DNA from: Rhizobium tropici CIAT 899
GTDB lineage: Bacteria; Pseudomonadota; Alphaproteobacteria; Rhizobiales; Rhizobiaceae
DNA: 64,000 nucleotides
Reading direction: 5' to 3'
Assembly (NCBI RefSeq): GCF_000330885.1
Contig: NC_020059.1
Coordinates: forward strand, 1,849,001-1,913,000
The notes below the pieces were generated by a model that had not been told where the DNA came from, did not search any database, and was given only the letters and a program-made list of their open reading frames with translations. Positions 1-64,000 of the stretch are shown piece by piece. Position 1 is the first letter of the stretch, and each line of letters opens with the position of its first letter. A program made the translations under genes and the position numbers.

Positions 1-93
1 CAAGCCGCTACTCATTACTTTGACGGAGGTCCACTACCGGTAGTCCCTCGTTCCGGTATCCTGCTACGCTCCAACCACCTAACGGTGCTTTAA
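1..93 (+). CDS. Partial CDS, C-terminal end of an unrecognised protein
   Basis: Frame 1 is open from the window edge for 30 codons and ends with TAA at 91-93. The translation (about HYFDGGPLPVVPRSG then a Leu-rich end) has a protein-like composition, but it is too short to assign to a family. Its start lies outside the window. An open frame of this length could also occur by chance, so this is a tentative call. Confidence 0.35.
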   Translation, partial: QAATHYFDGGPLPVVPRSGILLRSNHLTVL

Positions 94-348
94 TCATGAT
101 TGCAGTTTGTCCATTTTGCGATGCAAATTGAGCGCACCGAAGAAATTCCGAAGATCATGGTTAATACTCAGTAAAGCAATGCCGGCTTCAAGTAGTCTCG
201 ATCAAAATCGTTTCGCTCCGGTAATGGACTGCTTTCTGATCGCCACCCGTCTGTCCGGATTGCAACAGTTGCTTTCGGTTTGTGATTGCGCTGGGATTTT
301 GATGGACAGATTTGGAGCGGTTCTTTCAAGTGCTTGTATCAAGTCGCA
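94..348. other. Non-coding stretch with nothing recognised
   Basis: This DNA lies between the possible gene tail at the left edge and the stop codon of the sigma factor. The short open frames here have no recognisable motif and no convincing ribosome binding site. No terminator hairpin with a T run is seen. Confidence 0.5.
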
Positions 349-1245
349 TCAGTAGTTCGTCGCGATAGATATCGCCGACTCTACCGCCCCGATAACGTGC
401 TTCAGCTTGTCCGGGTTGCGGGTACAATAAATGGCGACGACTTTTTCCCGCTCGATCTGCAGCGCGGTGGTCTGCATGATGTTGCCGCCTTCTATCGTCA
501 CGAAGCCGGGTAAGCCATCAATGATCGCATAATGGATCAGTTGCGAGGGCTGTGCCCGGAAGATTTGTGCCAGCTGCTCATGAAGCCGTAGGGTGGCAGG
601 AAGCCCGATATGTGGTCGCAGCGATGTCGGCACCTTGCCGCCGCCGTCGGCATAGACAACGACATCCTCCGAAAGCAGGGCCTGAAGAGAGGCCATGTCA
701 CCCGTTCTCGACGCAGTGAAGAAGGCAGTGGCAAACTTGAGCCCCTCTTCCTTGCCGATGGCGAAACGCGGCCGGGCCTCGGTGACATGCGCCCTCGCCC
801 GACTTGCAAGCTTGCGGCAAGCGGCCGCTTCGCGACCGATCGCCAAGGAGACGTCGTCGAAATCCATGCCGAACACGTCATGCAGGAGAAAGGCGGCCCG
901 CTCTAGCGGTGAAAGACGCTCCAGCGCCAGCATCAGCGGCATGGTTATATCGTCAGCGGCATCGCCGTCCTGCGGATCGAAAATCGGCTCGGGCAGCCAG
1001 GAACCCACATAGGATTCCCGGCGGCGGCGTGCCGATTTCAGCTCGTTCAGGCAAAGCCGGGTGACGATAGTCCGCAGGAACGCCGCCGGTTCGCGGACCG
1101 AGGCGCGATCGGTTGCCAGCCAGCGCAGCCAGCTATCCTGCACGATATCCTCGGCATCCGCGACCGATCCGAGCATTCTATAGGCAAGCCTGACAAGGCG
1201 CGGACGCAGTTCGGAGAAGATCGGGTCGGACGTCACCTCATTCAT
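349..1245 (-). CDS. ECF41-type (SigJ-like) RNA polymerase sigma factor
   Basis: This 298-residue extracytoplasmic-function sigma factor directs RNA polymerase to a small set of promoters. Residues about 8-75 form region 2 (DAEDIVQDSWLRWL), residues about 105-160 form region 4, and a SnoaL-like domain fills about 170-285. The C-terminal NPDKL motif near residue 277 is the hallmark of the ECF41 group, whose fused SnoaL domain modulates sigma activity in place of a separate anti-sigma factor. The ATG at 1245 is chosen because the conserved region starts just after it. It overlaps the stop of the upstream flavodoxin gene by 8 nt, which suggests translational coupling. Most ECF41 genes sit beside a carboxymuconolactone decarboxylase, oxidoreductase or epimerase; here the partner is a flavodoxin-like protein. 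Confidence 0.9.
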   Translation of the reverse strand: MNEVTSDPIFSELRPRLVRLAYRMLGSVADAEDIVQDSWLRWLATDRASVREPAAFLRTIVTRLCLNELKSARRRRESYVGSWLPEPIFDPQDGDAADDITMPLMLALERLSPLERAAFLLHDVFGMDFDDVSLAIGREAAACRKLASRARAHVTEARPRFAIGKEEGLKFATAFFTASRTGDMASLQALLSEDVVVYADGGGKVPTSLRPHIGLPATLRLHEQLAQIFRAQPSQLIHYAIIDGLPGFVTIEGGNIMQTTALQIEREKVVAIYCTRNPDKLKHVIGAVESAISIATNY

Positions 1246-1861
1246 TGGCCGCAAACTCGCGTGCGAATGGATTGGCCTCGCGGCCACGGGCGTACTGCAA
1301 CGCCGTCAGCGCCACCCGGCGGCCAAGATGGCGGGCCGTGGCGAGATCGGATGCGGGCGGCGCGGTCTCCGGACCTTCGTCCGTATTCGCCTGCGCTGCC
1401 GCGCCAAGCCAGAAGCCGAGGCGGTTCATGTCTTCTTCCGAGCCTGTCGAAGAGCAATTGGCCGGCGGCAGATCGAGACCGACCCAATGCATTCCATGCT
1501 GAGCTGCGAAGATTACCATCTGCATCAGCGTCGAAAGCTTGTCACCGGATCGTGACCCAGAGGTGGTGAAACCGGCCGCGATCTTGTCCCTCCACAAATA
1601 ACCCCTCGCAAGAACGGTCTGCGACGTCGCCTCCTGGAATGCTTTGAATGATGCAGAAACTGCGCCCATGTAGGTCGGCGAGCCAAAGATGATCGCCTGC
1701 GCCGCATTGAGATCACCCCAATGGTGCTCCACCCTGTCCACGGTCACGACTATCGCCTCCGCGCCGTCAACCTCTTCGACCCCTGCCCTGACGGCCTCGG
1801 CCTGCCGGCCGGTATGTCCGTAGCCGCTATGATACACGATTGCGATGCCCTGGCGGATCAT
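1238..1861 (-). CDS. Flavodoxin-like NAD(P)H-dependent oxidoreductase (WrbA/NADPH-dependent FMN reductase type)
   Basis: This 207-residue protein has an N-terminal flavodoxin fold (IAIVYHSGYGHTGRQAEAV, the FMN phosphate loop) and a second FMN loop (FGSPTYMGAVSASFKAF). Such proteins reduce quinones or other electron acceptors by way of FMN. The ATG at 1861 lies 7 nt after AAGGAG; an ATG two codons upstream is too close to that site to be the likely start. The gene overlaps the ECF41 sigma gene, and a sequence resembling an ECF41 promoter lies upstream, so the pair probably forms an autoregulated oxidative or envelope stress module. The substrate is unknown. Confidence 0.85.
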   Translation of the reverse strand: MIRQGIAIVYHSGYGHTGRQAEAVRAGVEEVDGAEAIVVTVDRVEHHWGDLNAAQAIIFGSPTYMGAVSASFKAFQEATSQTVLARGYLWRDKIAAGFTTSGSRSGDKLSTLMQMVIFAAQHGMHWVGLDLPPANCSSTGSEEDMNRLGFWLGAAAQANTDEGPETAPPASDLATARHLGRRVALTALQYARGREANPFAREFAANE

Positions 1862-1897
1862 TGTCATCTCCTTCGAATTTAGTCTTGCGAAGGACAT

Positions 1898-1924
1898 GAC
1901 AAGGCATGAGTGCGGATTGTGACG
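1898..1924 (-). promoter_or_regulatory. Candidate ECF41 promoter upstream of the flavodoxin-sigma operon
   Basis: Read on the minus strand the sequence is CGTCACA, then 16 nt, then TGTC. The published ECF41 target motif is TGTCACA-N16-CGTC, so there is one mismatch in each half and the spacing is exact. It lies about 37 nt before the flavodoxin start codon. The match was found by eye. Confidence 0.45.
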
Positions 1925-1975
1925 TGCCTGGATTTCACGAGAACGTAAAAATTGGGAACTGCCCGGCCTGAGAGG

Positions 1976-3241
1976 TAGGTGACGTTTCGTACCGGAGACA
2001 TGGGTAACACTTTTCGCTTTTTGGCGGGAGGTGTTGATGCCTTGGAAAGAGACTTCGGTGATGGAGGAACGTCTACGTTTTGTCGCCCGGCTGCTGGAGG
2101 GCGAAGGCATGAGCGATGTGTGTCGGGAGTTCGGCATCTCGCGCAAGACCGGTTACAAGATCTTCAATCGCTATAAGGATGACGGACTGGAGGCGCTGAC
2201 GGACCGGTCTCGAAGGCCCGTGCGTTATGCCAATCAGTTGCCTGAGCCGGTCGAGGCGATGATCGTCTCGTGCAAGAAGAACAAACCCCACTGGGGTGCC
2301 AGGAAGATCAGGGAGCTTTTGGTGAAGCGCCTGGCCGGCGACGTGCGCGTACCCGCCAAGAGCACGGTGCATGCCGTTCTTGACCGGCACGGGTTAGTCG
2401 CTCATGCCCGCAAGCGGCAACGACACCGAGCCGAAGGAACCGTCTTATCTCAGGCCTTGCTGCCCAACGATCTGTGGTGTGCCGACTTCAAGGGCGAGTT
2501 CAAGCTTGGCAATGGTCAATACTGTTACCCGCTGACGGTCACCGACCAGACGTCACGTTATCTTCTTTGCTGTGAAGCCTTCGAGTCGACGCGCGAGCGA
2601 GGTGTTTTCGACGCCTTTCGGCGGTTGTTTGCCGAGCGTGGCCTGCCGGCGGCGATCCGCAGCGACAATGGACTACCCTTCGCCAGCCCCAACGGGCTCT
2701 ACAATCTCTCGAAGCTGTCGGTCTGGTGGCTGAGGCTTGGCATTGCCCTCGAGCGCATCAGGCCGGGCCGTCCTCAACAAAACGGCCGGCATGAGCGCAT
2801 GCACCTGACGCTGAAGCAGGAGGCCACCCGACCAGCTGGCAGAAATATCCTCCAGCAGCAGGCCCGCTTCGATGCATTCGTCAGCGAATTCAATGAGGAG
2901 CGGCCACACGAGGCGCTGGACATGAAGGTGCCGGCAGATCTCTACACCGCCTCGTCGCGCCCCTATCAAGGCCTGCCGCAGATCAACTACCCCTTCCATG
3001 ACAGGAAGGCGCTGGTCACCAATTGCGGCCGCATCTGCATCTATCGCAAGAAGATCAACATCTCGACCGTCATGGCCGGCCAGAAGCTTGGAATCAAGGA
3101 AGTCGACGACGGTATTTGGCTCCTCAGCTTCATGCATTATGATCTGGGATATATCGATCTGGAGCAGAGAACTTTGCAAACCATCGACAAACCGTTCGGC
3201 ACGAGGTTGTCACCCATGTCTTAGGGACGATCCGTTACCTA
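1976..3241 (+). mobile_element. IS481-family insertion sequence
   Basis: A single transposase gene is bounded by imperfect terminal inverted repeats at 1976-2010 and 3207-3241. The repeats match at 27 of 35 positions by eye and share the core AGACATGGGT. The right repeat overlaps the last codons of the transposase. No clear target-site duplication is visible, so the exact ends may differ by a few bases. The element lies between the flavodoxin promoter region and tRNA-Ser, which starts 27 nt beyond the right end. The reading frame is complete, so it may be active. Confidence 0.8.
2037..3224 (+). CDS. IS481-family transposase (DDE integrase fold)
   Basis: This 395-residue transposase has an N-terminal helix-turn-helix (residues about 9-60, DVCREFGISRKTGYKIFNRY) and an rve integrase core. 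The probable catalytic acids are D150 (WCADFKGEF), D210 (IRSDNGLPF) and E253 (QNGRHER). The C-terminal part resembles the beta-barrel extension of IS481 enzymes. The ATG at 2037 follows GGGAGG by 5 nt; the upstream in-frame GTG overlaps that site. The gene is intact, with no frameshift or internal stop. Confidence 0.92.
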   Translation: MPWKETSVMEERLRFVARLLEGEGMSDVCREFGISRKTGYKIFNRYKDDGLEALTDRSRRPVRYANQLPEPVEAMIVSCKKNKPHWGARKIRELLVKRLAGDVRVPAKSTVHAVLDRHGLVAHARKRQRHRAEGTVLSQALLPNDLWCADFKGEFKLGNGQYCYPLTVTDQTSRYLLCCEAFESTRERGVFDAFRRLFAERGLPAAIRSDNGLPFASPNGLYNLSKLSVWWLRLGIALERIRPGRPQQNGRHERMHLTLKQEATRPAGRNILQQQARFDAFVSEFNEERPHEALDMKVPADLYTASSRPYQGLPQINYPFHDRKALVTNCGRICIYRKKINISTVMAGQKLGIKEVDDGIWLLSFMHYDLGYIDLEQRTLQTIDKPFGTRLSPMS

Positions 3242-3267
3242 TCTATCCGGGCTGGACAAAAGCCCTT

Positions 3268-3357
3268 TGGCGGAAGAGGTGGGATTCGAACCCACGGTAC
3301 GGTTTCCCGCACGCCGGTTTTCAAGACCGGTTCCTTAAACCACTCGGACACTCTTCC
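3268..3357 (-). tRNA. tRNA-Ser(UGA), CCA encoded
   Basis: The minus strand folds into a tRNA with acceptor stem GGAAGAG pairing with CTCTTCC, anticodon loop CTTGAAA (anticodon UGA), a long variable arm typical of tRNA-Ser, the T-arm GGTTCGAATCC, discriminator G and an encoded CCA. It reads serine UCN codons. The right end of the IS481 element lies 27 nt downstream of its 3' end. Confidence 0.97.
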
Positions 3358-3585
3358 AAGCAACTGAAAAGGCCTGAAAAATCTAAGCAGTGCCGATTTT
3401 TCGAAACCGGGTGTGGCTACCGGTTTTTTGCCCAATCACTCGACGGCTGGCTTTTTAGCAGCTTTGGTCGCCGCGTCAACTTGTTCCGCCTAGCTCCCTC
3501 GCATTCGAGAGGTCGGCTGGAATGGCGATTGAGGAATATCGGTCGGTTCAGGTGGCGCTGTGGTGAATTCATGTGTCAGCGCGCT

Positions 3586-3658
3586 AAAAATAAGGTGGCC
3601 CGGCCGCTGGAAAGGGCCGGCCACCTTCGCCAGGTCAGGGGTCAAATCTGACTGAAGC
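3586..3658 (-). ncRNA. Candidate small RNA with its own promoter and terminator
   Basis: On the minus strand a TTGACA box (3687-3692), a 16-nt spacer and TATTAA (3665-3670) predict a start near 3658. About 30-65 nt further on lies a strong hairpin with arms AAGGTGGCC (3592-3600 and its complement at 3619-3627), followed by five T residues. No minus-strand gene lies upstream for this terminator to serve; the next gene, at 3770, is on the plus strand. No known family is recognised, and the call rests only on promoter, spacing and terminator. Confidence 0.35.
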
Positions 3659-3769
3659 AAGCAATTAATAAGTCAAGCTTAGTTTTTGTCAATTGTCAGC
3701 GCGCCGCACCAAGCAATTGATGTTCGTCGTCCTGTTGATGGCTTCGGCTGTCCGGGATAGTTTCCTCCC

Positions 3770-4366
3770 ATGACTTCGGACGATCATTCCCTCTCGCTCG
3801 GCACCAAGCCACTCGCTGGCCCTGCCCTCACCGCTTTTTTTAGTCGAGATGCCGTCGTGGTCGCGTCGGAGTTAATCGGAATGCGTTTCACGGTTGCGGA
3901 GATAGGCGGTCATATCGTCGAGACGGAAGCCTATAGGCCCGATGACGAGGCGTCCCATGCATATCGCGGGCCGACGCCGCGCAATGCGGCCATGTTCGGA
4001 CCGGCCGGCCATGTCTATGTCTACCGCTCCTACGGCATTCACTGGTGTCTGAATTTCGTTTGCACCAAGGGGAGCGCCGTGCTCATCCGGGCGATCGAGC
4101 CGGAGAACGGGATCGAGGACATGATCCGGCGGCGGGGATTGGCTGACATCGTCTCGCTTTGCAACGGGCCGGGAAAGCTTTCGCAGGCGCTTGCTATCGA
4201 TATAAGCCTCGACGGGCGCTCGCTGGATGCGGCACCATTTTCGTTGTCTCGGGCGGAACCGGTGCCGATCGTCTCGGGCAAGCGCATCGGCATCACGAAG
4301 AATATCGATCCGCTCTGGCGCTTCGGTGCTGCTGGCTCGCGCTTCGTCAGCCGCCGTTTCCCGTAA
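3770..4366 (+). CDS. 3-methyladenine DNA glycosylase, AAG/MPG family
   Basis: This 198-residue protein belongs to the AAG family, which removes alkylated purines such as 3-methyladenine and hypoxanthine from DNA by cutting the N-glycosidic bond, the first step of base-excision repair. Visible family motifs are [18 protein letters not shown], which carries the catalytic glutamate, and [19 protein letters not shown], which forms the intercalating loop and active site. The length matches bacterial homologues. An IS200-type element begins about 15 nt after its stop codon, so it may have lost any downstream partner or terminator. Confidence 0.93.
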
Positions 4367-4382
4367 TCCTGGTCAAGTCATG

Positions 4383-4982
4383 ACCTCCACCAGAGGTGGA
4401 GGTTTGAAACGCTGCGCTTGAACCGCTAGAAGCGGTATTGTTAGCGCTTAGTAGCTACGATTGAAGAGGTCGGCAAAGTCGGAAGCTTTGTCGGCCTTTT
4501 CCTGATGACGGATATATTGTCTGACGACCTGCTCATTGTAGCCCGTCGTCGATACGAAATACCCGCGCGCCCAAAAGTGATAACCTTTGTAGCGGCGCTT
4601 GCGCGCATATTTGTTCGCTACGTAAAGGGCCGTCTTACCCTTCAAGAAGCCGACAATATGCGAAACCGAGTATTTCGGCGGGATCGATATCAACATATGC
4701 ACATGGTCGGGCATCAGATGACCCTCCTCGATCTGGCAGCCTTTCTGCTGTGCCAGCCGACGTAAGAGTTCTCCCAACTCACGCCGCACGTCCCCGTAGA
4801 GTCTCTTCGTGCGGTATTTGCTGCCAAAAACAACGTGATACTTGCAGTCCCACGTCGCATGCGAGAGCGTTTGCTCATCCATATAACCTCCTTGTTCGAA
4901 GTCTGGGCCACGCCAGCGGTTCAAGCAGGAGGTCTCTTAACTACCGTGTAGAACTCGTCCAGTCCTCCACCGTAGGTGGAGG
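4383..4982. mobile_element. IS200-type element (IS200/IS605 family) with subterminal hairpins
   Basis: A lone tnpA gene is flanked by two near-identical hairpins. At 4383-4403 a 9-bp stem has loop AGA, and at 4964-4982 an 8-bp stem (CCTCCACC) has loop GTA. Hairpins of this kind are the single-stranded ends recognised by HUH Y1 transposases, and such elements leave no inverted repeats or target duplications. The true cleavage sites lie a few bases outside the hairpins and cannot be set by eye. No tnpB is present. Confidence 0.82.
4448..4882 (-). CDS. tnpA: IS200-type Y1 transposase TnpA
   Basis: This 144-residue transposase cuts and rejoins single-stranded DNA through a 5'-phosphotyrosine link. 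The HUH metal-binding motif is H60-V-H62 (MPDHVHMLI), and the nucleophile is probably Y123 (RQYIRHQE). Other conserved parts are CKYHVVFGSKYR and FWARGYFVSTTG. The ATG at 4882 follows a perfect AGGAGG site with a 4-nt spacer. The gene is complete, so the element is probably functional. Confidence 0.95.
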   Translation of the reverse strand: MDEQTLSHATWDCKYHVVFGSKYRTKRLYGDVRRELGELLRRLAQQKGCQIEEGHLMPDHVHMLISIPPKYSVSHIVGFLKGKTALYVANKYARKRRYKGYHFWARGYFVSTTGYNEQVVRQYIRHQEKADKASDFADLFNRSY

Positions 4983-4997
4983 TTTATTTATGGATAT

Positions 4998-5029
4998 AAA
5001 AAAGACCGCCGGGGTGGTGCCCGGCGGTC
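4998..5029 (-). terminator. Rho-independent terminator downstream of emrB
   Basis: On the minus strand a 10-bp GC-rich stem (GACCGCCGGG with CCCGGCGGTC) is followed by six T residues. It lies about 140 nt after the emrB stop codon. A second hairpin at 5035-5066 (arms GCCACGCAGT and ACTGCGTGGC) lies just upstream of it in the same transcript. Confidence 0.8.
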
Positions 5030-5120
5030 GTCTGGCCACGCAGTGAAACTGGAAAGACTGCGTGGCAAGCTTTTCCGCTCTCCATCGAATCGCGAAACGC
5101 TTGTCCTATGATTTCTCAAC

Positions 5121-5163
5121 GCATTCCGGACGGAAAACCGCTTCGCACTTTTCCTGGAAATGC
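5121..5163 (-). repeat. Dispersed 45-bp intergenic repeat, copy A
   Basis: This is one of four copies in the window of a repeat with core AAGCGGTTTTCCGTCCGGAA (others at 27211, 46658 and 48258). It begins directly after the emrB stop codon. The family is common between genes in rhizobial chromosomes. The copies agree closely over about 43-45 bp. Confidence 0.85.
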
Positions 5164-5164
5164 T

Positions 5165-6709
5165 CTATTCCATCGCGACACTGTGGTCGACCGCCGGTGG
5201 CGCTTTCGGCTTGCGCAAGAGCACCAGCAGCGGCATGGCGAAGATCGACATCAGCATCAGCAGCTTGAAGTCGTCGATATAGGCGATGATGGTCGCCTGC
5301 GTCGTGATCATGCCGTCAAGCGAGGCCCTGCCGACCGCTGTGAACGGGCTCACGCCCTGCGCGGCAGTGAGGTCGAAATAACGGTTGAATGGCGTGACAT
5401 AGGCGGCAATGTTGGCATGGTTGACCTGTGTGTTCTCGGTAATCAGCATCGAGACGACCGAGATTCCAACGCTGGAGCCGATGTTGCGCGAGAGATTGTA
5501 GAGGCCTGTCCCCTCGCCGCGCATCTGCGCCGGCAGCGTCGCAAATGCGATCGTGGTCAGGGGCACGAAGAGGAAGCCGAGGCCGGCGCCCTGGACGAAG
5601 CCGACCGATATCAGCGTCCATTGTGAAACATCCGGCGTCCAGCCCGTCATGTCGTACATGGCCCAGGCGGTCAGTGCGAGACCGATGAACAGCAGCCAGC
5701 GCGTATCGATCTTGCCGATCAGGCGCCCCACAAGGAACATGCAGAACATCGTGCCGAGGCCGCGTGGCCCCATGACGATGCCGGCTGTGACGACCGGATA
5801 GCCCATCAGCGTCTGCAGATAGGGTGTCATCAGAGCCAGCGAAGCCAGATAGGTCACGCCGACGATGAAGATGAACAGGATGCTGACGGCAAAGTTCTGG
5901 TCCATGAACAGGCGTGGATTGACGAAACTTCGCTCGGCCGTGAACATGTGTACGAGGAAGAGGTAGAAGGCGCTGACGCAGACGAGTGCCTCGATGATGA
6001 TTTCGCTCGAATAGAACCAGTCGAGCTGCTCGCCGCGGTCGAGAAACAGTTGCAGGCCGGCAATCCCGATCGACAGCATGCCGAAGCCGAACCAATCGAG
6101 CTTGGCGAGTGCATCGAGCTTCGTTTCCGTCACGTAGACGACGATTCCGAAGAAGGCGAGCGCGCCGATCGGCACGTTGATGTAGAACACCCAGCGCCAA
6201 CTGATATTGTCGGTCAGCCAGCCGCCGATAACCGGGCCCAGCACCGGTCCGACCATGACAGAGACGCCGAACAGCGCCATGGCGCGACCGCGCTCCTCGA
6301 CATTGTAGATATCGAGCAGAATGCCTTGCGACAACGGCACGAGCGACGCGCCGAACAGGCCCTGCAGCAGGCGGAATCCGACGATCTGTATCAGCGATTC
6401 CGACAGGCCGCATAGGACCGAGGCAACGACGAAGCCGGCGATCGCCACCAGCAAGACGCGCTTGCGGCCGAATTTCGCCGAGAGGAAGCCGGAGGGCGGA
6501 GTCATGATGGCAGCCGCGACGATATAGGACGTCAGCACCCAGTTGATCTGGTCGGCGCTGGCCGAGACGTCGCCCTGGATATGCGGCAGGGCGACGTTGG
6601 CGATGGTGGTATCCAGCGCCTGCATGATGACAGACAGGATGACACAGGCGGTGATCGCGCCGCGATTGGCGACGGGCGCTGATGGCGAGGCGGTGGTGGC
6701 GTTACTCAT
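5165..6709 (-). CDS. emrB: EmrB/QacA-type multidrug efflux MFS transporter (DHA2, 14 TM)
   Basis: This 514-residue drug:proton antiporter is predicted to export hydrophobic toxic compounds, together with the adaptor EmrA, across both membranes. The sequence is almost wholly hydrophobic helices and carries the family motifs ALDTTIANVALPHI in the first helix, LSAKFGRKRVLL (motif A) and GVSVMVGPVLGPVIGGWL (motif C). The start at 6709 overlaps the emrA stop by 8 nt, which shows coupling. An earlier in-frame ATG at 6784 lies inside emrA and is less likely. The actual substrates are unknown. Confidence 0.93.
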   Translation of the reverse strand: MSNATTASPSAPVANRGAITACVILSVIMQALDTTIANVALPHIQGDVSASADQINWVLTSYIVAAAIMTPPSGFLSAKFGRKRVLLVAIAGFVVASVLCGLSESLIQIVGFRLLQGLFGASLVPLSQGILLDIYNVEERGRAMALFGVSVMVGPVLGPVIGGWLTDNISWRWVFYINVPIGALAFFGIVVYVTETKLDALAKLDWFGFGMLSIGIAGLQLFLDRGEQLDWFYSSEIIIEALVCVSAFYLFLVHMFTAERSFVNPRLFMDQNFAVSILFIFIVGVTYLASLALMTPYLQTLMGYPVVTAGIVMGPRGLGTMFCMFLVGRLIGKIDTRWLLFIGLALTAWAMYDMTGWTPDVSQWTLISVGFVQGAGLGFLFVPLTTIAFATLPAQMRGEGTGLYNLSRNIGSSVGISVVSMLITENTQVNHANIAAYVTPFNRYFDLTAAQGVSPFTAVGRASLDGMITTQATIIAYIDDFKLLMLMSIFAMPLLVLLRKPKAPPAVDHSVAME

Positions 6710-7925
6710 GATCCTGACCGCGGGAATGGCCCGACAGATTGGTAATGAAATCAGGCAGGCCGCGGGCGTGGCCAGTGTCGACATCGGCGACGACGCTCAT
6801 CCCGACGCGCAGCGGCGACTTGCCTTCGGTGTCGTCGATATCGATGATCATCGGTATACGCTGGACGACCTTGACCCAGTTACCGGTCGTATTCTGCGCC
6901 GGCAGAAGCGAGAAACTGGAGCCGGATGCCGGCGCAATGCTGGCGACCGTGCCCTTCCAGCTCACACCCGGATAGGCGTCGACGGAGATATCGACCTTCT
7001 GGCCGGATCGCACATAGGTCAGCTCGGTTTCCTTCGGGCTGGCATTGATCCACATATGCGTGGTCGAAACCAGCGAAAAACCAGGCTGGGACGCGGTTAG
7101 ATAAGCGCCGACCTGCAGGGAGGGAACGTTGGCAGTCACTCCGTCAAAGGGAGCCCTCACCACGGTATCGTCAAGCTCGCGCTGCGCATTGTCGACAGCG
7201 GCCTTGGCCTGCAGATAAAGCGGGTTCTGTTCCGCAGGCAGATCGGCAGCGCCTTCACCGCCCAACTGTGCAAGGGTCGCGGCGGCCGTGGCCTTTGCGA
7301 CCAATACCTTCTGCTGTGCCGCTTCGAGATTGTGTCTGGCTTGGTCGAGAGCTGCCTTGGAAGCGACCGAATTGGTGATCAGGTTCTGCTGGCGGTCGAG
7401 TTCCGTCTGATAATACGGAATATCGGCCTGCGCCTGGGCGATTTCCGCCAGGGATTGCTTGTAGCTCGCCTGCAGGTTCAGGATCTGATTCCTGGCATTG
7501 CCGAGCTGCGCCTTCGCGCCGTCCAGTGCGATCCGGAATGAATCAGGTTTCAGGCGGAAGAGCACCTGTCCTTTCTTCACCGTTTCGTTTTCATGCACGT
7601 CGACCGATATCACCGTGCCGGAAACGTCGGTGGAAACACCAACCATATCGGCCTGGATATAGGCATTGTCCGTGGACATGATCTGCCCGCCGGTGACGTA
7701 GTAATAGCCGCCGATGACGAGCGCGACAGGCAGCAGTGCAAACAGCACGGGTCGCGTCAGCTTGCGGCGCTTGCGAGGCATTTCCGGGGGCGAGACCGGC
7801 GCCGCCGCTGCAGCCGCCGGCTGTGGCGAGGGATTGGAGGACGGGGCCTCGGCCACCGGGGCCTCAGTCTGTTCTGCGGAATTTGCGTTCGCGGGTACGC
7901 GGATTGAGGAAGAAGCTTCAGCCAT
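6702..7925 (-). CDS. emrA: HlyD/EmrA-family membrane fusion (periplasmic adaptor) protein
   Basis: This 407-residue adaptor links the inner-membrane pump EmrB to an outer-membrane channel. A Pro/Ala-rich cytoplasmic tail of about 50 residues is followed by one membrane helix (VLFALLPVALVIGGYYYV, about residues 60-78). A biotinyl-lipoyl-like domain (TDVSGTVISVDVHENETVKKG), a coiled-coil hairpin rich in Gln and Ala, and a beta-barrel domain follow. It overlaps both neighbours by 8 nt, in the order marR-emrA-emrB. No outer-membrane TolC-like gene is present in the window. Confidence 0.93.
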   Translation of the reverse strand: MAEASSSIRVPANANSAEQTEAPVAEAPSSNPSPQPAAAAAAPVSPPEMPRKRRKLTRPVLFALLPVALVIGGYYYVTGGQIMSTDNAYIQADMVGVSTDVSGTVISVDVHENETVKKGQVLFRLKPDSFRIALDGAKAQLGNARNQILNLQASYKQSLAEIAQAQADIPYYQTELDRQQNLITNSVASKAALDQARHNLEAAQQKVLVAKATAAATLAQLGGEGAADLPAEQNPLYLQAKAAVDNAQRELDDTVVRAPFDGVTANVPSLQVGAYLTASQPGFSLVSTTHMWINASPKETELTYVRSGQKVDISVDAYPGVSWKGTVASIAPASGSSFSLLPAQNTTGNWVKVVQRIPMIIDIDDTEGKSPLRVGMSVVADVDTGHARGLPDFITNLSGHSRGQDHE

Positions 7926-8382
7926 GTTGTAACTCTTTGTCGACTGCCTTTGAACGGCAGGCGCTAATCAGGTTCGATTTCATAAGGATAAGCAATTCGT
8001 AGAGGCGCTCTTGATCCTCTTGCGAGGCTCCTTCGAGCGCTTCCCTGCGTGTCAGGTCGCCCATACCGCGCATCGTGTCCATCAATGGTCGGGCTTCGTC
8101 GCGCATGTAGAGCAGCCAGCTTCTTCGATCGTTTGGATGCTGCCGACGCTCCACCAGGCCGCGTTCGCTGAGCTTATCGAGGATGCGAACCAAGGTGATC
8201 GGCTCGATTTCCAGCATTTCGGCCAGGCCAGCCTGGTGAATGCCCTCGTTGTTTGCGAGGTAGGCGAGCGTCTGCCATTGCGAACGCGTCAGGCCCAGAT
8301 CTTTTGCGCGCTGCTCGAATCGCTTCCGAAGAAGCCGGGCAACGTCATGGAGAAGAAAGCCGAGAGTAGGTGTCGAACTCAT
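7918..8382 (-). CDS. MarR-family transcriptional regulator
   Basis: This 154-residue winged-helix regulator is the first gene of the efflux operon and is probably its repressor, released by a pump substrate. The DNA-binding part includes LTRSQWQTLAYLANNEG, the recognition helix region LEIEPITLVRILDKLSERG and the wing RRQHPNDRRSW. Its stop overlaps the emrA start by 8 nt. The segment upstream holds an imperfect palindrome that could be the operator. No good Shine-Dalgarno sequence precedes the start, so expression may be weak. Confidence 0.92.
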   Translation of the reverse strand: MSSTPTLGFLLHDVARLLRKRFEQRAKDLGLTRSQWQTLAYLANNEGIHQAGLAEMLEIEPITLVRILDKLSERGLVERRQHPNDRRSWLLYMRDEARPLMDTMRGMGDLTRREALEGASQEDQERLYELLILMKSNLISACRSKAVDKELQHG

Positions 8383-8421
8383 CTATAAGAAGCCTGCTAT
8401 TCATAAGCAACCTTATAATGA

Positions 8422-8437
8422 TTGCTACGTATAGTAA
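8422..8437. promoter_or_regulatory. Possible MarR operator
   Basis: TTGCTACGTATAGTAA is an imperfect 16-bp palindrome with two mismatched pairs. It lies 40 nt upstream of the marR start codon in an AT-rich segment. MarR proteins usually bind such 16-20 bp palindromes near their own promoter. The assignment is inferred from position only. Confidence 0.35.
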
Positions 8438-8560
8438 GCGCGCATGCGATACAAGGGGTATGTGATCAACAAATGGCGATGGCACAAGATGTCGCAGCCG
8501 CCGGCGGCGCTTTGGGCCAGGTATGAACGAAGCGCCTACAAAGGCCTTTAACGTTCAATC

Positions 8561-8589
8561 AAAAAAAGCGCAGCTCACTCGGCTGCGCC
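8561..8589 (-). terminator. Rho-independent terminator of the DUF883-like gene
   Basis: The minus strand shows a 7-bp stem (GCGCAGC with GCTGCGC, 8568-8588) followed by seven T residues (8561-8567). It lies 37 nt after the stop codon of the small membrane protein gene. Confidence 0.8.
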
Positions 8590-8626
8590 TTTGAACAGAT
8601 TCGCAAATTGTGAGAGCCAGCCCCCA

Positions 8627-8908
8627 CTAGCGGCGATTCAGCAGCCCGATGAGATAGCCGAGCCCGGCTGCTGCGGCGATCATGAAAATCGGCTCCTCGC
8701 GAACGCGCTCGCGCAATTGCTCAGTAAGTTCCTGGGCTTCTTCCGTGACGACAGACTTCGCTCCCTGCCCTATGGCTGCTACGCTCTGCGAAAGCTTTGC
8801 CAAATCTTCCCGCAATGCTGCGACCTGGGCGGCAAGATCTTCCATTGCCGTTTCCGTCTGCGCCCGCGCCGAAGATGAGGGAGTAGAAGCTGATTTCGTG
8901 TCTGCCAT
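8627..8908 (-). CDS. Small DUF883/ElaB-YqjD-like membrane-anchored protein
   Basis: This 93-residue protein has a Ser/Thr/Ala-rich N-terminus, an amphipathic central helix (about residues 22-65, rich in Ala, Gln and Leu) and one C-terminal membrane helix (IFMIAAAAGLGYLIGLL). The layout matches the ElaB/YqjD/DUF883 group, whose Escherichia coli members anchor to the inner membrane by the C-terminal helix and can bind ribosomes in stationary phase. The ATG at 8908 is 6 nt after AGGAG; the adjacent ATG at 8911 is an alternative. It has its own terminator and is probably monocistronic. Function here is inferred only. Confidence 0.75.
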   Translation of the reverse strand: MADTKSASTPSSSARAQTETAMEDLAAQVAALREDLAKLSQSVAAIGQGAKSVVTEEAQELTEQLRERVREEPIFMIAAAAGLGYLIGLLNRR

Positions 8909-9087
8909 CATGTGCTCCTCATGTTTTCTCGTTGCTAAAACGCCGCTGCCTATCAAAGGTTCCGGCGTAGCTGCGCCTCATCGGGCGATTTCCCCACTGG
9001 CTCTTCAATTCCGGTTCGGATTGTTCTAAGGAACTCCGATTGTTTCGCCGTGTGCGAAGACTTGATGATGACGAGGTTTGCTTTCCG

Positions 9088-10980
9088 ATGTTCGACGTGC
9101 TGAGAAAAATCGCCCAGACTTGGCTTGCCAAGGGCCTGTTGCTTCTTCTTGCGGCAGCTTTCGGTGTATGGGGCGTCGAGCGGTCCCTCATCAGCGGCGG
9201 CAGCAGCAATACGGTCGTCACCGTTGGCGATCAGCATATCGATACCAATGAATTCCGTCTCGCCTATCGTCGACAGATGCAGGCGATCAGCCAGCAGTTG
9301 CGCATGCAAATCACGCCGGAACAGGCGCGCGCCTTCGGTATCGGGCAGCAGACGGTGTCACAGTTGGTCGCCGGCGCTTCCCTCGATCAACTTGCCGCCG
9401 ATATGGGGCTCGGTCTTTCGCAGGATCGGCTGGCCAAGCTGATCGGCGACGATCCGGCCTTCAAGGCTGCGAACGGCGCCTTTGACCGTCAAAAATTCGA
9501 TACGCTTCTGCGCAACAGCAACATATCGCCCGATGATTACATCAAGGAGCGCAGCAAGGTCGCGATCCGTGGCCAGATTGTCGAGGCCGTATCGAACGGC
9601 TTTACCGCACCGACAATCCTTGTCGACGCCGTCAAGCAATACCACAACGAGACCCGCAGCATCGATTACCTGTTGTTGACCAACGCCAATATCGATCCCG
9701 TCAAGGCCCCGGCCGACGATGTCCTGCAGAAGTGGTTCGATGGCGTGAAGTCGAAATACCGCGCGCCCGAATATCGCAAGTTCGCCTTTGTAAAGTTGCA
9801 GGCCGAGGATATCGCCGACACCGCGAGTGTTACGGATGACGAAGTGCGTGCGCAGTTCGATAAGCGCAAGGACAGCTTCACCACGCCCGCAACCCGCACG
9901 ATCGAGCAGCTGACCTTCGCCAACAAGGATCTCGCCAATGCCGCAGCCGATGCGCTGAAGACGGGGACCACCTTCGATCAGCTTGTCTCCGACCAGGGCA
10001 AGAAGCCTTCCGACGTGCTGCTCGGTACCTTCACCAAGGATCAGGTTCCGGATAAGATCGTTGCCGAAGCAGCCTTCGCCGTTTCCAAGGAAGGCGGCAC
10101 CACTCCCGTTGTCGAAGGTTCGTTCGGCCCGGTGATCCTGCGCGTGACCAATGTGAAGAACGAAACGGCGAAGAATTTCGACGAGGTCAAGGAAGATATT
10201 CGCAAGCAGATTGCGCTCGGCAACGCCGCAAACGAGATCACCAGCGTTCACGACAAGTTCGAAGACCTGCGCGGCTCCGGCGCATCGCTGCAGGATGCAG
10301 CATCGCAGCTCAAGCTTAAACTCGTCACCGTCGATTCGATCGATCAGACCGGCCTTGATCAGAATGGCAACGAGATAAAGGACCTTCCGGCCCGCCAGCA
10401 GCTGCTTTCTGAAGTCTTCAAGGCCGATCAGGGCGGCAACCCCGCTCCTCTGACGGTCGGCAATGATGGCTATATCTGGTATGACGTGACGAACATCATG
10501 CCCGATCACGATCGTCCGCTTGCGGAAGTGCGCGAAAAAGCCGTTGCCGACTGGACTGCCGAACAGCAGAAGATTGCGCTCGCTGCCAAGGCGGTCGAAC
10601 TGAAGCAGGAAGCGCAGAAGGGCAAGTCGCTTGCCGATATCGCCGCGCCGCTTGGTATCGCTGTTGAAAGCAAGAGCGGCATTACCCGCTCGACGGACGA
10701 TCCGGTTTTGGGTCGCGGCGGTATCGCTGCAGCTTTCTCCGGTCCCGTCGATACGGCCGGAAGCGCCACCGGCGCCGATGACACCACGCAGATCCTGCTC
10801 AAGGTCACCGATGTCAACGACAATCCGACGACCGATGCGCTGAGCAACGACGATCAGCAGGTTGCCCAGATCGCCAACGCCGCCGGCGACGACATTCTCG
10901 ATCAGATGGTCAGCCAGCTGCAGGGCAAATATACCGTCACGGTCAACCAGAGCCTCGCCGAACAGGCGATGTCCCGCTAG
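9088..10980 (+). CDS. ppiD: PpiD-like periplasmic peptidyl-prolyl cis-trans isomerase (SurA N-terminal domain)
   Basis: This 630-residue membrane-anchored folding factor acts on proteins leaving the Sec translocon. One membrane helix (about residues 14-30, KGLLLLLAAAFGVWGV) is followed by a SurA-like chaperone domain and a parvulin-type rotamase region near residues 240-345. The C-terminal chaperone part is helical. The ATG at 9088 gives the usual short cytoplasmic tail. A TTG at 9040 in the same frame has a better AAGGA site and would add 16 residues, so the start is uncertain. It is followed after 25 nt by trpD. Confidence 0.88.
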   Translation: MFDVLRKIAQTWLAKGLLLLLAAAFGVWGVERSLISGGSSNTVVTVGDQHIDTNEFRLAYRRQMQAISQQLRMQITPEQARAFGIGQQTVSQLVAGASLDQLAADMGLGLSQDRLAKLIGDDPAFKAANGAFDRQKFDTLLRNSNISPDDYIKERSKVAIRGQIVEAVSNGFTAPTILVDAVKQYHNETRSIDYLLLTNANIDPVKAPADDVLQKWFDGVKSKYRAPEYRKFAFVKLQAEDIADTASVTDDEVRAQFDKRKDSFTTPATRTIEQLTFANKDLANAAADALKTGTTFDQLVSDQGKKPSDVLLGTFTKDQVPDKIVAEAAFAVSKEGGTTPVVEGSFGPVILRVTNVKNETAKNFDEVKEDIRKQIALGNAANEITSVHDKFEDLRGSGASLQDAASQLKLKLVTVDSIDQTGLDQNGNEIKDLPARQQLLSEVFKADQGGNPAPLTVGNDGYIWYDVTNIMPDHDRPLAEVREKAVADWTAEQQKIALAAKAVELKQEAQKGKSLADIAAPLGIAVESKSGITRSTDDPVLGRGGIAAAFSGPVDTAGSATGADDTTQILLKVTDVNDNPTTDALSNDDQQVAQIANAAGDDILDQMVSQLQGKYTVTVNQSLAEQAMSR

Positions 10981-11005
10981 ACCCGGTCGGGAGGATGGAT
11001 AGTCG

Positions 11006-12028
11006 ATGAGCGAATTGAAACCTTTTCTCGCCAAGGTCGCCAATCGCGAGGCATTGACGCGGGATGAAGCCCGGCAGGCATTCGAAATCCTGATGTCGGG
11101 TGAGGCCACGCCGTCTCAGATCGGCGCATTCCTGATGGCTCTGCGCGTGCGCGGCGAAACTGTCGACGAAATCGTCGGCGCCGTGACCACGATGCGTGCC
11201 AAGATGCTGCCGGTGAAAGCCCCGGCCGATGCCATCGATATCGTCGGAACAGGCGGCGACGGTGTCGGAACCTATAATATCTCGACGCTGGCAGCATTCA
11301 TCGTTGCCGGCGCCGGCGTGCCCGTCGCCAAGCACGGCAACCGCGCCCAGAGCTCCAAGGCCGGCACCGCCGATACGCAATCCGTGTTGGGCATCAAGCT
11401 CGATATCGGGCCGGAGACGATCGCCCGCTGCATTCGGGAAGCCGGCATCGGCTTCATGTTCGCGCAGCTGCATCATTCCTCCATGCGCCATGTCGGTCCC
11501 TCGCGCGTCGAACTCGGCACGCGGACGATCTTCAATCTTCTTGGTCCGCTTTCGAACCCTGCTGGCGCCCGTCGCCAGCTGCTGGGCGTCTTCGCGCCGC
11601 AATGGGTGCTGCCGTTGGCCGAGGTGCTGAAGGATCTCAATGCGGAAAGCGTCTGGGTCGTGCACGGCGACGGTCTGGACGAAATCACCACGACCGGCAA
11701 GACCTCCGTCGCAGCACTTGAGAATGGCAAGATCCGCACTTTTGAGCTGACACCAGCCGACTTCGGCCTGCAGCATGCCGACCTTGCCGACCTCAAGGGT
11801 GGCGATGGCGTTGCCAATGCTGCAGCCCTTCGTGCCGTGCTCGCCGGCGAAAAGAACGCCTATCGCGATATCGCCCTTGCCAATGCGGCGGCCTCGCTGG
11901 TCATTGCCGGCAAGGCGGAAACGCTGCATGATGGCATGAAGCTCGCGGCCCATTCGCTCGATAGCGGCGCCACCGCCGTTGCGTTGGAAAAGCTTATCGC
12001 CGTTTCCAACGAGGAAGAACAGGACTAG
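11006..12028 (+). CDS. trpD: Anthranilate phosphoribosyltransferase
   Basis: This 340-residue enzyme joins anthranilate to phosphoribosyl pyrophosphate in the second step of tryptophan synthesis. The phosphate-binding loop [14 protein letters not shown] and the anthranilate-site segments [15 protein letters not shown] and [13 protein letters not shown] are intact. The length is typical. It begins a close-packed run with trpC (6-nt gap), moaC and moeA, so tryptophan and molybdenum cofactor synthesis appear to share a transcript. No attenuator-like leader peptide is seen before it. Confidence 0.97.
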
Positions 12029-12850
<822 letters not shown>

Positions 12851-12851
12851 A

Positions 12852-13346
12852 ATGAGCACCGAGAAGGCCGGTCTTACGCATATCGACGCTTCGGGCGAAG
12901 CTCATATGGTCGATGTCGGCGACAAGGCCGAGACGGCACGCAGCGCCACCGCGACCGGCTACGTCAGGATGAAGCCGGAGACCCTGATGCTGATCCGAGA
13001 GGGCAACGCCAAGAAGGGCGACGTCATCGGCACGGCGCGGCTTGCCGGCATCATGGCGGCGAAGCAGACCAGCAATCTCATTCCGCTCTGCCATCCCCTC
13101 ATGTTGACGAAGGTTGCCGTCGACATCGTAGAGGATGCCGCCCTGCCCGGCCTGCGTGTCACCGCGACGGCAAAACTGACCGGCCGCACCGGCGTCGAGA
13201 TGGAAGCACTGACGGCGGTTTCCGTCGCCTGCCTGACGATCTACGACATGGCCAAGGCCGCCGATCGCAGCATGGAAATCGGCGGTATCACTCTATTGGA
13301 GAAATCCGGCGGCAAATCGGGGGATTTCCGCCATCCGGGGGCCTGA
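12852..13346 (+). CDS. moaC: Cyclic pyranopterin monophosphate synthase MoaC
   Basis: This 164-residue enzyme acts with MoaA to turn GTP into cyclic pyranopterin monophosphate, the first intermediate of molybdenum cofactor. The conserved segments [13 protein letters not shown] and [20 protein letters not shown] hold the active-site residues. It begins 1 nt after the trpC stop and ends 3 nt before moeA, so the three genes are almost certainly cotranscribed. Confidence 0.97.
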
Positions 13347-13349
13347 CAC

Positions 13350-14576
13350 ATGAGCCTATTGCCCGTTGCCGAAGCGCAGGCGCGCCTATTGGACAGTGCA
13401 GCGCCGATCCATCGTGTTGAAAGCGTTCCACTCGATATGGCCGAAGGCCGGGTTCTCGCCAAAGATCTGACGGCCCGTCTGACACAGCCGCCTTTCGACG
13501 CTTCGGCGATGGATGGTTACGCGCTGCGCTTCGATGATGCGGCAATGCCGGGTTCGGAGCTGCAGGTCATCGGTGCCTCTGCCGCTGGCCACGCCTTCGA
13601 TGGTAGCGTCGGCAAAGGCGAAGCGGTGCGCATTTTCACCGGTGCTCCCGTTCCCACGGGCGCCGATTCGGTTCTCCTGCAGGAAGACGCCGTACGGCTA
13701 GACGGCGATCGTATCAAAACCAGCTACCCCTTGCGCAAGGGGCAGCACATACGCCCGCGCGGACAGGATTTCCTGGAAGGCGAAGCCGTGCTTCCGGCCG
13801 CTACTGTCATGGATTTTTCGCGCCTTACGGTCGCCGCGGCCATGAATCATCCTGCATTGGATGTCTATCGCCGGCCGCTTGTGGCGATTCTTGCAACCGG
13901 CGACGAGCTAGTGGCGCCGGGCAATGAACCAGGGCCATCGCAAATCATTGCCTCGAATACCTTTGGCATTGCCGCACTCGCGCGCAATGCCGGCGCGCAT
14001 GTGCTCGATCTCGGCATCGTCGCCGACGACAGCGACGAGATCACCGCTGCTATCGGTCGGGCGCAGGTGGCCAAGGCCGACATCATCGTCACGCTCGGCG
14101 GCGCCTCTGTCGGTGATCATGATCTGGTACAGGCAACGATGATAGCAGCCGGCATGAAGCTGGATTTCTGGCGCATCGCCATGCGCCCTGGCAAGCCGCT
14201 GATGGTCGGCAGCCTTGGCGATATGCACGTCCTCGGCCTTCCCGGCAATCCCGTTTCCAGCCTCGTCTGTGGCCTGCTCTTTCTCGAGCCGTTGATAAGA
14301 AAGCTCGCATCCCTACCCCCGGTGAGGCGCGAAGGCATTGCGCGCGCCGCCGTGCCCTTTGCCGTCAACGATCAGCGACAGGATTACATCCGCGCAACAC
14401 TGACGAAAGCTGCCGATGGCAGCTGGCTCGCCGAGCCCTTCTCTAAGCAGGATTCGTCGATGATGAAAGTCTTTTCGCGCGCCGACTGCCTGGTCGTCCG
14501 CCCGCCGCATGCACCGCAATTGGAAGCGGGTTCGCCCACTCCAGTCATAGTCCTGCGGCCCGATCTGCTGGGCTGA
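13350..14576 (+). CDS. moeA: Molybdopterin molybdotransferase MoeA
   Basis: This 408-residue enzyme inserts molybdate into adenylylated molybdopterin. The sequence shows the MoeA N-terminal domain ([15 protein letters not shown]), the MPT-binding domain with LATGDELV and GGASVGDHD, the segment RPGKPLMVG, the motif [12 protein letters not shown], and the small C-terminal domain. It is the last gene of the ppiD-trp-moa run. In several other rhizobia I would expect lexA to follow here; instead a convergent gnd gene follows. Confidence 0.95.
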
Positions 14577-14642
14577 AGTTACCCGGGGAAGTGCTTAGCG
14601 CGGCTTTCCCGCTAGAAGCATTAAGACAATAAAAGGGGGCAC

Positions 14643-14673
14643 GAAAAAGCCGGGGGGTTTGACCCACCCGGCT
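14643..14673 (-). terminator. Rho-independent terminator of gnd
   Basis: On the minus strand AGCCGGG and CCCGGCT form a 7-bp stem around a 12-nt loop, followed by a T run (14644-14648). It lies 30 nt after the gnd stop, between the convergent moeA and gnd genes. Confidence 0.75.
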
Positions 14674-14702
14674 CGCAATCATCAGATCGATACGCCGATC
14701 AA

Positions 14703-15728
14703 TTACTTTACCGGCTTCTCATGGTGGCCGCCGAAGCCGGCGCGCATGGCGGAGAGAACTTTGTTGGCGTAATCGTCATTGCCACGCGAAGCAAAACGGC
14801 CGTAAAGCGCAGCGCTCAGCACCGGCGTCGGAACGCCTTCGTCGATCGCAGCCGAGATCGTCCAGCGGCCTTCGCCGGAGTCGGAAACGCGGCCGGCATA
14901 TTGCGAAAGAGCTGCGTCGCCATGCAGCGCGTCGGCCGTGAGGTCGAGCAGCCACGAGGTGATCACGCTGCCGCGGCGCCAGACTTCGGAAATTTCAGCA
15001 ATGTCGAGATCATACTGATAGTATTGCGGATGCGAGAGCGGCGCGGTTTCAGCGTCCTTCTCGGCGTCCTGCTTGCCGATATTGGCATGGCGCAGCACGT
15101 TCAGGCCTTCGGCATAGGCGGCCATCAGGCCATATTCGATGCCGTTATGGACCATCTTGACGAAGTGGCCGGCGCCGGAGGGGCCGCAATGCAGATAGCC
15201 CTGTTCTGCCGTGCTGTTCTTGGCAGCCTCTTCCGAGCGCATTGCCGACGGAGCGACGTCACCGACGCCGGGGGCCAGCGTTGCGAAGATCGGCGACAGA
15301 TGCTGGACGGTTTCCTTTTCGCCGCCGATCATGAGGCAATAGCCACGCTCGAGGCCGAAAACGCCGCCGCTGGTGCCGACGTCGACATAGTGAATGCCCT
15401 TCGGCTTCAGCTCTTCGGCACGGCGGATATCGTCGTGATAATAGGAATTGCCGCCATCGATGACGATGTCGCCCTCTTCCAGCAGCGGGACGATCGCCGC
15501 CAGTTCCTGATCGACGATTGCCGCCGGCAACATCAGCCAGACGACGCGTGGCTTTGCAAGCTTCGATACGAAATCCGCGAGAGACTTGCTGCCGGTGGCG
15601 CCGAGCTGCTCAAGCCCGGCGATGCTTTCCGGGCGCGCATCGAAAACAACGGCGCTGTGACCGCCTCGCATCAGGCGCTGCACCATGTTGTTGCCCATAC
15701 GGCCAAGGCCAATCATTCCGATTTGCAT
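14703..15728 (-). CDS. gnd: 6-phosphogluconate dehydrogenase, decarboxylating (short type)
   Basis: This 341-residue enzyme oxidises 6-phosphogluconate to ribulose 5-phosphate and CO2. The nucleotide-binding motif is GMIGLGRMGNNM, the substrate loop is DGGNSYYHDD, and the catalytic segment is HFVKMVHNGIEYGLM. It is about 130 residues shorter than the classical dimeric enzyme and matches the YqeC/GndA-like group, some of which prefer NAD. The start follows AGGAG. No zwf or edd partner is in the window. Confidence 0.93.
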   Translation of the reverse strand: MQIGMIGLGRMGNNMVQRLMRGGHSAVVFDARPESIAGLEQLGATGSKSLADFVSKLAKPRVVWLMLPAAIVDQELAAIVPLLEEGDIVIDGGNSYYHDDIRRAEELKPKGIHYVDVGTSGGVFGLERGYCLMIGGEKETVQHLSPIFATLAPGVGDVAPSAMRSEEAAKNSTAEQGYLHCGPSGAGHFVKMVHNGIEYGLMAAYAEGLNVLRHANIGKQDAEKDAETAPLSHPQYYQYDLDIAEISEVWRRGSVITSWLLDLTADALHGDAALSQYAGRVSDSGEGRWTISAAIDEGVPTPVLSAALYGRFASRGNDDYANKVLSAMRAGFGGHHEKPVK

Positions 15729-16032
15729 GTTTCAGTCTCCTAGGACGGTTTCAATCGTTTGAATACTGCATAGAGATATTTCGCAATATTTTCCAATGAA
15801 CAAATGACGGGAGAGCTATGCAGGAGCCATGGAGCGGAGAAAAATGCGCGCGTTCACGCATCCGTGATGTCGCATGCCGAAGCCTCCCGCTTTTCTCCAT
15901 GATCGCGCTTTGCCGGCTTGGAGGAAAGCTGTATTTTGCTTCCCGTTCGCGTTGATAGATTTAGCATCGATCTCGAATTCCTTGCACAATTCTCTTTCAG
16001 GTGGGCCTCACATAGGGCGAAAAAGGGGGCAT
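15729..16032. other. Divergent intergenic region, nothing recognised
   Basis: These 304 bases separate the divergent gnd and tehA-like genes. They contain the gnd ribosome binding site and an AT-rich stretch near 15770-15800 suitable for promoters. No convincing -35/-10 pair, palindrome or riboswitch was recognised. Confidence 0.4.
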
Positions 16033-17034
16033 ATGACTGCGTCTTTGAAACTGCCGCTGGTTCCAGCTTCGTTTTTCGGTATGGTTCTTGGCCTTTCCGG
16101 TCTCGCCAATGCGTGGCGCGTGGGTGGACGCATCTGGCACCTGCCGGCCCTTATCGGTGAAGTGCTGACCTTTGTTGCGCTAGCCGTCTGGCTGGTGCTG
16201 ATCGTGCTCTACGCTTTAAAATGGATGGTTGCGCGCGAGGAGGCCTTCAAGGAAGTGGTGCACCCTGTCCAGTGCTGCTTCATCGGCCTCGTCGGTGTCG
16301 CAACCATGCTGGTGGCTGGTGGCCTGCTGCCTTATTCGCGCATCGGTGCCGAAACCATATTCCTGATCGGCGCCGTCTTTACCCTGGCATTCTCCGTCTG
16401 GCGCACGGGAGGGCTCTGGCAGGGCGAACGCGATATTGCCGCGACGACCGCCGTGCTCTATCTGCCAAGTGTCGCCGGCAGCTTCGTGACCGCTATCGTC
16501 GGCGCCGCCCTCGGCTTTCCGCAATGGGCGCAGCTTTTCTTCGGCGCCAGCTTCTTCGCCTGGCTTGCGATCGAATCCGCGCTGCTGCATCGCCTACTGA
16601 CAGGACCGGCGTTGGCCGCGCCGCTGCGGCCGACCCTTGGAATTCAGCTGGCTCCGCCGGCCGTTGGTGCGCTAGCCTATATCAGCGTCACCCAAGGCCC
16701 TCCCGATATGCTCGTCCACGCAATGATCGGCTATGGCTTGCTGCAGGCACTGATCATGTTGCGCCTCCTGCCCTGGATCATGAAAGAAGGTTTCAGCCCC
16801 GCCTATTGGGCCTTCACCTTCGGCGCGACCGCACTGGCGACTGCCCCTATGCGCCTTGTTGAGCGTGGCGATGTCGGCGCAGTCACGCAACTTGCCCCCA
16901 TTCTCTTCGCCGCCGCCAATATCGTCGTCGGTTTGATCGCGCTGGCGACGATCCGGCTGATTGCCAACCGCAAACTCGTCATCGGCTGGGTCGCGCTTGC
17001 CGACCGCGACGCTGGCACCGTTGGCCAGCGGTAG
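16033..17034 (+). CDS. TehA/SLAC1-family anion channel or dicarboxylate exporter
   Basis: This 333-residue integral membrane protein has about ten hydrophobic helices, beginning with PASFFGMVLGLSGLANAWR, the typical first helix of the TehA/SLAC1 family. Relatives export tellurite, anions or C4-dicarboxylates. The ATG at 16033 directly follows a purine-rich AGGGGG site; an upstream in-frame ATG at 15874 would add 53 residues of non-membrane sequence and is less likely. No tehB methyltransferase is nearby. The transported ion cannot be told from sequence. Confidence 0.85.
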   Translation: MTASLKLPLVPASFFGMVLGLSGLANAWRVGGRIWHLPALIGEVLTFVALAVWLVLIVLYALKWMVAREEAFKEVVHPVQCCFIGLVGVATMLVAGGLLPYSRIGAETIFLIGAVFTLAFSVWRTGGLWQGERDIAATTAVLYLPSVAGSFVTAIVGAALGFPQWAQLFFGASFFAWLAIESALLHRLLTGPALAAPLRPTLGIQLAPPAVGALAYISVTQGPPDMLVHAMIGYGLLQALIMLRLLPWIMKEGFSPAYWAFTFGATALATAPMRLVERGDVGAVTQLAPILFAAANIVVGLIALATIRLIANRKLVIGWVALADRDAGTVGQR

Positions 17035-17061
17035 AGCTCAATCTCACTTTTGGAGGGTGAT

Positions 17062-17433
17062 TTGCTTGATCATGTGACGATCGGGGTTCGCGATCTCGAG
17101 CGATCGAAGATCTTCTATGACACGGTGCTGCGCGCTATCGGCATAGAGCGTCTTTATGCTGAAGGCGAAAGATTTGCGGGTTACGGCGTTGGACAGAAGG
17201 CTTTCTTCTGGATCGGTCAGCGCGATGCGCCACAAACAAGTGCACATATAGCCTTCACGGTCGAAAGCAGGAAAATCGTTGACGAATTTCACCGGGCGGC
17301 GCTTGCAGCCCGCGGCATCGACAACGGCCCTCCCGGGCTTCGTCCTCACTATCATGCGAACTATTATGGCGCTTTCGTTCTCGATCCGGATGGCCACAAC
17401 ATCGAAGCGGTTTGTCACTTGCCGATGACTTGA
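17062..17433 (+). CDS. VOC (glyoxalase/dioxygenase fold) family protein
   Basis: This 123-residue protein has the paired beta-alpha-beta modules of the vicinal oxygen chelate fold: LDHVTIGVRDLERSKIFYD at the N-terminus and YGAFVLDPDGHNIEAVCH at the C-terminus, where H and E are probable metal ligands. The substrate is unknown. The TTG at 17062 fits GGAGGG with a 4-nt spacer; a TTG at 17050 would overlap that site. It lies 27 nt behind the tehA-like gene, and the two may be cotranscribed. Confidence 0.8.
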   Translation: MLDHVTIGVRDLERSKIFYDTVLRAIGIERLYAEGERFAGYGVGQKAFFWIGQRDAPQTSAHIAFTVESRKIVDEFHRAALAARGIDNGPPGLRPHYHANYYGAFVLDPDGHNIEAVCHLPMT

Positions 17434-17547
17434 GTGGTGGGAGCTGCATTTCCTGTGAAGTCACTGTACGGGTGGCCGTACAAAGCGCATACGCCAAATC
17501 GGTGCGAAGGCAATGCGGCTATCGAAACGATAAAAAATGGTCTGAGT

Positions 17548-18090
17548 ATGTGCCGTTCAAGAACGCAAGACTCGTTGGTCGTTAGCGATATCCATGGCTT
17601 TCCGGAAACTTTTGTCGAACTATTGGGTGCCGGAGGCTTTAGGCACCGCGGTTTACAACTTGCCAGCCTCAGCGGGCGCCCTGACCTGAGTGGAGAAAAT
17701 CTTCACGACCACCTTTTCAATAAAGGTGGTTTGCAACAAGCGCTTCGAGGACTTCTCGAACTTGATGGACGCATGTGTGTCGGCATCGGCTTCAGCGCAG
17801 GTGGAACTGTTTTATGGAATGCGGTCAAGGAGGGGCTGGAGCTCAAGGCTTTGATCTGCGTGTCATCAACGAGACTGCGCTTGGAAACTTCCCCTTTGAA
17901 TATACCGACTATGGTACTTTGGGGAGAGGCCGACCCATATCGGCCAACCGAAAGTTGGAACAACACTCTTCCACGTTGTTGGAAAGCCTACGCAGGAAAG
18001 CAGCACGATTTCTATCGGATTGACGCCGCTACGCCGAACTCTCCTTTGCACATGGATATTGCAGCCTTCATCGAAAGCCTCTTTCCATAG
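17548..18090 (+). CDS. Alpha/beta-hydrolase-fold protein, function unknown
   Basis: This protein of about 180 residues has a nucleophile elbow G-F-S-A-G-G (VGIGFSAGGTVLW), a likely acid residue in LWGEADPYRP and a late histidine in KQHDFYR, which together suggest a complete serine hydrolase triad in a small dienelactone hydrolase-like protein. The start is uncertain; the frame is open back to 17434. Base composition and codon use look less GC-rich than its neighbours, which may indicate transfer. No operon partner is obvious. Confidence 0.65.
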   Translation: MCRSRTQDSLVVSDIHGFPETFVELLGAGGFRHRGLQLASLSGRPDLSGENLHDHLFNKGGLQQALRGLLELDGRMCVGIGFSAGGTVLWNAVKEGLELKALICVSSTRLRLETSPLNIPTMVLWGEADPYRPTESWNNTLPRCWKAYAGKQHDFYRIDAATPNSPLHMDIAAFIESLFP

Positions 18091-18145
18091 CGCGTATCTG
18101 TGCTCGTTTGGGACCATATGGCCTTCACCGCAGCCAGCCGCCAAA

Positions 18146-19279
18146 TCACTCTACCGGCGGACCGACATAGCGCGCACGCGGCCGAATGAGCCTGCCGCTG
18201 GTGGCCTGCTCCATGGCATGCGCAAGCCAGCCGACCGTCCGCGCCAGCGCGAAAATGATCAACGGTGCATCCTCCGGGAGATGATAGGCGTGGGTCATCG
18301 CCGTCAGTGCGAAATCAACATTGACGCGCTCACCGACCAATTGCTCGCCGACATCGCGAACCCTGGCGAAGAGCGGAGGCAGTGTGAAGCAGCCAAGCAG
18401 CGCCTCGCCACGGATATCGACGTCAGGATAAAGCTGATGGCCGAAAGCCGGCAATGGCCGTCCTTCCGCCAGATAGCTGCGCACCGCTTCGTCCACTCCC
18501 GTCGTGGCCGCTCGCGCGATCAGCGTGCGCGCGCTCTGCCATGCGCCGCCATGCAGCGGACCCGTCAGCGTCGAAAGACCGGATAGGGTGGCCGCAGATA
18601 ATGTTGCGCCTGACGATGCCGTGATCCGCGCGGTGAAGGTCGAAGCGTTCAGCTCATGATCTGCAAGCAGGACGAAGCTACGGCGGATCACATCCTCGGC
18701 ATCCGGACGGTTCCAGGCAGTCGCGAGACGTCGATGCAGCGGCTGATCCCACGGGCCCGGAGCCAATGCTTCAGCCACCGTACCGAATACGCTTTCAGCT
18801 TCGTTTTGGAGGGCCGGAAGTGAGCGTCCGAGCGACGGCAGGTCGCCTGTTATGCGCTCGGCAAGCATGGAGAAAGCGCTATCCAGGGAGGGCGGCTTCC
18901 GCCGCGCGGCGTTTGGCTCGAATCGCAATGGCCGCTTCATGTCCCAAAGCAGCAGCGCGACATCTTCGAGGCTTGCGCTTTCGGCAAGCATCGCCGCATC
19001 CTGGCCGCGATAGAAAAGCCTGCCGTTCGAAACCGTGGACAGCGCCGATGGCAATACCGGATCGCCCCATTGAATGGCCTCGGCGGCCACCGCCTCCGTC
19101 TTGCGCCTTCCGGCATGGCGGGCGGCCAATCGCTTGACGTCATCGGCGAAATAAAGGCTGCGCCGCGTATCTGCGGGATCGGCTTTCGCACGAATGCGCC
19201 CGCGGCTGACATTGGCGTAGAGCGTCTGTGATTTCGTTCCCAGCAGGTTCAGCGCCTGCTCTGCCGTCAGCCAGCTCAT
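18146..19279 (-). CDS. Citrate synthase-family protein with N-terminal helix-turn-helix-like domain
   Basis: The protein has 377 residues. Residues 1-55 (LTAEQALNLLGTKSQTLYAN and YFADDVKRLAARH) resemble the MerR/excisionase DNA-binding fold. The remainder is a citrate synthase domain that keeps GPLHGG, AFGHQLYPDVD and VNVDFALT, the regions carrying the catalytic His, His and Asp. It is divergent from a second citrate synthase paralogue across an 84-bp gap with palindromes. The N-terminal fold suggests DNA or ligand sensing, but this is inference. It could act as a (methyl)citrate synthase, a regulator, or both. Confidence 0.85.
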   Translation of the reverse strand: MSWLTAEQALNLLGTKSQTLYANVSRGRIRAKADPADTRRSLYFADDVKRLAARHAGRRKTEAVAAEAIQWGDPVLPSALSTVSNGRLFYRGQDAAMLAESASLEDVALLLWDMKRPLRFEPNAARRKPPSLDSAFSMLAERITGDLPSLGRSLPALQNEAESVFGTVAEALAPGPWDQPLHRRLATAWNRPDAEDVIRRSFVLLADHELNASTFTARITASSGATLSAATLSGLSTLTGPLHGGAWQSARTLIARAATTGVDEAVRSYLAEGRPLPAFGHQLYPDVDIRGEALLGCFTLPPLFARVRDVGEQLVGERVNVDFALTAMTHAYHLPEDAPLIIFALARTVGWLAHAMEQATSGRLIRPRARYVGPPVE

Positions 19280-19308
19280 CGGTTCTCATATTGATCAATT
19301 GCATCAAG

Positions 19309-19320
19309 ATTGACGTCAAT
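19309..19320. promoter_or_regulatory. Perfect 12-bp palindrome between the citrate synthase genes
   Basis: ATTGACGTCAAT is a perfect palindrome near the middle of the 84-bp divergent region. It could be an operator for either gene. No protein is assigned to it. Confidence 0.4.
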
Positions 19321-19328
19321 AGGAATAG

Positions 19329-19345
19329 ATCCGATCTAATCGGAT
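19329..19345. promoter_or_regulatory. Perfect interrupted palindrome upstream of the citrate synthase gene
   Basis: ATCCGAT-CTA-ATCGGAT is a perfect 7-bp inverted repeat with a 3-bp centre, 19 nt before the start codon at 19364. A protein bound here would overlap or adjoin the promoter and ribosome binding site of the downstream gene. Confidence 0.45.
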
Positions 19346-19363
19346 AGTCAAAGGAGAACCGTA

Positions 19364-20452
19364 ATGAAAAGTGGTCTTGAAGATGTCATTGCCGCAGAAA
19401 CCAAGCTGTCCGACGTCGACGGCGCTGCCGGTCGCCTGATTATCCGCGGCGTGTCGCTCGATGATCTGGTGGCAACCAGCCGCTTCGAGGATGTTGCGGC
19501 ACTGCTGCTGGATGGCCTGTTTGACGAACATATCGATGCAGCTTCCATCCGAACTCAACTCGGCGCGGCTCGCGTTGCGCTTTTCCCGCATGTTGAGGCT
19601 GCCGATGCCGCTCTGCTCGCACTGCCGCCGGTGGATGCCGTGCGTGCCTTGCTGGCACGCGTGGCCGACGGCGAGGATTTCGCCACCGCGATCCGCCTGA
19701 TGGCGGCACCGGCCGTTTTCCTGCCGGCCATCTTGCGATTGCAGAAAGGCGAAGCACCGATAAGGCCGAATGCATCCTTGTCCCAATCCGGTGATATCCT
19801 GCGCATGTTGACGGGCCGGTTACCGACGGCAGAGCAGACGGCAGGTCTCGATGCCTATTTGGTGACGATTTCCGATCACGGCTTGAATGCGTCGACCTTC
19901 GCCTCCCGCGTCATCGCCTCGACCCAGGCCGGCCTGACCTCCTCCGTGCTTGCAGCAATCAGCGCCCTCAAGGGACCGCTGCATGGCGGCGCGCCCGGCC
20001 CTGTCCTTAATATGTTTGACGGTGTCGGAAAGCCCGAAAATGCACGTGCCTGGCTGTCGCAGGCGCTCGATCGTGGCGAGCGACTGATGGGCTTCGGCCA
20101 TCGCATTTACCGCGTCCGCGACCCGCGCGCGGATGCGCTGAAGACGGCATTAAAGCCGATCTTTGCCAGCGGACAGGCAGATGCCGGACGTATCGCCTTG
20201 GCGGAAGCGATCGAGACGGCGGCACTGGCGCTGTTGAAAGAGCGCAAGCCGGATCGGCCCTTGGACGTCAATGTCGAATATTACACCGCCCTGCTGCTCG
20301 ATGCCCTTGGCTTCCCCCGCAGCTCCTTCACCGGCGTCTTCGCGATCGGCCGCACGGTCGGCTGGATCGCCCACGCCCGCGAGCAGACGCTTGACGGACG
20401 TTTGATCCGCCCGCAATCGCGCTATGTCGGTCCACTGCCGAAGGCGGCATAA
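19364..20452 (+). CDS. Citrate synthase/methylcitrate synthase family protein
   Basis: This 362-residue protein condenses acetyl- or propionyl-CoA with oxaloacetate if active. It keeps GPLHGGAPGPV and MGFGHRIYRVRDPRAD with the two active-site histidines. The segment that normally holds the catalytic aspartate (NVDFYS in known enzymes) reads NVEYYT, an Asp-to-Glu change. The start follows AAAGGAG. It is divergent from the HTH-bearing paralogue, with which it may form a heteromer or an autoregulated pair. The housekeeping gltA is presumably elsewhere. Confidence 0.88.
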   Translation: MKSGLEDVIAAETKLSDVDGAAGRLIIRGVSLDDLVATSRFEDVAALLLDGLFDEHIDAASIRTQLGAARVALFPHVEAADAALLALPPVDAVRALLARVADGEDFATAIRLMAAPAVFLPAILRLQKGEAPIRPNASLSQSGDILRMLTGRLPTAEQTAGLDAYLVTISDHGLNASTFASRVIASTQAGLTSSVLAAISALKGPLHGGAPGPVLNMFDGVGKPENARAWLSQALDRGERLMGFGHRIYRVRDPRADALKTALKPIFASGQADAGRIALAEAIETAALALLKERKPDRPLDVNVEYYTALLLDALGFPRSSFTGVFAIGRTVGWIAHAREQTLDGRLIRPQSRYVGPLPKAA

Positions 20453-20475
20453 GTCAGTCTATCGGAAGACGGAAC

Positions 20476-21351
20476 TTAGGCGGCCGCGGATTGGCGCGGC
20501 CGCATCATGCCCTCGCGGATATGGCGGGCAAGCTCTAACGCTTGCGGTGTCGCGCCACTTTTCGGCAAATGCAGATTGATCGAAAAGACCGGCAATTCGG
20601 GCAGACCCTGCTCGACGGGGAGAATATCGAGATCAGCCGGAACGGTCGAAGCGAGCCAGGCGGTGATAGCCAGATCCGTGCGCACCGTCGCCGTGGTCGC
20701 CTCGATATTGCCGTTCTCAAAGACCGTCCGCCAGCGCAACCCATCCTTGCTGAGTGCGGCAAAGACCGACGATCGGAAGGCACAGGTATCGGCAACCATC
20801 GAGATCGGCAGCGGCACCTTGCGATAAGCGTTGCCGCCCTTCGCTCCGACCCAGACGAGCCGCTCCACAGCAAGGCATTCGGCTTGCGACGTGCCATATG
20901 GTTCCTCCGCCACACAGAGGTCGACGGTTCCCTTCCCCAGCTCTTCCAGCAGTTCCGGCGACGATGCGCAGACCAGCGAAATCTCCACCTGCGGATGGCG
21001 CTCGGCATAGGATTTCAGCACGGGCGCCAGCGTCGCTCCAACAAGGTCATAGGGAACGCCGAGCCGGACGCCGCCGCGAACCGTGCTTTCCGTCATGTCG
21101 TCCCAGATCTCGTCGTTCAACGCCAATAGGCGGCGGGCATTGCCGCGCAGGCGTTCACCGGCCTCCGTCAGCCGCAATCCGCGTCTGTCCCGTTCGAACA
21201 GAGCGCAGCCGAGCATGTCCTCCAACCGCTTGATCTGCTGGCTGACGGCGCCCTGGGTCATATGCAGCATATTGGCTGCAATCGTCATGCTCCCTTGGTC
21301 GGCAACCGTGGCGAAGGTTCTGATGAGGGCAATATCAAAGTTTCGGATCAT
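20476..21351 (-). CDS. LysR-family transcriptional regulator
   Basis: This 291-residue regulator has an N-terminal winged helix-turn-helix (FDIALIRTFATVADQGSM, then AANMLHMTQGAVSQQIKRLE) and a two-lobed periplasmic-binding-type effector domain from about residue 90. It is divergent from the LysE-type exporter gene at 21449, and LysR proteins often control such an adjacent gene in response to its substrate. The ATG at 21351 is preferred over the upstream ATG at 21387 because it begins the conserved domain. It is convergent with the citrate synthase gene. Confidence 0.92.
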   Translation of the reverse strand: MIRNFDIALIRTFATVADQGSMTIAANMLHMTQGAVSQQIKRLEDMLGCALFERDRRGLRLTEAGERLRGNARRLLALNDEIWDDMTESTVRGGVRLGVPYDLVGATLAPVLKSYAERHPQVEISLVCASSPELLEELGKGTVDLCVAEEPYGTSQAECLAVERLVWVGAKGGNAYRKVPLPISMVADTCAFRSSVFAALSKDGLRWRTVFENGNIEATTATVRTDLAITAWLASTVPADLDILPVEQGLPELPVFSINLHLPKSGATPQALELARHIREGMMRPRQSAAA

Positions 21352-21448
21352 GCAGGCATTATAATTGCTAATGCATCGATCCTTCAATATTCGATTTCAT
21401 GATGCTGGAGCCGCGTCTAAGCCTTTTTCAATTAGAGAAAGGCCGGAT

Positions 21449-22048
21449 ATGACGATCGAACCCTTGCTGCCGCTGGTACTCTTCGCATTGGTTTCCACCA
21501 TAACGCCGGGCGGTGCGACCACGCTCGCGACTGCGTCCGGTGCGCATTTCGGTTTCCGCCGCTCGATACCTGTCATGGGCGGCTTTGCCTTCGGCCTGGG
21601 CTCCATGGCCGGTGCGGCGGCGGCTGGGCTGGGTGGCGTTTTGATGGCCTTGCCAATATTGCAAATTGCCATGAAGACGCTGGGCTCGCTCTATTTGATC
21701 TGGCTTGCTATTCGAATCGGCAGAAGCGGCCAGCCGCACGAGGCGGCGCAGATGGTGAGGCCGACAGGCTTCCTTGCCGGCGTCTGGATGCTCTGGCACA
21801 ATCCCAAGGGTTGGGCGATGACAATGGGCGCTGCCGCCTCCTTTGCCGCGCTGGCGGATAGTCCGGCCAGACTTGCATTCCTACTTGGCGTGACCTTCTG
21901 CCTTATCGCCGCTTTCTCTTTGGCGGTTTGGTGCGCTCTGGGGCAAATGCTCGGACATCTCTTGAAAACGGCCTGGCAATGGCGAGCACTCAACATTTCT
22001 CTCGCTTGCCTCCTCGTGATTTCAATCGTTCCCATGTGGTACGAATAA
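21449..22048 (+). CDS. LysE/RhtB-family amino-acid exporter
   Basis: This 199-residue membrane protein has about six hydrophobic helices. The N-terminal motif TITPGGATTLATASGAHFGF corresponds to the conserved TPGP region of LysE/RhtB exporters, and WMLWHNPKGW matches the conserved central loop. Such proteins release basic amino acids, homoserine or threonine. The ATG at 21449 follows AAAGG; upstream in-frame residues are not membrane-like. The divergent LysR gene is its likely regulator. Confidence 0.9.
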   Translation: MTIEPLLPLVLFALVSTITPGGATTLATASGAHFGFRRSIPVMGGFAFGLGSMAGAAAAGLGGVLMALPILQIAMKTLGSLYLIWLAIRIGRSGQPHEAAQMVRPTGFLAGVWMLWHNPKGWAMTMGAAASFAALADSPARLAFLLGVTFCLIAAFSLAVWCALGQMLGHLLKTAWQWRALNISLACLLVISIVPMWYE

Positions 22049-22067
22049 GACCCGCTGAGATCTCGGA

Positions 22068-23927
22068 TCACGGCCGACCGCGCCAAAGCCATATTGTCAA
22101 AGAACCGGCGCGGCCACGCAGGCTTGTTTCGATCGGGCCGTTGAGGTGCCCCTCTTTGAAGGGAGTGCTGTCGCGACCCGCCGCAAGCAAGAGGTCGGCG
22201 CTGATGGCAGCCTCCGCATGGTGACCTGCGGCAACCTCCATCAAGCGACTGGCAACGTTGACCGTATCACCCGTCGCAGTGATCTGTTGACGATCGCCGC
22301 CGCCGAGCCGCGAGGCGACGATGGTGCCGAAATGAGCGCCGATCTTGAAACCGATTCGCGAGGTTATTCCCTGCGGCAGTGCCGAGAGCCAGTCTCTCAT
22401 GCGGTGCGCCAGGCGAATGCAACAATGCGCTGCATTGGCAGGATCGGCAGGCTTGGGATGCGGCAGGCCGAAAAGGATCATGGCGCCGTCACCCATGAAG
22501 CTGGTAATGGCACCGCCGGATGCAGTGACTTCTTCGTCGACGAGATTGTAGAAGCCGTTCAGCAGTTCACGCACGGCGGTCGGGCCGATCGATTCGCTAA
22601 GGCCGGTGAAGCCATTGATATCGATGAAGACGACGGCCGCCTCCTGATGTACCGGCTCTGCGAGAAGGCCGGGATCGCGCGCAAGATGCTCGGCCAGACC
22701 AGGCGCCTGGATGCGCTGCAGCAGCTGGCTTTGCTCGGCGAAGCGGGTGGCACGTCTGCGGTCGAGCCAAAGCTGGATCGCGCCAAACAGCAGCGCCGGC
22801 GGGACAGTTGCCGCAATCGGAAGGGCGGCGCTTAGCCAAATTCCGTGCTTGAAGGTGCTGACGTTGACGGCAAACCAAAGGAGGACGACGCCCAGCACCG
22901 TGATCAGGCCTATGGTGCTGCGCCGCCATGAAAGAAGGCTGACAACGGCAATCGGCAGGCCGACGGCGAAATAAAGGTCGATAAAACGGACGTTGCGGTC
23001 GCGTACCAGGCCATCCCCCGCAATCAGATGCGTGATCGAGGTCGCGATAACCTCGACACCGGGCAGAACAGGATCGAACGGCGTCGGAAAGACATCTCCT
23101 CCCCCCGTAACGGTCGCGCCGATAACGACGACATGGTCCCTGATCGCGGCTTCAGGCAACTGGCCGCTCAGCGCCGCGCTGGCGCTGATGGTGCGGATCG
23201 TTCCGCGCGGACCGTAGAACGAGAGCGGCATGAGATAGCCGGCGTCGGTATGGATGGAGCGGTCGCCGATCTTGATATGGTCGGAAAGAACAGTCGTCTG
23301 CTCGCCGCTTGCGGCGGAAACCACGCGCAGCGAAAAGGATGGCTCGATCCGTTCGCCGCTGCGAAACAGCATCGGAACGAAACGCGGCGTGCCCGCCTTG
23401 TCGGTCTGCAGATTGACGATCCCATAGCTTGCGGCATCGGCGAACCGCTGCTGCGGCTCGAGGAATTGCAACGCGCTGGGCACGCGGGCGAGAGGCTCGT
23501 TGCTGTTGTCGACAACGCGCTGGCGGCTTTCGGGAAAGATGCTGGCTGCGGCCAGCACGACCTTGGTTCGCTTGAGTGATTGCTCCAACGCCGCATCGCC
23601 GGCTTCGTCACCGGGATCGACCAGAAGCACGTCGAGGGCGATGGCTTTGGGTCCCTGGGCGGCGATGGCATCAACGATCCTGGCAAGCGTGGCGCGCGGC
23701 AAGGGATAGCGCCCGGCCACTCGCGAGGTCTCATCGTCGATGGCGACGATCGTGACGAGATCGGGCGGTTGGCTATGGCCCCCGAGCGTATTGCGGAGAT
23801 TTGTAAGCGTTGCTTCCGCGCCGTCGATGAAGGGAATGTCGCCGCGCAGGTGCGCAATGCCAAGACCCAGGCTCCAGGCGACAGTCAAGAGAAGCGCAAT
23901 CAGCGTTTGCAGCGATGGTCTGCGCAT
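22068..23927 (-). CDS. CHASE2-domain adenylate/guanylate cyclase (class III)
   Basis: This 619-residue membrane signalling enzyme has an N-terminal helix, an extracytoplasmic CHASE2 sensor (about residues 30-310, DLVTIVAIDDETSRVAGRYP), three membrane helices (about 315-395) and a class III cyclase domain (about 430-580). The metal-binding aspartates lie in VVFIDINGFTGLSE and FMGDGAMILFG, and GDTVNVASRLMEVA completes the active site, so it should be catalytic. It starts 12 nt after a FecR-domain gene on the same strand. Whether the product is cAMP or cGMP cannot be told here. Confidence 0.93.
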   Translation of the reverse strand: MRRPSLQTLIALLLTVAWSLGLGIAHLRGDIPFIDGAEATLTNLRNTLGGHSQPPDLVTIVAIDDETSRVAGRYPLPRATLARIVDAIAAQGPKAIALDVLLVDPGDEAGDAALEQSLKRTKVVLAAASIFPESRQRVVDNSNEPLARVPSALQFLEPQQRFADAASYGIVNLQTDKAGTPRFVPMLFRSGERIEPSFSLRVVSAASGEQTTVLSDHIKIGDRSIHTDAGYLMPLSFYGPRGTIRTISASAALSGQLPEAAIRDHVVVIGATVTGGGDVFPTPFDPVLPGVEVIATSITHLIAGDGLVRDRNVRFIDLYFAVGLPIAVVSLLSWRRSTIGLITVLGVVLLWFAVNVSTFKHGIWLSAALPIAATVPPALLFGAIQLWLDRRRATRFAEQSQLLQRIQAPGLAEHLARDPGLLAEPVHQEAAVVFIDINGFTGLSESIGPTAVRELLNGFYNLVDEEVTASGGAITSFMGDGAMILFGLPHPKPADPANAAHCCIRLAHRMRDWLSALPQGITSRIGFKIGAHFGTIVASRLGGGDRQQITATGDTVNVASRLMEVAAGHHAEAAISADLLLAAGRDSTPFKEGHLNGPIETSLRGRAGSLTIWLWRGRP

Positions 23928-23939
23928 GGCGTCGGGATC

Positions 23940-24473
23940 TCACTGGCCGAGGCGTGCCATCAAGGCGTTTATGCGCGGCTGTCCCCACGGATTGACACGC
24001 AAGGCAGAGCGGGTGCGATCCACATCGACGCCTTGCCCTTGCCCGAGCGTCACCCCCTGCTCGGTCGATACCTTGTTAACCGCAACACGGCCGCGCAACA
24101 CGAGCACGGATGTCTTGCCACGTTGCGCGTCGACGGCCCATCGCGTGCCGCGGACGGCAGCGATCGCCTGCGGCGTTACAACTTCGAATCCACCCTGAAC
24201 ACGGCTACTGTCCACATCGACCAAGGCCGCCTTGCTATCGAGCACGATAGCATCCACCCGGCCATCCCGATTTCGATCAGCAAGGTGGAAATGCGCCCCG
24301 CGCTCGACGGTGATGCTAAGCCCAGGCTGACAATTCAAAGTTCGGCGTTCGGTGCTGACGGTCGGCTGCAGCGGGCAATTCGTGACACCTTGCGCGAAAG
24401 CTGTGCCGGCGCCGATGACGAACAGGATGCCTGCCGTCAGTCCTAGGCTGCGAATACTGCTTGCATGGATCAT
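23940..24473 (-). CDS. Exported FecR-domain protein
   Basis: This 177-residue protein has a signal peptide (SLGLTAGILFVIGAGTAFAQ, about residues 9-28) and a FecR domain (VTPQAIAAVRGTRWAVDAQ, then VLVLRGRVAVN). FecR domains usually act as periplasmic sensors that pass signals to a membrane partner; in CHASE2 operons the partner is the cyclase. The downstream CHASE2 cyclase follows after 12 nt, so the two are probably translated together and work as a sensor pair. No iron-uptake sigma factor is nearby. Confidence 0.88.
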   Translation of the reverse strand: MIHASSIRSLGLTAGILFVIGAGTAFAQGVTNCPLQPTVSTERRTLNCQPGLSITVERGAHFHLADRNRDGRVDAIVLDSKAALVDVDSSRVQGGFEVVTPQAIAAVRGTRWAVDAQRGKTSVLVLRGRVAVNKVSTEQGVTLGQGQGVDVDRTRSALRVNPWGQPRINALMARLGQ

Positions 24474-24559
24474 GGTGGTGGCCCCTCATCGCATATAACT
24501 GGAGCCGCGGACGACGATGTCCAGTCAAAACATGCTCGATCCCCGGGCGCAATGATGCG

Positions 24560-25609
24560 TCATGAGCGATTGATCTGCAAGTTGTCGTAGCCTCCGGCTT
24601 TATAGAGCACCGTCGAAACCAGCCAGCTCAAAAGGAAAATGCCGACGACGGCGAAGCCGAAATTGGCGAGATTGTCATTAAGTTCGCCGATGAAGCTCCA
24701 GAAGCCGCCTTCGAGGCCGAGTTTGTCGGCGATGAGCCCCAAAGCCTCGATGCCGCCGATGAAGACGGCGACGACGACCGAAGCCGCGGTAATGGTCAGA
24801 TTGTACCAGAGCTTGCGCACCGGCTTGACGAAGGCCCAGCCATAGGCGCCTGTCATCAGCGTGCTGTCGAGAGTGTCCATCAGCGACATGCCGGCGGTAA
24901 ATAGCGCCGGAAAGACGAGTATGGTCCAGAAGGACATGCCCTGCGCGGCTTGAGCGGCGGAAATCCCTAGGAGCCCGATTTCCGTTGCGGTATCGAAGCC
25001 GAGGCCGAAAAGGAAGCCGATCGGATACATGTGCCAGGAGCGGGTTACGACCTTGAACATGGGCCGGAAGATGCGCGCCAGGAAGCCGCCGCCGGCAAGC
25101 AGCGTATCGAGATCTTCCTCGGCGATCCGCTCACCCCTCTGCGCTCTTCTGAAGGCCGACCACACGCCCTTCAGGACGAGGAGATTGGCCATACCGATCA
25201 GCAGCAGAAAAACAGCCGAAACCGTCGTACCGATGACGCCGCCGATATCATGGAACGAATCGAGCTGGCTCTGCATGGCAGCTGCCGTCGCGGCAATCAG
25301 GATCGAGGCGATTACGACGATAGAGGAATGACCGAGCGAGAAGAAAAAGCCGACGGCATAGGGCTGCTTCTTTTCCTGAATGAGCTTGCGCACGACATTG
25401 TCGATGGCGGCGATGTGATCGGCATCGAAAGCGTGGCGTAGGCCGAACATATAGGCAAGAAGCGCAATGCCAAGCAAAGACGGGCGGTCTGCAAAGGCGA
25501 CCCAGGCCCAGATCCAAGCGGCAATATTGAAAGCGATCAGCAGCGCGAAGGTGAAGGCGATCTTCGCTCTCGGCTTTTCCGCGCGATCGTCAAATGGATT
25601 GAGAATCAT
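24560..25609 (-). CDS. NiCoT-family nickel/cobalt transporter (HoxN/NixA type)
   Basis: This 349-residue permease has eight predicted membrane helices. The signature in helix II, RHAFDADHIAAIDN, and the second signature LGFDTATEIGLL mark the NiCoT family, which takes up Ni2+ or Co2+ with high affinity. It would supply metal for urease, hydrogenase or cobalamin. The ATG at 25609 begins the usual short tail. No cobalamin riboswitch or NikR-type palindrome is seen upstream, so the preferred metal is undecided. Confidence 0.93.
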   Translation of the reverse strand: MILNPFDDRAEKPRAKIAFTFALLIAFNIAAWIWAWVAFADRPSLLGIALLAYMFGLRHAFDADHIAAIDNVVRKLIQEKKQPYAVGFFFSLGHSSIVVIASILIAATAAAMQSQLDSFHDIGGVIGTTVSAVFLLLIGMANLLVLKGVWSAFRRAQRGERIAEEDLDTLLAGGGFLARIFRPMFKVVTRSWHMYPIGFLFGLGFDTATEIGLLGISAAQAAQGMSFWTILVFPALFTAGMSLMDTLDSTLMTGAYGWAFVKPVRKLWYNLTITAASVVVAVFIGGIEALGLIADKLGLEGGFWSFIGELNDNLANFGFAVVGIFLLSWLVSTVLYKAGGYDNLQINRS

Positions 25610-25747
25610 ACTTTTGTTCCCGTTATGCTTACTCGCAGATTGCCACGGAAACGAATGCGGCGCGACAGTCAAATGACGTAGATGCCGAAGTTTTTCGCAG
25701 TGTCGTAAAAATGGGCAGACCCGGCATATGCCAGCCTGCCCTCGCGT

Positions 25748-26140
25748 TCAGCCCTTCTCGAACGGATAACCTTCATCGGCCCAGCCGGTCATGCCGCCGA
25801 TCATGACCTTCACGCGCTTGCCGAGCGTGCCCAGGCGCCAAGCAGCCTTGTCAGTGCCATTGCAATGCGGCCCGGCGCAATAGACGACGAACAGGGTATC
25901 GTCTGGCCATTCCGCCATCTTCCTCGCGGTCATCTTGCCATGCGGCAGATTGATCGCAGCCGGGATATGCTTCTCCTGGAACATGGCAGGGCCGCGGACA
26001 TCGAGCAGGACGAAGTCGACATTGCCTGACTTCATGGACTGGTGGACGTCGGAGCAATCGGTTTCGAAGCCAAGCCTCTTGGCATAGTGCTCGGCGACGA
26101 GACTGGGATCTGCGGTTGGGATTTCACTGACTAGCGACAT
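25748..26140 (-). CDS. Single-domain rhodanese (sulfurtransferase) protein
   Basis: The protein has 130 residues. The active-site loop VVYCAGPHCNGTDKAAW contains the catalytic cysteine, and VLLDVRGPAMFQEKHIPAAI is the usual CH2-like element. It would transfer sulfane sulfur to a thiol acceptor or serve in sulfur or redox signalling. It is divergent from a GlxA/FtrA-like regulator 87 nt away, a likely regulator-target pair. The ATG at 26140 is preferred over upstream in-frame starts because the conserved region begins there. Confidence 0.9.
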   Translation of the reverse strand: MSLVSEIPTADPSLVAEHYAKRLGFETDCSDVHQSMKSGNVDFVLLDVRGPAMFQEKHIPAAINLPHGKMTARKMAEWPDDTLFVVYCAGPHCNGTDKAAWRLGTLGKRVKVMIGGMTGWADEGYPFEKG

Positions 26141-26226
26141 GGAACGCTCCTTCTTTGCTTCGGTGCATTCATGCCTGAGGGATCCCGTGGTTGAAATTGG
26201 CCGAAATGCCATATAACGTTAATATC

Positions 26227-27258
26227 ATGCCAAACTCAGATAACCCCAATCTTCACGGCCCACATGTCGTCACCCTCGTCTATGACGGGCTCTGCACCTT
26301 CGAATTCGGTGTCGCCTACGAAATTTTCGGCCTGCCGCGACCGGAGATGGGTGAGAATTGGTATCGCTTTTCCGCCTGCGCGATCGAGGAAGGCCTACTG
26401 CGTGCCGCGGGTGGGCTGACGGCGCAGGTCGATCATGGCCTCGAGGTCATTGCTGATGCCGATCTGATCGTCGTGCCCGGCTGGCGCGGCATAGGCACGC
26501 CGGTCCCTGCTCCGCTGATTGCCCAGCTCCAAGCGGCGAGCCGCCGCGGCGTCCGCGTCATGTCTCTCTGCTCTGGCGTCGCGGTCCTCGCCGCCGCCGG
26601 CTTGCTTGCCGGCCGCAAGGCGACGACGCATTGGCGCTATGTCGATTCTATTGCCGCGCGCTATCCGGATATATCGGTCGATGCCGATGTTCTCTATGTC
26701 GATGAGGATAAGGTGCTCACGGCCGCCGGCAGTGCCGCTGCGATCGATCTCTGCCTGCATGTTGTCCGTCGGGACTTCGGACCTGACGCCGCCAATAGCG
26801 TCGCCCGCCGTCTGGTGGTGCCCCCGCATCGCGAAGGCGGGCAGGCACAGTATATCGAGACGCCGGTTTTAAGGCAGCGCGAGGGCGCGCGTTTAGGCCC
26901 CCTGCTAGAATGGATGCGCGAGCGTTTGCAGGAAGATCAGCCCATTTCGGCACTTGCCGCGCGAGCGGATATGAGCGTGCGAACCTTCCAGCGCCGTTTC
27001 GAGGCGACCACCGGCATGGCGCCGGGCGAATGGCTGCTCAGCGAGCGGCTGCGGCGCGCCCGCGATCTCCTGGAGAAACAGACCGCTATTTCGCTTGACG
27101 ATGTGGCGGTGGCAAGCGGGTTTGGATCGCTCGCCACCATGCGCCATCATTTTCGGGAGAGGCTTGCGGTAAGCCCAAGCGACTACCGCAAGCGATTTGC
27201 AGTCCTCAAAGCAGTTCCAGGAAAAGCGCGTAGCGGTTTTCCATCCGGAACTGCGTAA
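26227..27258 (+). CDS. ftrA: GlxA/FtrA-like AraC-family regulator with DJ-1/PfpI domain
   Basis: The protein has 343 residues. Residues about 12-180 form a DJ-1/PfpI-like domain (VVTLVYDGLCTFEFGVAYE; nucleophile-elbow-like VMSLCSGVAVLA), and residues about 225-325 form an AraC helix-turn-helix pair (FQRRFEATTGMAPGEWLLSE). It probably controls the divergent rhodanese gene. The last 15 residues (from AVPGKARSGF) are encoded by a copy of a dispersed intergenic repeat, which also supplies the stop codon, so the native C-terminus may have been replaced. ATGs at 26206 and 26227 are both possible starts. Confidence 0.88.
   Translation: MPNSDNPNLHGPHVVTLVYDGLCTFEFGVAYEIFGLPRPEMGENWYRFSACAIEEGLLRAAGGLTAQVDHGLEVIADADLIVVPGWRGIGTPVPAPLIAQLQAASRRGVRVMSLCSGVAVLAAAGLLAGRKATTHWRYVDSIAARYPDISVDADVLYVDEDKVLTAAGSAAAIDLCLHVVRRDFGPDAANSVARRLVVPPHREGGQAQYIETPVLRQREGARLGPLLEWMRERLQEDQPISALAARADMSVRTFQRRFEATTGMAPGEWLLSERLRRARDLLEKQTAISLDDVAVASGFGSLATMRHHFRERLAVSPSDYRKRFAVLKAVPGKARSGFPSGTA
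27211..27255 (+). repeat. Dispersed 45-bp repeat, copy B, inside a coding region
   Basis: This is the same family as copies A, C and D. Here the repeat is translated as the final residues of the AraC-type regulator. It is followed at 27270-27292 by a hairpin (AGAGCGCTTC with GAAGTGCTCT, one wobble pair) just before the pyrG stop codon at 27291. Confidence 0.85.
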
Positions 27259-27290
27259 AACAAAGATGTAGAGCGCTTCGGTGAAGTGCT

Positions 27291-28985
<1,695 letters not shown>

Positions 28986-29004
28986 CTACAGAACGCGGAA
29001 TATG

Positions 29005-29040
29005 GACAAAACAAAACCGGCAGATCCGAGGACCTGCCGG
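29005..29040 (-). terminator. Terminator or attenuating hairpin between secG and pyrG
   Basis: On the minus strand a CCGGCAG/CTGCCGG stem (29017-29040) is followed by TTTTGTTTTG. It lies 22 nt after the secG stop and about 90 nt before pyrG, so it should end most secG transcripts. Confidence 0.7.
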
Positions 29041-29062
29041 GGATGATCTTTGGCGACCGGAA

Positions 29063-29581
29063 TTACTTACCGGTCGGAACGCCGCCGTTGTCGGCTGGCG
29101 CGGGAGTGGTCGTCGCCGGCGCGGTCTGTTGACCCGTCGCGGCCGGAGCCTGCTGCGCAGGTGCTGCCTGATTCGTTGCGGCCGGCGGGGTCGCCTGCGA
29201 TTGCGGAGCAACGGCGCCACTGTTCGGCACGCCGCTATTGTCGGCCGGCTTCGGCTGGGTGGTTGCCGGAGCAGCACCCTTCTGGCCACCAAGCGAATCG
29301 AGGATACCGTTGCCCTGACCCGCCGTGCTCGGAATACGATTGAGAACGTCGGTCGGACGTGCCTCGAAGCGGGATAGCACGTTCATGCCGAGCGCAAGTG
29401 CGAAGAACAGCGCCGCAAGAATGGCCGTGGTGCGCGTCAGCGCATTGGCCGTACCGCGCGCAGACATGAAGCCCGATCCGCCGCCAATGCCAAGGCCGCC
29501 ACCTTCGGAGCGCTGAATCAGCACCACGCCGATAAGGGCGACGACGATCATGAGATAGATGACAAGCAGTACGGTTTGCAT
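29063..29581 (-). CDS. secG: SecG subunit of the protein translocase
   Basis: This 172-residue subunit of SecYEG has two membrane helices (about residues 3-22 and 52-70) joined by the conserved loop GGGLGIGGGSGFMSARG. A long C-terminal tail of about 90 residues rich in Ala, Pro, Gln and Thr is characteristic of rhizobial SecG and absent from Escherichia coli SecG. The ATG at 29581 begins MQTVLLVIYLM. It lies between tpiA and pyrG, a common order in rhizobia. Confidence 0.95.
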   Translation of the reverse strand: MQTVLLVIYLMIVVALIGVVLIQRSEGGGLGIGGGSGFMSARGTANALTRTTAILAALFFALALGMNVLSRFEARPTDVLNRIPSTAGQGNGILDSLGGQKGAAPATTQPKPADNSGVPNSGAVAPQSQATPPAATNQAAPAQQAPAATGQQTAPATTTPAPADNGGVPTGK

Positions 29582-29694
29582 AGATCCAGTCCTGCCCGGT
29601 GCGGGCATCAAAAATAAAAGCTCGCGGCTCTTTACATGAGGCTCTCGCCTATTCCAAGCCCTTTTAAGGCCGGAACTCCGGGCAAGTTGTTGCT

Positions 29695-30465
29695 TCAGGC
29701 GAACTGCCGTTCGAATGCGGCATAAATGGCAAGGAAGTCGGCGGCTTTCAAGCTCTGTCCGCCGACAAGCACGCCGTTGACATGCGGAATGTCGAGAAGA
29801 TTGCGCGCATTCGCGCCGCTGACGGATCCGCCGTAAAGAATTCGCATGTTTGCGCCCTCCTTGCCGAAGCGTTCGATAAGCTCTGCGCGCATGAAGGCAT
29901 GGGCTTCCTCGACATCTTCGCTGGTCGGAACCACGCCGGTGCCGATTGCCCAGACTGGCTCGTAAGCAATTACGGTCGTTGCCGCGGTCGCACCATCGGG
30001 AACCGAGCCGATCAACTCCCGCTTCAAAACGTCGAGCGTCTGGCCGCTATTGCGTTCATAGGCAGTCTCGCCGATGCAGATGATGGCAATCAGGCCGGCA
30101 TCGTGCGCGGCCTGCGCCTTGGCGCGCACAAGCATGTCGCTTTCCGCGTGATTTCTGCGGCGCTCGGAATGGCCAACGATGACATGCGTGCCGAAGCAAT
30201 CGGCAATCATTTCGGCCGAGATGTCACCCGTATGAGCGCCGCTGACCTGCTGATGGCAATCCTGGGCGCCGATGGCGAGCGGGCTGTCGTCGCAAAGCGC
30301 CGTTGCCACATAGAGCAGCGTCGCCGGGGGGCAGAGCAGCGTGTCGATTTTCTCCGACAGTGGCGTCTTGACGCCATCCGCGATCGCCTTGATCTGATCC
30401 AGGCTCGCGCGTGTGCCGTTCATCTTCCAGTTTCCGGCCAAAAGCGGCCGTATCGTCTTCGTCAT
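29695..30465 (-). CDS. tpiA: Triose-phosphate isomerase
   Basis: This 256-residue TIM-barrel enzyme interconverts dihydroxyacetone phosphate and glyceraldehyde 3-phosphate. The catalytic lysine lies in GNWKMNG, the histidine in [10 protein letters not shown] and the glutamate in [12 protein letters not shown]. The phosphate loop ([11 protein letters not shown]) is intact. It heads the tpiA-secG-pyrG stretch. Confidence 0.98.
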
Positions 30466-30602
30466 TCCGTTTCTCCCCCTATTTCATCCATCGGACTAAC
30501 AAAAAGGCGGAGCAAAGGAAAGTTAGCGAACAAGGCCGAAACCTGTTCAAATCGTTTGAAAAAATGCTTATCCGGAAAATAAATCGAATTGTGCGATGTG
30601 TT

Positions 30603-31499
30603 TCACGACGCCTGTGGATCGACGAGCCAGTTTAGGACGTTGCGCCAATCGGTCATGCGCACCGGCGTTCCGTGGTTTCCGGTTTCGAAAAGCGTAAAAC
30701 GCGTGGGATAATGCGCCTTGTAAAGTTTCTCGAACAAGGCTTGCTGGTCGGCGGCGGCGTAGACTGGATCCTTGCTGCCATGGGTAAACCAGAGCGGCAG
30801 CTTTGCCTTGTAGAATGCGCTCTTCGTGAAATCCGGATCGGTAACGCCACTCAGGATCGCCATGCCCTTCAGCCGTTTGACGCTTTCGGCATCGCGCGTG
30901 ATGCCCCAGCAGATGAAGCTCCCCATGGAAGCACAGGTGAGGATGACGGGCTTGCCGCCGGATTGCTCGTAGGAATAGCGGATGAGCGCCGCGATATCGG
31001 CAACGCCATTGCTGTCGAAACCTCTGACGCTCGGCGCATAATAGGTGCCGCCGTTCTTGTAAGCCAGGTTCTTCAGCCGGTTGAAATTGCCGCCGAACGT
31101 ATAGTCGTTGGAGCCAAGCCGGCGGTCGCCGCCTCGGCCGTGAATGAAGATCACGGTAAAGGCCTGTTTGGATGCGGGGCCTATGCGGGTGACATCGACC
31201 CTGCGATCGCCGATCTCGAGCGTTTCGTCTTCCTGCGCCTTCCAGCGCACGCCGGTATCGACATAAGCCGGTTTGACGCGCTTTTCCGGAATCTGATCGC
31301 GGCCGTTAATGTCACGCATTTCCTGATAATCGATCGTCTGGAAGGCGCCGTTGTCGTGACTCTCAATGACCGTCTGGCTGGAAAACAGTTCGTCCTTGAA
31401 CGGCTTGAGCATCTCGGCAGAGGTTCCCGAGGCGGTCGCGAGCAACAAAATGCCCGAGATTGCGGACAGAACGGGCAAATGAGCTGTGGACATTGGCAT
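30603..31499 (-). CDS. Exported alpha/beta hydrolase
   Basis: This 298-residue protein has a signal peptide (HLPVLSAISGILLLATASG) and a hydrolase fold. It shows the oxyanion segment VIFIHGRGGDRR, the nucleophile elbow CASMGS (VILTCASMGSFICW), an acid residue in HGSKDPVYAA and a late histidine in TGNHGTPVR. It is probably a periplasmic esterase or lipase-like enzyme with an unknown substrate. The ATG at 31499 follows GGAGGAAG. It stands alone, divergent from parE. Confidence 0.82.
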   Translation of the reverse strand: MPMSTAHLPVLSAISGILLLATASGTSAEMLKPFKDELFSSQTVIESHDNGAFQTIDYQEMRDINGRDQIPEKRVKPAYVDTGVRWKAQEDETLEIGDRRVDVTRIGPASKQAFTVIFIHGRGGDRRLGSNDYTFGGNFNRLKNLAYKNGGTYYAPSVRGFDSNGVADIAALIRYSYEQSGGKPVILTCASMGSFICWGITRDAESVKRLKGMAILSGVTDPDFTKSAFYKAKLPLWFTHGSKDPVYAAADQQALFEKLYKAHYPTRFTLFETGNHGTPVRMTDWRNVLNWLVDPQAS

Positions 31500-31705
31500 G
31501 CGGATACTTCCTCCGATCGGCCATCGGGCTTGCCATTCTTCACCCGGCAACGCAAATCTCTTTCATGAATCTGCCCCGTCGTGGGGCGCCATCGCTCTTG
31601 TGCGCTGTTTCTGGCAGAATCACGGTGATTCGCGAATAGCGGCGACAAATGCGATAATGAAGGGGTCTGGCCCCACCAGAACAAATCTGAGCAGCTTGAA
31701 ATTCT

Positions 31706-33769
31706 ATGGACAATAGCAACGATCTCTTCTCCGGACTCCCCCACTCCCCGAAGCCGGAGGCAGCGGAAAAGCCGGCGGTAAAGGCAGAAAAGCCTGCTCC
31801 TGCGCCCGCACAGCGCGCGGCGCCGACGACCCAGTCGTCGGAGGAATATGGCGCGAGTTCGATTCGTGTTCTCGAAGGGCTCGAGCCGGTCCGCATGCGC
31901 CCCGGCATGTATATTGGTGGCACAGACGAGAAGGCGCTGCACCACCTTTTCGCCGAAGTGATCGACAACTCGATGGACGAGGCTGTGGCCGGTCACGCCA
32001 ATTTCATCGAAGTCTATCTCGATCGTGAAGGTTACCTCACCGTCACGGATAACGGCCGTGGCATTCCGGTGGAAAACCATCCGCAGGTGCCCGGCAAATC
32101 GACGCTCGAAGTCATCATGACCAAGCTGCATGCCGGCGGTAAGTTCGACGGCAAGGCCTATGAGACCTCCGGCGGTCTGCACGGTGTCGGCGTGTCCGTC
32201 GTCAATGCGCTGTCCGACGACCTGGAAGTCGAAGTTGCCCGCAATCGCAAGCTCTATCGCCAGCGCTTCTCGCGGGGCCTGCCGGTGGGCGGCTTGGAAG
32301 AGCTGGGCGATGTGCATAACCGGCGCGGCACCCGCGTCCGCTTCCATCCCGATCCACAGATCTTCGGCGATCATGCCCGCTTCGATCCGGCCCGCGTTTT
32401 CCGCATGGCCCGTTCCAAGGCCTATCTGTTCGGCGGCGTCGAGATCCGTTGGAGCTGTGATCCCGAGCTGGCGCCGGAAGGCGCCGATGTTCCGGAAAAG
32501 GCGGTCTTTCACTTCCCAGGCGGCCTGAAGGATTATCTCAAGGCGACGATGGGCAACGAATTCACCGTCACCCGCGAAATCTTTGCAGGCAAGTCTGAGA
32601 AGGAAAGCGGCCACGGCTCGCTCGAATGGGCCATCACCTGGTATGGCGGCGACCCGCAGATCCATTCCTATTGCAATACGATTCCGACCCCAGAAGGCGG
32701 CACGCACGAGGCGGGCCTCCGCATCGCATTGACGAAGGGCCTGAAAAACTACGCCGATCTCACCCAGAACAAGCGTGCGGCCAATATCACGACCGATGAC
32801 GTGATGATTTCCGGCGTCGGCATGCTGTCGATCTTCATCCGCGAGCCGGAATTTGTCGGCCAGACCAAGGACAGGCTTGCGACGGTCGAAGCCCAGCGCA
32901 TCGTCGAAAACGCCCTGCGTGACCCTTTCGACCACTATCTTACCGATAATCCGGCCGAAGCCGAGAAGCTGCTGGAATGGGTGATCGAGCGCTCCGAAGA
33001 GCGCATGCGCCGCCGCAAGGAGAAGGAAGTCAATCGCAAGACGGCTGTGCGCAAGCTGCGCTTGCCCGGCAAGTTGGCGGACTGCTCGCAGAACTCCGCC
33101 GCTGGCGCTGAACTTTTCCTGGTCGAAGGTGACTCGGCTGGTGGCTCTGCCAAGCAGGCGCGCAACCGCTTGAATCAGGCGATCCTGCCGCTGCGCGGCA
33201 AGATCCTCAACGTCGCCAGCGCCGGTCGCGAGAAGCTTTCCGCCAACCAACAGATTGCCGATCTGGTGCAGGCGCTCGGTTGCGGCACGCGCTCGAAATA
33301 TCGCGAGGAAGATCTTCGCTATCAGCGCATCGTCGTCATGACCGATGCCGACGTCGATGGCGCTCACATCGCCTCCCTGCTGATCACCTTCTTCTATCAG
33401 GAGATGCCCGAGCTGATCCGCCAGGGCCATCTCTTTCTGGCCGTACCGCCGCTCTACAAGATCACGCAGGGCTCGAAATCCATCTATGCCCGCGACGACG
33501 CCCACCGCCTGGAACTCATGCAGACGGAATTCAAGGGCAAAGGCAAGCTCGAGATCAGCCGCTTCAAAGGTCTGGGCGAAATGCTGCCGGCCCAGCTCAA
33601 GGAAACGACGATGGACCCGGCCAAGCGCACATTGCTGCGCGTCGAGATCGACGAAGTGGATTTCGAAGGCACCCGCGACGCGGTCGACAATCTGATGGGC
33701 ACCAAGGCCGACGCACGCTTCCGCTTCATTCAGGAGCGCGCTGCCTTTGCAGAGGATCTGGATATCTGA
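31706..33769 (+). CDS. parE: DNA topoisomerase IV subunit B
   Basis: This 687-residue ATPase subunit of topoisomerase IV, with ParC, unlinks daughter chromosomes. The GHKL ATPase domain contains EVIDNSMDEAVAGHA and DNGRGIPVENHP. The transducer domain follows, then the TOPRIM domain with VEGDSAGGSAKQARNR and MTDADVDGAHIASLL. The first 40 residues, rich in Pro, Ala and Lys, extend beyond Escherichia coli ParE, as in other rhizobia. The assignment to ParE rather than GyrB rests on length and on the lack of the GyrB insert. Confidence 0.95.
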   Translation: MDNSNDLFSGLPHSPKPEAAEKPAVKAEKPAPAPAQRAAPTTQSSEEYGASSIRVLEGLEPVRMRPGMYIGGTDEKALHHLFAEVIDNSMDEAVAGHANFIEVYLDREGYLTVTDNGRGIPVENHPQVPGKSTLEVIMTKLHAGGKFDGKAYETSGGLHGVGVSVVNALSDDLEVEVARNRKLYRQRFSRGLPVGGLEELGDVHNRRGTRVRFHPDPQIFGDHARFDPARVFRMARSKAYLFGGVEIRWSCDPELAPEGADVPEKAVFHFPGGLKDYLKATMGNEFTVTREIFAGKSEKESGHGSLEWAITWYGGDPQIHSYCNTIPTPEGGTHEAGLRIALTKGLKNYADLTQNKRAANITTDDVMISGVGMLSIFIREPEFVGQTKDRLATVEAQRIVENALRDPFDHYLTDNPAEAEKLLEWVIERSEERMRRRKEKEVNRKTAVRKLRLPGKLADCSQNSAAGAELFLVEGDSAGGSAKQARNRLNQAILPLRGKILNVASAGREKLSANQQIADLVQALGCGTRSKYREEDLRYQRIVVMTDADVDGAHIASLLITFFYQEMPELIRQGHLFLAVPPLYKITQGSKSIYARDDAHRLELMQTEFKGKGKLEISRFKGLGEMLPAQLKETTMDPAKRTLLRVEIDEVDFEGTRDAVDNLMGTKADARFRFIQERAAFAEDLDI

Positions 33770-34004
33770 CGGCGAACCCACCGCCGAACGGATTTGCTGA
33801 TCCTGCTTACCAAAACAGTTTCAATTGGACGCAGAAACTCAGTCTTTTACGTTCAAGATGCTTTGTGGCCTTGATTATGGCGCGCAGGGCAGTCGTGCTA
33901 TTGTCATGACGGCTGAATAAGAAGCTTGAAGCCGTTGCTCTTGAAACGGCCTAGATCATACCCCATAACCGGGTGATCTGGTAAATAGGGGCGAAGTAAG
34001 ACCG

Positions 34005-35183
34005 GTGGGTGTATTTGAACGTCATAAGCCAAAGGAACACCGGTGGCTGGGGCCGAGCGCGCATGCGCGCATGCCTTTGATCCCATCCATTTCCGCGGCA
34101 CGCTGGCTGCTGATTCTGATTGCCATTGCCGGCATTTATTTCTTCTACGGCTTTCTCGTTCCGGTTCTGGCCGCCGCGGTGATCGGCTTTGCCACTTGGC
34201 CGCTTTACAGCGATATCGTCCGGCGAACGGGCGGGAACACCACAGTTGCCGCCACCATCGCCATCGCATTCATCGTGACCTTTCTGGTTCTGCCGATCGT
34301 TCTTTCCGCCCTCTACATGGCAGGAGAAGTACGCGACTGGTTCGGCTGGGCAATCCATGTGAATCGTGAGGGGGCGCCGCCGCCGCAATGGATTCTGGCT
34401 TTGCCGGTCGTCGGCTCCTGGCTCGGCGAGCAGTGGACGCAATATGTCGGCAGCCCTGGCTCACTCGGTGAGTTGGCGCAGCTCGTAAGCGGCGCCCATA
34501 TCGGCAATATCTACAGGGCAGTACTTGCAGCAGGCGGTGGCGCCTTTCACGTCGTCTTGACCCTGCTCTTCATGCTGATCGCGCTGTTTTTCATCTATCG
34601 CGATGGCTCGACCTTCGTTCGTCAGGTCGATCTGCTCGGCGAGAAGATTCTCCCAAATCGCTGGGAACGCATTTCCCGCGTCGTGCCGGCGACGATCAGC
34701 TCTACCGTCATGGGCATGACGCTGATCGCTATCGGTGAAGGCATCGTTCTCGGGGTGGCCTATTGGATTGCCGGCGCTCCATCGGCCATCACGCTCGGCG
34801 TCCTCACGGGCGTCATGGCTCTTGTCCCGGGTGGCGCCCCGCTCTCGATGTCGCTCGTTTCGATCTATCTCGTCGCCAGCGGCTCGCTTTGGGCCGGTAT
34901 TGGCCTCTTCCTCTGGGGTACGATCGAGCTTTTCATTGTCGACAAGACGCTTCGCCCCAAACTCGTTGGCGGGCCGATCAAGCTGCCGTTCCTCCCCACC
35001 TTTTTCGGCCTGGTGGGCGGCGTGAAGACCATGGGCTTCCTCGGGCTCTTCATCGGCCCGGTGCTGATGGCCATCATCGTTGCCATTTGGCGCGAGTGGA
35101 TTCGCGAAGCCGAATTGACTGAGGAGCAGCACGCGCAGGAGCCAGAACTGCAGTTGCACGTCCGGGACGCTGCCGAGGGTTGA
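34005..35183 (+). CDS. AI-2E (PerM/UPF0118) family membrane transporter
   Basis: This protein of about 392 residues has around eight membrane helices and the family segments FIYRDGSTFVRQVD and LVPGGAPLSMSLVSIYL near the C-terminal half. Members export small molecules such as autoinducer-2 or act as Na+/H+ antiporters; which applies here is unknown. The GTG at 34005 follows GGGGCGAAG. The ATG at 34074 (MPLIPSISAARW) is a plausible alternative that would remove 23 polar residues. Confidence 0.87.
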   Translation: MGVFERHKPKEHRWLGPSAHARMPLIPSISAARWLLILIAIAGIYFFYGFLVPVLAAAVIGFATWPLYSDIVRRTGGNTTVAATIAIAFIVTFLVLPIVLSALYMAGEVRDWFGWAIHVNREGAPPPQWILALPVVGSWLGEQWTQYVGSPGSLGELAQLVSGAHIGNIYRAVLAAGGGAFHVVLTLLFMLIALFFIYRDGSTFVRQVDLLGEKILPNRWERISRVVPATISSTVMGMTLIAIGEGIVLGVAYWIAGAPSAITLGVLTGVMALVPGGAPLSMSLVSIYLVASGSLWAGIGLFLWGTIELFIVDKTLRPKLVGGPIKLPFLPTFFGLVGGVKTMGFLGLFIGPVLMAIIVAIWREWIREAELTEEQHAQEPELQLHVRDAAEG

Positions 35184-35187
35184 TTGC

Positions 35188-35655
35188 TCAGCTGGTTTGT
35201 TTCAGCCGTTTTTCCATGAAAAGGCTCAGTGGATCCGGCTGATAGCTGCCGAAAGGCGGAATTTCGAGATAACCGAATTTCCGGTAGAGTCCGATCGCTT
35301 CCGGTTGATATATGCCGGTTTCAAGCCGCACCGCGGAAAGGTCTTTTTCGAGCGCCGCCGCTTCGAGCGTTTCCATGAGGCTGCGTGCGACGCTTCGGCC
35401 CCTGGCGGCCGGATCGACGAACATGCGCTTGATCTCCGCCGTGCCGTCACCGGCTTCCACCAGTGCGCAACATCCGACGATCATCTCCTCCACCCTGGCG
35501 ACCCAGAAGGTCACCTCAGCCTTCTCCAGCGAAGACAGATCAAGCATATGGTTGCTTTCCGCCGGATAGAGCGATTCCGCATAGGCGCTCGACATGTCGA
35601 GAAGGCGAATGACGCCTTCCTGACGCGGGGATTCGATAGCGATCGTCAGTGACAA
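35188..35655 (-). CDS. GNAT-family N-acetyltransferase
   Basis: This 155-residue acetyl-CoA-dependent transferase shows the acetyl-CoA loop in MFVDPAARGRSVARSLME (motif A) and the C-terminal YRKFGYLEIPPFG (motif B), typical of the GNAT fold. The closest general type is the PaiA-like or YhhY-like small-molecule acetyltransferase, but the substrate is not evident. It is convergent with the AI-2E family gene, 4 nt apart. Confidence 0.9.
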   Translation of the reverse strand: MSLTIAIESPRQEGVIRLLDMSSAYAESLYPAESNHMLDLSSLEKAEVTFWVARVEEMIVGCCALVEAGDGTAEIKRMFVDPAARGRSVARSLMETLEAAALEKDLSAVRLETGIYQPEAIGLYRKFGYLEIPPFGSYQPDPLSLFMEKRLKQTS

Positions 35656-35673
35656 GATGAACCTCGGAACCTA

Positions 35674-35777
35674 GAGCATGTCGCGCAAAAATGTGCAGCG
35701 GTTTTGCGATAACGACATGCGCGAAATCAAAGACCTAAAGCGCCGGAAGCGAATCTGAAAGATCGCGACGCGCTTTA
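35674..35777. repeat. Rhizobial intergenic palindromic repeat with two hairpins
   Basis: The first hairpin pairs GCATGTCG (35676-35683) with CGACATGC (35713-35720) and CGCAAAA with TTTTGCG inside it. The second pairs TAAAGCGC (35736-35743) with GCGCTTTA (35770-35777). This is a different family from the 45-bp repeat. It fills most of the gap between the GNAT and DUF2336 genes. Confidence 0.75.
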
Positions 35778-35793
35778 GAACGCCGGCTGGATA

Positions 35794-36933
35794 TCACGCG
35801 GCGGCGAGCGTCGCCAGTGCGGCAAAGCTGCGCGCAGTTTGCCGCTTTTCGGCATTGGCAAGCTTCTCGACCATGTCGAGGAGCTGCGTTGCAGCAACCG
35901 GGCTTTGCTCCGCAAGGCGGAACTTTCGCATCAGCCGCGAAGAAACATCTTCCAGCATCGCCGTACCGTTCCTGCGGGAGGATTCGCGCCAGATCATCGT
36001 CGCCTCGACGAAGATCGTGCTGATATCCCGAGGCAGCCCTGCGCTTTCGTAGAGCGCCCGCAAGGCATGGACGCGTCCTCTGGAAACGATCGAGCGCACG
36101 CGCCGTTCGTCGCATCCGGAAAGATTGGTGATCGCGCTGGCAAAGAAATCGACCTTGCCGGAGCAAAGCGCATGCATCAGGAATGCCGGCGTCAGCCAGC
36201 CGCTGCGCCTCAGATGCTCGACCAGATCGGGCAATTGCTCGTGCTGCGCCGTTCCTGCAATGGCAACAGTTGCGGATTCCGTCGCCTCACGCGTGACTTG
36301 TTGCAGTCTGGAGCTGCCGACAAAACTCTGCACGAGAGGTGAATCGGAAAGCGCCACGCTGACCTTGCGCATCAGTAGGTGTGTGATGTCCGAGGCGAGC
36401 ATATCGCGTGAAAGAAGCAGTCCGCGTATGTCGGCGCAGTCGCCCATGCGCTCGGCGATGCGCTTGAGCGAGGCCTGCGAAAGCAAGGCACCGTCGTTCT
36501 CAAGCAGACACAGAATTTCGGCCTCTCCGCCCATCTCGGCAAGCGCAGCACAAACGGCACGCGGCACCTCCCCGCGTGACGCGATCAGTACCCGCGTCAC
36601 GTCGCTACCCCGCAATGCGAGATCGACGAGATCGGCATCGGTGAACACGGGCGAAAACAGGATGATCTGCCCGGCGATTTCAGGCTGATCCTCGGCTAGA
36701 GACAAAATGACGTTCCGCGGGGCGCCGGCCGAATGCGCGACCGCCTCTGCGAGCGCCAGCCGCACGCGAGGAGACGGATCGTCGAGCAGATAGGTCATCG
36801 CCATCTCGGCGGCTGCGCGCTCTTCCTCCGGCATCTCCGACTGCAGATAGGCCCTGCCGAGCGCATTGGCCGCCCGGGTTCTGCTTTCTGCCTTGGCGGT
36901 TTCAGCCCAGCGAAGGAATGCTTCTATGATCAC
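35794..36933 (-). CDS. DUF2336 domain-containing protein
   Basis: This 379-residue, mostly alpha-helical cytoplasmic protein is without membrane segments. The N-terminal third has HEAT-like helical repeats (LLDDPSPRVRLALAEAVA), and the rest matches the alphaproteobacterial DUF2336 family. Its biochemical function is unknown. Some family genes are linked to cell-cycle or phosphorelay genes, but none is adjacent here. Confidence 0.85.
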   Translation of the reverse strand: MIIEAFLRWAETAKAESRTRAANALGRAYLQSEMPEEERAAAEMAMTYLLDDPSPRVRLALAEAVAHSAGAPRNVILSLAEDQPEIAGQIILFSPVFTDADLVDLALRGSDVTRVLIASRGEVPRAVCAALAEMGGEAEILCLLENDGALLSQASLKRIAERMGDCADIRGLLLSRDMLASDITHLLMRKVSVALSDSPLVQSFVGSSRLQQVTREATESATVAIAGTAQHEQLPDLVEHLRRSGWLTPAFLMHALCSGKVDFFASAITNLSGCDERRVRSIVSRGRVHALRALYESAGLPRDISTIFVEATMIWRESSRRNGTAMLEDVSSRLMRKFRLAEQSPVAATQLLDMVEKLANAEKRQTARSFAALATLAAA

Positions 36934-37060
36934 GTAACGCCCCGATATCGGCGAGGCGATTCTTGCCCCGCAAATTCCTAGGCTTCACCTTATCGAGCAA
37001 AGGTTTACGGGACGTTTACCTTGCTTGTTAACCTTTCGTCTGCAGGCGTGAGTGGCGCCT

Positions 37061-37666
37061 TCAGGGCGCCTTTGGCCTCATCATCTCGAAGACCTCGCTG
37101 CCCTCGCTATAATCCATATAGCCCATGCGTGCGATGGGACGCGCTAGCGCCATGTCCAGCCGACCTTCGCGAATGATCGTCTCGTCAATATGGATACCGA
37201 CGACCTGGCCGATGACCATGATATTTTCAGATGTCTCGCCATTCAGACCCTTGGGCTGGAGGACTTCAGTCACCCGGCATTCGAGCACGGCAAAGGCTTC
37301 GGCAACATAGGGCGCATCGACCAGCTCGCCCGGCTTCGCTGTCAGTCCGGCAAGTTCGAATTCGTTGACCCCATAGGGAACGGCAATCGAAGAGTGGTTC
37401 ATCTTCTCCACGATATGGCGACTGACGAGGTTGGCGGTAAAGACGCCGGTTTCCTCGACATTGCGCACGCTGTCCTTTCGACCAGCGGAAGAAAACATTA
37501 CCAGCTTCGGCCGATCGCTGACGGCATTGAAAAAGGAATAGGGCGAGAGGTTCAGCGAACCGTCCCTGCCCTTGCTGCCGATCCAGCCGATCGGCCGCGG
37601 CGCGACGATCGCCTTGAACGGATCATGCGCCAGACCGTGGCGATTGGTGTCTGTCGTATAGAACAT
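37061..37666 (-). CDS. Flavin reductase-like (FMN-binding split barrel) protein
   Basis: This 201-residue protein has the flavin reductase fold, with FKAIVAPRPIGWIGSKG at the start of the FMN site and FFNAVSDRPKLVMFSS. Such proteins reduce FMN for monooxygenases or act as flavoprotein oxidoreductases. The start ATG overlaps the stop of the upstream nitroreductase gene by one base (TGATG), so the two flavoproteins are translationally coupled. Their shared substrate is unknown. Confidence 0.9.
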   Translation of the reverse strand: MFYTTDTNRHGLAHDPFKAIVAPRPIGWIGSKGRDGSLNLSPYSFFNAVSDRPKLVMFSSAGRKDSVRNVEETGVFTANLVSRHIVEKMNHSSIAVPYGVNEFELAGLTAKPGELVDAPYVAEAFAVLECRVTEVLQPKGLNGETSENIMVIGQVVGIHIDETIIREGRLDMALARPIARMGYMDYSEGSEVFEMMRPKAP

Positions 37667-38253
37667 CACGCGTCCTCGCCGCCGATCCAGGTCACCGTTT
37701 CCGATAGCTCCGGGCGCGGGCGTTCGACCGGCGGGAAGCTTGTGGAGCCGATATGGATGAAGCCGGCGACCTTCTCGCCAGGCTTTACGCCGAGCAGCGG
37801 ATAGGCGCGTTCGTCGAAGGCGAACCATTCCGTCAGCCAGTTGGAGACCCAGCCATGGGCATTGGCCGCCATTAACAAGTTCAAGCAAAGCGCGCCCGCC
37901 GACATCAACTGCTCCCACTCCGGGATCTTGAAATGCGGCGCCGCCTTGCTGACGACTGCGATGACTACGGGTGCACGAGTGAACCGGGTGCGCTCGACCT
38001 GGATCATTTCCTCCGACAGGTCCGGCTTGGCTTCCAGCGCGAGCTTCAGCAACCCTTCACTGATGCGGGCGCGTTCTCCGCCGCGATAGACGATGAAGCG
38101 CCAGGGCGCGAGCTTGCCATGATCCGGCACGCGCGAGGCCAACCGGAGAATCTCCTCGATTTCAGCCTTGTCCGGACCCGGTTCAGACATTTGAAACGCG
38201 GGAATAGATCGGCGCACCGCGAGATAGTCGACCAGCTTGATATCGGTTTTCAT
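37666..38253 (-). CDS. Nitroreductase-family flavoprotein
   Basis: This 195-residue FMN-dependent NAD(P)H oxidoreductase shows the N-terminal FMN phosphate-binding segment [12 protein letters not shown], the region [18 protein letters not shown], and the C-terminal [17 protein letters not shown] typical of the family. It resembles the YdjA-like subgroup. It is the first gene of a two-gene unit with the flavin reductase. It may reduce nitro compounds, quinones or a dedicated metabolite. Confidence 0.92.
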
Positions 38254-38361
38254 TAAGGAACTGCCTTCATTTGGGCTTTATGGGATGTAGGTCTTGAATT
38301 TGCCACCGCATTGGTTTTGAAGTGGCGTGTGTTTTATCGGAAGTCAATCGGTTGGGTATTC

Positions 38362-39477
38362 ATGTCAGGCATTTCATCCGCTCGCCGATTGAGCGCGGCT
38401 TTCGCGATGCTTGTGAGCATGAACACTGCCGTCCCGGCGCAGGATGCCTTTAAGGAATTCAAGCAGCTCGACGGCAGCGCCAAGATGCCGAAGCTCAATG
38501 CTTTCGTGGCACCGAATGGCGAGAATTCGCCTGCGCGCACATTGCGCGACGTTTCCCTCGAAGCCAAGCTCACGCCCCAGAGCGGCCCGCAGCAGCAGGG
38601 CCTTGCCTGGTACGTCTTCAGCCCGATTGCGGGCGCTGATGGCAAACTGCCGCTGGTCGCCAGTTCGCGCGGAGGCTCGGCCTCCTTTCACCTTTTGCCC
38701 GGCGACTATTTCGTCAATGTCTCTTTCGGCCGCGCCGGCGTCACCAAACGGCTGAGCGTGCCTGAAAGCGGCGATACCCAGAAGCAGACGATGGTTCTCG
38801 ATGCTGGTGGCATGGTTCTGAACGCCGTATCCGGACCCGATGTCCGCATCCCTCCGAACGAGCTGAGCTTCTCGATCTATTCGAGCGAAACCAAAGAAGA
38901 CGGCGAACGCGGTCTTGTCATGGACGACGTCAAACCAAACACGCTGGTCGGCCTCAGTGCCGGCACCTATCATGTCGTCTCCGAATATGGCGAGGTCAAT
39001 GCCGTCATCCGCGCCGATATCCAGGTGGAAGCCGGCAAGGTAACGGAAGCGACCATTCAGCACAGGGCGGCGAAGATCACCTTCAAGCTGGTTTCGGATG
39101 CCGGCGGCGAGGCAATCGCCGATACCGCTTGGTCGATCCTGACGGCTGCAGGCGATATCGTCGGGGAGAGCGTCAGCGCGTTTCCGACCATGGTGCTTGC
39201 GGAAGGCCGCTACACGGCCGTCGCCCGCAACAAGAACAAGATCTATCAGCGCGATTTCACGGTCGCCGCCGGCATGAATACGGATGTGGAAGTGTTGATG
39301 AAGCAGCAGCAGCCGCAGGAGGTCGATACCGAGCAATCGGCCCGACAGCTGCCGATCCAGATGCCGCCAATGCGCCAGAGCCAGACACCGCCGGCCACCA
39401 CCAACCAGCAGCCGCTGCCCACCTATGAACAATTGGCGCCGGCCGCTGGCGGCGACGACGGCGATAGCATGGATTGA
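38362..39477 (+). CDS. Exported hypothetical protein with Pro/Gln-rich C-terminus
   Basis: This 371-residue protein has a signal peptide (RRLSAAFAMLVSMNTAVPAQ, about residues 8-27). The body reads as two or three beta-rich modules of about 90 residues (for example LLPGDYFVNVSFGRAGVTKR and LVGLSAGTYHVVSEYGEV, which resemble each other), followed by a low-complexity tail of about 60 residues rich in Gln, Pro and Thr. No catalytic motif is seen. The repeated G-[DT]-Y-x-V pattern suggests carboxypeptidase-regulatory or Ig-like folds in the periplasm. Confidence 0.75.
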   Translation: MSGISSARRLSAAFAMLVSMNTAVPAQDAFKEFKQLDGSAKMPKLNAFVAPNGENSPARTLRDVSLEAKLTPQSGPQQQGLAWYVFSPIAGADGKLPLVASSRGGSASFHLLPGDYFVNVSFGRAGVTKRLSVPESGDTQKQTMVLDAGGMVLNAVSGPDVRIPPNELSFSIYSSETKEDGERGLVMDDVKPNTLVGLSAGTYHVVSEYGEVNAVIRADIQVEAGKVTEATIQHRAAKITFKLVSDAGGEAIADTAWSILTAAGDIVGESVSAFPTMVLAEGRYTAVARNKNKIYQRDFTVAAGMNTDVEVLMKQQQPQEVDTEQSARQLPIQMPPMRQSQTPPATTNQQPLPTYEQLAPAAGGDDGDSMD

Positions 39478-39553
39478 CGACTGCGACGGCGCCATTTGGT
39501 CGCTGGCGCGAACCATCCAGACAGTTGTCATTCGGCGACAAAAGTCTCGCGAT

Positions 39554-40393
39554 TCATTCCGCCCGGCGCCGCAGCAGCTTTCTCGGTGGGGCCATGGAGA
39601 AGACTGCGCCATAGAGCTTCGCCAGCAGATCCTTGCGGTCACTGCCCTCGCTAAGGGCCTCCCAGCTGCGAGGAGCGCCGATATGGGCAGTGATGGTGCT
39701 GCCGGAGAGACGCCGGAATTCGCGGATTAGCAGTGAGATGCGCAGGGTCATCGAAATGCGGCTTGCCAGATGGAACAGCCGGCCGTTCTGCCCCTCGAAA
39801 TAGATGGGAATGACGCTGGCACGGGCCGCCTGAATGAGTTTTGCCGGGAATATTTTCCAGGGCAGATCTTCTGCCCGGCCGAAACCCTTCTTGGCGGTTG
39901 CGACACCGCCGGCTGGAAAGACGATGATCGTCGTGCCTTCCTTGAGCAGGCGAACCGCCTCATGCCGGGTCTTCATGTTGATTGCCATCGCTTCCTTGGT
40001 TTCCTCGAAGGAAACCGGCAGCGAATAATCGTTCATTTCAGGCACTTTCAACAATTCGTTGTTGATGAGGACCTTGAAGGGGCGCCCCAGTTGCTCGGCA
40101 AGCGCCAGCACCGCGATCCCGTCGCCGATGCCGTAGGGGTGATTGGCGACGATGACGATCGGCGCCTCTGGAATCTGGTTCGGCGGCCACTCGCCCTTGA
40201 TGAGCAGGCGCACATCGATGAGATCGAGCATCTTGCCGAAGACCCGCTCGCTCTTGCCGACGATATCGGTGCGCCAGATATCGTAGAGCCGGGCGTAACG
40301 GTCCCGGCCGGAAAGACCTTCGATGGAGCGGATGAACCAGCGCTTGATCCGCGTGTCCCGTTCGTTGGCGTAGGATAATTCTTTGAATTCCAA
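39554..40393 (-). CDS. Lysophospholipid/PlsC-like acyltransferase
   Basis: This 279-residue glycerolipid acyltransferase has the acceptor-site motif IVIVANHPYGIGDGIAVLAL (block I, HPxGxxDG type) and block III IIVFPAGGVATAKKGFG. This variant of the motif is typical of the hemolysin-like/OlsA-related group rather than classical PlsC. It may acylate lysophospholipids or ornithine lipid precursors in the inner membrane. No olsB-type gene is beside it, so the substrate is open. Confidence 0.82.
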   Translation of the reverse strand: MEFKELSYANERDTRIKRWFIRSIEGLSGRDRYARLYDIWRTDIVGKSERVFGKMLDLIDVRLLIKGEWPPNQIPEAPIVIVANHPYGIGDGIAVLALAEQLGRPFKVLINNELLKVPEMNDYSLPVSFEETKEAMAINMKTRHEAVRLLKEGTTIIVFPAGGVATAKKGFGRAEDLPWKIFPAKLIQAARASVIPIYFEGQNGRLFHLASRISMTLRISLLIREFRRLSGSTITAHIGAPRSWEALSEGSDRKDLLAKLYGAVFSMAPPRKLLRRRAE

Positions 40394-40536
40394 GTGCGCG
40401 ACGGGGCTGCCCCGCTCCTATGGTCTCAGTTGCGTCACATGCTGCAGCCACAGCAACGCGTTGATTCATCAACTATATGAAAGCTGTATGTCAGTTCTCT
40501 GACGGCACCCTGAAGGTGCCGCCAGGTATGAGGGCG

Positions 40537-42525
40537 TCAAGCGGCCTTGACGCGCCGTGCTTCGCGCTTGCGCAGAATGTCCGGCGGCGTCGCTTCGAGA
40601 GCAAGCGAGGTGATCGCCTCGTCGAGCGACATCGACGTTTGCGACTGGCTGCCGAGGCGGCGGATGTTGACCGAACGCTCTTCGGCTTCCTTCTTGCCGC
40701 AAACGATGATCACCGGAACCTTCGTCACCGAGTGCTCGCGGATCTTGTAGTTGATCTTCTCGTTGCGGAAGTCGGTCTCGACATCGAGGCCGGCATCGCG
40801 CAGTGCTTCCGCCACCTCTTCGCCATAGGCATCGGCTTCCGAGGTGATGGTGGCGACGACGACCTGCAGCGGCGAGACCCACAGCGGCATGTGGCCTGCG
40901 AAGTTCTCGATCAGGATGCCGAGGAAGCGTTCCATCGAACCGCAGATGGCGCGGTGGATCATGACCGGCTGCGTCTTTTCCGAGTGCTGGTCGATGTAGA
41001 AGGCACCGAAGCGCTCCGGCAGGTTGAAATCGACCTGCGTCGTACCGCACTGCCATTCACGGCCGATGGCATCCTTGAGCGTATATTCGAACTTCGGACC
41101 GTAGAAAGCGCCCTCGCCCGGCAGAATGCCGGTCTTGATGCGCCCTTCGGACTGCGCCTCGATCGTCTTCAGCACGTCCATCATCACGCTTTCGGCGCGG
41201 TCCCAGAGCTGGTCCGAACCGACGCGCTTATCGGGGCGGGTCGAGAGCTTGACGACGATCTCCTTGAAGCCGAAATCCTCATAGACCGAGAGGATGAGAT
41301 CGTTGATCTTCAGGCACTCGGCCGCCATCTGCTCGTCGGTGCAGAAGATGTGCGCATCGTCCTGCGTGAAGCCGCGCACACGCATCAGACCATGCAGCGC
41401 GCCCGAGGGCTCGTAGCGATGGACCGCACCGAATTCCGCAAGGCGGATCGGCAGTTCGCGGTAGGACTTCAAGCCATGCTTGAAGATCTGGATATGGCCC
41501 GGGCAGTTCATCGGCTTCAGCGCGAAGACGCGATCGTCGTCGGTATCGTCGCCGGCGACGGTGACCTTGAACATGTTGTCACGGTACCAGCCCCAGTGAC
41601 CCGAGGTCTCCCAAAGCGACTTGTCGAGCACCTGCGGTGCGTTGACTTCCTGATAGTCGCCCTGCAGCCGCCGGCGCATATAGGACACCAACGTCTGGAA
41701 CATGCGCCAGCCCTTGCCGTGCCAGAAGACGACGCCGGGACCTTCTTCCTGGAAATGGAACAGGTCCATTTCGCGGCCGAGACGGCGGTGATCGCGCTTT
41801 TCGGCCTCGGCAAGAATGTGCAGATAGTTGTCGAGATCCGACTGTTCGGCAAACGCCGTGCCATAGATGCGGGTTAGCATGGGATTGTTGCTGTCCCCAC
41901 GCCAATAGGCGCCGGCGACCTTCATCAGCTTGAAGGCATTGCCGATCTGACCCGTCGAAGCCATGTGCGGACCTCGGCAGAGATCGAACCAGTCACCCTG
42001 GTAATAGATCTTCAGATCCTGACCTTCCGGAATCGCATCGACCAGCTCCACCTTGTAGTTTTCGCCCTTGGCGGCAAAGACTTCCTTTGCCTTCTCGCGC
42101 GACCAGATTTCCTTGGTGAATGGCTTGTTGCGCTGAATGATCTCGCGCATCCGCTTCTCGATCACAGGCAGATCATCGGGAGTAAACGGCTCGTTCTTGG
42201 CGAAATCGTAATAGAAGCCGTTTTCGATGACCGGGCCGATCGTCACCTGCGTTCCCGGCCAAAGCTCCTGTACGGCTTCGGCGAGAACGTGGGCGGTGTC
42301 ATGACGGATCAGTTCCAGCGCACGGTCGTCCGACCGGGTAATGATTTCGATCTTACCATCGGTCACCGGATCGGAAAGGTCGCGCACGGTGCCGTCGATA
42401 GCAATGGCGACAGCCTTCTTGGCCAGCGACTTGGAAATGGATTCGGCGACATCGCGACCGGTCGTGCCGGCAGCGAAGCTGCGCACGGAATCATCGGGAA
42501 ATGTCAGGGAAATGGGTTGGGACAT
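40537..42525 (-). CDS. thrS: Threonyl-tRNA synthetase
   Basis: This 662-residue class II synthetase has an N-terminal TGS domain (residues 1-65), an editing domain with the HxxxH motif in [15 protein letters not shown], a catalytic core and an anticodon-binding domain ([13 protein letters not shown]). Catalytic-core zinc ligands include the Cys of [10 protein letters not shown], and motif 2 is visible around [20 protein letters not shown]. No T-box or operator hairpin is seen upstream. Confidence 0.98.
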
Positions 42526-42653
42526 CGATATGCTCCTTGTCCAGTCCCGCCAACGAATGCGGGTGGTTTTGAAAGATATGGACTAAGTAAATGCGTACCT
42601 AAGTCCGCGCGCCTGATAGCGGTATTTCGTATTCTAGTAAAGGAAAAGCGGCG

Positions 42654-43181
42654 CTAGGCCCGGATCATCTCGGCCAAACCGCGCACGGTGTTCCAGTTTC
42701 GCATCGTTCCGACGCCGAGCCGCTTTGTCGTCAGGGCCGGCAGCATTTTCGACTCGCTGGCTTTGAGGCCGAAATCGATCCAGAGATCGCCGTTGACAAC
42801 GGCCATGCGCTCATCTCGCCTGTATCTCGCGAGCATATCAAGAACGTCCGGTTCGAGCGGCTGTCGCATCACCCGCACGATGACCTCGCTAGCGATCCCG
42901 TCGAGGAAGGGATTGCCCTCGGCAAGTTTCAGCCATGCGTCGGCATCACGCGCGATGATATCGACATGCTTGCCGAAAGCCGCGGCAAAACCCGCTTCGA
43001 GTTGTGCCTCGATCGACGCAATCGGCTGCGGCTCGGCTTCGAAAACGAGATTGCCGGTTGCGACAAGCGTTCGGGCATTGCGAAAGCCCAAACTCTCCGC
43101 CATGGCCTTGAGATCGGCCATAACAACTCTGCGGCCCGAGTCGAGGCCAATGCTGTAGAGCAGCGCGACATAGACCGCCAA
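42654..43181 (-). CDS. DUF1697 family protein
   Basis: This 175-residue protein begins with VALLYSIGLDSGRRVVMADL and contains NARTLVATGNLVFEA, the signature of DUF1697. No enzymatic function is established for the family. It lies 3 nt upstream of yidD in the direction of transcription, which suggests cotranscription by proximity only. Confidence 0.9.
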   Translation of the reverse strand: MAVYVALLYSIGLDSGRRVVMADLKAMAESLGFRNARTLVATGNLVFEAEPQPIASIEAQLEAGFAAAFGKHVDIIARDADAWLKLAEGNPFLDGIASEVIVRVMRQPLEPDVLDMLARYRRDERMAVVNGDLWIDFGLKASESKMLPALTTKRLGVGTMRNWNTVRGLAEMIRA

Positions 43182-43184
43182 CGG

Positions 43185-43628
43185 TCAGGCAGCCTTTTGC
43201 CCAAGGCGGAAATAGCGCCAGGGCGTCCACCAATGATAGCGGCGCTCCAGCTCGCCGGGCACCGGATCGAGCCCACTTGTCCCTCCCGGGCCGCAGCGCG
43301 CCACGCGAAACAGTGTCATCCAGCCTCCGGCCCAAAGCCCATGGCGGGCAACGGACTCATAGCCATATTCCGAGCAGGTCGGGATATGGCGGCAGGAATT
43401 GCCAATGAAGCCGGAAAGCGTCAGCTGATAGAGGCGAATGAGGCCCATGCCGAAAAGCCGGTCGGGTGTTTTACGGAAGGGACCGGAATAGTTGCGGCCA
43501 ACCTGCCGTGCCCCATACCCCCCTCTGTCACTTCGTGACATCTCCCCCACAAGGGGGGAGATCGGCTTGGAGCCGGCCGCAGCTCCGCCTTCATCCTCGT
43601 CATCCTGTACGGAACAGAGATAGCACAT
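43185..43628 (-). CDS. yidD: YidD membrane protein insertion efficiency factor with in-frame repeat insertion
   Basis: This 147-residue protein helps YidC/Oxa1-type insertion of inner-membrane proteins. The conserved core is SCRHIPTCSEYGYESVARHG and LWAGGWMTLFRVARCGP. Rhizobial homologues, as I recall them, carry a Cys-containing N-terminus and RNxSGPFRKTP before the core. Here those two parts are separated by about 20 residues (about 21-40, ISPLVGEMSRSDRGGYG) encoded exactly by a palindromic repeat. The ATG at 43628 keeps both parts; starting at 43448 would drop the conserved segment. The insertion does not break the frame. Confidence 0.9.
   Translation of the reverse strand: MCYLCSVQDDEDEGGAAAGSKPISPLVGEMSRSDRGGYGARQVGRNYSGPFRKTPDRLFGMGLIRLYQLTLSGFIGNSCRHIPTCSEYGYESVARHGLWAGGWMTLFRVARCGPGGTSGLDPVPGELERRYHWWTPWRYFRLGQKAA
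43516..43562 (-). repeat. 47-bp palindromic repeat inside yidD (copy 1)
   Basis: The repeat contains two nested hairpins, GTCAC-TTC-GTGAC and ATCTCCCCC-ACAAG-GGGGGAGAT. It is identical at all 47 positions, by eye, to an inverted copy at 43688-43734. It lies within the yidD reading frame and is translated. Confidence 0.9.
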
Positions 43629-43687
43629 GAGCGGCTACCCCTCGAGACCTAGTGGCAATATCGGAAGGGTGCGGCTTTCTCCCCACA

Positions 43688-43734
43688 ATCTCCCCCCTTG
43701 TGGGGGAGATGTCACGAAGTGACAGAGGGGGGTA
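43688..43734 (+). repeat. 47-bp palindromic repeat, inverted copy 2
   Basis: This is the exact inverted copy of the repeat at 43516-43562, separated from it by 125 bp that include the yidD start codon and upstream region. It lies between yidD and the iscU-like gene. The two copies could pair as a 47-bp stem in DNA or RNA. Confidence 0.9.
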
Positions 43735-43756
43735 CGCGCTCTCGGCACAAAGATAC

Positions 43757-44209
43757 TCACGATACGGCCTCAACAACCTCGGCCCGCGCCGCCTCGACCT
43801 GCCCGATGGCATCCACGACCGCATCGAATGTCAGCATCGTCGAGGCATGACGCGCCTTGTAATCCCTGACGGGCTTCAGGTAACGCATATCCTCAAAACG
43901 GCCCTCCGGCCCCTCGCCGTCAGCCTTGAGCATGGCAAGCATGTCTTCCCTGGCCTTGCGGACTTCTTCCGCCGAAGCACCGACAACATGGCGGGCCATG
44001 ATCGACGACGATGCCTGACCGAGCGCACAGGCCTTGACGTCATGGGCAAAATCGGTCACCACATCGCCGTCCATTTTCAGCCAGATTTTTACGCGAGAAC
44101 CGCACAGTCTGGAATGGGCCTGGGCGCTGGCATCGGCGTCGGAAAGGCTGCCGATGCGGCCGATATTGCCGGCAAACTCCAGGATTTTGCTGTTGTAGAT
44201 GTCGTCCAT
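43757..44209 (-). CDS. IscU/NifU-like iron-sulfur cluster scaffold protein
   Basis: This 150-residue protein has the NifU N-terminal fold: IGRIGSLSDADASAQAHSRL, SRLCGSRVKIWLKMDGD with one ligand Cys, and DVKACALGQASSSIMARHVV with a second. A third conserved Cys position near the C-terminal segment (EGRFEDMRYLKPVRDYKARH) is not Cys here, as in several alphaproteobacterial members of this group. It may assemble or carry Fe-S clusters. The ATG at 44209 is chosen; a GTG one codon upstream is possible. Confidence 0.85.
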   Translation of the reverse strand: MDDIYNSKILEFAGNIGRIGSLSDADASAQAHSRLCGSRVKIWLKMDGDVVTDFAHDVKACALGQASSSIMARHVVGASAEEVRKAREDMLAMLKADGEGPEGRFEDMRYLKPVRDYKARHASTMLTFDAVVDAIGQVEAARAEVVEAVS

Positions 44210-44501
44210 CACAGATTTCGCTCCGATGCACCTGTTTTGCGTTTCAAAACAAAAAACACAGCGTGTCCGTTTAGGACACTTTCACAGGGACAATGCCATA
44301 CTATATGTATGTCGTTCGAAGACCATCGAAATGCAATGGTCTTCTGTAAGTTTGATGGGAAACCGTGCAGGACGGCAGCTTGTTCGCCAGCCAGAACGCC
44401 CCGGAGCCCGCCAAAGGTACACAATCTCCGTACCTCGGGGAATGCCAGTGGCGAGTCCGACAAGATGATATCCGCTTGGCGGATCAGGAGAACCACAGGT
44501 A

Positions 44502-45113
44502 ATGGACGCCATTGTAAAGAACTTTCCGCAATCCGTTGATTCCGAACGCCCGTCGCAGAAGGAAGCCGAAGACGCAGTTCGCGTTCTGCTTCGCTGGGCC
44601 GGCGATGATCCGCTGCGCGAAGGACTACTCGATACGCCTGCGCGTGTCGCCAAGGCGTACCGCGAGCTTTTCGCCGGATACGACATGAATCCCGAAGACG
44701 TGCTCGGCCGAACCTTCGAAGAAGTTTCGGGCTACGACGACATCGTCCTCGTCCGCGATATTCCGTTTTTCTCCCATTGCGAACACCATATGGTGCCGAT
44801 CATCGGCAAGGCGCATGTCGCCTATCTGCCGAATGGCCGCGTGCTTGGCCTCTCCAAGATCGCTCGCGTCGTCGAGATCTTCGGTCGTCGCCTGCAGACG
44901 CAGGAAGCCATGACGGCGCAGATCGCCAATGCCATCGACGATACGCTGCGTCCGCGCGGTGTCGCGGTCATGATCGATGCCGAGCATATGTGCATGGCCA
45001 TGCGCGGCGTGCAGAAGCAGGGGTCCTCGACGCTGACGATGACCTTCACGGGCGCCTTCAAGGCCGATCCGGCTGAGCAGGCCCGCTTCATGTCTTTGGT
45101 CCGAGGTCGCTGA
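44502..45113 (+). CDS. folE: GTP cyclohydrolase I
   Basis: This 203-residue enzyme makes 7,8-dihydroneopterin triphosphate from GTP for folate synthesis. The zinc and active-site residues lie in [20 protein letters not shown] and the later Cys of [15 protein letters not shown]. The segment [19 protein letters not shown] is typical of the type IA enzyme. It precedes hisI by 25 nt on the same strand, so the two are probably cotranscribed. Confidence 0.98.
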
Positions 45114-45138
45114 CCGGGCTTCAACGAAAGAGCCGGAG

Positions 45139-45588
45139 ATGAATCTGATTTTCAATGCACCTTCCGAAGATAAATCCGAACTCGAAGATGCCGGCGATTT
45201 CACCCCTCGCTTCGACGACCGCGGCCTGATCACCGCGATCGTGACCGATGCGCAGGATGGCGAGCTGCTGATGGTTGCGCATATGAATGCCGAAGCGCTC
45301 GCCCTGACGATCAAGACAGGCACGGCGCATTATTTTAGCCGTTCACGCGGTAAAATCTGGAAAAAGGGCGAAACCTCCGGAAACCTGCAATCGGTCAAGG
45401 AGATCCGCACGGATTGCGATCAGGATGCAATCTGGCTGAAAGTGGAGGTGGCCGGACATGACGCGACATGCCATACTGGCCGTCGTTCCTGCTTCTACCG
45501 AACGGTCGAGCTTGAAAATGGCAAGCCGGTGCTGAGCGTGACCGACGATCACCTGCATTTCAATCCGGAAGAAGTTTACAAGCAGTAG
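45139..45588 (+). CDS. hisI: Phosphoribosyl-AMP cyclohydrolase
   Basis: This 149-residue enzyme opens the adenine ring of phosphoribosyl-AMP in histidine synthesis. The zinc-binding cysteines lie in [16 protein letters not shown] and [18 protein letters not shown], and [19 protein letters not shown] is the substrate-binding signature. There is no fused HisE domain. It follows folE, an arrangement seen in other rhizobia. Confidence 0.97.
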
Positions 45589-45696
45589 ATCTATCGGGGA
45601 TGGTGTTTCAACCAGCCACAACCAGTATACGATTTCGAAACGAAAAAGGGACAGTATTTTAGCCGAGGCACACGGAGCCTTGGAGGAGGCGTTTAA

Positions 45697-46656
45697 ATGC
45701 TGAATTGGGGCTTGAATCGTCATAACGGCGGACAGAACTTGACGGGTTCAGGCCTCTCGCAGGATACCTCCAATCCGCTTCTCCCTCCCTCTCCCCCCAG
45801 GAAAGTCAAAATCGCTCTGGCGCTCGGCGGCGGTGCGGCGCGCGGTTGGGCGCATATCGGCGTTCTGCGCGCGCTCGACGAGGCAGGCATCGAAGTCGGC
45901 ATGATCGCCGGCACATCGATCGGCGCCCTGGTTGGCGGCTGCTATCTTGCAGGTAAGCTCGACGAACTCGAAGCCTTTGCCCGTTCGCTGACTATGCGTC
46001 GCATCGCCAGTCTTCTTGACCTGACCATCGGCGGCAGCGGCCTGTTCGGCGGCATGCGGTTGACCAAGCGCATGCAGGAGCACCTGGAAGGCTTTTCGAT
46101 CGAGGATCTGGACCGCCCCTTTGTCGCTGTCGCATCGGAATTGAATACCGGGCATGAGGTCTGGATTGCCAACGGCTCGCTGATCACGGCGCTGAGGGCT
46201 TCTTATGCCCTGCCCGGCATTTTCGAGCCGGTACGAAGCAATGGCCGTACCTTGGTCGACGGCGCGCTCGTCAATCCCGTTCCGGTTTCGGTATGCCGTT
46301 CATATGAGCAGCCACTCGTGGCGGCGGTCAATCTAAACTATGATCTTTTCGGTCGCTCGGCTGTCGTCAAACACAATGTGGGCCAGCCGAACGGAGATTT
46401 GCTGCGGCGGGATGAGACGCCGCCCATGAAGCTCGGCATGACCGGCGTCATGGTGCAGGCTTTCAATATCATCCAGGACAGGATTGCTCGCGCCCGTCTG
46501 GCCGGAGACCCGCCGGATCTTGCGATGCATCCCCGCCTTAGCGATATCGGTCTGTCGGAATTCCATCGCGCCGGCGAAGCTATTGAACGCGGCTATGAGG
46601 AAGCTTTGACGCGGTTGCCGGAAATCCGCCGTATGCAGGAAACCTACGCGCGCTAG
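45697..46656 (+). CDS. Patatin-like phospholipase family protein
   Basis: This 319-residue protein has the oxyanion motif LALGGGAARGWAHIGVL, the nucleophile elbow GTSIGAL and the catalytic dyad aspartate in LVDGALVNPVPV. It matches the bacterial RssA/patatin group, which hydrolyse acyl esters, though many have unknown substrates. The ATG at 45697 follows a strong GGAGGAGG site. The first 40 residues are polar and may form an extra N-terminal tail. A repeat follows its stop. Confidence 0.92.
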   Translation: MLNWGLNRHNGGQNLTGSGLSQDTSNPLLPPSPPRKVKIALALGGGAARGWAHIGVLRALDEAGIEVGMIAGTSIGALVGGCYLAGKLDELEAFARSLTMRRIASLLDLTIGGSGLFGGMRLTKRMQEHLEGFSIEDLDRPFVAVASELNTGHEVWIANGSLITALRASYALPGIFEPVRSNGRTLVDGALVNPVPVSVCRSYEQPLVAAVNLNYDLFGRSAVVKHNVGQPNGDLLRRDETPPMKLGMTGVMVQAFNIIQDRIARARLAGDPPDLAMHPRLSDIGLSEFHRAGEAIERGYEEALTRLPEIRRMQETYAR

Positions 46657-46657
46657 C

Positions 46658-46702
46658 GCAATTTCAGGAAAAGTGCGTAGCGGTTTTCCGTCCGGAACTG
46701 CG
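46658..46702 (+). repeat. Dispersed 45-bp repeat, copy C
   Basis: This member of the family at 5121, 27211 and 48258 lies 2 nt after the patatin-like stop codon. A hairpin (GAGCGG with CCGCTC) lies about 20-60 nt beyond it, as in copy B. Confidence 0.85.
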
Positions 46703-46870
46703 AGACAATAAAGAGATAGAGCGGCTCAGAGATTCCGTGAAAAATGAACCGCTCCAGCGGGTCATCCGAAATCTGTAATAAAACGAGCCTTGCCCTCGCT
46801 TTCGGCGTGAGACGCTAATCGCTGCAATCGACCCAGTGGGTCGATTGCTTCGGCCGGGCCGCACTTCGCC

Positions 46871-47305
46871 TCACCCGGCGATATAGGCCTTGATCTGTTC
46901 GGCCTCGAGTTCGATCTCACGGATACGCCATTTGACGACGTCGCCGATGGAGATGATGCCGGAAAGCTTGCCTTTCTCCTCGACGGGAACATGACGGAAG
47001 CGGCGCATCGTCATCAGTTCCATCAATTCGTCGGTTGTCGTGTCTTCCTTGCAGCGGTGTACTTTGGCCGTCATCATTGATGCAATCGGCTTGTCGAGGC
47101 ATTCCTGCCCCTGCTTGGCAACGGCATTGACCACGTCCCGCTCGGTGAAGATGCCGGAAATCTTGCCGCCAGGTCCGACAACGACGATAGCGCCGATCCG
47201 ATTCTCGTTCAGAATTTTCGCGGCCTCTGCAACGGTCGTATTGCCGCCCGTCGTCACGACGTCGCGGCCCTTGGCTTCAAGTATGGCCTTTACGGAAACT
47301 GACAT
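46871..47305 (-). CDS. Tandem CBS-domain protein
   Basis: The protein has 144 residues with two CBS motifs: KILNENRIGAIVVVGPGGKI followed by GIFTERDVVNAVAKQG, and MELMTMRRFRHVPVEEKGKL followed by GIISIGDVVKWRI. CBS pairs bind adenosine nucleotides and act as energy or redox sensors on partner proteins. It has no catalytic domain, so it is a stand-alone sensor with an unknown partner. The ATG at 47305 begins the conserved region. Confidence 0.92.
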   Translation of the reverse strand: MSVSVKAILEAKGRDVVTTGGNTTVAEAAKILNENRIGAIVVVGPGGKISGIFTERDVVNAVAKQGQECLDKPIASMMTAKVHRCKEDTTTDELMELMTMRRFRHVPVEEKGKLSGIISIGDVVKWRIREIELEAEQIKAYIAG

Positions 47306-47470
47306 TCGATCCTCCCATCTCGAAAGCATGATGAACACCTGAAGCGTCCGATATGTTCCGAAATTACCCCCGGAGCTCAAACCGGCGCTTTGCCCGTCGG
47401 TCGGTCGATCTCCTCATCCCACGATCGACGGATGCCAATGGTGCGCCTGTGTCAGTAAGAAAGCAACAGC

Positions 47471-48235
47471 TCATTCATCGAGTGGTAAAGGTTCCCGAAT
47501 TTCCTCAGGCGGCTGCCGGTCGAAGGGGGCGAAAAGCAGGAATCCGAACAGGAAGCCGCCGATATGGGCATCCCAGGCCACCGGCTGTGAGCTGTCGCCC
47601 GCGAGGTTGATGCCGAAAGCAACAAGCGCATTGCCGGCGACCCACATGACGATATAGGCGACGACTGTCCGGCTTCGAAGCGACTGCAAAATGCCGAGGC
47701 GCGGGTTGAGATGCGCCTGCCGCATGGACACTCTGCGACCGTCCATGGCCGGAAAGGCAAAGCGGCAAGCCGCCCCCATCAGCGCCGAGACGACACCGGA
47801 CGCACCGATCAACAGCGTCTGGTCCCCCCAATAGAGTGCCGCATGCAGGAAGGCGGAGGCCGCCGATGAGAAAATCCAGAAAATCACATAGCGCAGCGCG
47901 CCGATGCGTCGTGCCACGGGTGCCGCAAAGACCATCAGCCAAAGGCTGTTGAACACGATATGCTCGATCCCGCCATGCAGCAGCGAATAGGTGACAGGCG
48001 TCCAAAGCCATTCCAGCCCCTGCTGTGACAAGGGAAAGGCATAGCGGGCCGGGATGAAGCTGAAGGCGAAATAAATCCAGTTCAGCGTATCGTCCGACCA
48101 CCAGGGAAGGTTCATGACCGCAAAAATGACAATCAGGACGGCAAGGCTCGCCAGAATGGCAGGAGGCAAGTTGAAGGCCGGGGCTCGCTGCCGCGGATTT
48201 TCCGGCTCTGGGCGCGGCAGCTGTTCGTCATCCAT
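47471..48235 (-). CDS. Rhomboid-family intramembrane serine protease
   Basis: This 254-residue membrane protein has about six or seven helices. The catalytic serine is in LIGASGVVSALMGAACR (GASG motif), the histidine in WDAHIGGFLFGFLLF, and the helix-2 region has LLHGGIEHIVFNSLW. The residues needed for activity are present, so it should cleave membrane segments of client proteins. The N-terminal 25 residues are polar and Pro-rich. It stands alone. Confidence 0.92.
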   Translation of the reverse strand: MDDEQLPRPEPENPRQRAPAFNLPPAILASLAVLIVIFAVMNLPWWSDDTLNWIYFAFSFIPARYAFPLSQQGLEWLWTPVTYSLLHGGIEHIVFNSLWLMVFAAPVARRIGALRYVIFWIFSSAASAFLHAALYWGDQTLLIGASGVVSALMGAACRFAFPAMDGRRVSMRQAHLNPRLGILQSLRSRTVVAYIVMWVAGNALVAFGINLAGDSSQPVAWDAHIGGFLFGFLLFAPFDRQPPEEIREPLPLDE

Positions 48236-48257
48236 GTCTTGCTCTGCTTGTCGATAG

Positions 48258-48302
48258 AGCAACTCCAGGAAAAGTGCGAAGCGGTTTTCCGTCCGGAATT
48301 GC
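48258..48302 (+). repeat. Dispersed 45-bp repeat, copy D
   Basis: This fourth copy of the family lies 22 nt upstream of the rhomboid start codon, so it may sit in the 5' untranslated region of that gene. It shares the core AAGCGGTTTTCCGTCCGGAA with copy A. Confidence 0.85.
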
Positions 48303-48388
48303 GTAAAACAAAGGGATGGAGCGTTTTCGCGATTCGAAGAAAAGCGGAAAGACTCCGGAAGTCATCGACACATAACGCAGCGAAAATC

Positions 48389-48503
48389 AAAAAAAAAGCC
48401 GCCCGTAGTGTCGGGCGGCATACCGCGGCGCTCCTCTCCGGATCTGACCTCAATGGTTCGTCCGGCGCCCGGGAAATTCGTGCTGAAGGTCACTTGGTGA
48501 AGT
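48389..48503 (-). ncRNA. Candidate intergenic small RNA with promoter and terminator
   Basis: On the minus strand a CTTGTC box (48532-48537), a 17-nt spacer and CTTTGT (48509-48514) predict a start near 48503. About 85 nt further on lies an 8-bp hairpin (GCCGCCCG/CGGGCGGC, 48398-48419) followed by nine T residues (48389-48397), a strong terminator. The next minus-strand gene starts below it at 48235, and the gene above is on the plus strand, so the terminator serves no annotated gene. The predicted RNA is about 110 nt. No known sRNA family is recognised. Confidence 0.45.
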
Positions 48504-48635
48504 GATGAACAAAGTTTTACATCGACCGCTCGACAAGGCAACCGAAACCCTTCGTTAACCCTAACGGGCCGGTTCTGGCATGGAATTCGCAACGTCAGTT
48601 TCGAGGGCAATGAATGCCCTTGTAGTTGAAGTGAA

Positions 48636-49277
48636 ATGGGACACGGACGCATTATGCGCCATAAGACGAGCACCGATATATTTACCTATTGGGAGCGTAT
48701 ACGCGGCAACGCGGACGCTCCCCTGCGCAGCTTGATACAGCCATCGGCAATCGGCCACATTCTTCCCGAGCTGTTTATCCTGGAAAATACGGTAGACGAT
48801 AATCCCCGCTTCCGTCTGGCCGGTACGGCGATCTGCAACCTCATGGGGCGCGAACTCCGTGGCGAGAATTTCGCAGCGCTCTGGGCTGGCAGTCAGCACG
48901 ATGACCCGGTACGCATAGCCGCCGGCGTGATGAAACACGTGGTTCCCGCATTGGTCCACGCGACGGGCTACTGTATCAGCGGCCGCAGCATGACCTTCGA
49001 GATGATATTGCTGCCGGTTCGCACATCGAGCGACACTTGCGACAGACTGCTTGGCTGTCTGACGCCAACCGTTTATGCGCCTTGGCTCGGCAACGAACGC
49101 CTTGAATTTCTGGCACTGGATCGCAGCCGGTTGCTTCGCGAGCGCCGCGTGCGGCTCGTGGATGCGCCTCCCCATCCAGACCCCGCAAATCTTCTGCCGC
49201 ATCAGGAAAGCACGAGCCTTGGTGAATGGGTGCGGAGAAAGTTGATTCAAGCAAAAAATGGGGCGCGACAGGGTTAG
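48636..49277 (+). CDS. PAS-domain protein of the COG5388 type
   Basis: This protein of about 213 residues matches the alphaproteobacterial PAS_5 group, with IFTYWERIRGNADAPLRSLI and FRLAGTAICNLMGRELRGEN. No output domain is attached, so it is a stand-alone sensor or regulator. The start may be the ATG at 48654, which begins the conserved part, rather than the one at 48636. It is followed by a PilZ-domain gene on the same strand. Confidence 0.82.
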   Translation: MGHGRIMRHKTSTDIFTYWERIRGNADAPLRSLIQPSAIGHILPELFILENTVDDNPRFRLAGTAICNLMGRELRGENFAALWAGSQHDDPVRIAAGVMKHVVPALVHATGYCISGRSMTFEMILLPVRTSSDTCDRLLGCLTPTVYAPWLGNERLEFLALDRSRLLRERRVRLVDAPPHPDPANLLPHQESTSLGEWVRRKLIQAKNGARQG

Positions 49278-49370
49278 AACTGACCCAGTGCGGAACAAGA
49301 TAGGTGATCGTCTCCTATTTATGCCTCTGAAAAGACAACCTTACTTTAAGGAGTTGCGGCTATTAGTTGG

Positions 49371-50030
49371 ATGAGACGCAATAGGATTCAAGACGCCTCC
49401 ATGCACTCGTTTCAGCCGACCCAGGCGACGCGGCCCAATCAAATGACAGGCAATGCTGCTCGTAATGATCAGCGGACCTTTCAACGGGTCCCGATCAATA
49501 TGCAGGGTCGTCTGATGCTGGCAAATTATGAGGAATTCGAATGCGTTGTCACGGAAATGTCGCCGGGCGACCTTCACGTGACCTGTTTGGGACGGCCGCG
49601 CGCTGATGAGCGGGTCGTGGCCTACATCGACCACCTTGGCCGAGTCGAGGGCTACGTCGTTGCGGTCGACGGCCGTGGTTTCACCATGTCGATCAATGCA
49701 ACCGAGCGGAAGCGTGAAAAGCTTGCAGCGCAACTGACCTGGCTTGCCAACAAGCACGAACTCGGCCTGCCGGAAGATCGCCGCCACGATCGTCTGACGC
49801 CGCGCAATACCCGCAGCGAACTCACGCTCGACGACGGTACGCAATATGTCTGCCGCATCATGGACCTCTCGCTCTCCGGCGCAGCGGTCGATGTCGAAAT
49901 ACGCCCCACCATCGGAACGCCGGTGCGTCTCGGCAATATGCGCGGCCGCGTCGTGCGTCATTTCATAGAGGGCGTTGCGATCGAATTCCTTTCGCTACAG
50001 TCTCGCGAAACCTTGCGCGAATTTCTCTGA
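49371..50030 (+). CDS. PilZ-domain protein (probable c-di-GMP-binding)
   Basis: This protein has 219 residues (209 if the ATG at 49401 is used) and two PilZ-like halves. The first is RTFQRVPINMQGRLML. The second has RRHDRLTPRNTRSELT and IMDLSLSGAAVDVE, which contain the RxxxR and [DN]xSxxG-type motifs for c-di-GMP binding. It probably passes c-di-GMP levels to motility or polysaccharide systems. Its target is not evident. It follows the PAS gene by about 93 nt. Confidence 0.87.
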   Translation: MRRNRIQDASMHSFQPTQATRPNQMTGNAARNDQRTFQRVPINMQGRLMLANYEEFECVVTEMSPGDLHVTCLGRPRADERVVAYIDHLGRVEGYVVAVDGRGFTMSINATERKREKLAAQLTWLANKHELGLPEDRRHDRLTPRNTRSELTLDDGTQYVCRIMDLSLSGAAVDVEIRPTIGTPVRLGNMRGRVVRHFIEGVAIEFLSLQSRETLREFL

Positions 50031-50087
50031 TACCGTCATCTTCCCGTCACGCAGCGTCGCGAAATAGCGATCTCTGTCTTCTCATCG

Positions 50088-51065
50088 ATGCGTGACCACG
50101 ACATGCCCTACCCGGACATAATCCCTTTTGACGATGGCCTGCTTGAGGTCGGCGACGGCCAGCGGATCTGCTGGATGCAATCGGGCAATCCCGAGGGTAG
50201 ACCCGTCCTCATCCTGCACGGAGGTCCGGGATCGGGCAGTTCGGCTGGAACGCGGCGCTATTTCGACCCGCAATATTATCGGATCATTCAATTCGATCAG
50301 CGCGGCTGCGGCGGCAGTCTTCCGCATGCGTCGGAACCGCTGATCGATCTCTCGGCCAACACGACATGGCACACGATTGCCGATATCGAGCAATTGCGGC
50401 TGCTCCTCGGAATCGAACGCTGGATCATATTCGGCAATTCCTGGGGCTGCACGCTTGCGCTTGCCTATGCCGAAACCCATCCGCAGCGGGTGGAAAGCTT
50501 GCTTCTCGTCGGTGTTACCATGACGAGGCAATCGGAAATCGATTGGCTCTATCTAGGTCTCGGCCGTTTCTTTCCTGCGGAATGGGCGCGCTTTCGGGCC
50601 GCGGTGCCTGAGACGGGTCGTGATAGTGATCTGGTCGCCGCCTACTATCACCTTCTGCGAGATCCCGATCCGGTAATCCATGTGAAGGCAGCCAGGGATT
50701 GGCACCAATGGGAAGCCGCCTCTATCCTGATCGATCCGCGCGCGACCCTGTCGCCGCGCTGGTCCGATCCACGTTATCTGACGGCGCGCGCCCGGATCAT
50801 CACCCATTATTTCCACCATCTGGCTTGGCTCGAGGAGCGGCAGATCCTGCGCGACATCCATCGGCTCGCCGGTATCCCCTGCACGATGATCCATGGTCGT
50901 ATGGACCTCGAAGCACCGCTCGTCACCGCCTGGGAATTGTCACAGGCATGGCCAGAGGCGGAACTGGTGGTCGTCGCGAACGCGGCACACTCGCCGGCGG
51001 TCGCGGAGATGGCGGCTGCGATCACCCGCGCGACCGATGGGCTTCGCCGGCACACTCGGCAATAA
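50088..51065 (+). CDS. pip: Proline iminopeptidase
   Basis: This 325-residue alpha/beta hydrolase removes N-terminal proline from peptides. The oxyanion segment LILHGGPGSG, the family signature FDQRGCGGSLPHA and the nucleophile elbow IFGNSWGCTLALAYA are present, as is a late aspartate (MIHGRMDLEAP) and histidine (NAAHSP). The length is typical. The ATG at 50088 is used; 50103 is an alternative. Confidence 0.93.
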   Translation: MRDHDMPYPDIIPFDDGLLEVGDGQRICWMQSGNPEGRPVLILHGGPGSGSSAGTRRYFDPQYYRIIQFDQRGCGGSLPHASEPLIDLSANTTWHTIADIEQLRLLLGIERWIIFGNSWGCTLALAYAETHPQRVESLLLVGVTMTRQSEIDWLYLGLGRFFPAEWARFRAAVPETGRDSDLVAAYYHLLRDPDPVIHVKAARDWHQWEAASILIDPRATLSPRWSDPRYLTARARIITHYFHHLAWLEERQILRDIHRLAGIPCTMIHGRMDLEAPLVTAWELSQAWPEAELVVVANAAHSPAVAEMAAAITRATDGLRRHTRQ

Positions 51066-51455
51066 AAATCAAAAATATTTTTTGAGCCGGCTTTCCCGAA
51101 ATGGGACAGGTTCAGGCTCTTGCAGCCATTTTCAACACCAAATCCGACCTGTCGCCACACGAGCTTTGTATCAATACACACGTCTACAGCCTTAATCGGC
51201 ACGGGGGCGTTAACGATCCCCATTGCTGAAAGCCGTTTGGAAACAGCGGATGTCAGACTCTTGCACTGCTGTAATCCATACCGAAATCCCTCAAATTTTA
51301 ATCGAATTCGCCGCGAACTTGAATCAAGTTTTCTGCGTATTTTATGAGAATTTTCGCCAGATTTGATTTAACTAAGCCATTAATTTGACTGTGCAATTTT
51401 GCGTCAGATAAAATCACGCGTGTCATTCTGATCCCAATAAAACAGGGACAGGGAC
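51066..51455. other. AT-rich intergenic region, no gene recognised
   Basis: These 390 bases lie between pip and the transglutaminase-like gene. The last third is AT-rich and should contain the promoter of the downstream gene, but no clear -35/-10 pair was found. At 51368-51383 two TTAA boxes are spaced by 8 nt, one more than a CtrA site. No terminator or small ORF is convincing. Confidence 0.4.
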
Positions 51456-52061
51456 ATGAACTTTCAAATCGCACTTCGCGGCCTTGCCGCTCTGGCGTTT
51501 TCCACTTTAGGCTTCTTCGGCGTTGCTCAGGCAGCACCCGCCAACATGACGATAACAGGCGACGCTGCTCCCCCTATCGGTCATTACGAATTCTGCAAGG
51601 AAAACCCGCGTGAATGCGCTTATTCCGGTGGCGATGCAGGGCCGATGATCCTCAATGAGGATAGCTGGAAGACGATCCTGAAGGTCAACTACACGGTCAA
51701 TACGACCATCAAGCCGATGACGGATATGGAACTTTACGGTGTTGAGGAAAAGTGGGCGATCCCGACCACCGCCGGCGACTGCGAGGATTTCGCGCTGCTG
51801 AAGCGCAAGCAGCTCATCGATGCCGGCGTCTCGCCTTCCGATCTGCTCATGACCGTCGTGCTGCAGCCGAACGGCGAAGGCCATGCCGTTCTGACTGTCC
51901 GCACGGATCGTGGCGATTTCATTCTCGATAACATGCGCAACAAGGTGAAGCTCTGGTCGGAGACCGAATACACCTTCCTGAAGCGCCAGTCCGCAGATCA
52001 TCCGGCTCGCTGGGTCAAGATCCAGGACGGTCGCGCTGTTGCGGTCGGCAGCTTGAAGTAA
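51456..52061 (+). CDS. Transglutaminase-like cysteine proteinase (BTLCP/DUF920), exported
   Basis: This 201-residue protein has a signal peptide (ALRGLAALAFSTLGFFGVAQA, about residues 6-26) and the catalytic core TTAGDCEDFALLKRKQL with the Cys, EGHAVLTVRTDRGDFILDN with His and Asp. BTLCP proteins include LapG-type periplasmic proteases; here no LapD-like partner is nearby and the core is short. The ATG follows an AGGGACAGGGAC purine tract. A terminator follows. Confidence 0.9.
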   Translation: MNFQIALRGLAALAFSTLGFFGVAQAAPANMTITGDAAPPIGHYEFCKENPRECAYSGGDAGPMILNEDSWKTILKVNYTVNTTIKPMTDMELYGVEEKWAIPTTAGDCEDFALLKRKQLIDAGVSPSDLLMTVVLQPNGEGHAVLTVRTDRGDFILDNMRNKVKLWSETEYTFLKRQSADHPARWVKIQDGRAVAVGSLK

Positions 52062-52154
52062 GCCCCCTCATACCAAATCGCCGGCGGCGTAGCGTCGGCG
52101 GTAAAGTCAGAGGCCCGGTCTCGTCCCCTGATTTCTGTCCAGGCCGGTGCCTCC

Positions 52155-52189
52155 GAGCCGTTCCCGCTGTCCCCGGGAACGGCTCTTTT
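52155..52189 (+). terminator. Rho-independent terminator of the BTLCP gene
   Basis: A 12-bp stem (GAGCCGTTCCCG with CGGGAACGGCTC) around a 7-nt loop is followed by TTTTC. It lies about 95 nt after the stop codon. Confidence 0.8.
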
Positions 52190-52269
52190 CATTTCGCGGC
52201 CGCTCGAGAGATAAGCACTGAACATTCCGGCGAATTAACTGTGCCGTTAGCACGGGTTGCGACCTATAT

Positions 52270-52284
52270 TTAACCGTCAATTAA
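52270..52284. promoter_or_regulatory. Exact CtrA box
   Basis: TTAACCGTCAATTAA matches the alphaproteobacterial CtrA recognition motif TTAA-N7-TTAA exactly, with the frequent extension TTAACC. It lies about 100 nt upstream of the membrane protein gene that starts at 52385. CtrA is the cell-cycle master regulator in rhizobia. Confidence 0.55.
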
Positions 52285-52384
52285 CCATCGCCGCGCCAAT
52301 CATATCTTCAATGAGACTCGAAAGTTGGACGCCCTCGGTACTCGTCATCGAAGATGGCGGGCGCAAGGAGATGAAGGCAAGAAC

Positions 52385-53152
52385 ATGGCTCCTCTGTCAT
52401 CCGCCACAATGGTCGAAGAAAGCCCGCTGATATCGAGCGGCTTTGTCTATCGGCTCATGGCGGGTGTTGCCGTCCTGGCTGCGCTGACCGTAGCCATATC
52501 CGTCGGCGGAAACTGGTTCGGCGAGAAAATTTCGCTCGCGGGCCATACGACCGATACCAAACCTATCTCCACCACGATCGGCGATGACACGCTACGCCTC
52601 GCCGCAAACACCATCCGCTTTCCGAGCGAGCGCCTCAATGGCCCGGCCGAGCGCGTCGATCTCTATCTGACCTGGCCGCAGATGCAGGGCTATAGTGAAG
52701 CCGACCGGTTGCGCTTCGACGATATCTCGCAATCGTCTTCGCTGATCTTTCTTCAGATCAGCCAGAGCACGATGTCTCGTGATATGTCCGGCCGGCTTGG
52801 TCCGATCTATTCGCAATTGATGGACGGCGCTTCCTATGCCGGCCCCTTTGGCCTGACGGCACATCGGCTTCGCGCCGATGCCGGCTACAATGGTGAAATT
52901 CTTTTAACCGCTTCGCGATCCGGTGAAACCGACTATGTCGTGCGCTGCCTCCTGCCCTCTTCGCCAGCCTTGGCAACGAGCGGTGATTGTCAGAGGGATG
53001 TCAAGGTTGGCAAGGATCTGAGTGTTCTCTACCGCTTTTCCAGCAATCAGCTCGGGGATTGGCGCACGATGGATGCCGCCATCCAGGACTTCGTCAAGAC
53101 GCGCCTTGTGGATGATGCCGCGCCCGCGGCAATGGCTGTTGATGGCCGCTAA
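52385..53152 (+). CDS. Hypothetical single-pass membrane protein
   Basis: This 255-residue protein has a short cytoplasmic tail, one membrane helix (YRLMAGVAVLAALTVAISV, about residues 22-40) and a periplasmic domain of about 210 residues. Two cysteines in VRCLLPSSPALATSGDCQ could form a disulfide. The domain is not recognised, but the codon use is that of a chromosomal rhizobial gene. The position between a CtrA box and a peptidoglycan carboxypeptidase suggests an envelope or cell-cycle role, by context only. Confidence 0.75.
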   Translation: MAPLSSATMVEESPLISSGFVYRLMAGVAVLAALTVAISVGGNWFGEKISLAGHTTDTKPISTTIGDDTLRLAANTIRFPSERLNGPAERVDLYLTWPQMQGYSEADRLRFDDISQSSSLIFLQISQSTMSRDMSGRLGPIYSQLMDGASYAGPFGLTAHRLRADAGYNGEILLTASRSGETDYVVRCLLPSSPALATSGDCQRDVKVGKDLSVLYRFSSNQLGDWRTMDAAIQDFVKTRLVDDAAPAAMAVDGR

Positions 53153-53269
53153 AATGGCGCAAAAACCTGAAACCAACTGTTCATCATAAACCGATTGGTA
53201 ACGCTAAGCCTCTACTGTCGAGCGGAACGGCCGTTCATGGAGGCGGCGGCCGGATAATCGAGAATGTAA

Positions 53270-54775
53270 ATGCAAGCAGAGAGTGATTTAGTGTCCAGAT
53301 CCATTCTACCCGTTTCGTCGTCTCAAACCGGTAAAATTCTGGCGAGAGCGCTTCTTGGTTTTTCGATCGCGACGGCGACGATCACTGTGACTGTCGTTGA
53401 CGCAAGCGCGGCCGGTCCGAAATATGCCGGCATCGTCATCGACGCCAATACAGGCAATGTTCTCTATAGCGAAAATGCCGACACGCTCCACTATCCCGCC
53501 TCGCTGACCAAGATGATGACGGTCTACCTGACCTTCGAAGCGCTTGAGGCCGGGCGCATCACCCTGGATACTCCCGTCGTATTTTCAAAGAATGCTGCCG
53601 CTCAGGCGCCGACCAAGCTCGGTATCGGCCCCGGTCGCTCCGTGACCGTGCGCGAGGCGATCCTCGGCATCGTCACGAAGTCCGCCAACGACGCCGCGAT
53701 GGCGCTTGGCGAGATGCTCGGCGGTTCGGAGGAAGGTTTTGCCCGGATGATGAACGATAAGGCGCGAGCGCTTGGCATGACGCGCACGACCTATCGCAAC
53801 CCGAACGGCCTGCCGAACACAGCGCAGATGACCACGGCACGCGACCAGGCTCGCCTTGGTATTGCCCTTCGCGAACATTTTCCGGAGTATTACGGCTTCT
53901 TTTCCGAAACGAGCTTTCGGCTCGGCAATCGCACGATCCTCGGCCACAATCGCCTGGTCGGCTCCGTGCGCGGCGTTGACGGCATCAAGACCGGTTACAC
54001 GCGCGCCGCCGGGTACAATCTGGCGACCTCTGTCAAAGTCGACGGTCGTTCCATAGTCGGTGTGGTCCTTGGCGGCGCTTCGACGCCGGCTCGCGACAAT
54101 CAGATGCGCAAGCTGATCGCTGACTATCTGCCAAAGGCATCGACAAAGCATATTGATTCCAATGTGATCGCGCAGGTGCCAGCCGCATCACCCAACGTGC
54201 AGGCAGCCAGCGCACGCATGGCGGATATCAGCCGCGCAAAGATCAAGAATACCGGAGCGACTGAAGTCGCCGATTCCAGCCCTTCCAGCGCGGCCGCCTT
54301 CGCAGCGGTAACGCCACAATCTTCCTCCTCCAATCCACTGCTTTCGGCAAAGCCCGAGCCCGTTAAGCGGCCCGCCTATGACGAGACAGCCTCCGCCGGA
54401 TCTTCGGACGATGCTGATGAGGATGAAGTCGATACCGTAACGACGGCATCGACCTCCAGAAGCGATACGAAGCTAGTAAAGCTGCAGCGCACCGAAAAGG
54501 CCGAGAAGGTTGCAAAGACAACCAAAGCTGAACGCGGGCCTACCGGCTGGATCGTTCAGATTGGTGTTTCCTCCAGTAAGGATGGCGCGACCGACCTCCT
54601 TGGTACGGCGAAGAACAAAGCCGGCAAGGCATTGCATTCGGCCAAGCCCTATGCGGTCGCCTTTGACGGCGGTTACCGCGCCCGCTTCGGCGGCTTTGAA
54701 GATCAGAGCGAAGCAGTAAATGCCTGCAAGGCGCTCAAGCGTGCCGGCGTGAAGTGCTGGGCGAGTATGGAATAG
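53270..54775 (+). CDS. D-alanyl-D-alanine carboxypeptidase with C-terminal SPOR domain
   Basis: This 501-residue low-molecular-weight penicillin-binding protein trims the terminal D-Ala of peptidoglycan stems. After a signal segment (about 25-48) the three active-site motifs are SLTK (YPASLTKMMTVYL), SAN (KSANDAAMALGEM) and KTG (DGIKTGYTRAAGYN). A disordered Ser/Ala/Lys-rich linker leads to a SPOR domain (about 425-501, GWIVQIGVSSSKDGATDLL), which binds denuded septal glycan and so targets the enzyme to division sites. An in-frame GTG at 53291 is an alternative start. Confidence 0.93.
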   Translation: MQAESDLVSRSILPVSSSQTGKILARALLGFSIATATITVTVVDASAAGPKYAGIVIDANTGNVLYSENADTLHYPASLTKMMTVYLTFEALEAGRITLDTPVVFSKNAAAQAPTKLGIGPGRSVTVREAILGIVTKSANDAAMALGEMLGGSEEGFARMMNDKARALGMTRTTYRNPNGLPNTAQMTTARDQARLGIALREHFPEYYGFFSETSFRLGNRTILGHNRLVGSVRGVDGIKTGYTRAAGYNLATSVKVDGRSIVGVVLGGASTPARDNQMRKLIADYLPKASTKHIDSNVIAQVPAASPNVQAASARMADISRAKIKNTGATEVADSSPSSAAAFAAVTPQSSSSNPLLSAKPEPVKRPAYDETASAGSSDDADEDEVDTVTTASTSRSDTKLVKLQRTEKAEKVAKTTKAERGPTGWIVQIGVSSSKDGATDLLGTAKNKAGKALHSAKPYAVAFDGGYRARFGGFEDQSEAVNACKALKRAGVKCWASME

Positions 54776-54900
54776 GCATGTGGCGGGTGTTTTCGCGCCG
54801 CATGATTTGAAAATTGGTCGGGCCTTCTATGGCTTCGATCTTCCGGTTCCGAACGTCAAGCGGGCCGGCCCTGAGTTTGTAACGTGTACGGGGTTTTGAG

Positions 54901-55176
54901 ATGGCAATGAACGAGAACTTTCCCGGTTTCTCGCTCGATAGCGGGGGCAAGATGAAACAGAAGAGCTTTGCTCTTCATCCGCTGCATGAAGCGGCGATGC
55001 GGCTGGCGGACCTCGGTCTCAGCCGTTCGCGCTCGCGCAACAAGACGAAAGATCTGATCGGCATCCTGCTCTGCCACGGCGCGCGCGCCTGGCGTTATTC
55101 ACAGCCGGACGCGCATATTCATCTGCATATCACCGCCCCGACCGGCCGTGCGCCGATCATGATGCGGCTGCGCTAA
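54901..55176 (+). CDS. Small conserved-looking hypothetical protein
   Basis: This 91-residue basic protein is without signal or membrane segments; the middle part is SRSRSRNKTKDLIGILLCHG. It has a weak purine-rich site before the ATG. The last codon and stop overlap the end of the convergent DUF1489 gene by 4 nt. No family is recognised. Codon use is compatible with a real gene. Confidence 0.6.
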   Translation: MAMNENFPGFSLDSGGKMKQKSFALHPLHEAAMRLADLGLSRSRSRNKTKDLIGILLCHGARAWRYSQPDAHIHLHITAPTGRAPIMMRLR

Positions 55177-55607
55177 AGCAAACCAAGTTCGGAAAGTTCC
55201 CGCCGCAGATCGGCGGGCAATTCGGCTGCCGCGCCAAGACTGTCGAGATCGCGCGGCACGTCGTCCTGCGGCAGATACCTCCAGCCCTGAAATGGACGCT
55301 TTGGCTGCCCTGTCGTCTCGACGACGCTCGGGTCGAGAACAAGCCGGCAACGCTGAATACCATCAGCGTCGGTAAAGGTCTCGACACCTAGCAATTTCTG
55401 CCGTGCCTGCACCTGCCCCTTGATCACCCAATAGAGCGAGCCGCCGTCCAGCAGTTCCTCGATCCGCTTGGGCACCATGCGTGTCGTGTGGGTCGTGTGC
55501 GGCTCGAGCCCGGCAGCGATGGCGTTCATCGCCCGCTCGGAGACCCATTCGCGCAGATCATCAAGCGAATCCGCGCCGACGCACAATTTGATGAGATGCA
55601 AAGCCAT
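55173..55607 (-). CDS. DUF1489 family protein
   Basis: This 144-residue protein begins MALHLIKLCVGADSLDDL and contains HTTRMVPKRIEELLDGGSLY and PFQGWRYLPQDDVPRDL, features of the alphaproteobacterial DUF1489 family. Its function is unknown. It may be cotranscribed after sdaA, which ends further right on the same strand after a 58-nt gap. Confidence 0.92.
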   Translation of the reverse strand: MALHLIKLCVGADSLDDLREWVSERAMNAIAAGLEPHTTHTTRMVPKRIEELLDGGSLYWVIKGQVQARQKLLGVETFTDADGIQRCRLVLDPSVVETTGQPKRPFQGWRYLPQDDVPRDLDSLGAAAELPADLRRELSELGLL

Positions 55608-55665
55608 AGTGCCGTTGAAATCCTTTTGACCGGCAGCGTCAAGCTTTTAGATCAAGCGTCCACAT

Positions 55666-57075
55666 TCAGCATTCCACGACGTTGACCGCGAGGCCACCGG
55701 TAGAGGTTTCCTTGTATTTCTCGCTCATGTCGTGACCGGTCTGACGCATTGTTTCGATACAGGCGTCGAGCGGTACGAAATGTTGGCCGTCACCCTTTAT
55801 GGCGAGCGAGGCAGCCGTGACCGCCTTGACCGCGCCGAGTGCGTTTCGTTCGATGCACGGCACCTGCACCAATCCGGCCACTGGATCGCAGGTCATGCCA
55901 AGATGATGTTCCAGCGCGATTTCCGCCGCATTTTCGATCTGTTCCGGCGTCGCGCCCATCACGGCGGCAAGTCCCGCCGCCGCCATCGCAGCCGCCGAAC
56001 CCACCTCGCCCTGACAGCCGACTTCGGCGCCGGAAATCGAGGCATTATGCTTGATGATGCCGCCGACGGCGGCAGCCGTCAGAAGATAGTTGCGAATGCC
56101 GTCCTGATCCCAATCCTCATGGAAATGCTGATAGTAGCGGATCGTTGCGGGGATGACCCCCGCCGCGCCATTGGTCGGTGCGGTGACGACGCGGCCGCCG
56201 GCAGCATTCTCTTCATTGACGGCCATGGCGTAAACACTCAGCCAGTCATTGGCGAGGAGCGGATTGATGCGGTTGCTGCGCCATTCCTGCTGCAGCTTGT
56301 CGTGAATGGCGCGTGCACGCCGGCGGACCTTCAGGCCCCCCGGCATGATGCCGTCGACCTTGAGGCCGCGATCGATACAGCTGCTCATGGCCGCCCAGAT
56401 GCGGTCAAGCCCGGCATCCAGCTCCTCGGCGCTCATGCGCGTCTCTTCGTTGGCGCGCTTCATCTGCGCGATGGAAAGGCCGGAGCGCTCGGACATTTCA
56501 AGCATCTGCTTCGCGGTGGCAAAGGGGAAAGGAACGCGTTCGCCCGCTGCAGCCGGCTTCTTCCGATCGGCCTTCATCTGCTCCAATTCGGTATCGGTGA
56601 CAACGAATCCGCCGCCGACGGAATAATAGATGCGCTTCAGGAGCAGGCGGTCATCCCGATCGAAAGCAGAAAAACTCATACCGTTGGCATGGCCTGGGAG
56701 AGGCACCTTCTTGTCGAAGATCAGATCGGTCTTGGGCTGGAATTGATAGGTCGGATGACCTGGCGGCGCAATGCGCCCGCTGCGCTCGACCTCGTCGATA
56801 ATGGCATCCATATGGTCGGGATCGACGCTGTCAGGCTTTTCGCCCATCAGGCCGAGGATGACGGCTCTGCCCGTGCCGTGGCCGATACCCGTATGCGCCA
56901 GCGAACCATGCAGGCTAACCTTGATCGACTCGACATGTACATTCGAAGACGGCCGAGGCCACTCGTTCGACAGCAAGAGGTCGAGGAAGCGATTCGCGGC
57001 CGACATCGGCCCCATCGTATGCGAACTGGACGGTCCCACACCGATCTTGAACACATCAAAAACTGAGAGAAACAT
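55666..57075 (-). CDS. sdaA: L-serine ammonia-lyase (iron-sulfur type)
   Basis: This 469-residue single-chain enzyme deaminates L-serine to pyruvate and ammonia. The N-terminal beta domain starts with [18 protein letters not shown]. The alpha domain carries the [4Fe-4S] cluster cysteines in [29 protein letters not shown] and [15 protein letters not shown]. The length matches fused SdaA enzymes. It is divergent from the DUF599 gene. Confidence 0.97.
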
Positions 57076-57272
57076 GGACCTTTGGTGCCTCCAGGCAAAT
57101 CGATTTCCGGCAAGGCTACGCTATCGCGGCAAGCTTGCACGGTGATTGGCCGACATCGGATTTCATGGCAGCGACATTACATATAGGCATTCGAGAAGCA
57201 AACAGAAGGCCATTGCACGCGGCTCGCGCTGAGCTACAGTCCACATGGTATTGATCTGGAGAACCTGCCTTT

Positions 57273-57965
57273 ATGACGACTGCCGACTATGTCGCCCTCG
57301 CCCTTTTCATCTTTCTCTGGGTCGCACTGAACTGGATCACCAGCAGCGCCAGCTTCTTCAATCGCACCAGCCTGACTCGGGCAATGAACGAGCGCCGCCG
57401 CGAATGGATATACAACTCGCTGCGCCGCGACCTGAAGATGATCGACACGCAGATCCTCTCCGGCCTGCAGAACGGCACCGGCTTCTTTGCCTCCACATCG
57501 ATTTTCGCCATCGGCAGCTGTTTTGCGCTTCTCGGCGCCACCGACAAGATCAACGCCTTCTTCTCGGACATGCCCTTCATTCTCAACGGTGGTCGCACGG
57601 CCTTCGAAATCAAGGTGGCCGGGCTTGCCTGCCTTTTCGGCTATGCCTTCTTCAAATTCGGCTGGGCTTACCGCCTGTTCAACTATTGCACCATTCTCTT
57701 CGGCTCCCTGCCGATGCGCGAGGATGCCATTCTCGATCCGTTGGCCGCGGAAAGAGCCGCCGAGCGCGTGGTGCGCATGAACATCATTGCAGCGCGCAAT
57801 TTCAATGCCGGCCTCAGGGCAATCTTCCTGTCCATCGGTTATCTCGGCTGGTTCCTGAGCCCCTATGTCTTCATGGCGACGACGATTTTCATCATCGTGG
57901 TGCTGATCCGCCGTCAGTTTTTTTCCGACGCCCGTCTGGCCATCATGGATGGCGATATGCCATGA
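57273..57965 (+). CDS. DUF599 family membrane protein
   Basis: This 230-residue protein has about four hydrophobic segments and the family start ALFIFLWVALNWI. The middle segment NGTGFFASTSIFAIGSCFAL and the C-terminal RRQFFSDARLA fit DUF599. The function is unknown. It is followed after 61 nt by a DUF1624 gene and an ICMT-like gene, forming a short run of membrane proteins on one strand. Confidence 0.9.
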   Translation: MTTADYVALALFIFLWVALNWITSSASFFNRTSLTRAMNERRREWIYNSLRRDLKMIDTQILSGLQNGTGFFASTSIFAIGSCFALLGATDKINAFFSDMPFILNGGRTAFEIKVAGLACLFGYAFFKFGWAYRLFNYCTILFGSLPMREDAILDPLAAERAAERVVRMNIIAARNFNAGLRAIFLSIGYLGWFLSPYVFMATTIFIIVVLIRRQFFSDARLAIMDGDMP

Positions 57966-58026
57966 CAAGGCCGCGTTGGCCGATGCCGACGCAAATACTT
58001 GAATTCATGCCTGGAAGGACTCCGTA

Positions 58027-59016
58027 ATGGCCGCCATCGCCGCGAGCGCCGACGTTCCGCAAAAGACGCCTCGCATCGGCATTCTGGATACGGCGCGCGG
58101 TGCTGCCCTGCTCGCCATGGCGAGCTATCATGGCACCTGGGATTTCGAATTCTTCGGCTATCTTGATTCTGGTACGGCGGAAACCGGCTGGCTGAAGCTC
58201 TATGCCCGCGCCATTGCCAGCACCTTCCTGTTCCTGGCTGGCTTCAGTCTCGTGCTTGCCAATACGCCGGAAATTCGCTGGCGGTCCTACTGGCGACGGC
58301 TGGGCATGATTGTTGCTGCAGCTGCCGCAATCTCACTCGTCACCTTCATTGGTATGCAAGACGAATGGATCTTCTTCGGCATCCTCCACAGCATCGCGGC
58401 GGCGAGCCTTATCGGCCTCTTGTTCCTGCGCCTGCCCGCATTCCTCACGCTTCTGGTCGCGGCATTGCTCACCATCGGTATCGTGATCGACAACGTCATC
58501 GCGCCGTTGTCGCTGCATTCAACGTTCTTCGACACGCCGTGGCTATGGTGGGTAGGGCTTTCGGAAAATATCCAGCGCTCGAACGACTATGTGCCGCTCT
58601 TCCCGTGGCTAACGCCATTTCTGTTCGGTCTCGGCATCGCGCAATTGGCAATTTCTCTCGGCTGGCTGAAACATCTCGCAAAATTCGGGCCTGGCCGCAA
58701 TCTCGTCGCGCGCGCCGGACGTCATAGCCTGATCTTCTATCTAGTCCATCAGCCCGTGCTATTCGGCCTGGTCTATCTGCTGTCCCTTGTCGCTCCTGCC
58801 CCGCCGCAGGACCCGACGGTCGGCTATATCAGGCAATGCGTGGCCTCCTGCACGCGATCGGGCAGCGAAGCCATGTGCCGCAGCTTCTGCCAATGCACGC
58901 TCGACAAGTTGCAGGCTCAGAATCTCTTCAAACCACTGCAATCCGGAGCGATCAAAGCAGATAGCGATGAACGCGTAAGCCGAATCGCGATACAATGCAC
59001 GGATGAAGCGCAATGA
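58027..59016 (+). CDS. Heparan-alpha-glucosaminide N-acetyltransferase-like (DUF1624) membrane protein
   Basis: This 329-residue protein has about seven membrane helices and begins with the motif RIGILDTARGAALLAMASYH, which contains the histidine conserved in DUF1624 and HGSNAT proteins. Such proteins may carry acetyl groups across the membrane to a sugar. The C-terminal 60 residues add a Cys-rich segment (CVASCTRSGSEAMCRSFCQC) with six cysteines in about 25 residues, which could form disulfides or bind metal. Confidence 0.85.
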   Translation: MAAIAASADVPQKTPRIGILDTARGAALLAMASYHGTWDFEFFGYLDSGTAETGWLKLYARAIASTFLFLAGFSLVLANTPEIRWRSYWRRLGMIVAAAAAISLVTFIGMQDEWIFFGILHSIAAASLIGLLFLRLPAFLTLLVAALLTIGIVIDNVIAPLSLHSTFFDTPWLWWVGLSENIQRSNDYVPLFPWLTPFLFGLGIAQLAISLGWLKHLAKFGPGRNLVARAGRHSLIFYLVHQPVLFGLVYLLSLVAPAPPQDPTVGYIRQCVASCTRSGSEAMCRSFCQCTLDKLQAQNLFKPLQSGAIKADSDERVSRIAIQCTDEAQ

Positions 59017-59028
59017 CAGGGTTATTCT

Positions 59029-59502
59029 ATGAATGCCTATCGTTCGAAGTCGCTGAGTTTTCCGTGGCCGCCGCTGCTCTATAGCCTCGCCGTCATAGCA
59101 GCGCTGTCCCTGCAGCGATGGTATCCCTTGCCTTTGCCCTTCATCTGGGCGCTGGTTGCATGGGTGGTTGGAGCGCTCCTGACCGCCATCGCGGTGACAT
59201 TGAATGTCTGGGCCGTCAAGACGCTCCTTGACCGCCGCACAACCGTTCTGACGCAGCGTTGCACAGCGCATTTGGTGACGTCAGGCCCCTTTCGTTTCAC
59301 CCGCAACCCAACCTATCTCGGCTATACCTTGCTGACCGCAAGCTTCGGCCTTCTGATCGGCAATCTCTGGTTCCTGGTCATGGCAGCAGTGGCGGCCGCC
59401 TTGACGACCTTGCTCGTCATCCGCTGCGAGGAGATGCATCTCCTCTCGCGATTCGGCTGCGAATTCGAGTTTTATTGCAAACGGACACGCCGCTGGTTTT
59501 GA
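59029..59502 (+). CDS. Isoprenylcysteine carboxyl methyltransferase-like (PEMT/ICMT) membrane protein
   Basis: This 157-residue protein has about four membrane helices and the C-terminal signature GPFRFTRNPTYLGYTLL followed by CEEMHLLSRFG, typical of the ICMT/PEMT superfamily. Bacterial members methylate small lipids or have unknown acceptors. It starts 12 nt after the DUF1624 gene, so the two are probably an operon. Confidence 0.88.
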   Translation: MNAYRSKSLSFPWPPLLYSLAVIAALSLQRWYPLPLPFIWALVAWVVGALLTAIAVTLNVWAVKTLLDRRTTVLTQRCTAHLVTSGPFRFTRNPTYLGYTLLTASFGLLIGNLWFLVMAAVAAALTTLLVIRCEEMHLLSRFGCEFEFYCKRTRRWF

Positions 59503-59548
59503 AAACGAAGGGAGGCGAAAGATAGCCCAACAAAATGGCTAGTTATTT

Positions 59549-59998
59549 TTACTGGTTTCCGAAACCAAAAAGAATCTGACCGATCTTCATCCTCTTGCGG
59601 TAAACCAGATGCGTCTCGACTGAGTCACCCTCGCCAGCATAGAGATCGAATTGGCGAAGTGATCTCGTGCCAGATGCTGCTTCCAGTCGAGCGAATTTTT
59701 TCGAGGTTGAGAAAGAGCAGCCGGTATTACCGCAATCCACGCGGACCTCGCCTGCCAAATATTGCTTTGATTCAATGGTTGCGCTCAGTCGAACGCTAGT
59801 TTCCGGGTTATCGATGAGCTGACAACGAATCCCAATTTCGCAAGTCGCCTGGCCATAGACTGGATCCTCGCCATCCAGTAAAAGCGCGTAAGCTATTGAA
59901 ATACCCGGTTGTGTGACCTCGGTTGCAGTGCTGCTACCCACGCTCGGAAAAATGGCTGCGACGAACACAGCAAGAGCTGCCCCGATTCCCGCAATCAT
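59549..59998 (-). CDS. Exported hypothetical protein
   Basis: This 149-residue protein has a signal peptide (GIGAALAVFVAAIFPSVG, about residues 3-20) and a beta-rich mature part with two cysteine pairs (CEIGIRC and CGNTGC). The ATG at 59998 follows AAGGAG with a 7-nt spacer, which decides the start. No domain is recognised. It lies downstream of the MerR gene on the same strand but with a 92-nt gap. Confidence 0.72.
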   Translation of the reverse strand: MIAGIGAALAVFVAAIFPSVGSSTATEVTQPGISIAYALLLDGEDPVYGQATCEIGIRCQLIDNPETSVRLSATIESKQYLAGEVRVDCGNTGCSFSTSKKFARLEAASGTRSLRQFDLYAGEGDSVETHLVYRKRMKIGQILFGFGNQ

Positions 59999-60090
59999 GC
60001 TACATCTCCTTGCGAACGCCTTCCGTTTAGAAAGCATTCTCGCCGGAACTATGGCAGCGAAATTGTTTGCTTAAATGACAACGAGCGCGA

Positions 60091-60480
60091 TCACGTCCCA
60101 ACGCCGATTTCGGCCAGGCGCCCGAGGCACGCTTCTTCGACATTGTCGAGTTCGCTCAGCGTGTCATCGATATCCTTACGCTTCTGACGCAGCTCGTCAC
60201 GCTTCTCATCGACGCGCTTCATCAGCAGCTTCAGCTGGCCGATCTCGCCCGGAGGCTCCTTGTAGACCTGTATGATCTCGCGAATTTCGGCAATAGTGAA
60301 ACCGATGCGGCGGCCGCGCAGAATTTCCATGATCAGACGCCGGTCGGCCGGGCGAAATAGGCGCGTGCGGCCTCTCCGCTCAGGTTGAATGAGGCCCTCG
60401 TCCTCATAGAACCTCAACGTTCGGGTCGAAACCCCGAATTCCCGAGTGAGCTCCGTTATGCTATAGTATCCGTCGACCAA
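60091..60480 (-). CDS. MerR-family transcriptional regulator
   Basis: The protein has 129 residues. Residues 1-70 form the winged helix-turn-helix (YYSITELTREFGVSTRTLRF, then RLFRPADRRLIMEILRGRRI), and the rest is a dimerising coiled coil. There is no metal-binding Cys pattern. The size and the palindrome upstream fit the LiuR-like group, which controls branched-chain amino acid or fatty acid breakdown genes, but no such genes are adjacent. Confidence 0.9.
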   Translation of the reverse strand: MVDGYYSITELTREFGVSTRTLRFYEDEGLIQPERRGRTRLFRPADRRLIMEILRGRRIGFTIAEIREIIQVYKEPPGEIGQLKLLMKRVDEKRDELRQKRKDIDDTLSELDNVEEACLGRLAEIGVGT

Positions 60481-60513
60481 GAATCCGCCCCTAATCTGCT
60501 GGCCATCATAATA

Positions 60514-60535
60514 TTGACTTTTACGTAATAGTCAA
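60514..60535. promoter_or_regulatory. 22-bp palindrome, probable MerR/LiuR-like operator
   Basis: TTGACT-T-TTACGTAA-T-AGTCAA is a palindrome with one mismatched pair. It lies 34 nt upstream of the MerR start codon. The TTACGTAA centre resembles LiuR-type sites. It probably serves autoregulation. Confidence 0.55.
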
Positions 60536-60932
60536 TTTTGACGGGTTGCGGTCAGCTCTTAATCCGCCAGTGCGGCACCAAATCATAGGCCCACAGGGTC
60601 TGAGAGGGCGAAATTTCCCGTAAATTCGATGGGAATAGTCATAGAGACAGCGGACACCTCGGCGATTCGAACGCCCGAATCAATGCGATGGGAAGTACGA
60701 AACGGTGGAATGCGGCGATTGTATCTTGAACAATGGCAGACGTCATTTAGCTGGAAGGCCTCCGGCTCGTCCGACGCCTCTAATTGGGTTCGCTTGAAAT
60801 CTATATAAAAACAATTGGATGATGGAAAAGAGCTCATAGGGAAGCGCAGCCACCGAGGCGGTAGCATTGCCATCATCTTCCCCTTATCCTGACGGCCTCC
60901 TACCCATCTCCTCATTTCCGCTAGAGAGTGCC
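60536..60932. other. Region without a supported gene
   Basis: This DNA lies between the MerR palindrome and the deformylase start. An open frame on the minus strand (60583-60915) has no recognisable domain and unusual composition. The deformylase promoter should lie in the right half. Nothing further is recognised. Confidence 0.4.
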
Positions 60933-61427
60933 GTGTCTGTCCGCCCCATCATCCGCTTTCCCGATCCGCTATTGCGAACCCCCTCCGCTGCCGTGGCCGC
61001 TTTCGGCGACGATCTGCGGATGCTCGTCGATGATCTGCTGGACACCATGCGGGCCGCGCCTGGCGTCGGCATCACCGGCCCGCATATCGGCGTCCTCAAG
61101 CGGGTCGTCGTGATCGAACTCAGCCGCGAGGATGGCGTGCGCATCTATATCAATCCGGAAGTTCTGTGGTCATCGGCGGAAACCGTGCGGCATACGGAGG
61201 GTAGCGTTTCCATGCCCGGAGCGACAGAGGAGATCGTCAGACCGAAATCGATCCGCTTTCGTTATCGGGATATCGCCGGCGAAACCCATGAAGCGGAGGC
61301 GCATGACTTTCTGGCCATCTGCATTCAGCACGAGATCGACCAGCTTGACGGCATTTTCTGGCTGCAGCGGCTTTCCAAGCTCAAGCGCGACCGACTGGTG
61401 AAGAAATGGGAGAAGATGCAGGATTGA
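60933..61427 (+). CDS. Divergent peptide deformylase-like protein lacking canonical metal ligands
   Basis: This 164-residue protein has the deformylase fold but altered motifs. Motif 1, normally GxGxAAxQ, is GVGITGPH (residues 44-51). Motif 2, normally EGCLS, is EGSVS (89-93), so the metal-binding Cys is Ser91. Motif 3, normally HExxH, is HEIDQ (133-137), so the second His is Gln137. Only one of the three metal ligands remains. It therefore probably lacks classical deformylase activity. The GTG at 60933 begins the conserved part after a GAGAG site. A canonical def-fmt locus is presumably elsewhere. Confidence 0.85.
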   Translation: MSVRPIIRFPDPLLRTPSAAVAAFGDDLRMLVDDLLDTMRAAPGVGITGPHIGVLKRVVVIELSREDGVRIYINPEVLWSSAETVRHTEGSVSMPGATEEIVRPKSIRFRYRDIAGETHEAEAHDFLAICIQHEIDQLDGIFWLQRLSKLKRDRLVKKWEKMQD

Positions 61428-61443
61428 TATAAGCAAACGGAAA

Positions 61444-61463
61444 CGGGCGCCCGAGGGCGCCCG
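61444..61463 (-). terminator. GC-rich hairpin downstream of the exported duplicated-motif protein
   Basis: CGGGCGCCC and GGGCGCCCG form a 9-bp stem with a 2-nt centre, followed on the minus strand by TTTCCGTTT. It lies between the convergent deformylase-like gene and the exported protein gene and may end transcripts from the latter. Confidence 0.6.
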
Positions 61464-61487
61464 CTCTGCAAGAGGTTGGATCCGCGA

Positions 61488-62024
61488 TCAGCCCTTGAGC
61501 TTGGTATTGCAGAGGCTGTAATAGCCGCCGCCCTTCTGGATCCACTTCAGGCCGCCGAGCGAATTGCTGGCCTTGGCGGCGTTGTAGGCGTCGACACAGG
61601 TGTGGAAGCGGCCCTTGCCGGGCGTCTCGGTAGCATATTTCGGGTCGACCTTTGCGGGGAAGGTTACGCCGGCCGGGGCAGCCGTGGTCGGCTTTGCCGG
61701 TTCTGCTGCCGGCGGCTTGGTAGCGTCGGGCTCATTGGCGTCGACCTTGGCTGCCGCGGTGGTCTTCGCCGGCTTGGCAGGCGTCGTAGCCGCCGGTGCA
61801 GTGGTTGCGGGAGCGGTGGTGGTGGTGGCGCTGGCGTCCGCGCTGCACTGCGTTGTGCGGAAGTCATTCCACTTCTGGCCGTTCAAGGTACCAGCAGTTT
61901 TGGCAGCCTGATATTTGGCGCTGCACTCTTTCATGGTTAGCGCAGAAGCCGAAGAAGCGAGGCCCATCGAGCCTACAACTGTGAGAGACGCAAAAGACAT
62001 CAACAGAATGGCACGACTTGTCAT
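61488..62024 (-). CDS. Exported protein with two copies of a Cys-containing motif
   Basis: This 178-residue protein has a signal peptide (ILLMSFASLTVVGSMGLA, about residues 6-23). Two related modules, residues about 31-60 (C34 and C60, CSAKYQAAKTAGTLNGQKW) and about 140-172 (C143 and C172, CVDAYNAAKASNSLGGLKW), flank a linker rich in Ala, Thr, Pro and Lys. The pattern C-x4-Y-x-A-A-K-x6-[LG]G-x-K-W is repeated. The modules could each form a disulfide. The start at 62024 follows GGAGGAA with suitable spacing. The function is unknown. Confidence 0.8.
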   Translation of the reverse strand: MTSRAILLMSFASLTVVGSMGLASSASALTMKECSAKYQAAKTAGTLNGQKWNDFRTTQCSADASATTTTAPATTAPAATTPAKPAKTTAAAKVDANEPDATKPPAAEPAKPTTAAPAGVTFPAKVDPKYATETPGKGRFHTCVDAYNAAKASNSLGGLKWIQKGGGYYSLCNTKLKG

Positions 62025-62402
62025 TGGCATTTCCTCCGCTCTATGACGAATGTCGAAACTATTAATCGTATCGTCCCCATCGATTGTCAATCGACACGCG
62101 ATCTGGAGGCGACGGAAGACACCATATGCGGACGAACATGAACGCAAACTGTACAAAAATAGCTATCGAAAAGAGTGACTTGACTGAAGCAGCAATCCTG
62201 GATGGCGGTTCATCCCTGTGCTGAGTTCAGCCGGAAACGGAAGAATCGATGGGCCGATTCACATTGCAATTTTACTTCCGTCATTCGCGGCCAGCGATAC
62301 GCCTGGGCAAGGGCGATCCCAGATCAAATACAACCTATCATGAGCTTCGGTCTTGAAGTGCGGGCACCTCGCCCTAGTTTCCGTTATGCAGTTCCCCTCT
62401 CT
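62025..62402. other. Intergenic region upstream of an orphan terminator
   Basis: No protein gene is supported here. A possible plus-strand promoter CTTGAA (62352-62357), 17 nt, TAGTTT (62375-62380) precedes the terminator at 62403. The left part should hold the promoter of the exported protein gene on the minus strand. Confidence 0.4.
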
Positions 62403-62440
62403 ATGCCCTGGATGCTCTCCCTTCCAGGGCATTTTTCTTT
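62387..62440 (+). ncRNA. Orphan terminator and possible short regulatory RNA
   Basis: A perfect 10-bp stem (ATGCCCTGGA with TCCAGGGCAT, 62403-62432) with loop TGCTCTCCCT is followed by TTTTCTTT. No plus-strand gene lies within 950 nt upstream. Pyrimidine-rich runs in the loop and 5' of the stem could pair with ribosome binding sites, as in anti-SD sRNAs. The RNA start is uncertain, so the transcript may be longer than shown. Confidence 0.35.
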
Positions 62441-62608
62441 CAGACGTTTTTTCTGGAAGATAAGGCTGTCGAGAGACAATGCGCCAAAAGATTCGCCACA
62501 GCACTCAAATGAGTATAGGCTTATATCACCGTTGGCTACCGAACCCGTAGGCGCTAGCGGCTGAGAGAGGTGATTACTCTCGCCTGCGGAGGTCAAGGAG
62601 TTACCCGC

Positions 62609-62776
62609 ATGACCTCGCATGATACTAGCGACAATATCCTAAGCGATCAGAAACTGCATGATCTTCTCAAGGCAGAAGACAGGATCGATCTTTTGGAGAA
62701 ATCAAAACGCTTCGTTCCGAATGAATCGGAAGTACCGTTGGCAGAGGACGCTGAAGAGCGCTCCTGCGAGCTATAG
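62609..62776 (+). CDS. Possible small acidic protein
   Basis: This frame of 55 codons starts with an ATG 8 nt after a perfect AAGGAG site. The product is highly charged (KLHDLLKAEDRIDLLEKSKR) and helical in appearance. No family is recognised. It is followed by an inverted repeat (GGACAGGTC with GACCTGTCC, 62796-62817) that lies before the convergent lipB gene. Confidence 0.45.
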   Translation: MTSHDTSDNILSDQKLHDLLKAEDRIDLLEKSKRFVPNESEVPLAEDAEERSCEL

Positions 62777-62795
62777 CAGTTTTCGCCATCAAATC

Positions 62796-62817
62796 GGACA
62801 GGTCGTTTGACCTGTCC
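62796..62817. repeat. Inverted repeat between convergent genes
   Basis: A perfect 9-bp stem (GGACAGGTC/GACCTGTCC) with loop GTTT. No T run follows on either strand, so it is a weak terminator at best, perhaps bidirectional or Rho-assisted. Confidence 0.6.
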
Positions 62818-62878
62818 TGCCTAGCACTAAAATTCATCGCAACATCCAGCATCGTCTTCGGACGATCGCCGATCACCT

Positions 62879-63595
62879 TCACGCGTCATTGACAGTTTCG
62901 CCGAAGACCTGTTCAAACGCCTCACGCAGGCGGATATCGACATCCGCCATCATGACCGGCAAGCCGAGATCGACGAGGCTGGTGACACCATAGGCCGAAA
63001 TTCCGCAAGGAATGATGCCGGTGAAATGCCCGAGATCGGGGTCGACGTTCAGCGAAAGGCCGTGAAACGTCACCCATTTGCGCACGCGGATGCCGAGCGC
63101 CGCAATCTTGTCTTCAGACACGGTGCCGTCAGCTAGAGTGGGCTTCTCCGGGCGCCTGACCCAAACGCCAACTCGATCCTCTCGCCGCTCGCCACGCACA
63201 TTCATCGAATCAAGCGTGCGAATGATGACCTCCTCGAGCGCGCCGACGAAGGCGCGGATATCCTGCCGGCGACACTTGAGGTCCAGCATGACATAGGCGA
63301 CGCGCTGACCTGGCCCGTGATAGGTATATTCGCCGCCGCGTCCGGTCGCAAAGACCGGGAATCGATCCGGCTCGATCAGATCGGCGGCATCGGCGCTGGT
63401 GCCCGCCGTATAGAGCGGAGGATGTTCGACCAGCCAGACGAGCTCCGGCGCTTGCCCTTCGGCAATCGCGGCCACCTCTGCCTCCATGGTGGCAACCGCC
63501 TCCTCATAAGGCACGAGACCGTCGCTGATCCGCCAGCGGACGGGCGGCGTACCTTGAACGGGAAACATCTGGTGAGAAAGTTCGGTGCGAAGCAT
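62879..63595 (-). CDS. lipB: Lipoyl(octanoyl) transferase
   Basis: This 238-residue enzyme moves octanoate from acyl carrier protein to lipoyl domains. The conserved [34 protein letters not shown] with the active-site lysine, and [15 protein letters not shown] with the catalytic cysteine are present. The ATG at 63595 follows AAAGGA with a 7-nt spacer; a longer frame upstream has no family similarity. No lipA is adjacent. Confidence 0.96.
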
Positions 63596-63769
63596 ATGGC
63601 AGTCCTTTGCGCGCCGCAGGCCGCATGTGTGGAAATCCTGCGCGCCGACGGGTTGTCCACATATGGCGCCATTCGGGCGGGAATTCAAACATGTAAGGCG
63701 TTTCGGCAGTATTCGCACATGTCAGATCGGAGGAGCTGTGAAGGAATTTAAAAAAACTGACATATCGCT

Positions 63770-63798
63770 CTTGTGCCCCCCGAATGCTTTTGCTACAT
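63770..63798 (+). promoter_or_regulatory. Probable promoter of tRNA-Leu
   Basis: CTTGTG, a 17-nt spacer and CTACAT resemble the rhizobial housekeeping consensus CTTGAC-N17-CTATAT (4 of 6 and 5 of 6). The predicted start near 63805 is about 28 nt before the tRNA. Confidence 0.5.
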
Positions 63799-63832
63799 GC
63801 AGCCGCGCCGGAGCAATCCGGCCTACCACGAT

Positions 63833-63917
63833 GCGGTCGTGGCGGAATTGGTAGACGCGCAGCGTTGAGGTCGCTGTGGGGCAACCCGTGGAAGTTCGAG
63901 TCTTCTCGACCGCACCA
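63833..63917 (+). tRNA. tRNA-Leu(GAG), CCA encoded
   Basis: The acceptor stem GCGGTCG pairs with CGACCGC, the anticodon loop is TTGAGGT (anticodon GAG), the variable arm is long as in class II tRNAs, the T-arm contains GTTCGAGTC, and CCA is encoded. It reads CUC/CUU leucine codons. Confidence 0.97.
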
Positions 63918-63919
63918 AG

Positions 63920-63948
63920 AACCCGGCTTTGGCCGGGTTTTTTGTTTT
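63920..63948 (+). terminator. Rho-independent terminator of tRNA-Leu
   Basis: An 8-bp stem (AACCCGGC with GCCGGGTT) with a 4-nt loop is followed by TTTTGTTTTT, directly after the tRNA. Confidence 0.9.
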
Positions 63949-64000
63949 TAAATCAATGCGTACCTAACGCTTTCTTCAGCACCACATTATCCCGCACGCC

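What the first reader, a model, noticed from the sequence alone, without database searches (positions are those of the whole stretch)
43516..43734. Palindromic repeat inserted in frame inside yidD, with an identical inverted copy upstream
Two 47-bp copies, identical by eye and in opposite orientation, lie 125 bp apart. Copy 1 encodes about 20 residues (ISPLVGEMSRSDRGGYG region) between the Cys-containing N-terminus and the conserved RNxSGPFRKTP segment of YidD, without breaking the frame. This recalls the protein-coding palindromic elements of Rickettsia, which are rare elsewhere. The inverted copy upstream of the start codon could also pair with copy 1 in the mRNA and sequester the ribosome binding site, since the pair encloses the start.
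Basis: partly seen in the sequence, partly recalled or inferred. Interest (0 to 1): 0.75.

Follow-up and report, generated by a model that had tools for sequence, protein, structure and literature searches.

The report
Palindromic repeats translated inside Rhizobium genes
A short DNA repeat that can fold into two hairpins sits inside the Rhizobium gene yidD and appears to be read as part of its protein; the same kind of element also lies in frame inside two other conserved genes, where the DNA of the hairpin stems has stayed almost unchanged across many related species.

Summary
Two identical inverted 47-bp arms, 125 nt apart, flank the yidD start; one is read in frame as ISPLVGEMSRSDRGGY. The arm belongs to a two-armed palindromic element: 46 strong arms found in this genome form 23 inverted pairs (150 of 2222 candidates scored). 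By ORF analysis two more elements lie whole and in frame, in ftsY and cobN. The yidD pair occurs in 10 of 156 distinct yidD loci scanned, in three places of the gene tree, including Pararhizobium arenae; all 10 have both arms. In cobN and ftsY the arms are nearly invariant at synonymous sites (diversity 0.055 and 0.029, against 0.329 and 0.285 outside). Stems vary less than loops (0.021 against 0.164), and each arm keeps its own hairpin type across species. So these look like protein-coding palindromes of the Rickettsia kind, with apparent selection on the nucleic-acid hairpin. The RBS idea is weak: in one clade the Shine-Dalgarno is predicted occluded, but by a local hairpin that does not need the arms. 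The insert lengthens YidD by only about 5 residues against the nearest repeat-free relatives. What recognises the hairpin is unknown; no RNA or protein data were available.

The parts
43185..43628 (-). yidD, 147 aa, with the repeat-coded segment at residues 23-38 (ISPLVGEMSRSDRGGY)
   Evidence: ORF; PF01809; alignment with 24 relatives
43516..43562 (+). arm 1, inside yidD, read on the minus strand in frame; can fold as two tandem hairpins
43688..43734 (-). arm 2, identical inverted copy between the iscU-like stop and the yidD start
43526..43540 (+). hairpin 1 of arm 1 (TGTCACTTCGTGACA); its fifth pair is A-T, C-G or G-C in different copies of the family
43541..43561 (+). hairpin 2 of arm 1 (TCTCCCCCACAAGGGGGGAGA)
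43563..43687 (-). enclosed 125 nt: inner flank of the element beside arm 2, native Shine-Dalgarno (about 43638-43643), ATG 43626-43628 and the first 22 codons of yidD
   Evidence: alignment with repeat-free relatives; inner-flank scores
43757..44212 (-). iscU-like gene (NifU_N, PF01592) upstream of yidD; 22 nt lie between its stop and arm 2

Best explanation
The repeat is one arm of a two-armed palindromic element of a Rhizobiaceae family (two arms of about 47 bp in inverted orientation, about 95 nt apart, each arm two tandem hairpins). Shown in sequence: it is in frame in the hypervariable linker of YidD between the MCxxC tail and the RNxxGPF core; whole elements are in frame in FtsY and CobN; in those two genes the arms are nearly frozen at the nucleotide level while hairpin loops, interior and flanking codons vary. 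Inferred: the inserts are translated and tolerated in poorly structured stretches, and the arms persist because the hairpin itself, as single-stranded DNA or RNA, is recognised by some host factor. Weakly inferred: in yidD the native start came to lie between two arms because arm 1 is an inverted copy of arm 2, made by template switching at a short similarity between yidD codons and the element's inner flank, and later correction keeps the arms alike. The pair is not mainly an RBS lock.
For: Family and pairing: 53 hits in G000, 46 of them with at least 43.5 bits forming 23 inverted pairs; spacing 135-147 nt in 20 of 23, exceptions yidD 172, ftsY 226, one on C4 113 (150 of 2222 candidates were scored). 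In-frame elements: 3 of 23. Both arms in 30 of 30 CobN and 29 of 30 FtsY best-matching loci. Synonymous diversity: CobN 0.055 against 0.329 (22 loci), FtsY 0.029 against 0.285 (29 loci). Nucleotide identity: arms 0.90-0.95, interior 0.62-0.67, flanks 0.79-0.83. Stem 0.021 against loop 0.164. Fifth pair of hairpin 1: C-G 42, A-U 27, G-C 18 of 92 distinct arms. Each of four orthologous arms keeps its own hairpin type. yidD arms identical here, against 0 of 22 other elements of the genome; over six yidD loci the arms resemble their partner more than other loci's arms (4 of 720 permutations as high). Both arms in 10 of 10 yidD carriers.
Against: No transcript or protein data. The 60 CobN and FtsY loci were the best matches to queries that contain the arms; 20 further loci had both arms in 8 of 11 FtsY and 1 of 9 CobN. 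Rows with aberrant arms were left out of the synonymous and stem-loop counts, and I chose the arm columns. The unpaired CCCCCCTC leader of the arm is conserved too (diversity 0.011-0.077), so pairing is not the whole constraint. The pair-type changes lie mostly between loci, and the number of further pair types does not exceed shuffles (186 of 500). In the mongolense clade the yidD arms have decayed. The within-locus test uses 6 of 10 carriers. In the window's own genome the inner flank by arm 1 is not resolved (end-2 p 0.060), and repeat-free relatives also resemble the element there, so the template-switch story is weak. In G091 the yidD frame is broken by one extra G. Columns and species are not independent, so P values are descriptive.
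Confidence: 0.66

Rival explanations
1. A purely selfish element, tolerated in disordered stretches; the arms stay alike by gene conversion among copies, not by selection.
For: Dozens of near-identical arms exist in the genome, and yidD arms share private variants within a genome.
Against: Each orthologous arm keeps its own hairpin-1 type: cobN arm 1 G-C in 19 of 20 typed, cobN arm 2 A-T in 21 of 22, ftsY arm 1 C-G in 26 of 26, ftsY arm 2 C-G in 28 of 28, although this genome's copies are mixed (A-U 16, C-G 13, G-C 8). Conversion from other loci should mix them. Substitutions sit mainly in loops. Hairpin 2, alike in all copies, cannot tell.
Confidence: 0.22
2. One reading: the inverted pair forms a long mRNA stem that controls yidD translation.
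For: Both arms present in 10 of 10 carriers and enclose the start; predicted MFE -191 to -211 kcal/mol in the four clade-a carriers, arms paired; Shine-Dalgarno less accessible in those four than in eight repeat-free relatives (0.07-0.17 against 0.15-0.73, p 0.014).
Against: The low accessibility remains (0.07-0.11) when the arms are left out of the fold, so it comes from a local hairpin. All 10 carriers against 13 non-carriers: p 0.24. Each arm can also fold on its own. Arms have decayed in the mongolense clade and no pairs join them in L183.
Confidence: 0.12
3. Translation starts downstream (near 43448), so the arm is an untranslated leader.
For: Pfam YidD covers only residues 61-123; G091 breaks the upstream frame.
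Against: The MC start and acidic tail are shared across Rhizobium, with a Shine-Dalgarno-like GAGGGG before it here. Nine of 10 carriers keep the frame through arm 1. In ftsY and cobN the element is inside the frame.
Confidence: 0.05

Closest known systems
Rickettsia palindromic elements (RPE; Ogata et al. 2000, 2002, seen only as described in passages of PMC10969869 and PMC2229807)
   Same: Palindromic repeats of about 105-146 bp fused in frame inside unrelated genes, also present between genes.
   Different: Other order of Alphaproteobacteria, other architecture (two separate tandem-hairpin arms with an interior). No sequence comparison was made. Conservation of stems at synonymous sites among orthologues was not mentioned in the passages I read.
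Intragenic REPs (GTAG and CGTC families, PMC3733652, passages and section 15 read)
   Same: Small palindromes, often as inverted dimers, some within ORFs.
   Different: The arm consensus has neither GTAG nor CGTC. The four Y1_Tnp genes found in this genome have no arm in their loci.
CIR, CcrM-associated intergenic repeats (Chen and Shapiro 2003, seen only as described in PMC2229807, section 7 and passages)
   Same: Two stem-loop arms joined by a linker, in Alphaproteobacteria; TA at the ends (here at 27 of 44 arm ends).
   Different: GANTC is not enriched in the interior (3 of 22 elements). That review says CIRs have not been found inside genes and have stops in all six frames.
RIME, Rhizobium-specific intergenic mosaic elements (Osteras et al. 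1995, not held; seen only as mentioned and cited in PMC2573895, PMC2873474 and PMC1273637)
   Same: Rhizobial short repeats; likely the same or a sister family (recalled, not tested).
   Different: Described as intergenic; the sequence could not be compared here.

Membership tests
Protein-coding palindromic elements (RPE-like behaviour) | Palindromic repeat in frame in several unrelated conserved genes | tested here: met
   yidD, ftsY, cobN in one genome; also in related species. Translation itself not shown.
Rickettsia palindromic elements (RPE) | Sequence relation to an RPE family | not tested
   No RPE sequence was fetched
GTAG/CGTC REP | GTAG or CGTC tetranucleotide at one end | tested here: not met
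   Arm consensus TACCCCCCTCTGTCACTTCGTGACATCTCCCCCACAAGGGGGGAGAT
GTAG REP | Associated RAYT (Y1_Tnp) gene flanked by the repeat | tested here: not met
   Four Y1_Tnp genes found in G000; no arm in any of the four loci (13416 bases) at E up to 0.1
CIR | Conserved GANTC site in the element | tested here: not met
   3 of 22 elements; 3 sites against 7.1 expected from Markov shuffles
CIR | Two independent stem-loop arms joined by a linker | tested here: met
RIME | Sequence match to RIME1 or RIME2 | not testable with these tools
   Paper not held; a search for an hprK-like gene as a guide to chvI-chvG in S. terangae was not followed further
Known structured RNA (Rfam) | Match to an Rfam family | tested here: not met
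   No match up to E 1 in 42500-44600

The most novel reading that the evidence does not exclude
The arms inside ftsY, cobN and yidD are working nucleic-acid sites within coding sequence: hairpins recognised as single-stranded DNA or RNA by a host factor, so that natural selection holds the arm bases fixed across many Rhizobium species while the protein merely carries the resulting peptide. This would be a long-lived, domesticated, dual-purpose palindrome rather than passing selfish DNA.
Probability: 0.42. Interest if true: 0.8.

Novelty: new variant of a known kind. Interest (0 to 1): 0.62.

Why it matters
Protein-coding palindromes are known mainly from Rickettsia and some REP-rich genomes. 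Here a free-living, tractable genus carries them in frame in conserved genes, ftsY among them, in dozens of the genomes examined. The old question whether such inserts are tolerated junk or are kept for a reason becomes testable: the nucleotide-level freezing of the arms predicts a hairpin-binding factor and a phenotype on synonymous recoding.

Tried and rejected
Rfam gave nothing. GANTC (CIR) enrichment rejected. Linkage to a Y1 transposase not found. Conversion among dispersed copies as the sole cause of conservation thought unlikely. AlphaFold2 of YidD is uninformative (mean pLDDT 48; residues 1-48 below 50; 25 sequences). Whether the linkers of repeat-free sister species (for example RRDEISPHGNSKPRHS) are decayed copies of the same insertion was considered by eye and not tested. 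A literature search for the arm DNA and for the peptides ISPLVGEM and SPPQGGRL listed 12 papers, all for the DNA words and, by title, unrelated; the peptides occurred in none. Searches for rhizobial palindromes, RIMEs, RPEs and in-frame insertions listed no paper whose title or shown abstract describes this case; only listings, and passages of PMC3733652, PMC10969869, PMC2229807, PMC2573895, PMC2873474, PMC1273637, PMC2881028 and PMC5082802, were seen, and most subscription papers are not in that library.

Full report
Observation. The minus-strand frame 43185-43628 runs through arm 1 and is YidD. Between the iscU-like gene (43757-44212, NifU_N) and yidD lies arm 2.

What it belongs to. A covariance model of the arm was built from 22 copies of this genome. 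In the whole genome it finds 53 matches at E up to 1e-3, with 150 of 2222 first-look candidates scored, so the census may be incomplete. The 46 that score 43.5 bits or more form exactly 23 inverted pairs, none solo; 20 of 23 pairs are spaced 135-147 nt, the exceptions being yidD (172), ftsY (226) and one on contig 4 (113). The other seven hits (28-36 bits) do not form such pairs. Each arm has two tandem hairpins; elements also share inner flanks of two types, one of each type in 18 of 20 elements tested. The arm also occurs in 7 of 8 named Rhizobiaceae genomes tried, counts being lower bounds (150 candidates scored in each): Sinorhizobium terangae 55, Shinella 24, Agrobacterium larrymoorei 11, Neorhizobium 108, Pararhizobium arenae 97, R. 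mongolense 19, R. leguminosarum Norway 9, Ensifer adhaerens 0.

yidD across relatives. Of 156 distinct yidD loci scanned with a fuzzy arm motif, 10 carry the coding copy and all 10 also carry the upstream inverted copy; in one of them (L183) both arms are near the limit of the scan. One Neorhizobium locus has a pair wholly upstream of yidD, one locus has a single weak hit, and 3 of 200 shuffled strands hit too. On a tree of iscU plus yidD core (no support values examined) the carriers fall in three regions: four, not together, in the clade with R. tropici, R. lusitanum and R. mayense; five in the R. mongolense clade; and Pararhizobium arenae. In clade a the linker before RN is 44-45 residues in in-frame carriers and 36-39 in the repeat-free members; in other Rhizobium it is mostly 26-31. 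Alignment with repeat-free relatives shows native SD, start and first codons lying between two inserted modules in clades a and b; in P. arenae the enclosed part could not be matched to its relatives. Nine of ten carriers keep the frame; in G091 one extra G breaks it. The same genome is also broken at or near the arms in ftsY and cobN, read by eye, so an assembly error is suspected, not proven. In the mongolense clade the coding arm has lost codons in frame.

More coding copies. By a codon-usage heuristic, of the 23 elements only those in ftsY and cobN (whole) and yidD (one arm) lie in coding sequence. Both arms were found in 30 of 30 CobN and 29 of 30 FtsY loci fetched, which are the best matches to queries holding the arms. 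To check that bias, 11 more FtsY and 9 more CobN loci were read: both arms at 43 bits or more in 8 of 11 FtsY (two with arm 1 disrupted, one decayed in both arms; in two of the 8, G091 and G042, the frame is broken) and in 1 of 9 CobN (G091, frame broken). One CobN keeps a remnant of arm 2 (30.7 bits) and one by eye a remnant of arm 1; 7 of 9 gave no hit at E up to 1e-3. The CobN insertion is thus present or absent among close relatives, with some in-frame remnants.

Selection on the arm. At conserved residues, synonymous diversity is 0.055 in 23 arm columns against 0.329 in 125 other columns of CobN (22 loci; L289 and L296 with aberrant arms and the other subfamily L297-L302 left out) and 0.029 in 25 against 0.285 in 112 of FtsY (29 loci; L323 left out); p 7.6e-9 and 7e-11. 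The arm columns were stretches I chose (TSPPQGGR, ISPLVGEMSAKLTEGG; PPSVPSGHLPH, ISPLVGEMSDRTEGG). Codons such as AGA, ACA, TCT and CTT are fixed or nearly fixed there; that they are rare in GC-rich Rhizobium is my expectation, not counted. Mean nucleotide identity is 0.90-0.95 in arms, 0.62-0.67 in the interior of the same elements and 0.79-0.83 in flanks (24 CobN, 29 FtsY). Within arms, stem positions have diversity 0.021 and loops 0.164 (112 and 34 positions; 20, 22, 29 and 29 sequences, aberrant CobN arms left out); the unpaired leader is conserved too, 0.011-0.077. Fifth pair of hairpin 1: C-G 42, A-U 27, G-C 18 among 92 distinct arms; the covariation score exceeds all 500 shuffles, but the alignment was fitted to the structure, the types differ mostly between loci, and the number of further pair types does not exceed shuffles (186 of 500); own genome alike. 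One CobN arm 1 (L290) has changed G-C to A-T on both sides, with two amino-acid changes. An intergenic element upstream of fdhD, found in 6 of 20 loci scanned, shows a similar contrast (arms 0.92-0.96, interior 0.58), though in two of the six the interior looks unrelated.

Why not conversion alone. Each of the four orthologous coding arms keeps its own hairpin type and length: cobN arm 1 G-C in 19 of 20 typed (4 untyped), cobN arm 2 A-T in 21 of 22 typed (2 untyped), ftsY arm 1 C-G in 26 of 26 (3 untyped), ftsY arm 2 C-G in 28 of 28 (1 untyped). Copies elsewhere in the genome are mixed. The inserted length is constant modulo 3 in 24 of 24 and 29 of 29, in part because loci were picked as protein matches.

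The yidD pair is special. Its arms are identical, which holds for none of 22 other elements. Over six of the ten yidD loci (the four most decayed left out), arms resemble their partner more than other loci's arms (4 of 720 permutations as high); in the other elements of this genome no such effect (p 0.19). In clade a the flank inside arm 2 is of end-2 type in 4 of 4; inside arm 1 it is also end-2 type in 3 of 4 but unresolved in this genome (p 0.060), and the native codons of three repeat-free relatives resemble the element there too. I read this, weakly, as an inverted copy made by template switching at that similarity.

The RBS idea. In silico the arms pair in 9 of 10 carriers (20-68 pairs across the start; none in L183). 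MFE is -191 to -211 in the clade-a carriers against -107 to -137 in 13 non-carriers. In clade a the Shine-Dalgarno is less accessible in the four carriers than in eight repeat-free relatives (p 0.014), but it is as inaccessible (0.07-0.11) when the arms are left out of the fold, so a local hairpin over the start does it; over all 10 and 13 there is no clear difference (p 0.24). A reporter test is needed. My odds for this rival were left unchanged.

Literature. Rickettsia RPEs and intragenic REPs are the nearest precedent (passages of PMC10969869; passages and section 15 of PMC3733652; passages and section 7 of PMC2229807). That last review says CIRs, the most similar alphaproteobacterial architecture, are not found inside genes. 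RIMEs are known to me only by mention and citation.

Noticed in passing
window 4502-4855 (-): One of four Y1_Tnp (IS200/IS605-type) transposase genes in this genome with equal Pfam scores; no arm lies in any of the four loci.
   Followed up: partly
L262, cobN frame, residues 200-237 of 1384: CobN also carries a different repeat-like stretch (RPSPQPSPRIDGEREHIESAVPPSPRVRGEGARRADEG), perhaps a second repeat family read in frame.
   Followed up: no
L130 (Neorhizobium SHOUNA12A): A pair of related arms lies between the iscU-like gene and yidD without entering yidD.
   Followed up: partly
L043, L342, L348 (genome G091); L343 (G042): Frame breaks at or near the arms in yidD, ftsY and cobN of one genome and in ftsY of another; homopolymer assembly errors suspected.
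   Followed up: partly
L323, L334, L336 (ftsY): Arm 1 is interrupted in frame by the same extra stretch (PLGRATGLDPSSGP) in three genomes.
   Followed up: no
L297 (cobN of G031): The element reads in other frames (ISPTRGEI and NLPPCGGDVPKGTEGG) than in its relatives, as if replaced or inverted.
   Followed up: no
window about 43605-43650: In clade-a carriers a small local hairpin occludes the yidD Shine-Dalgarno in silico, by eye with codons 3-5, independent of the arms.
   Followed up: partly
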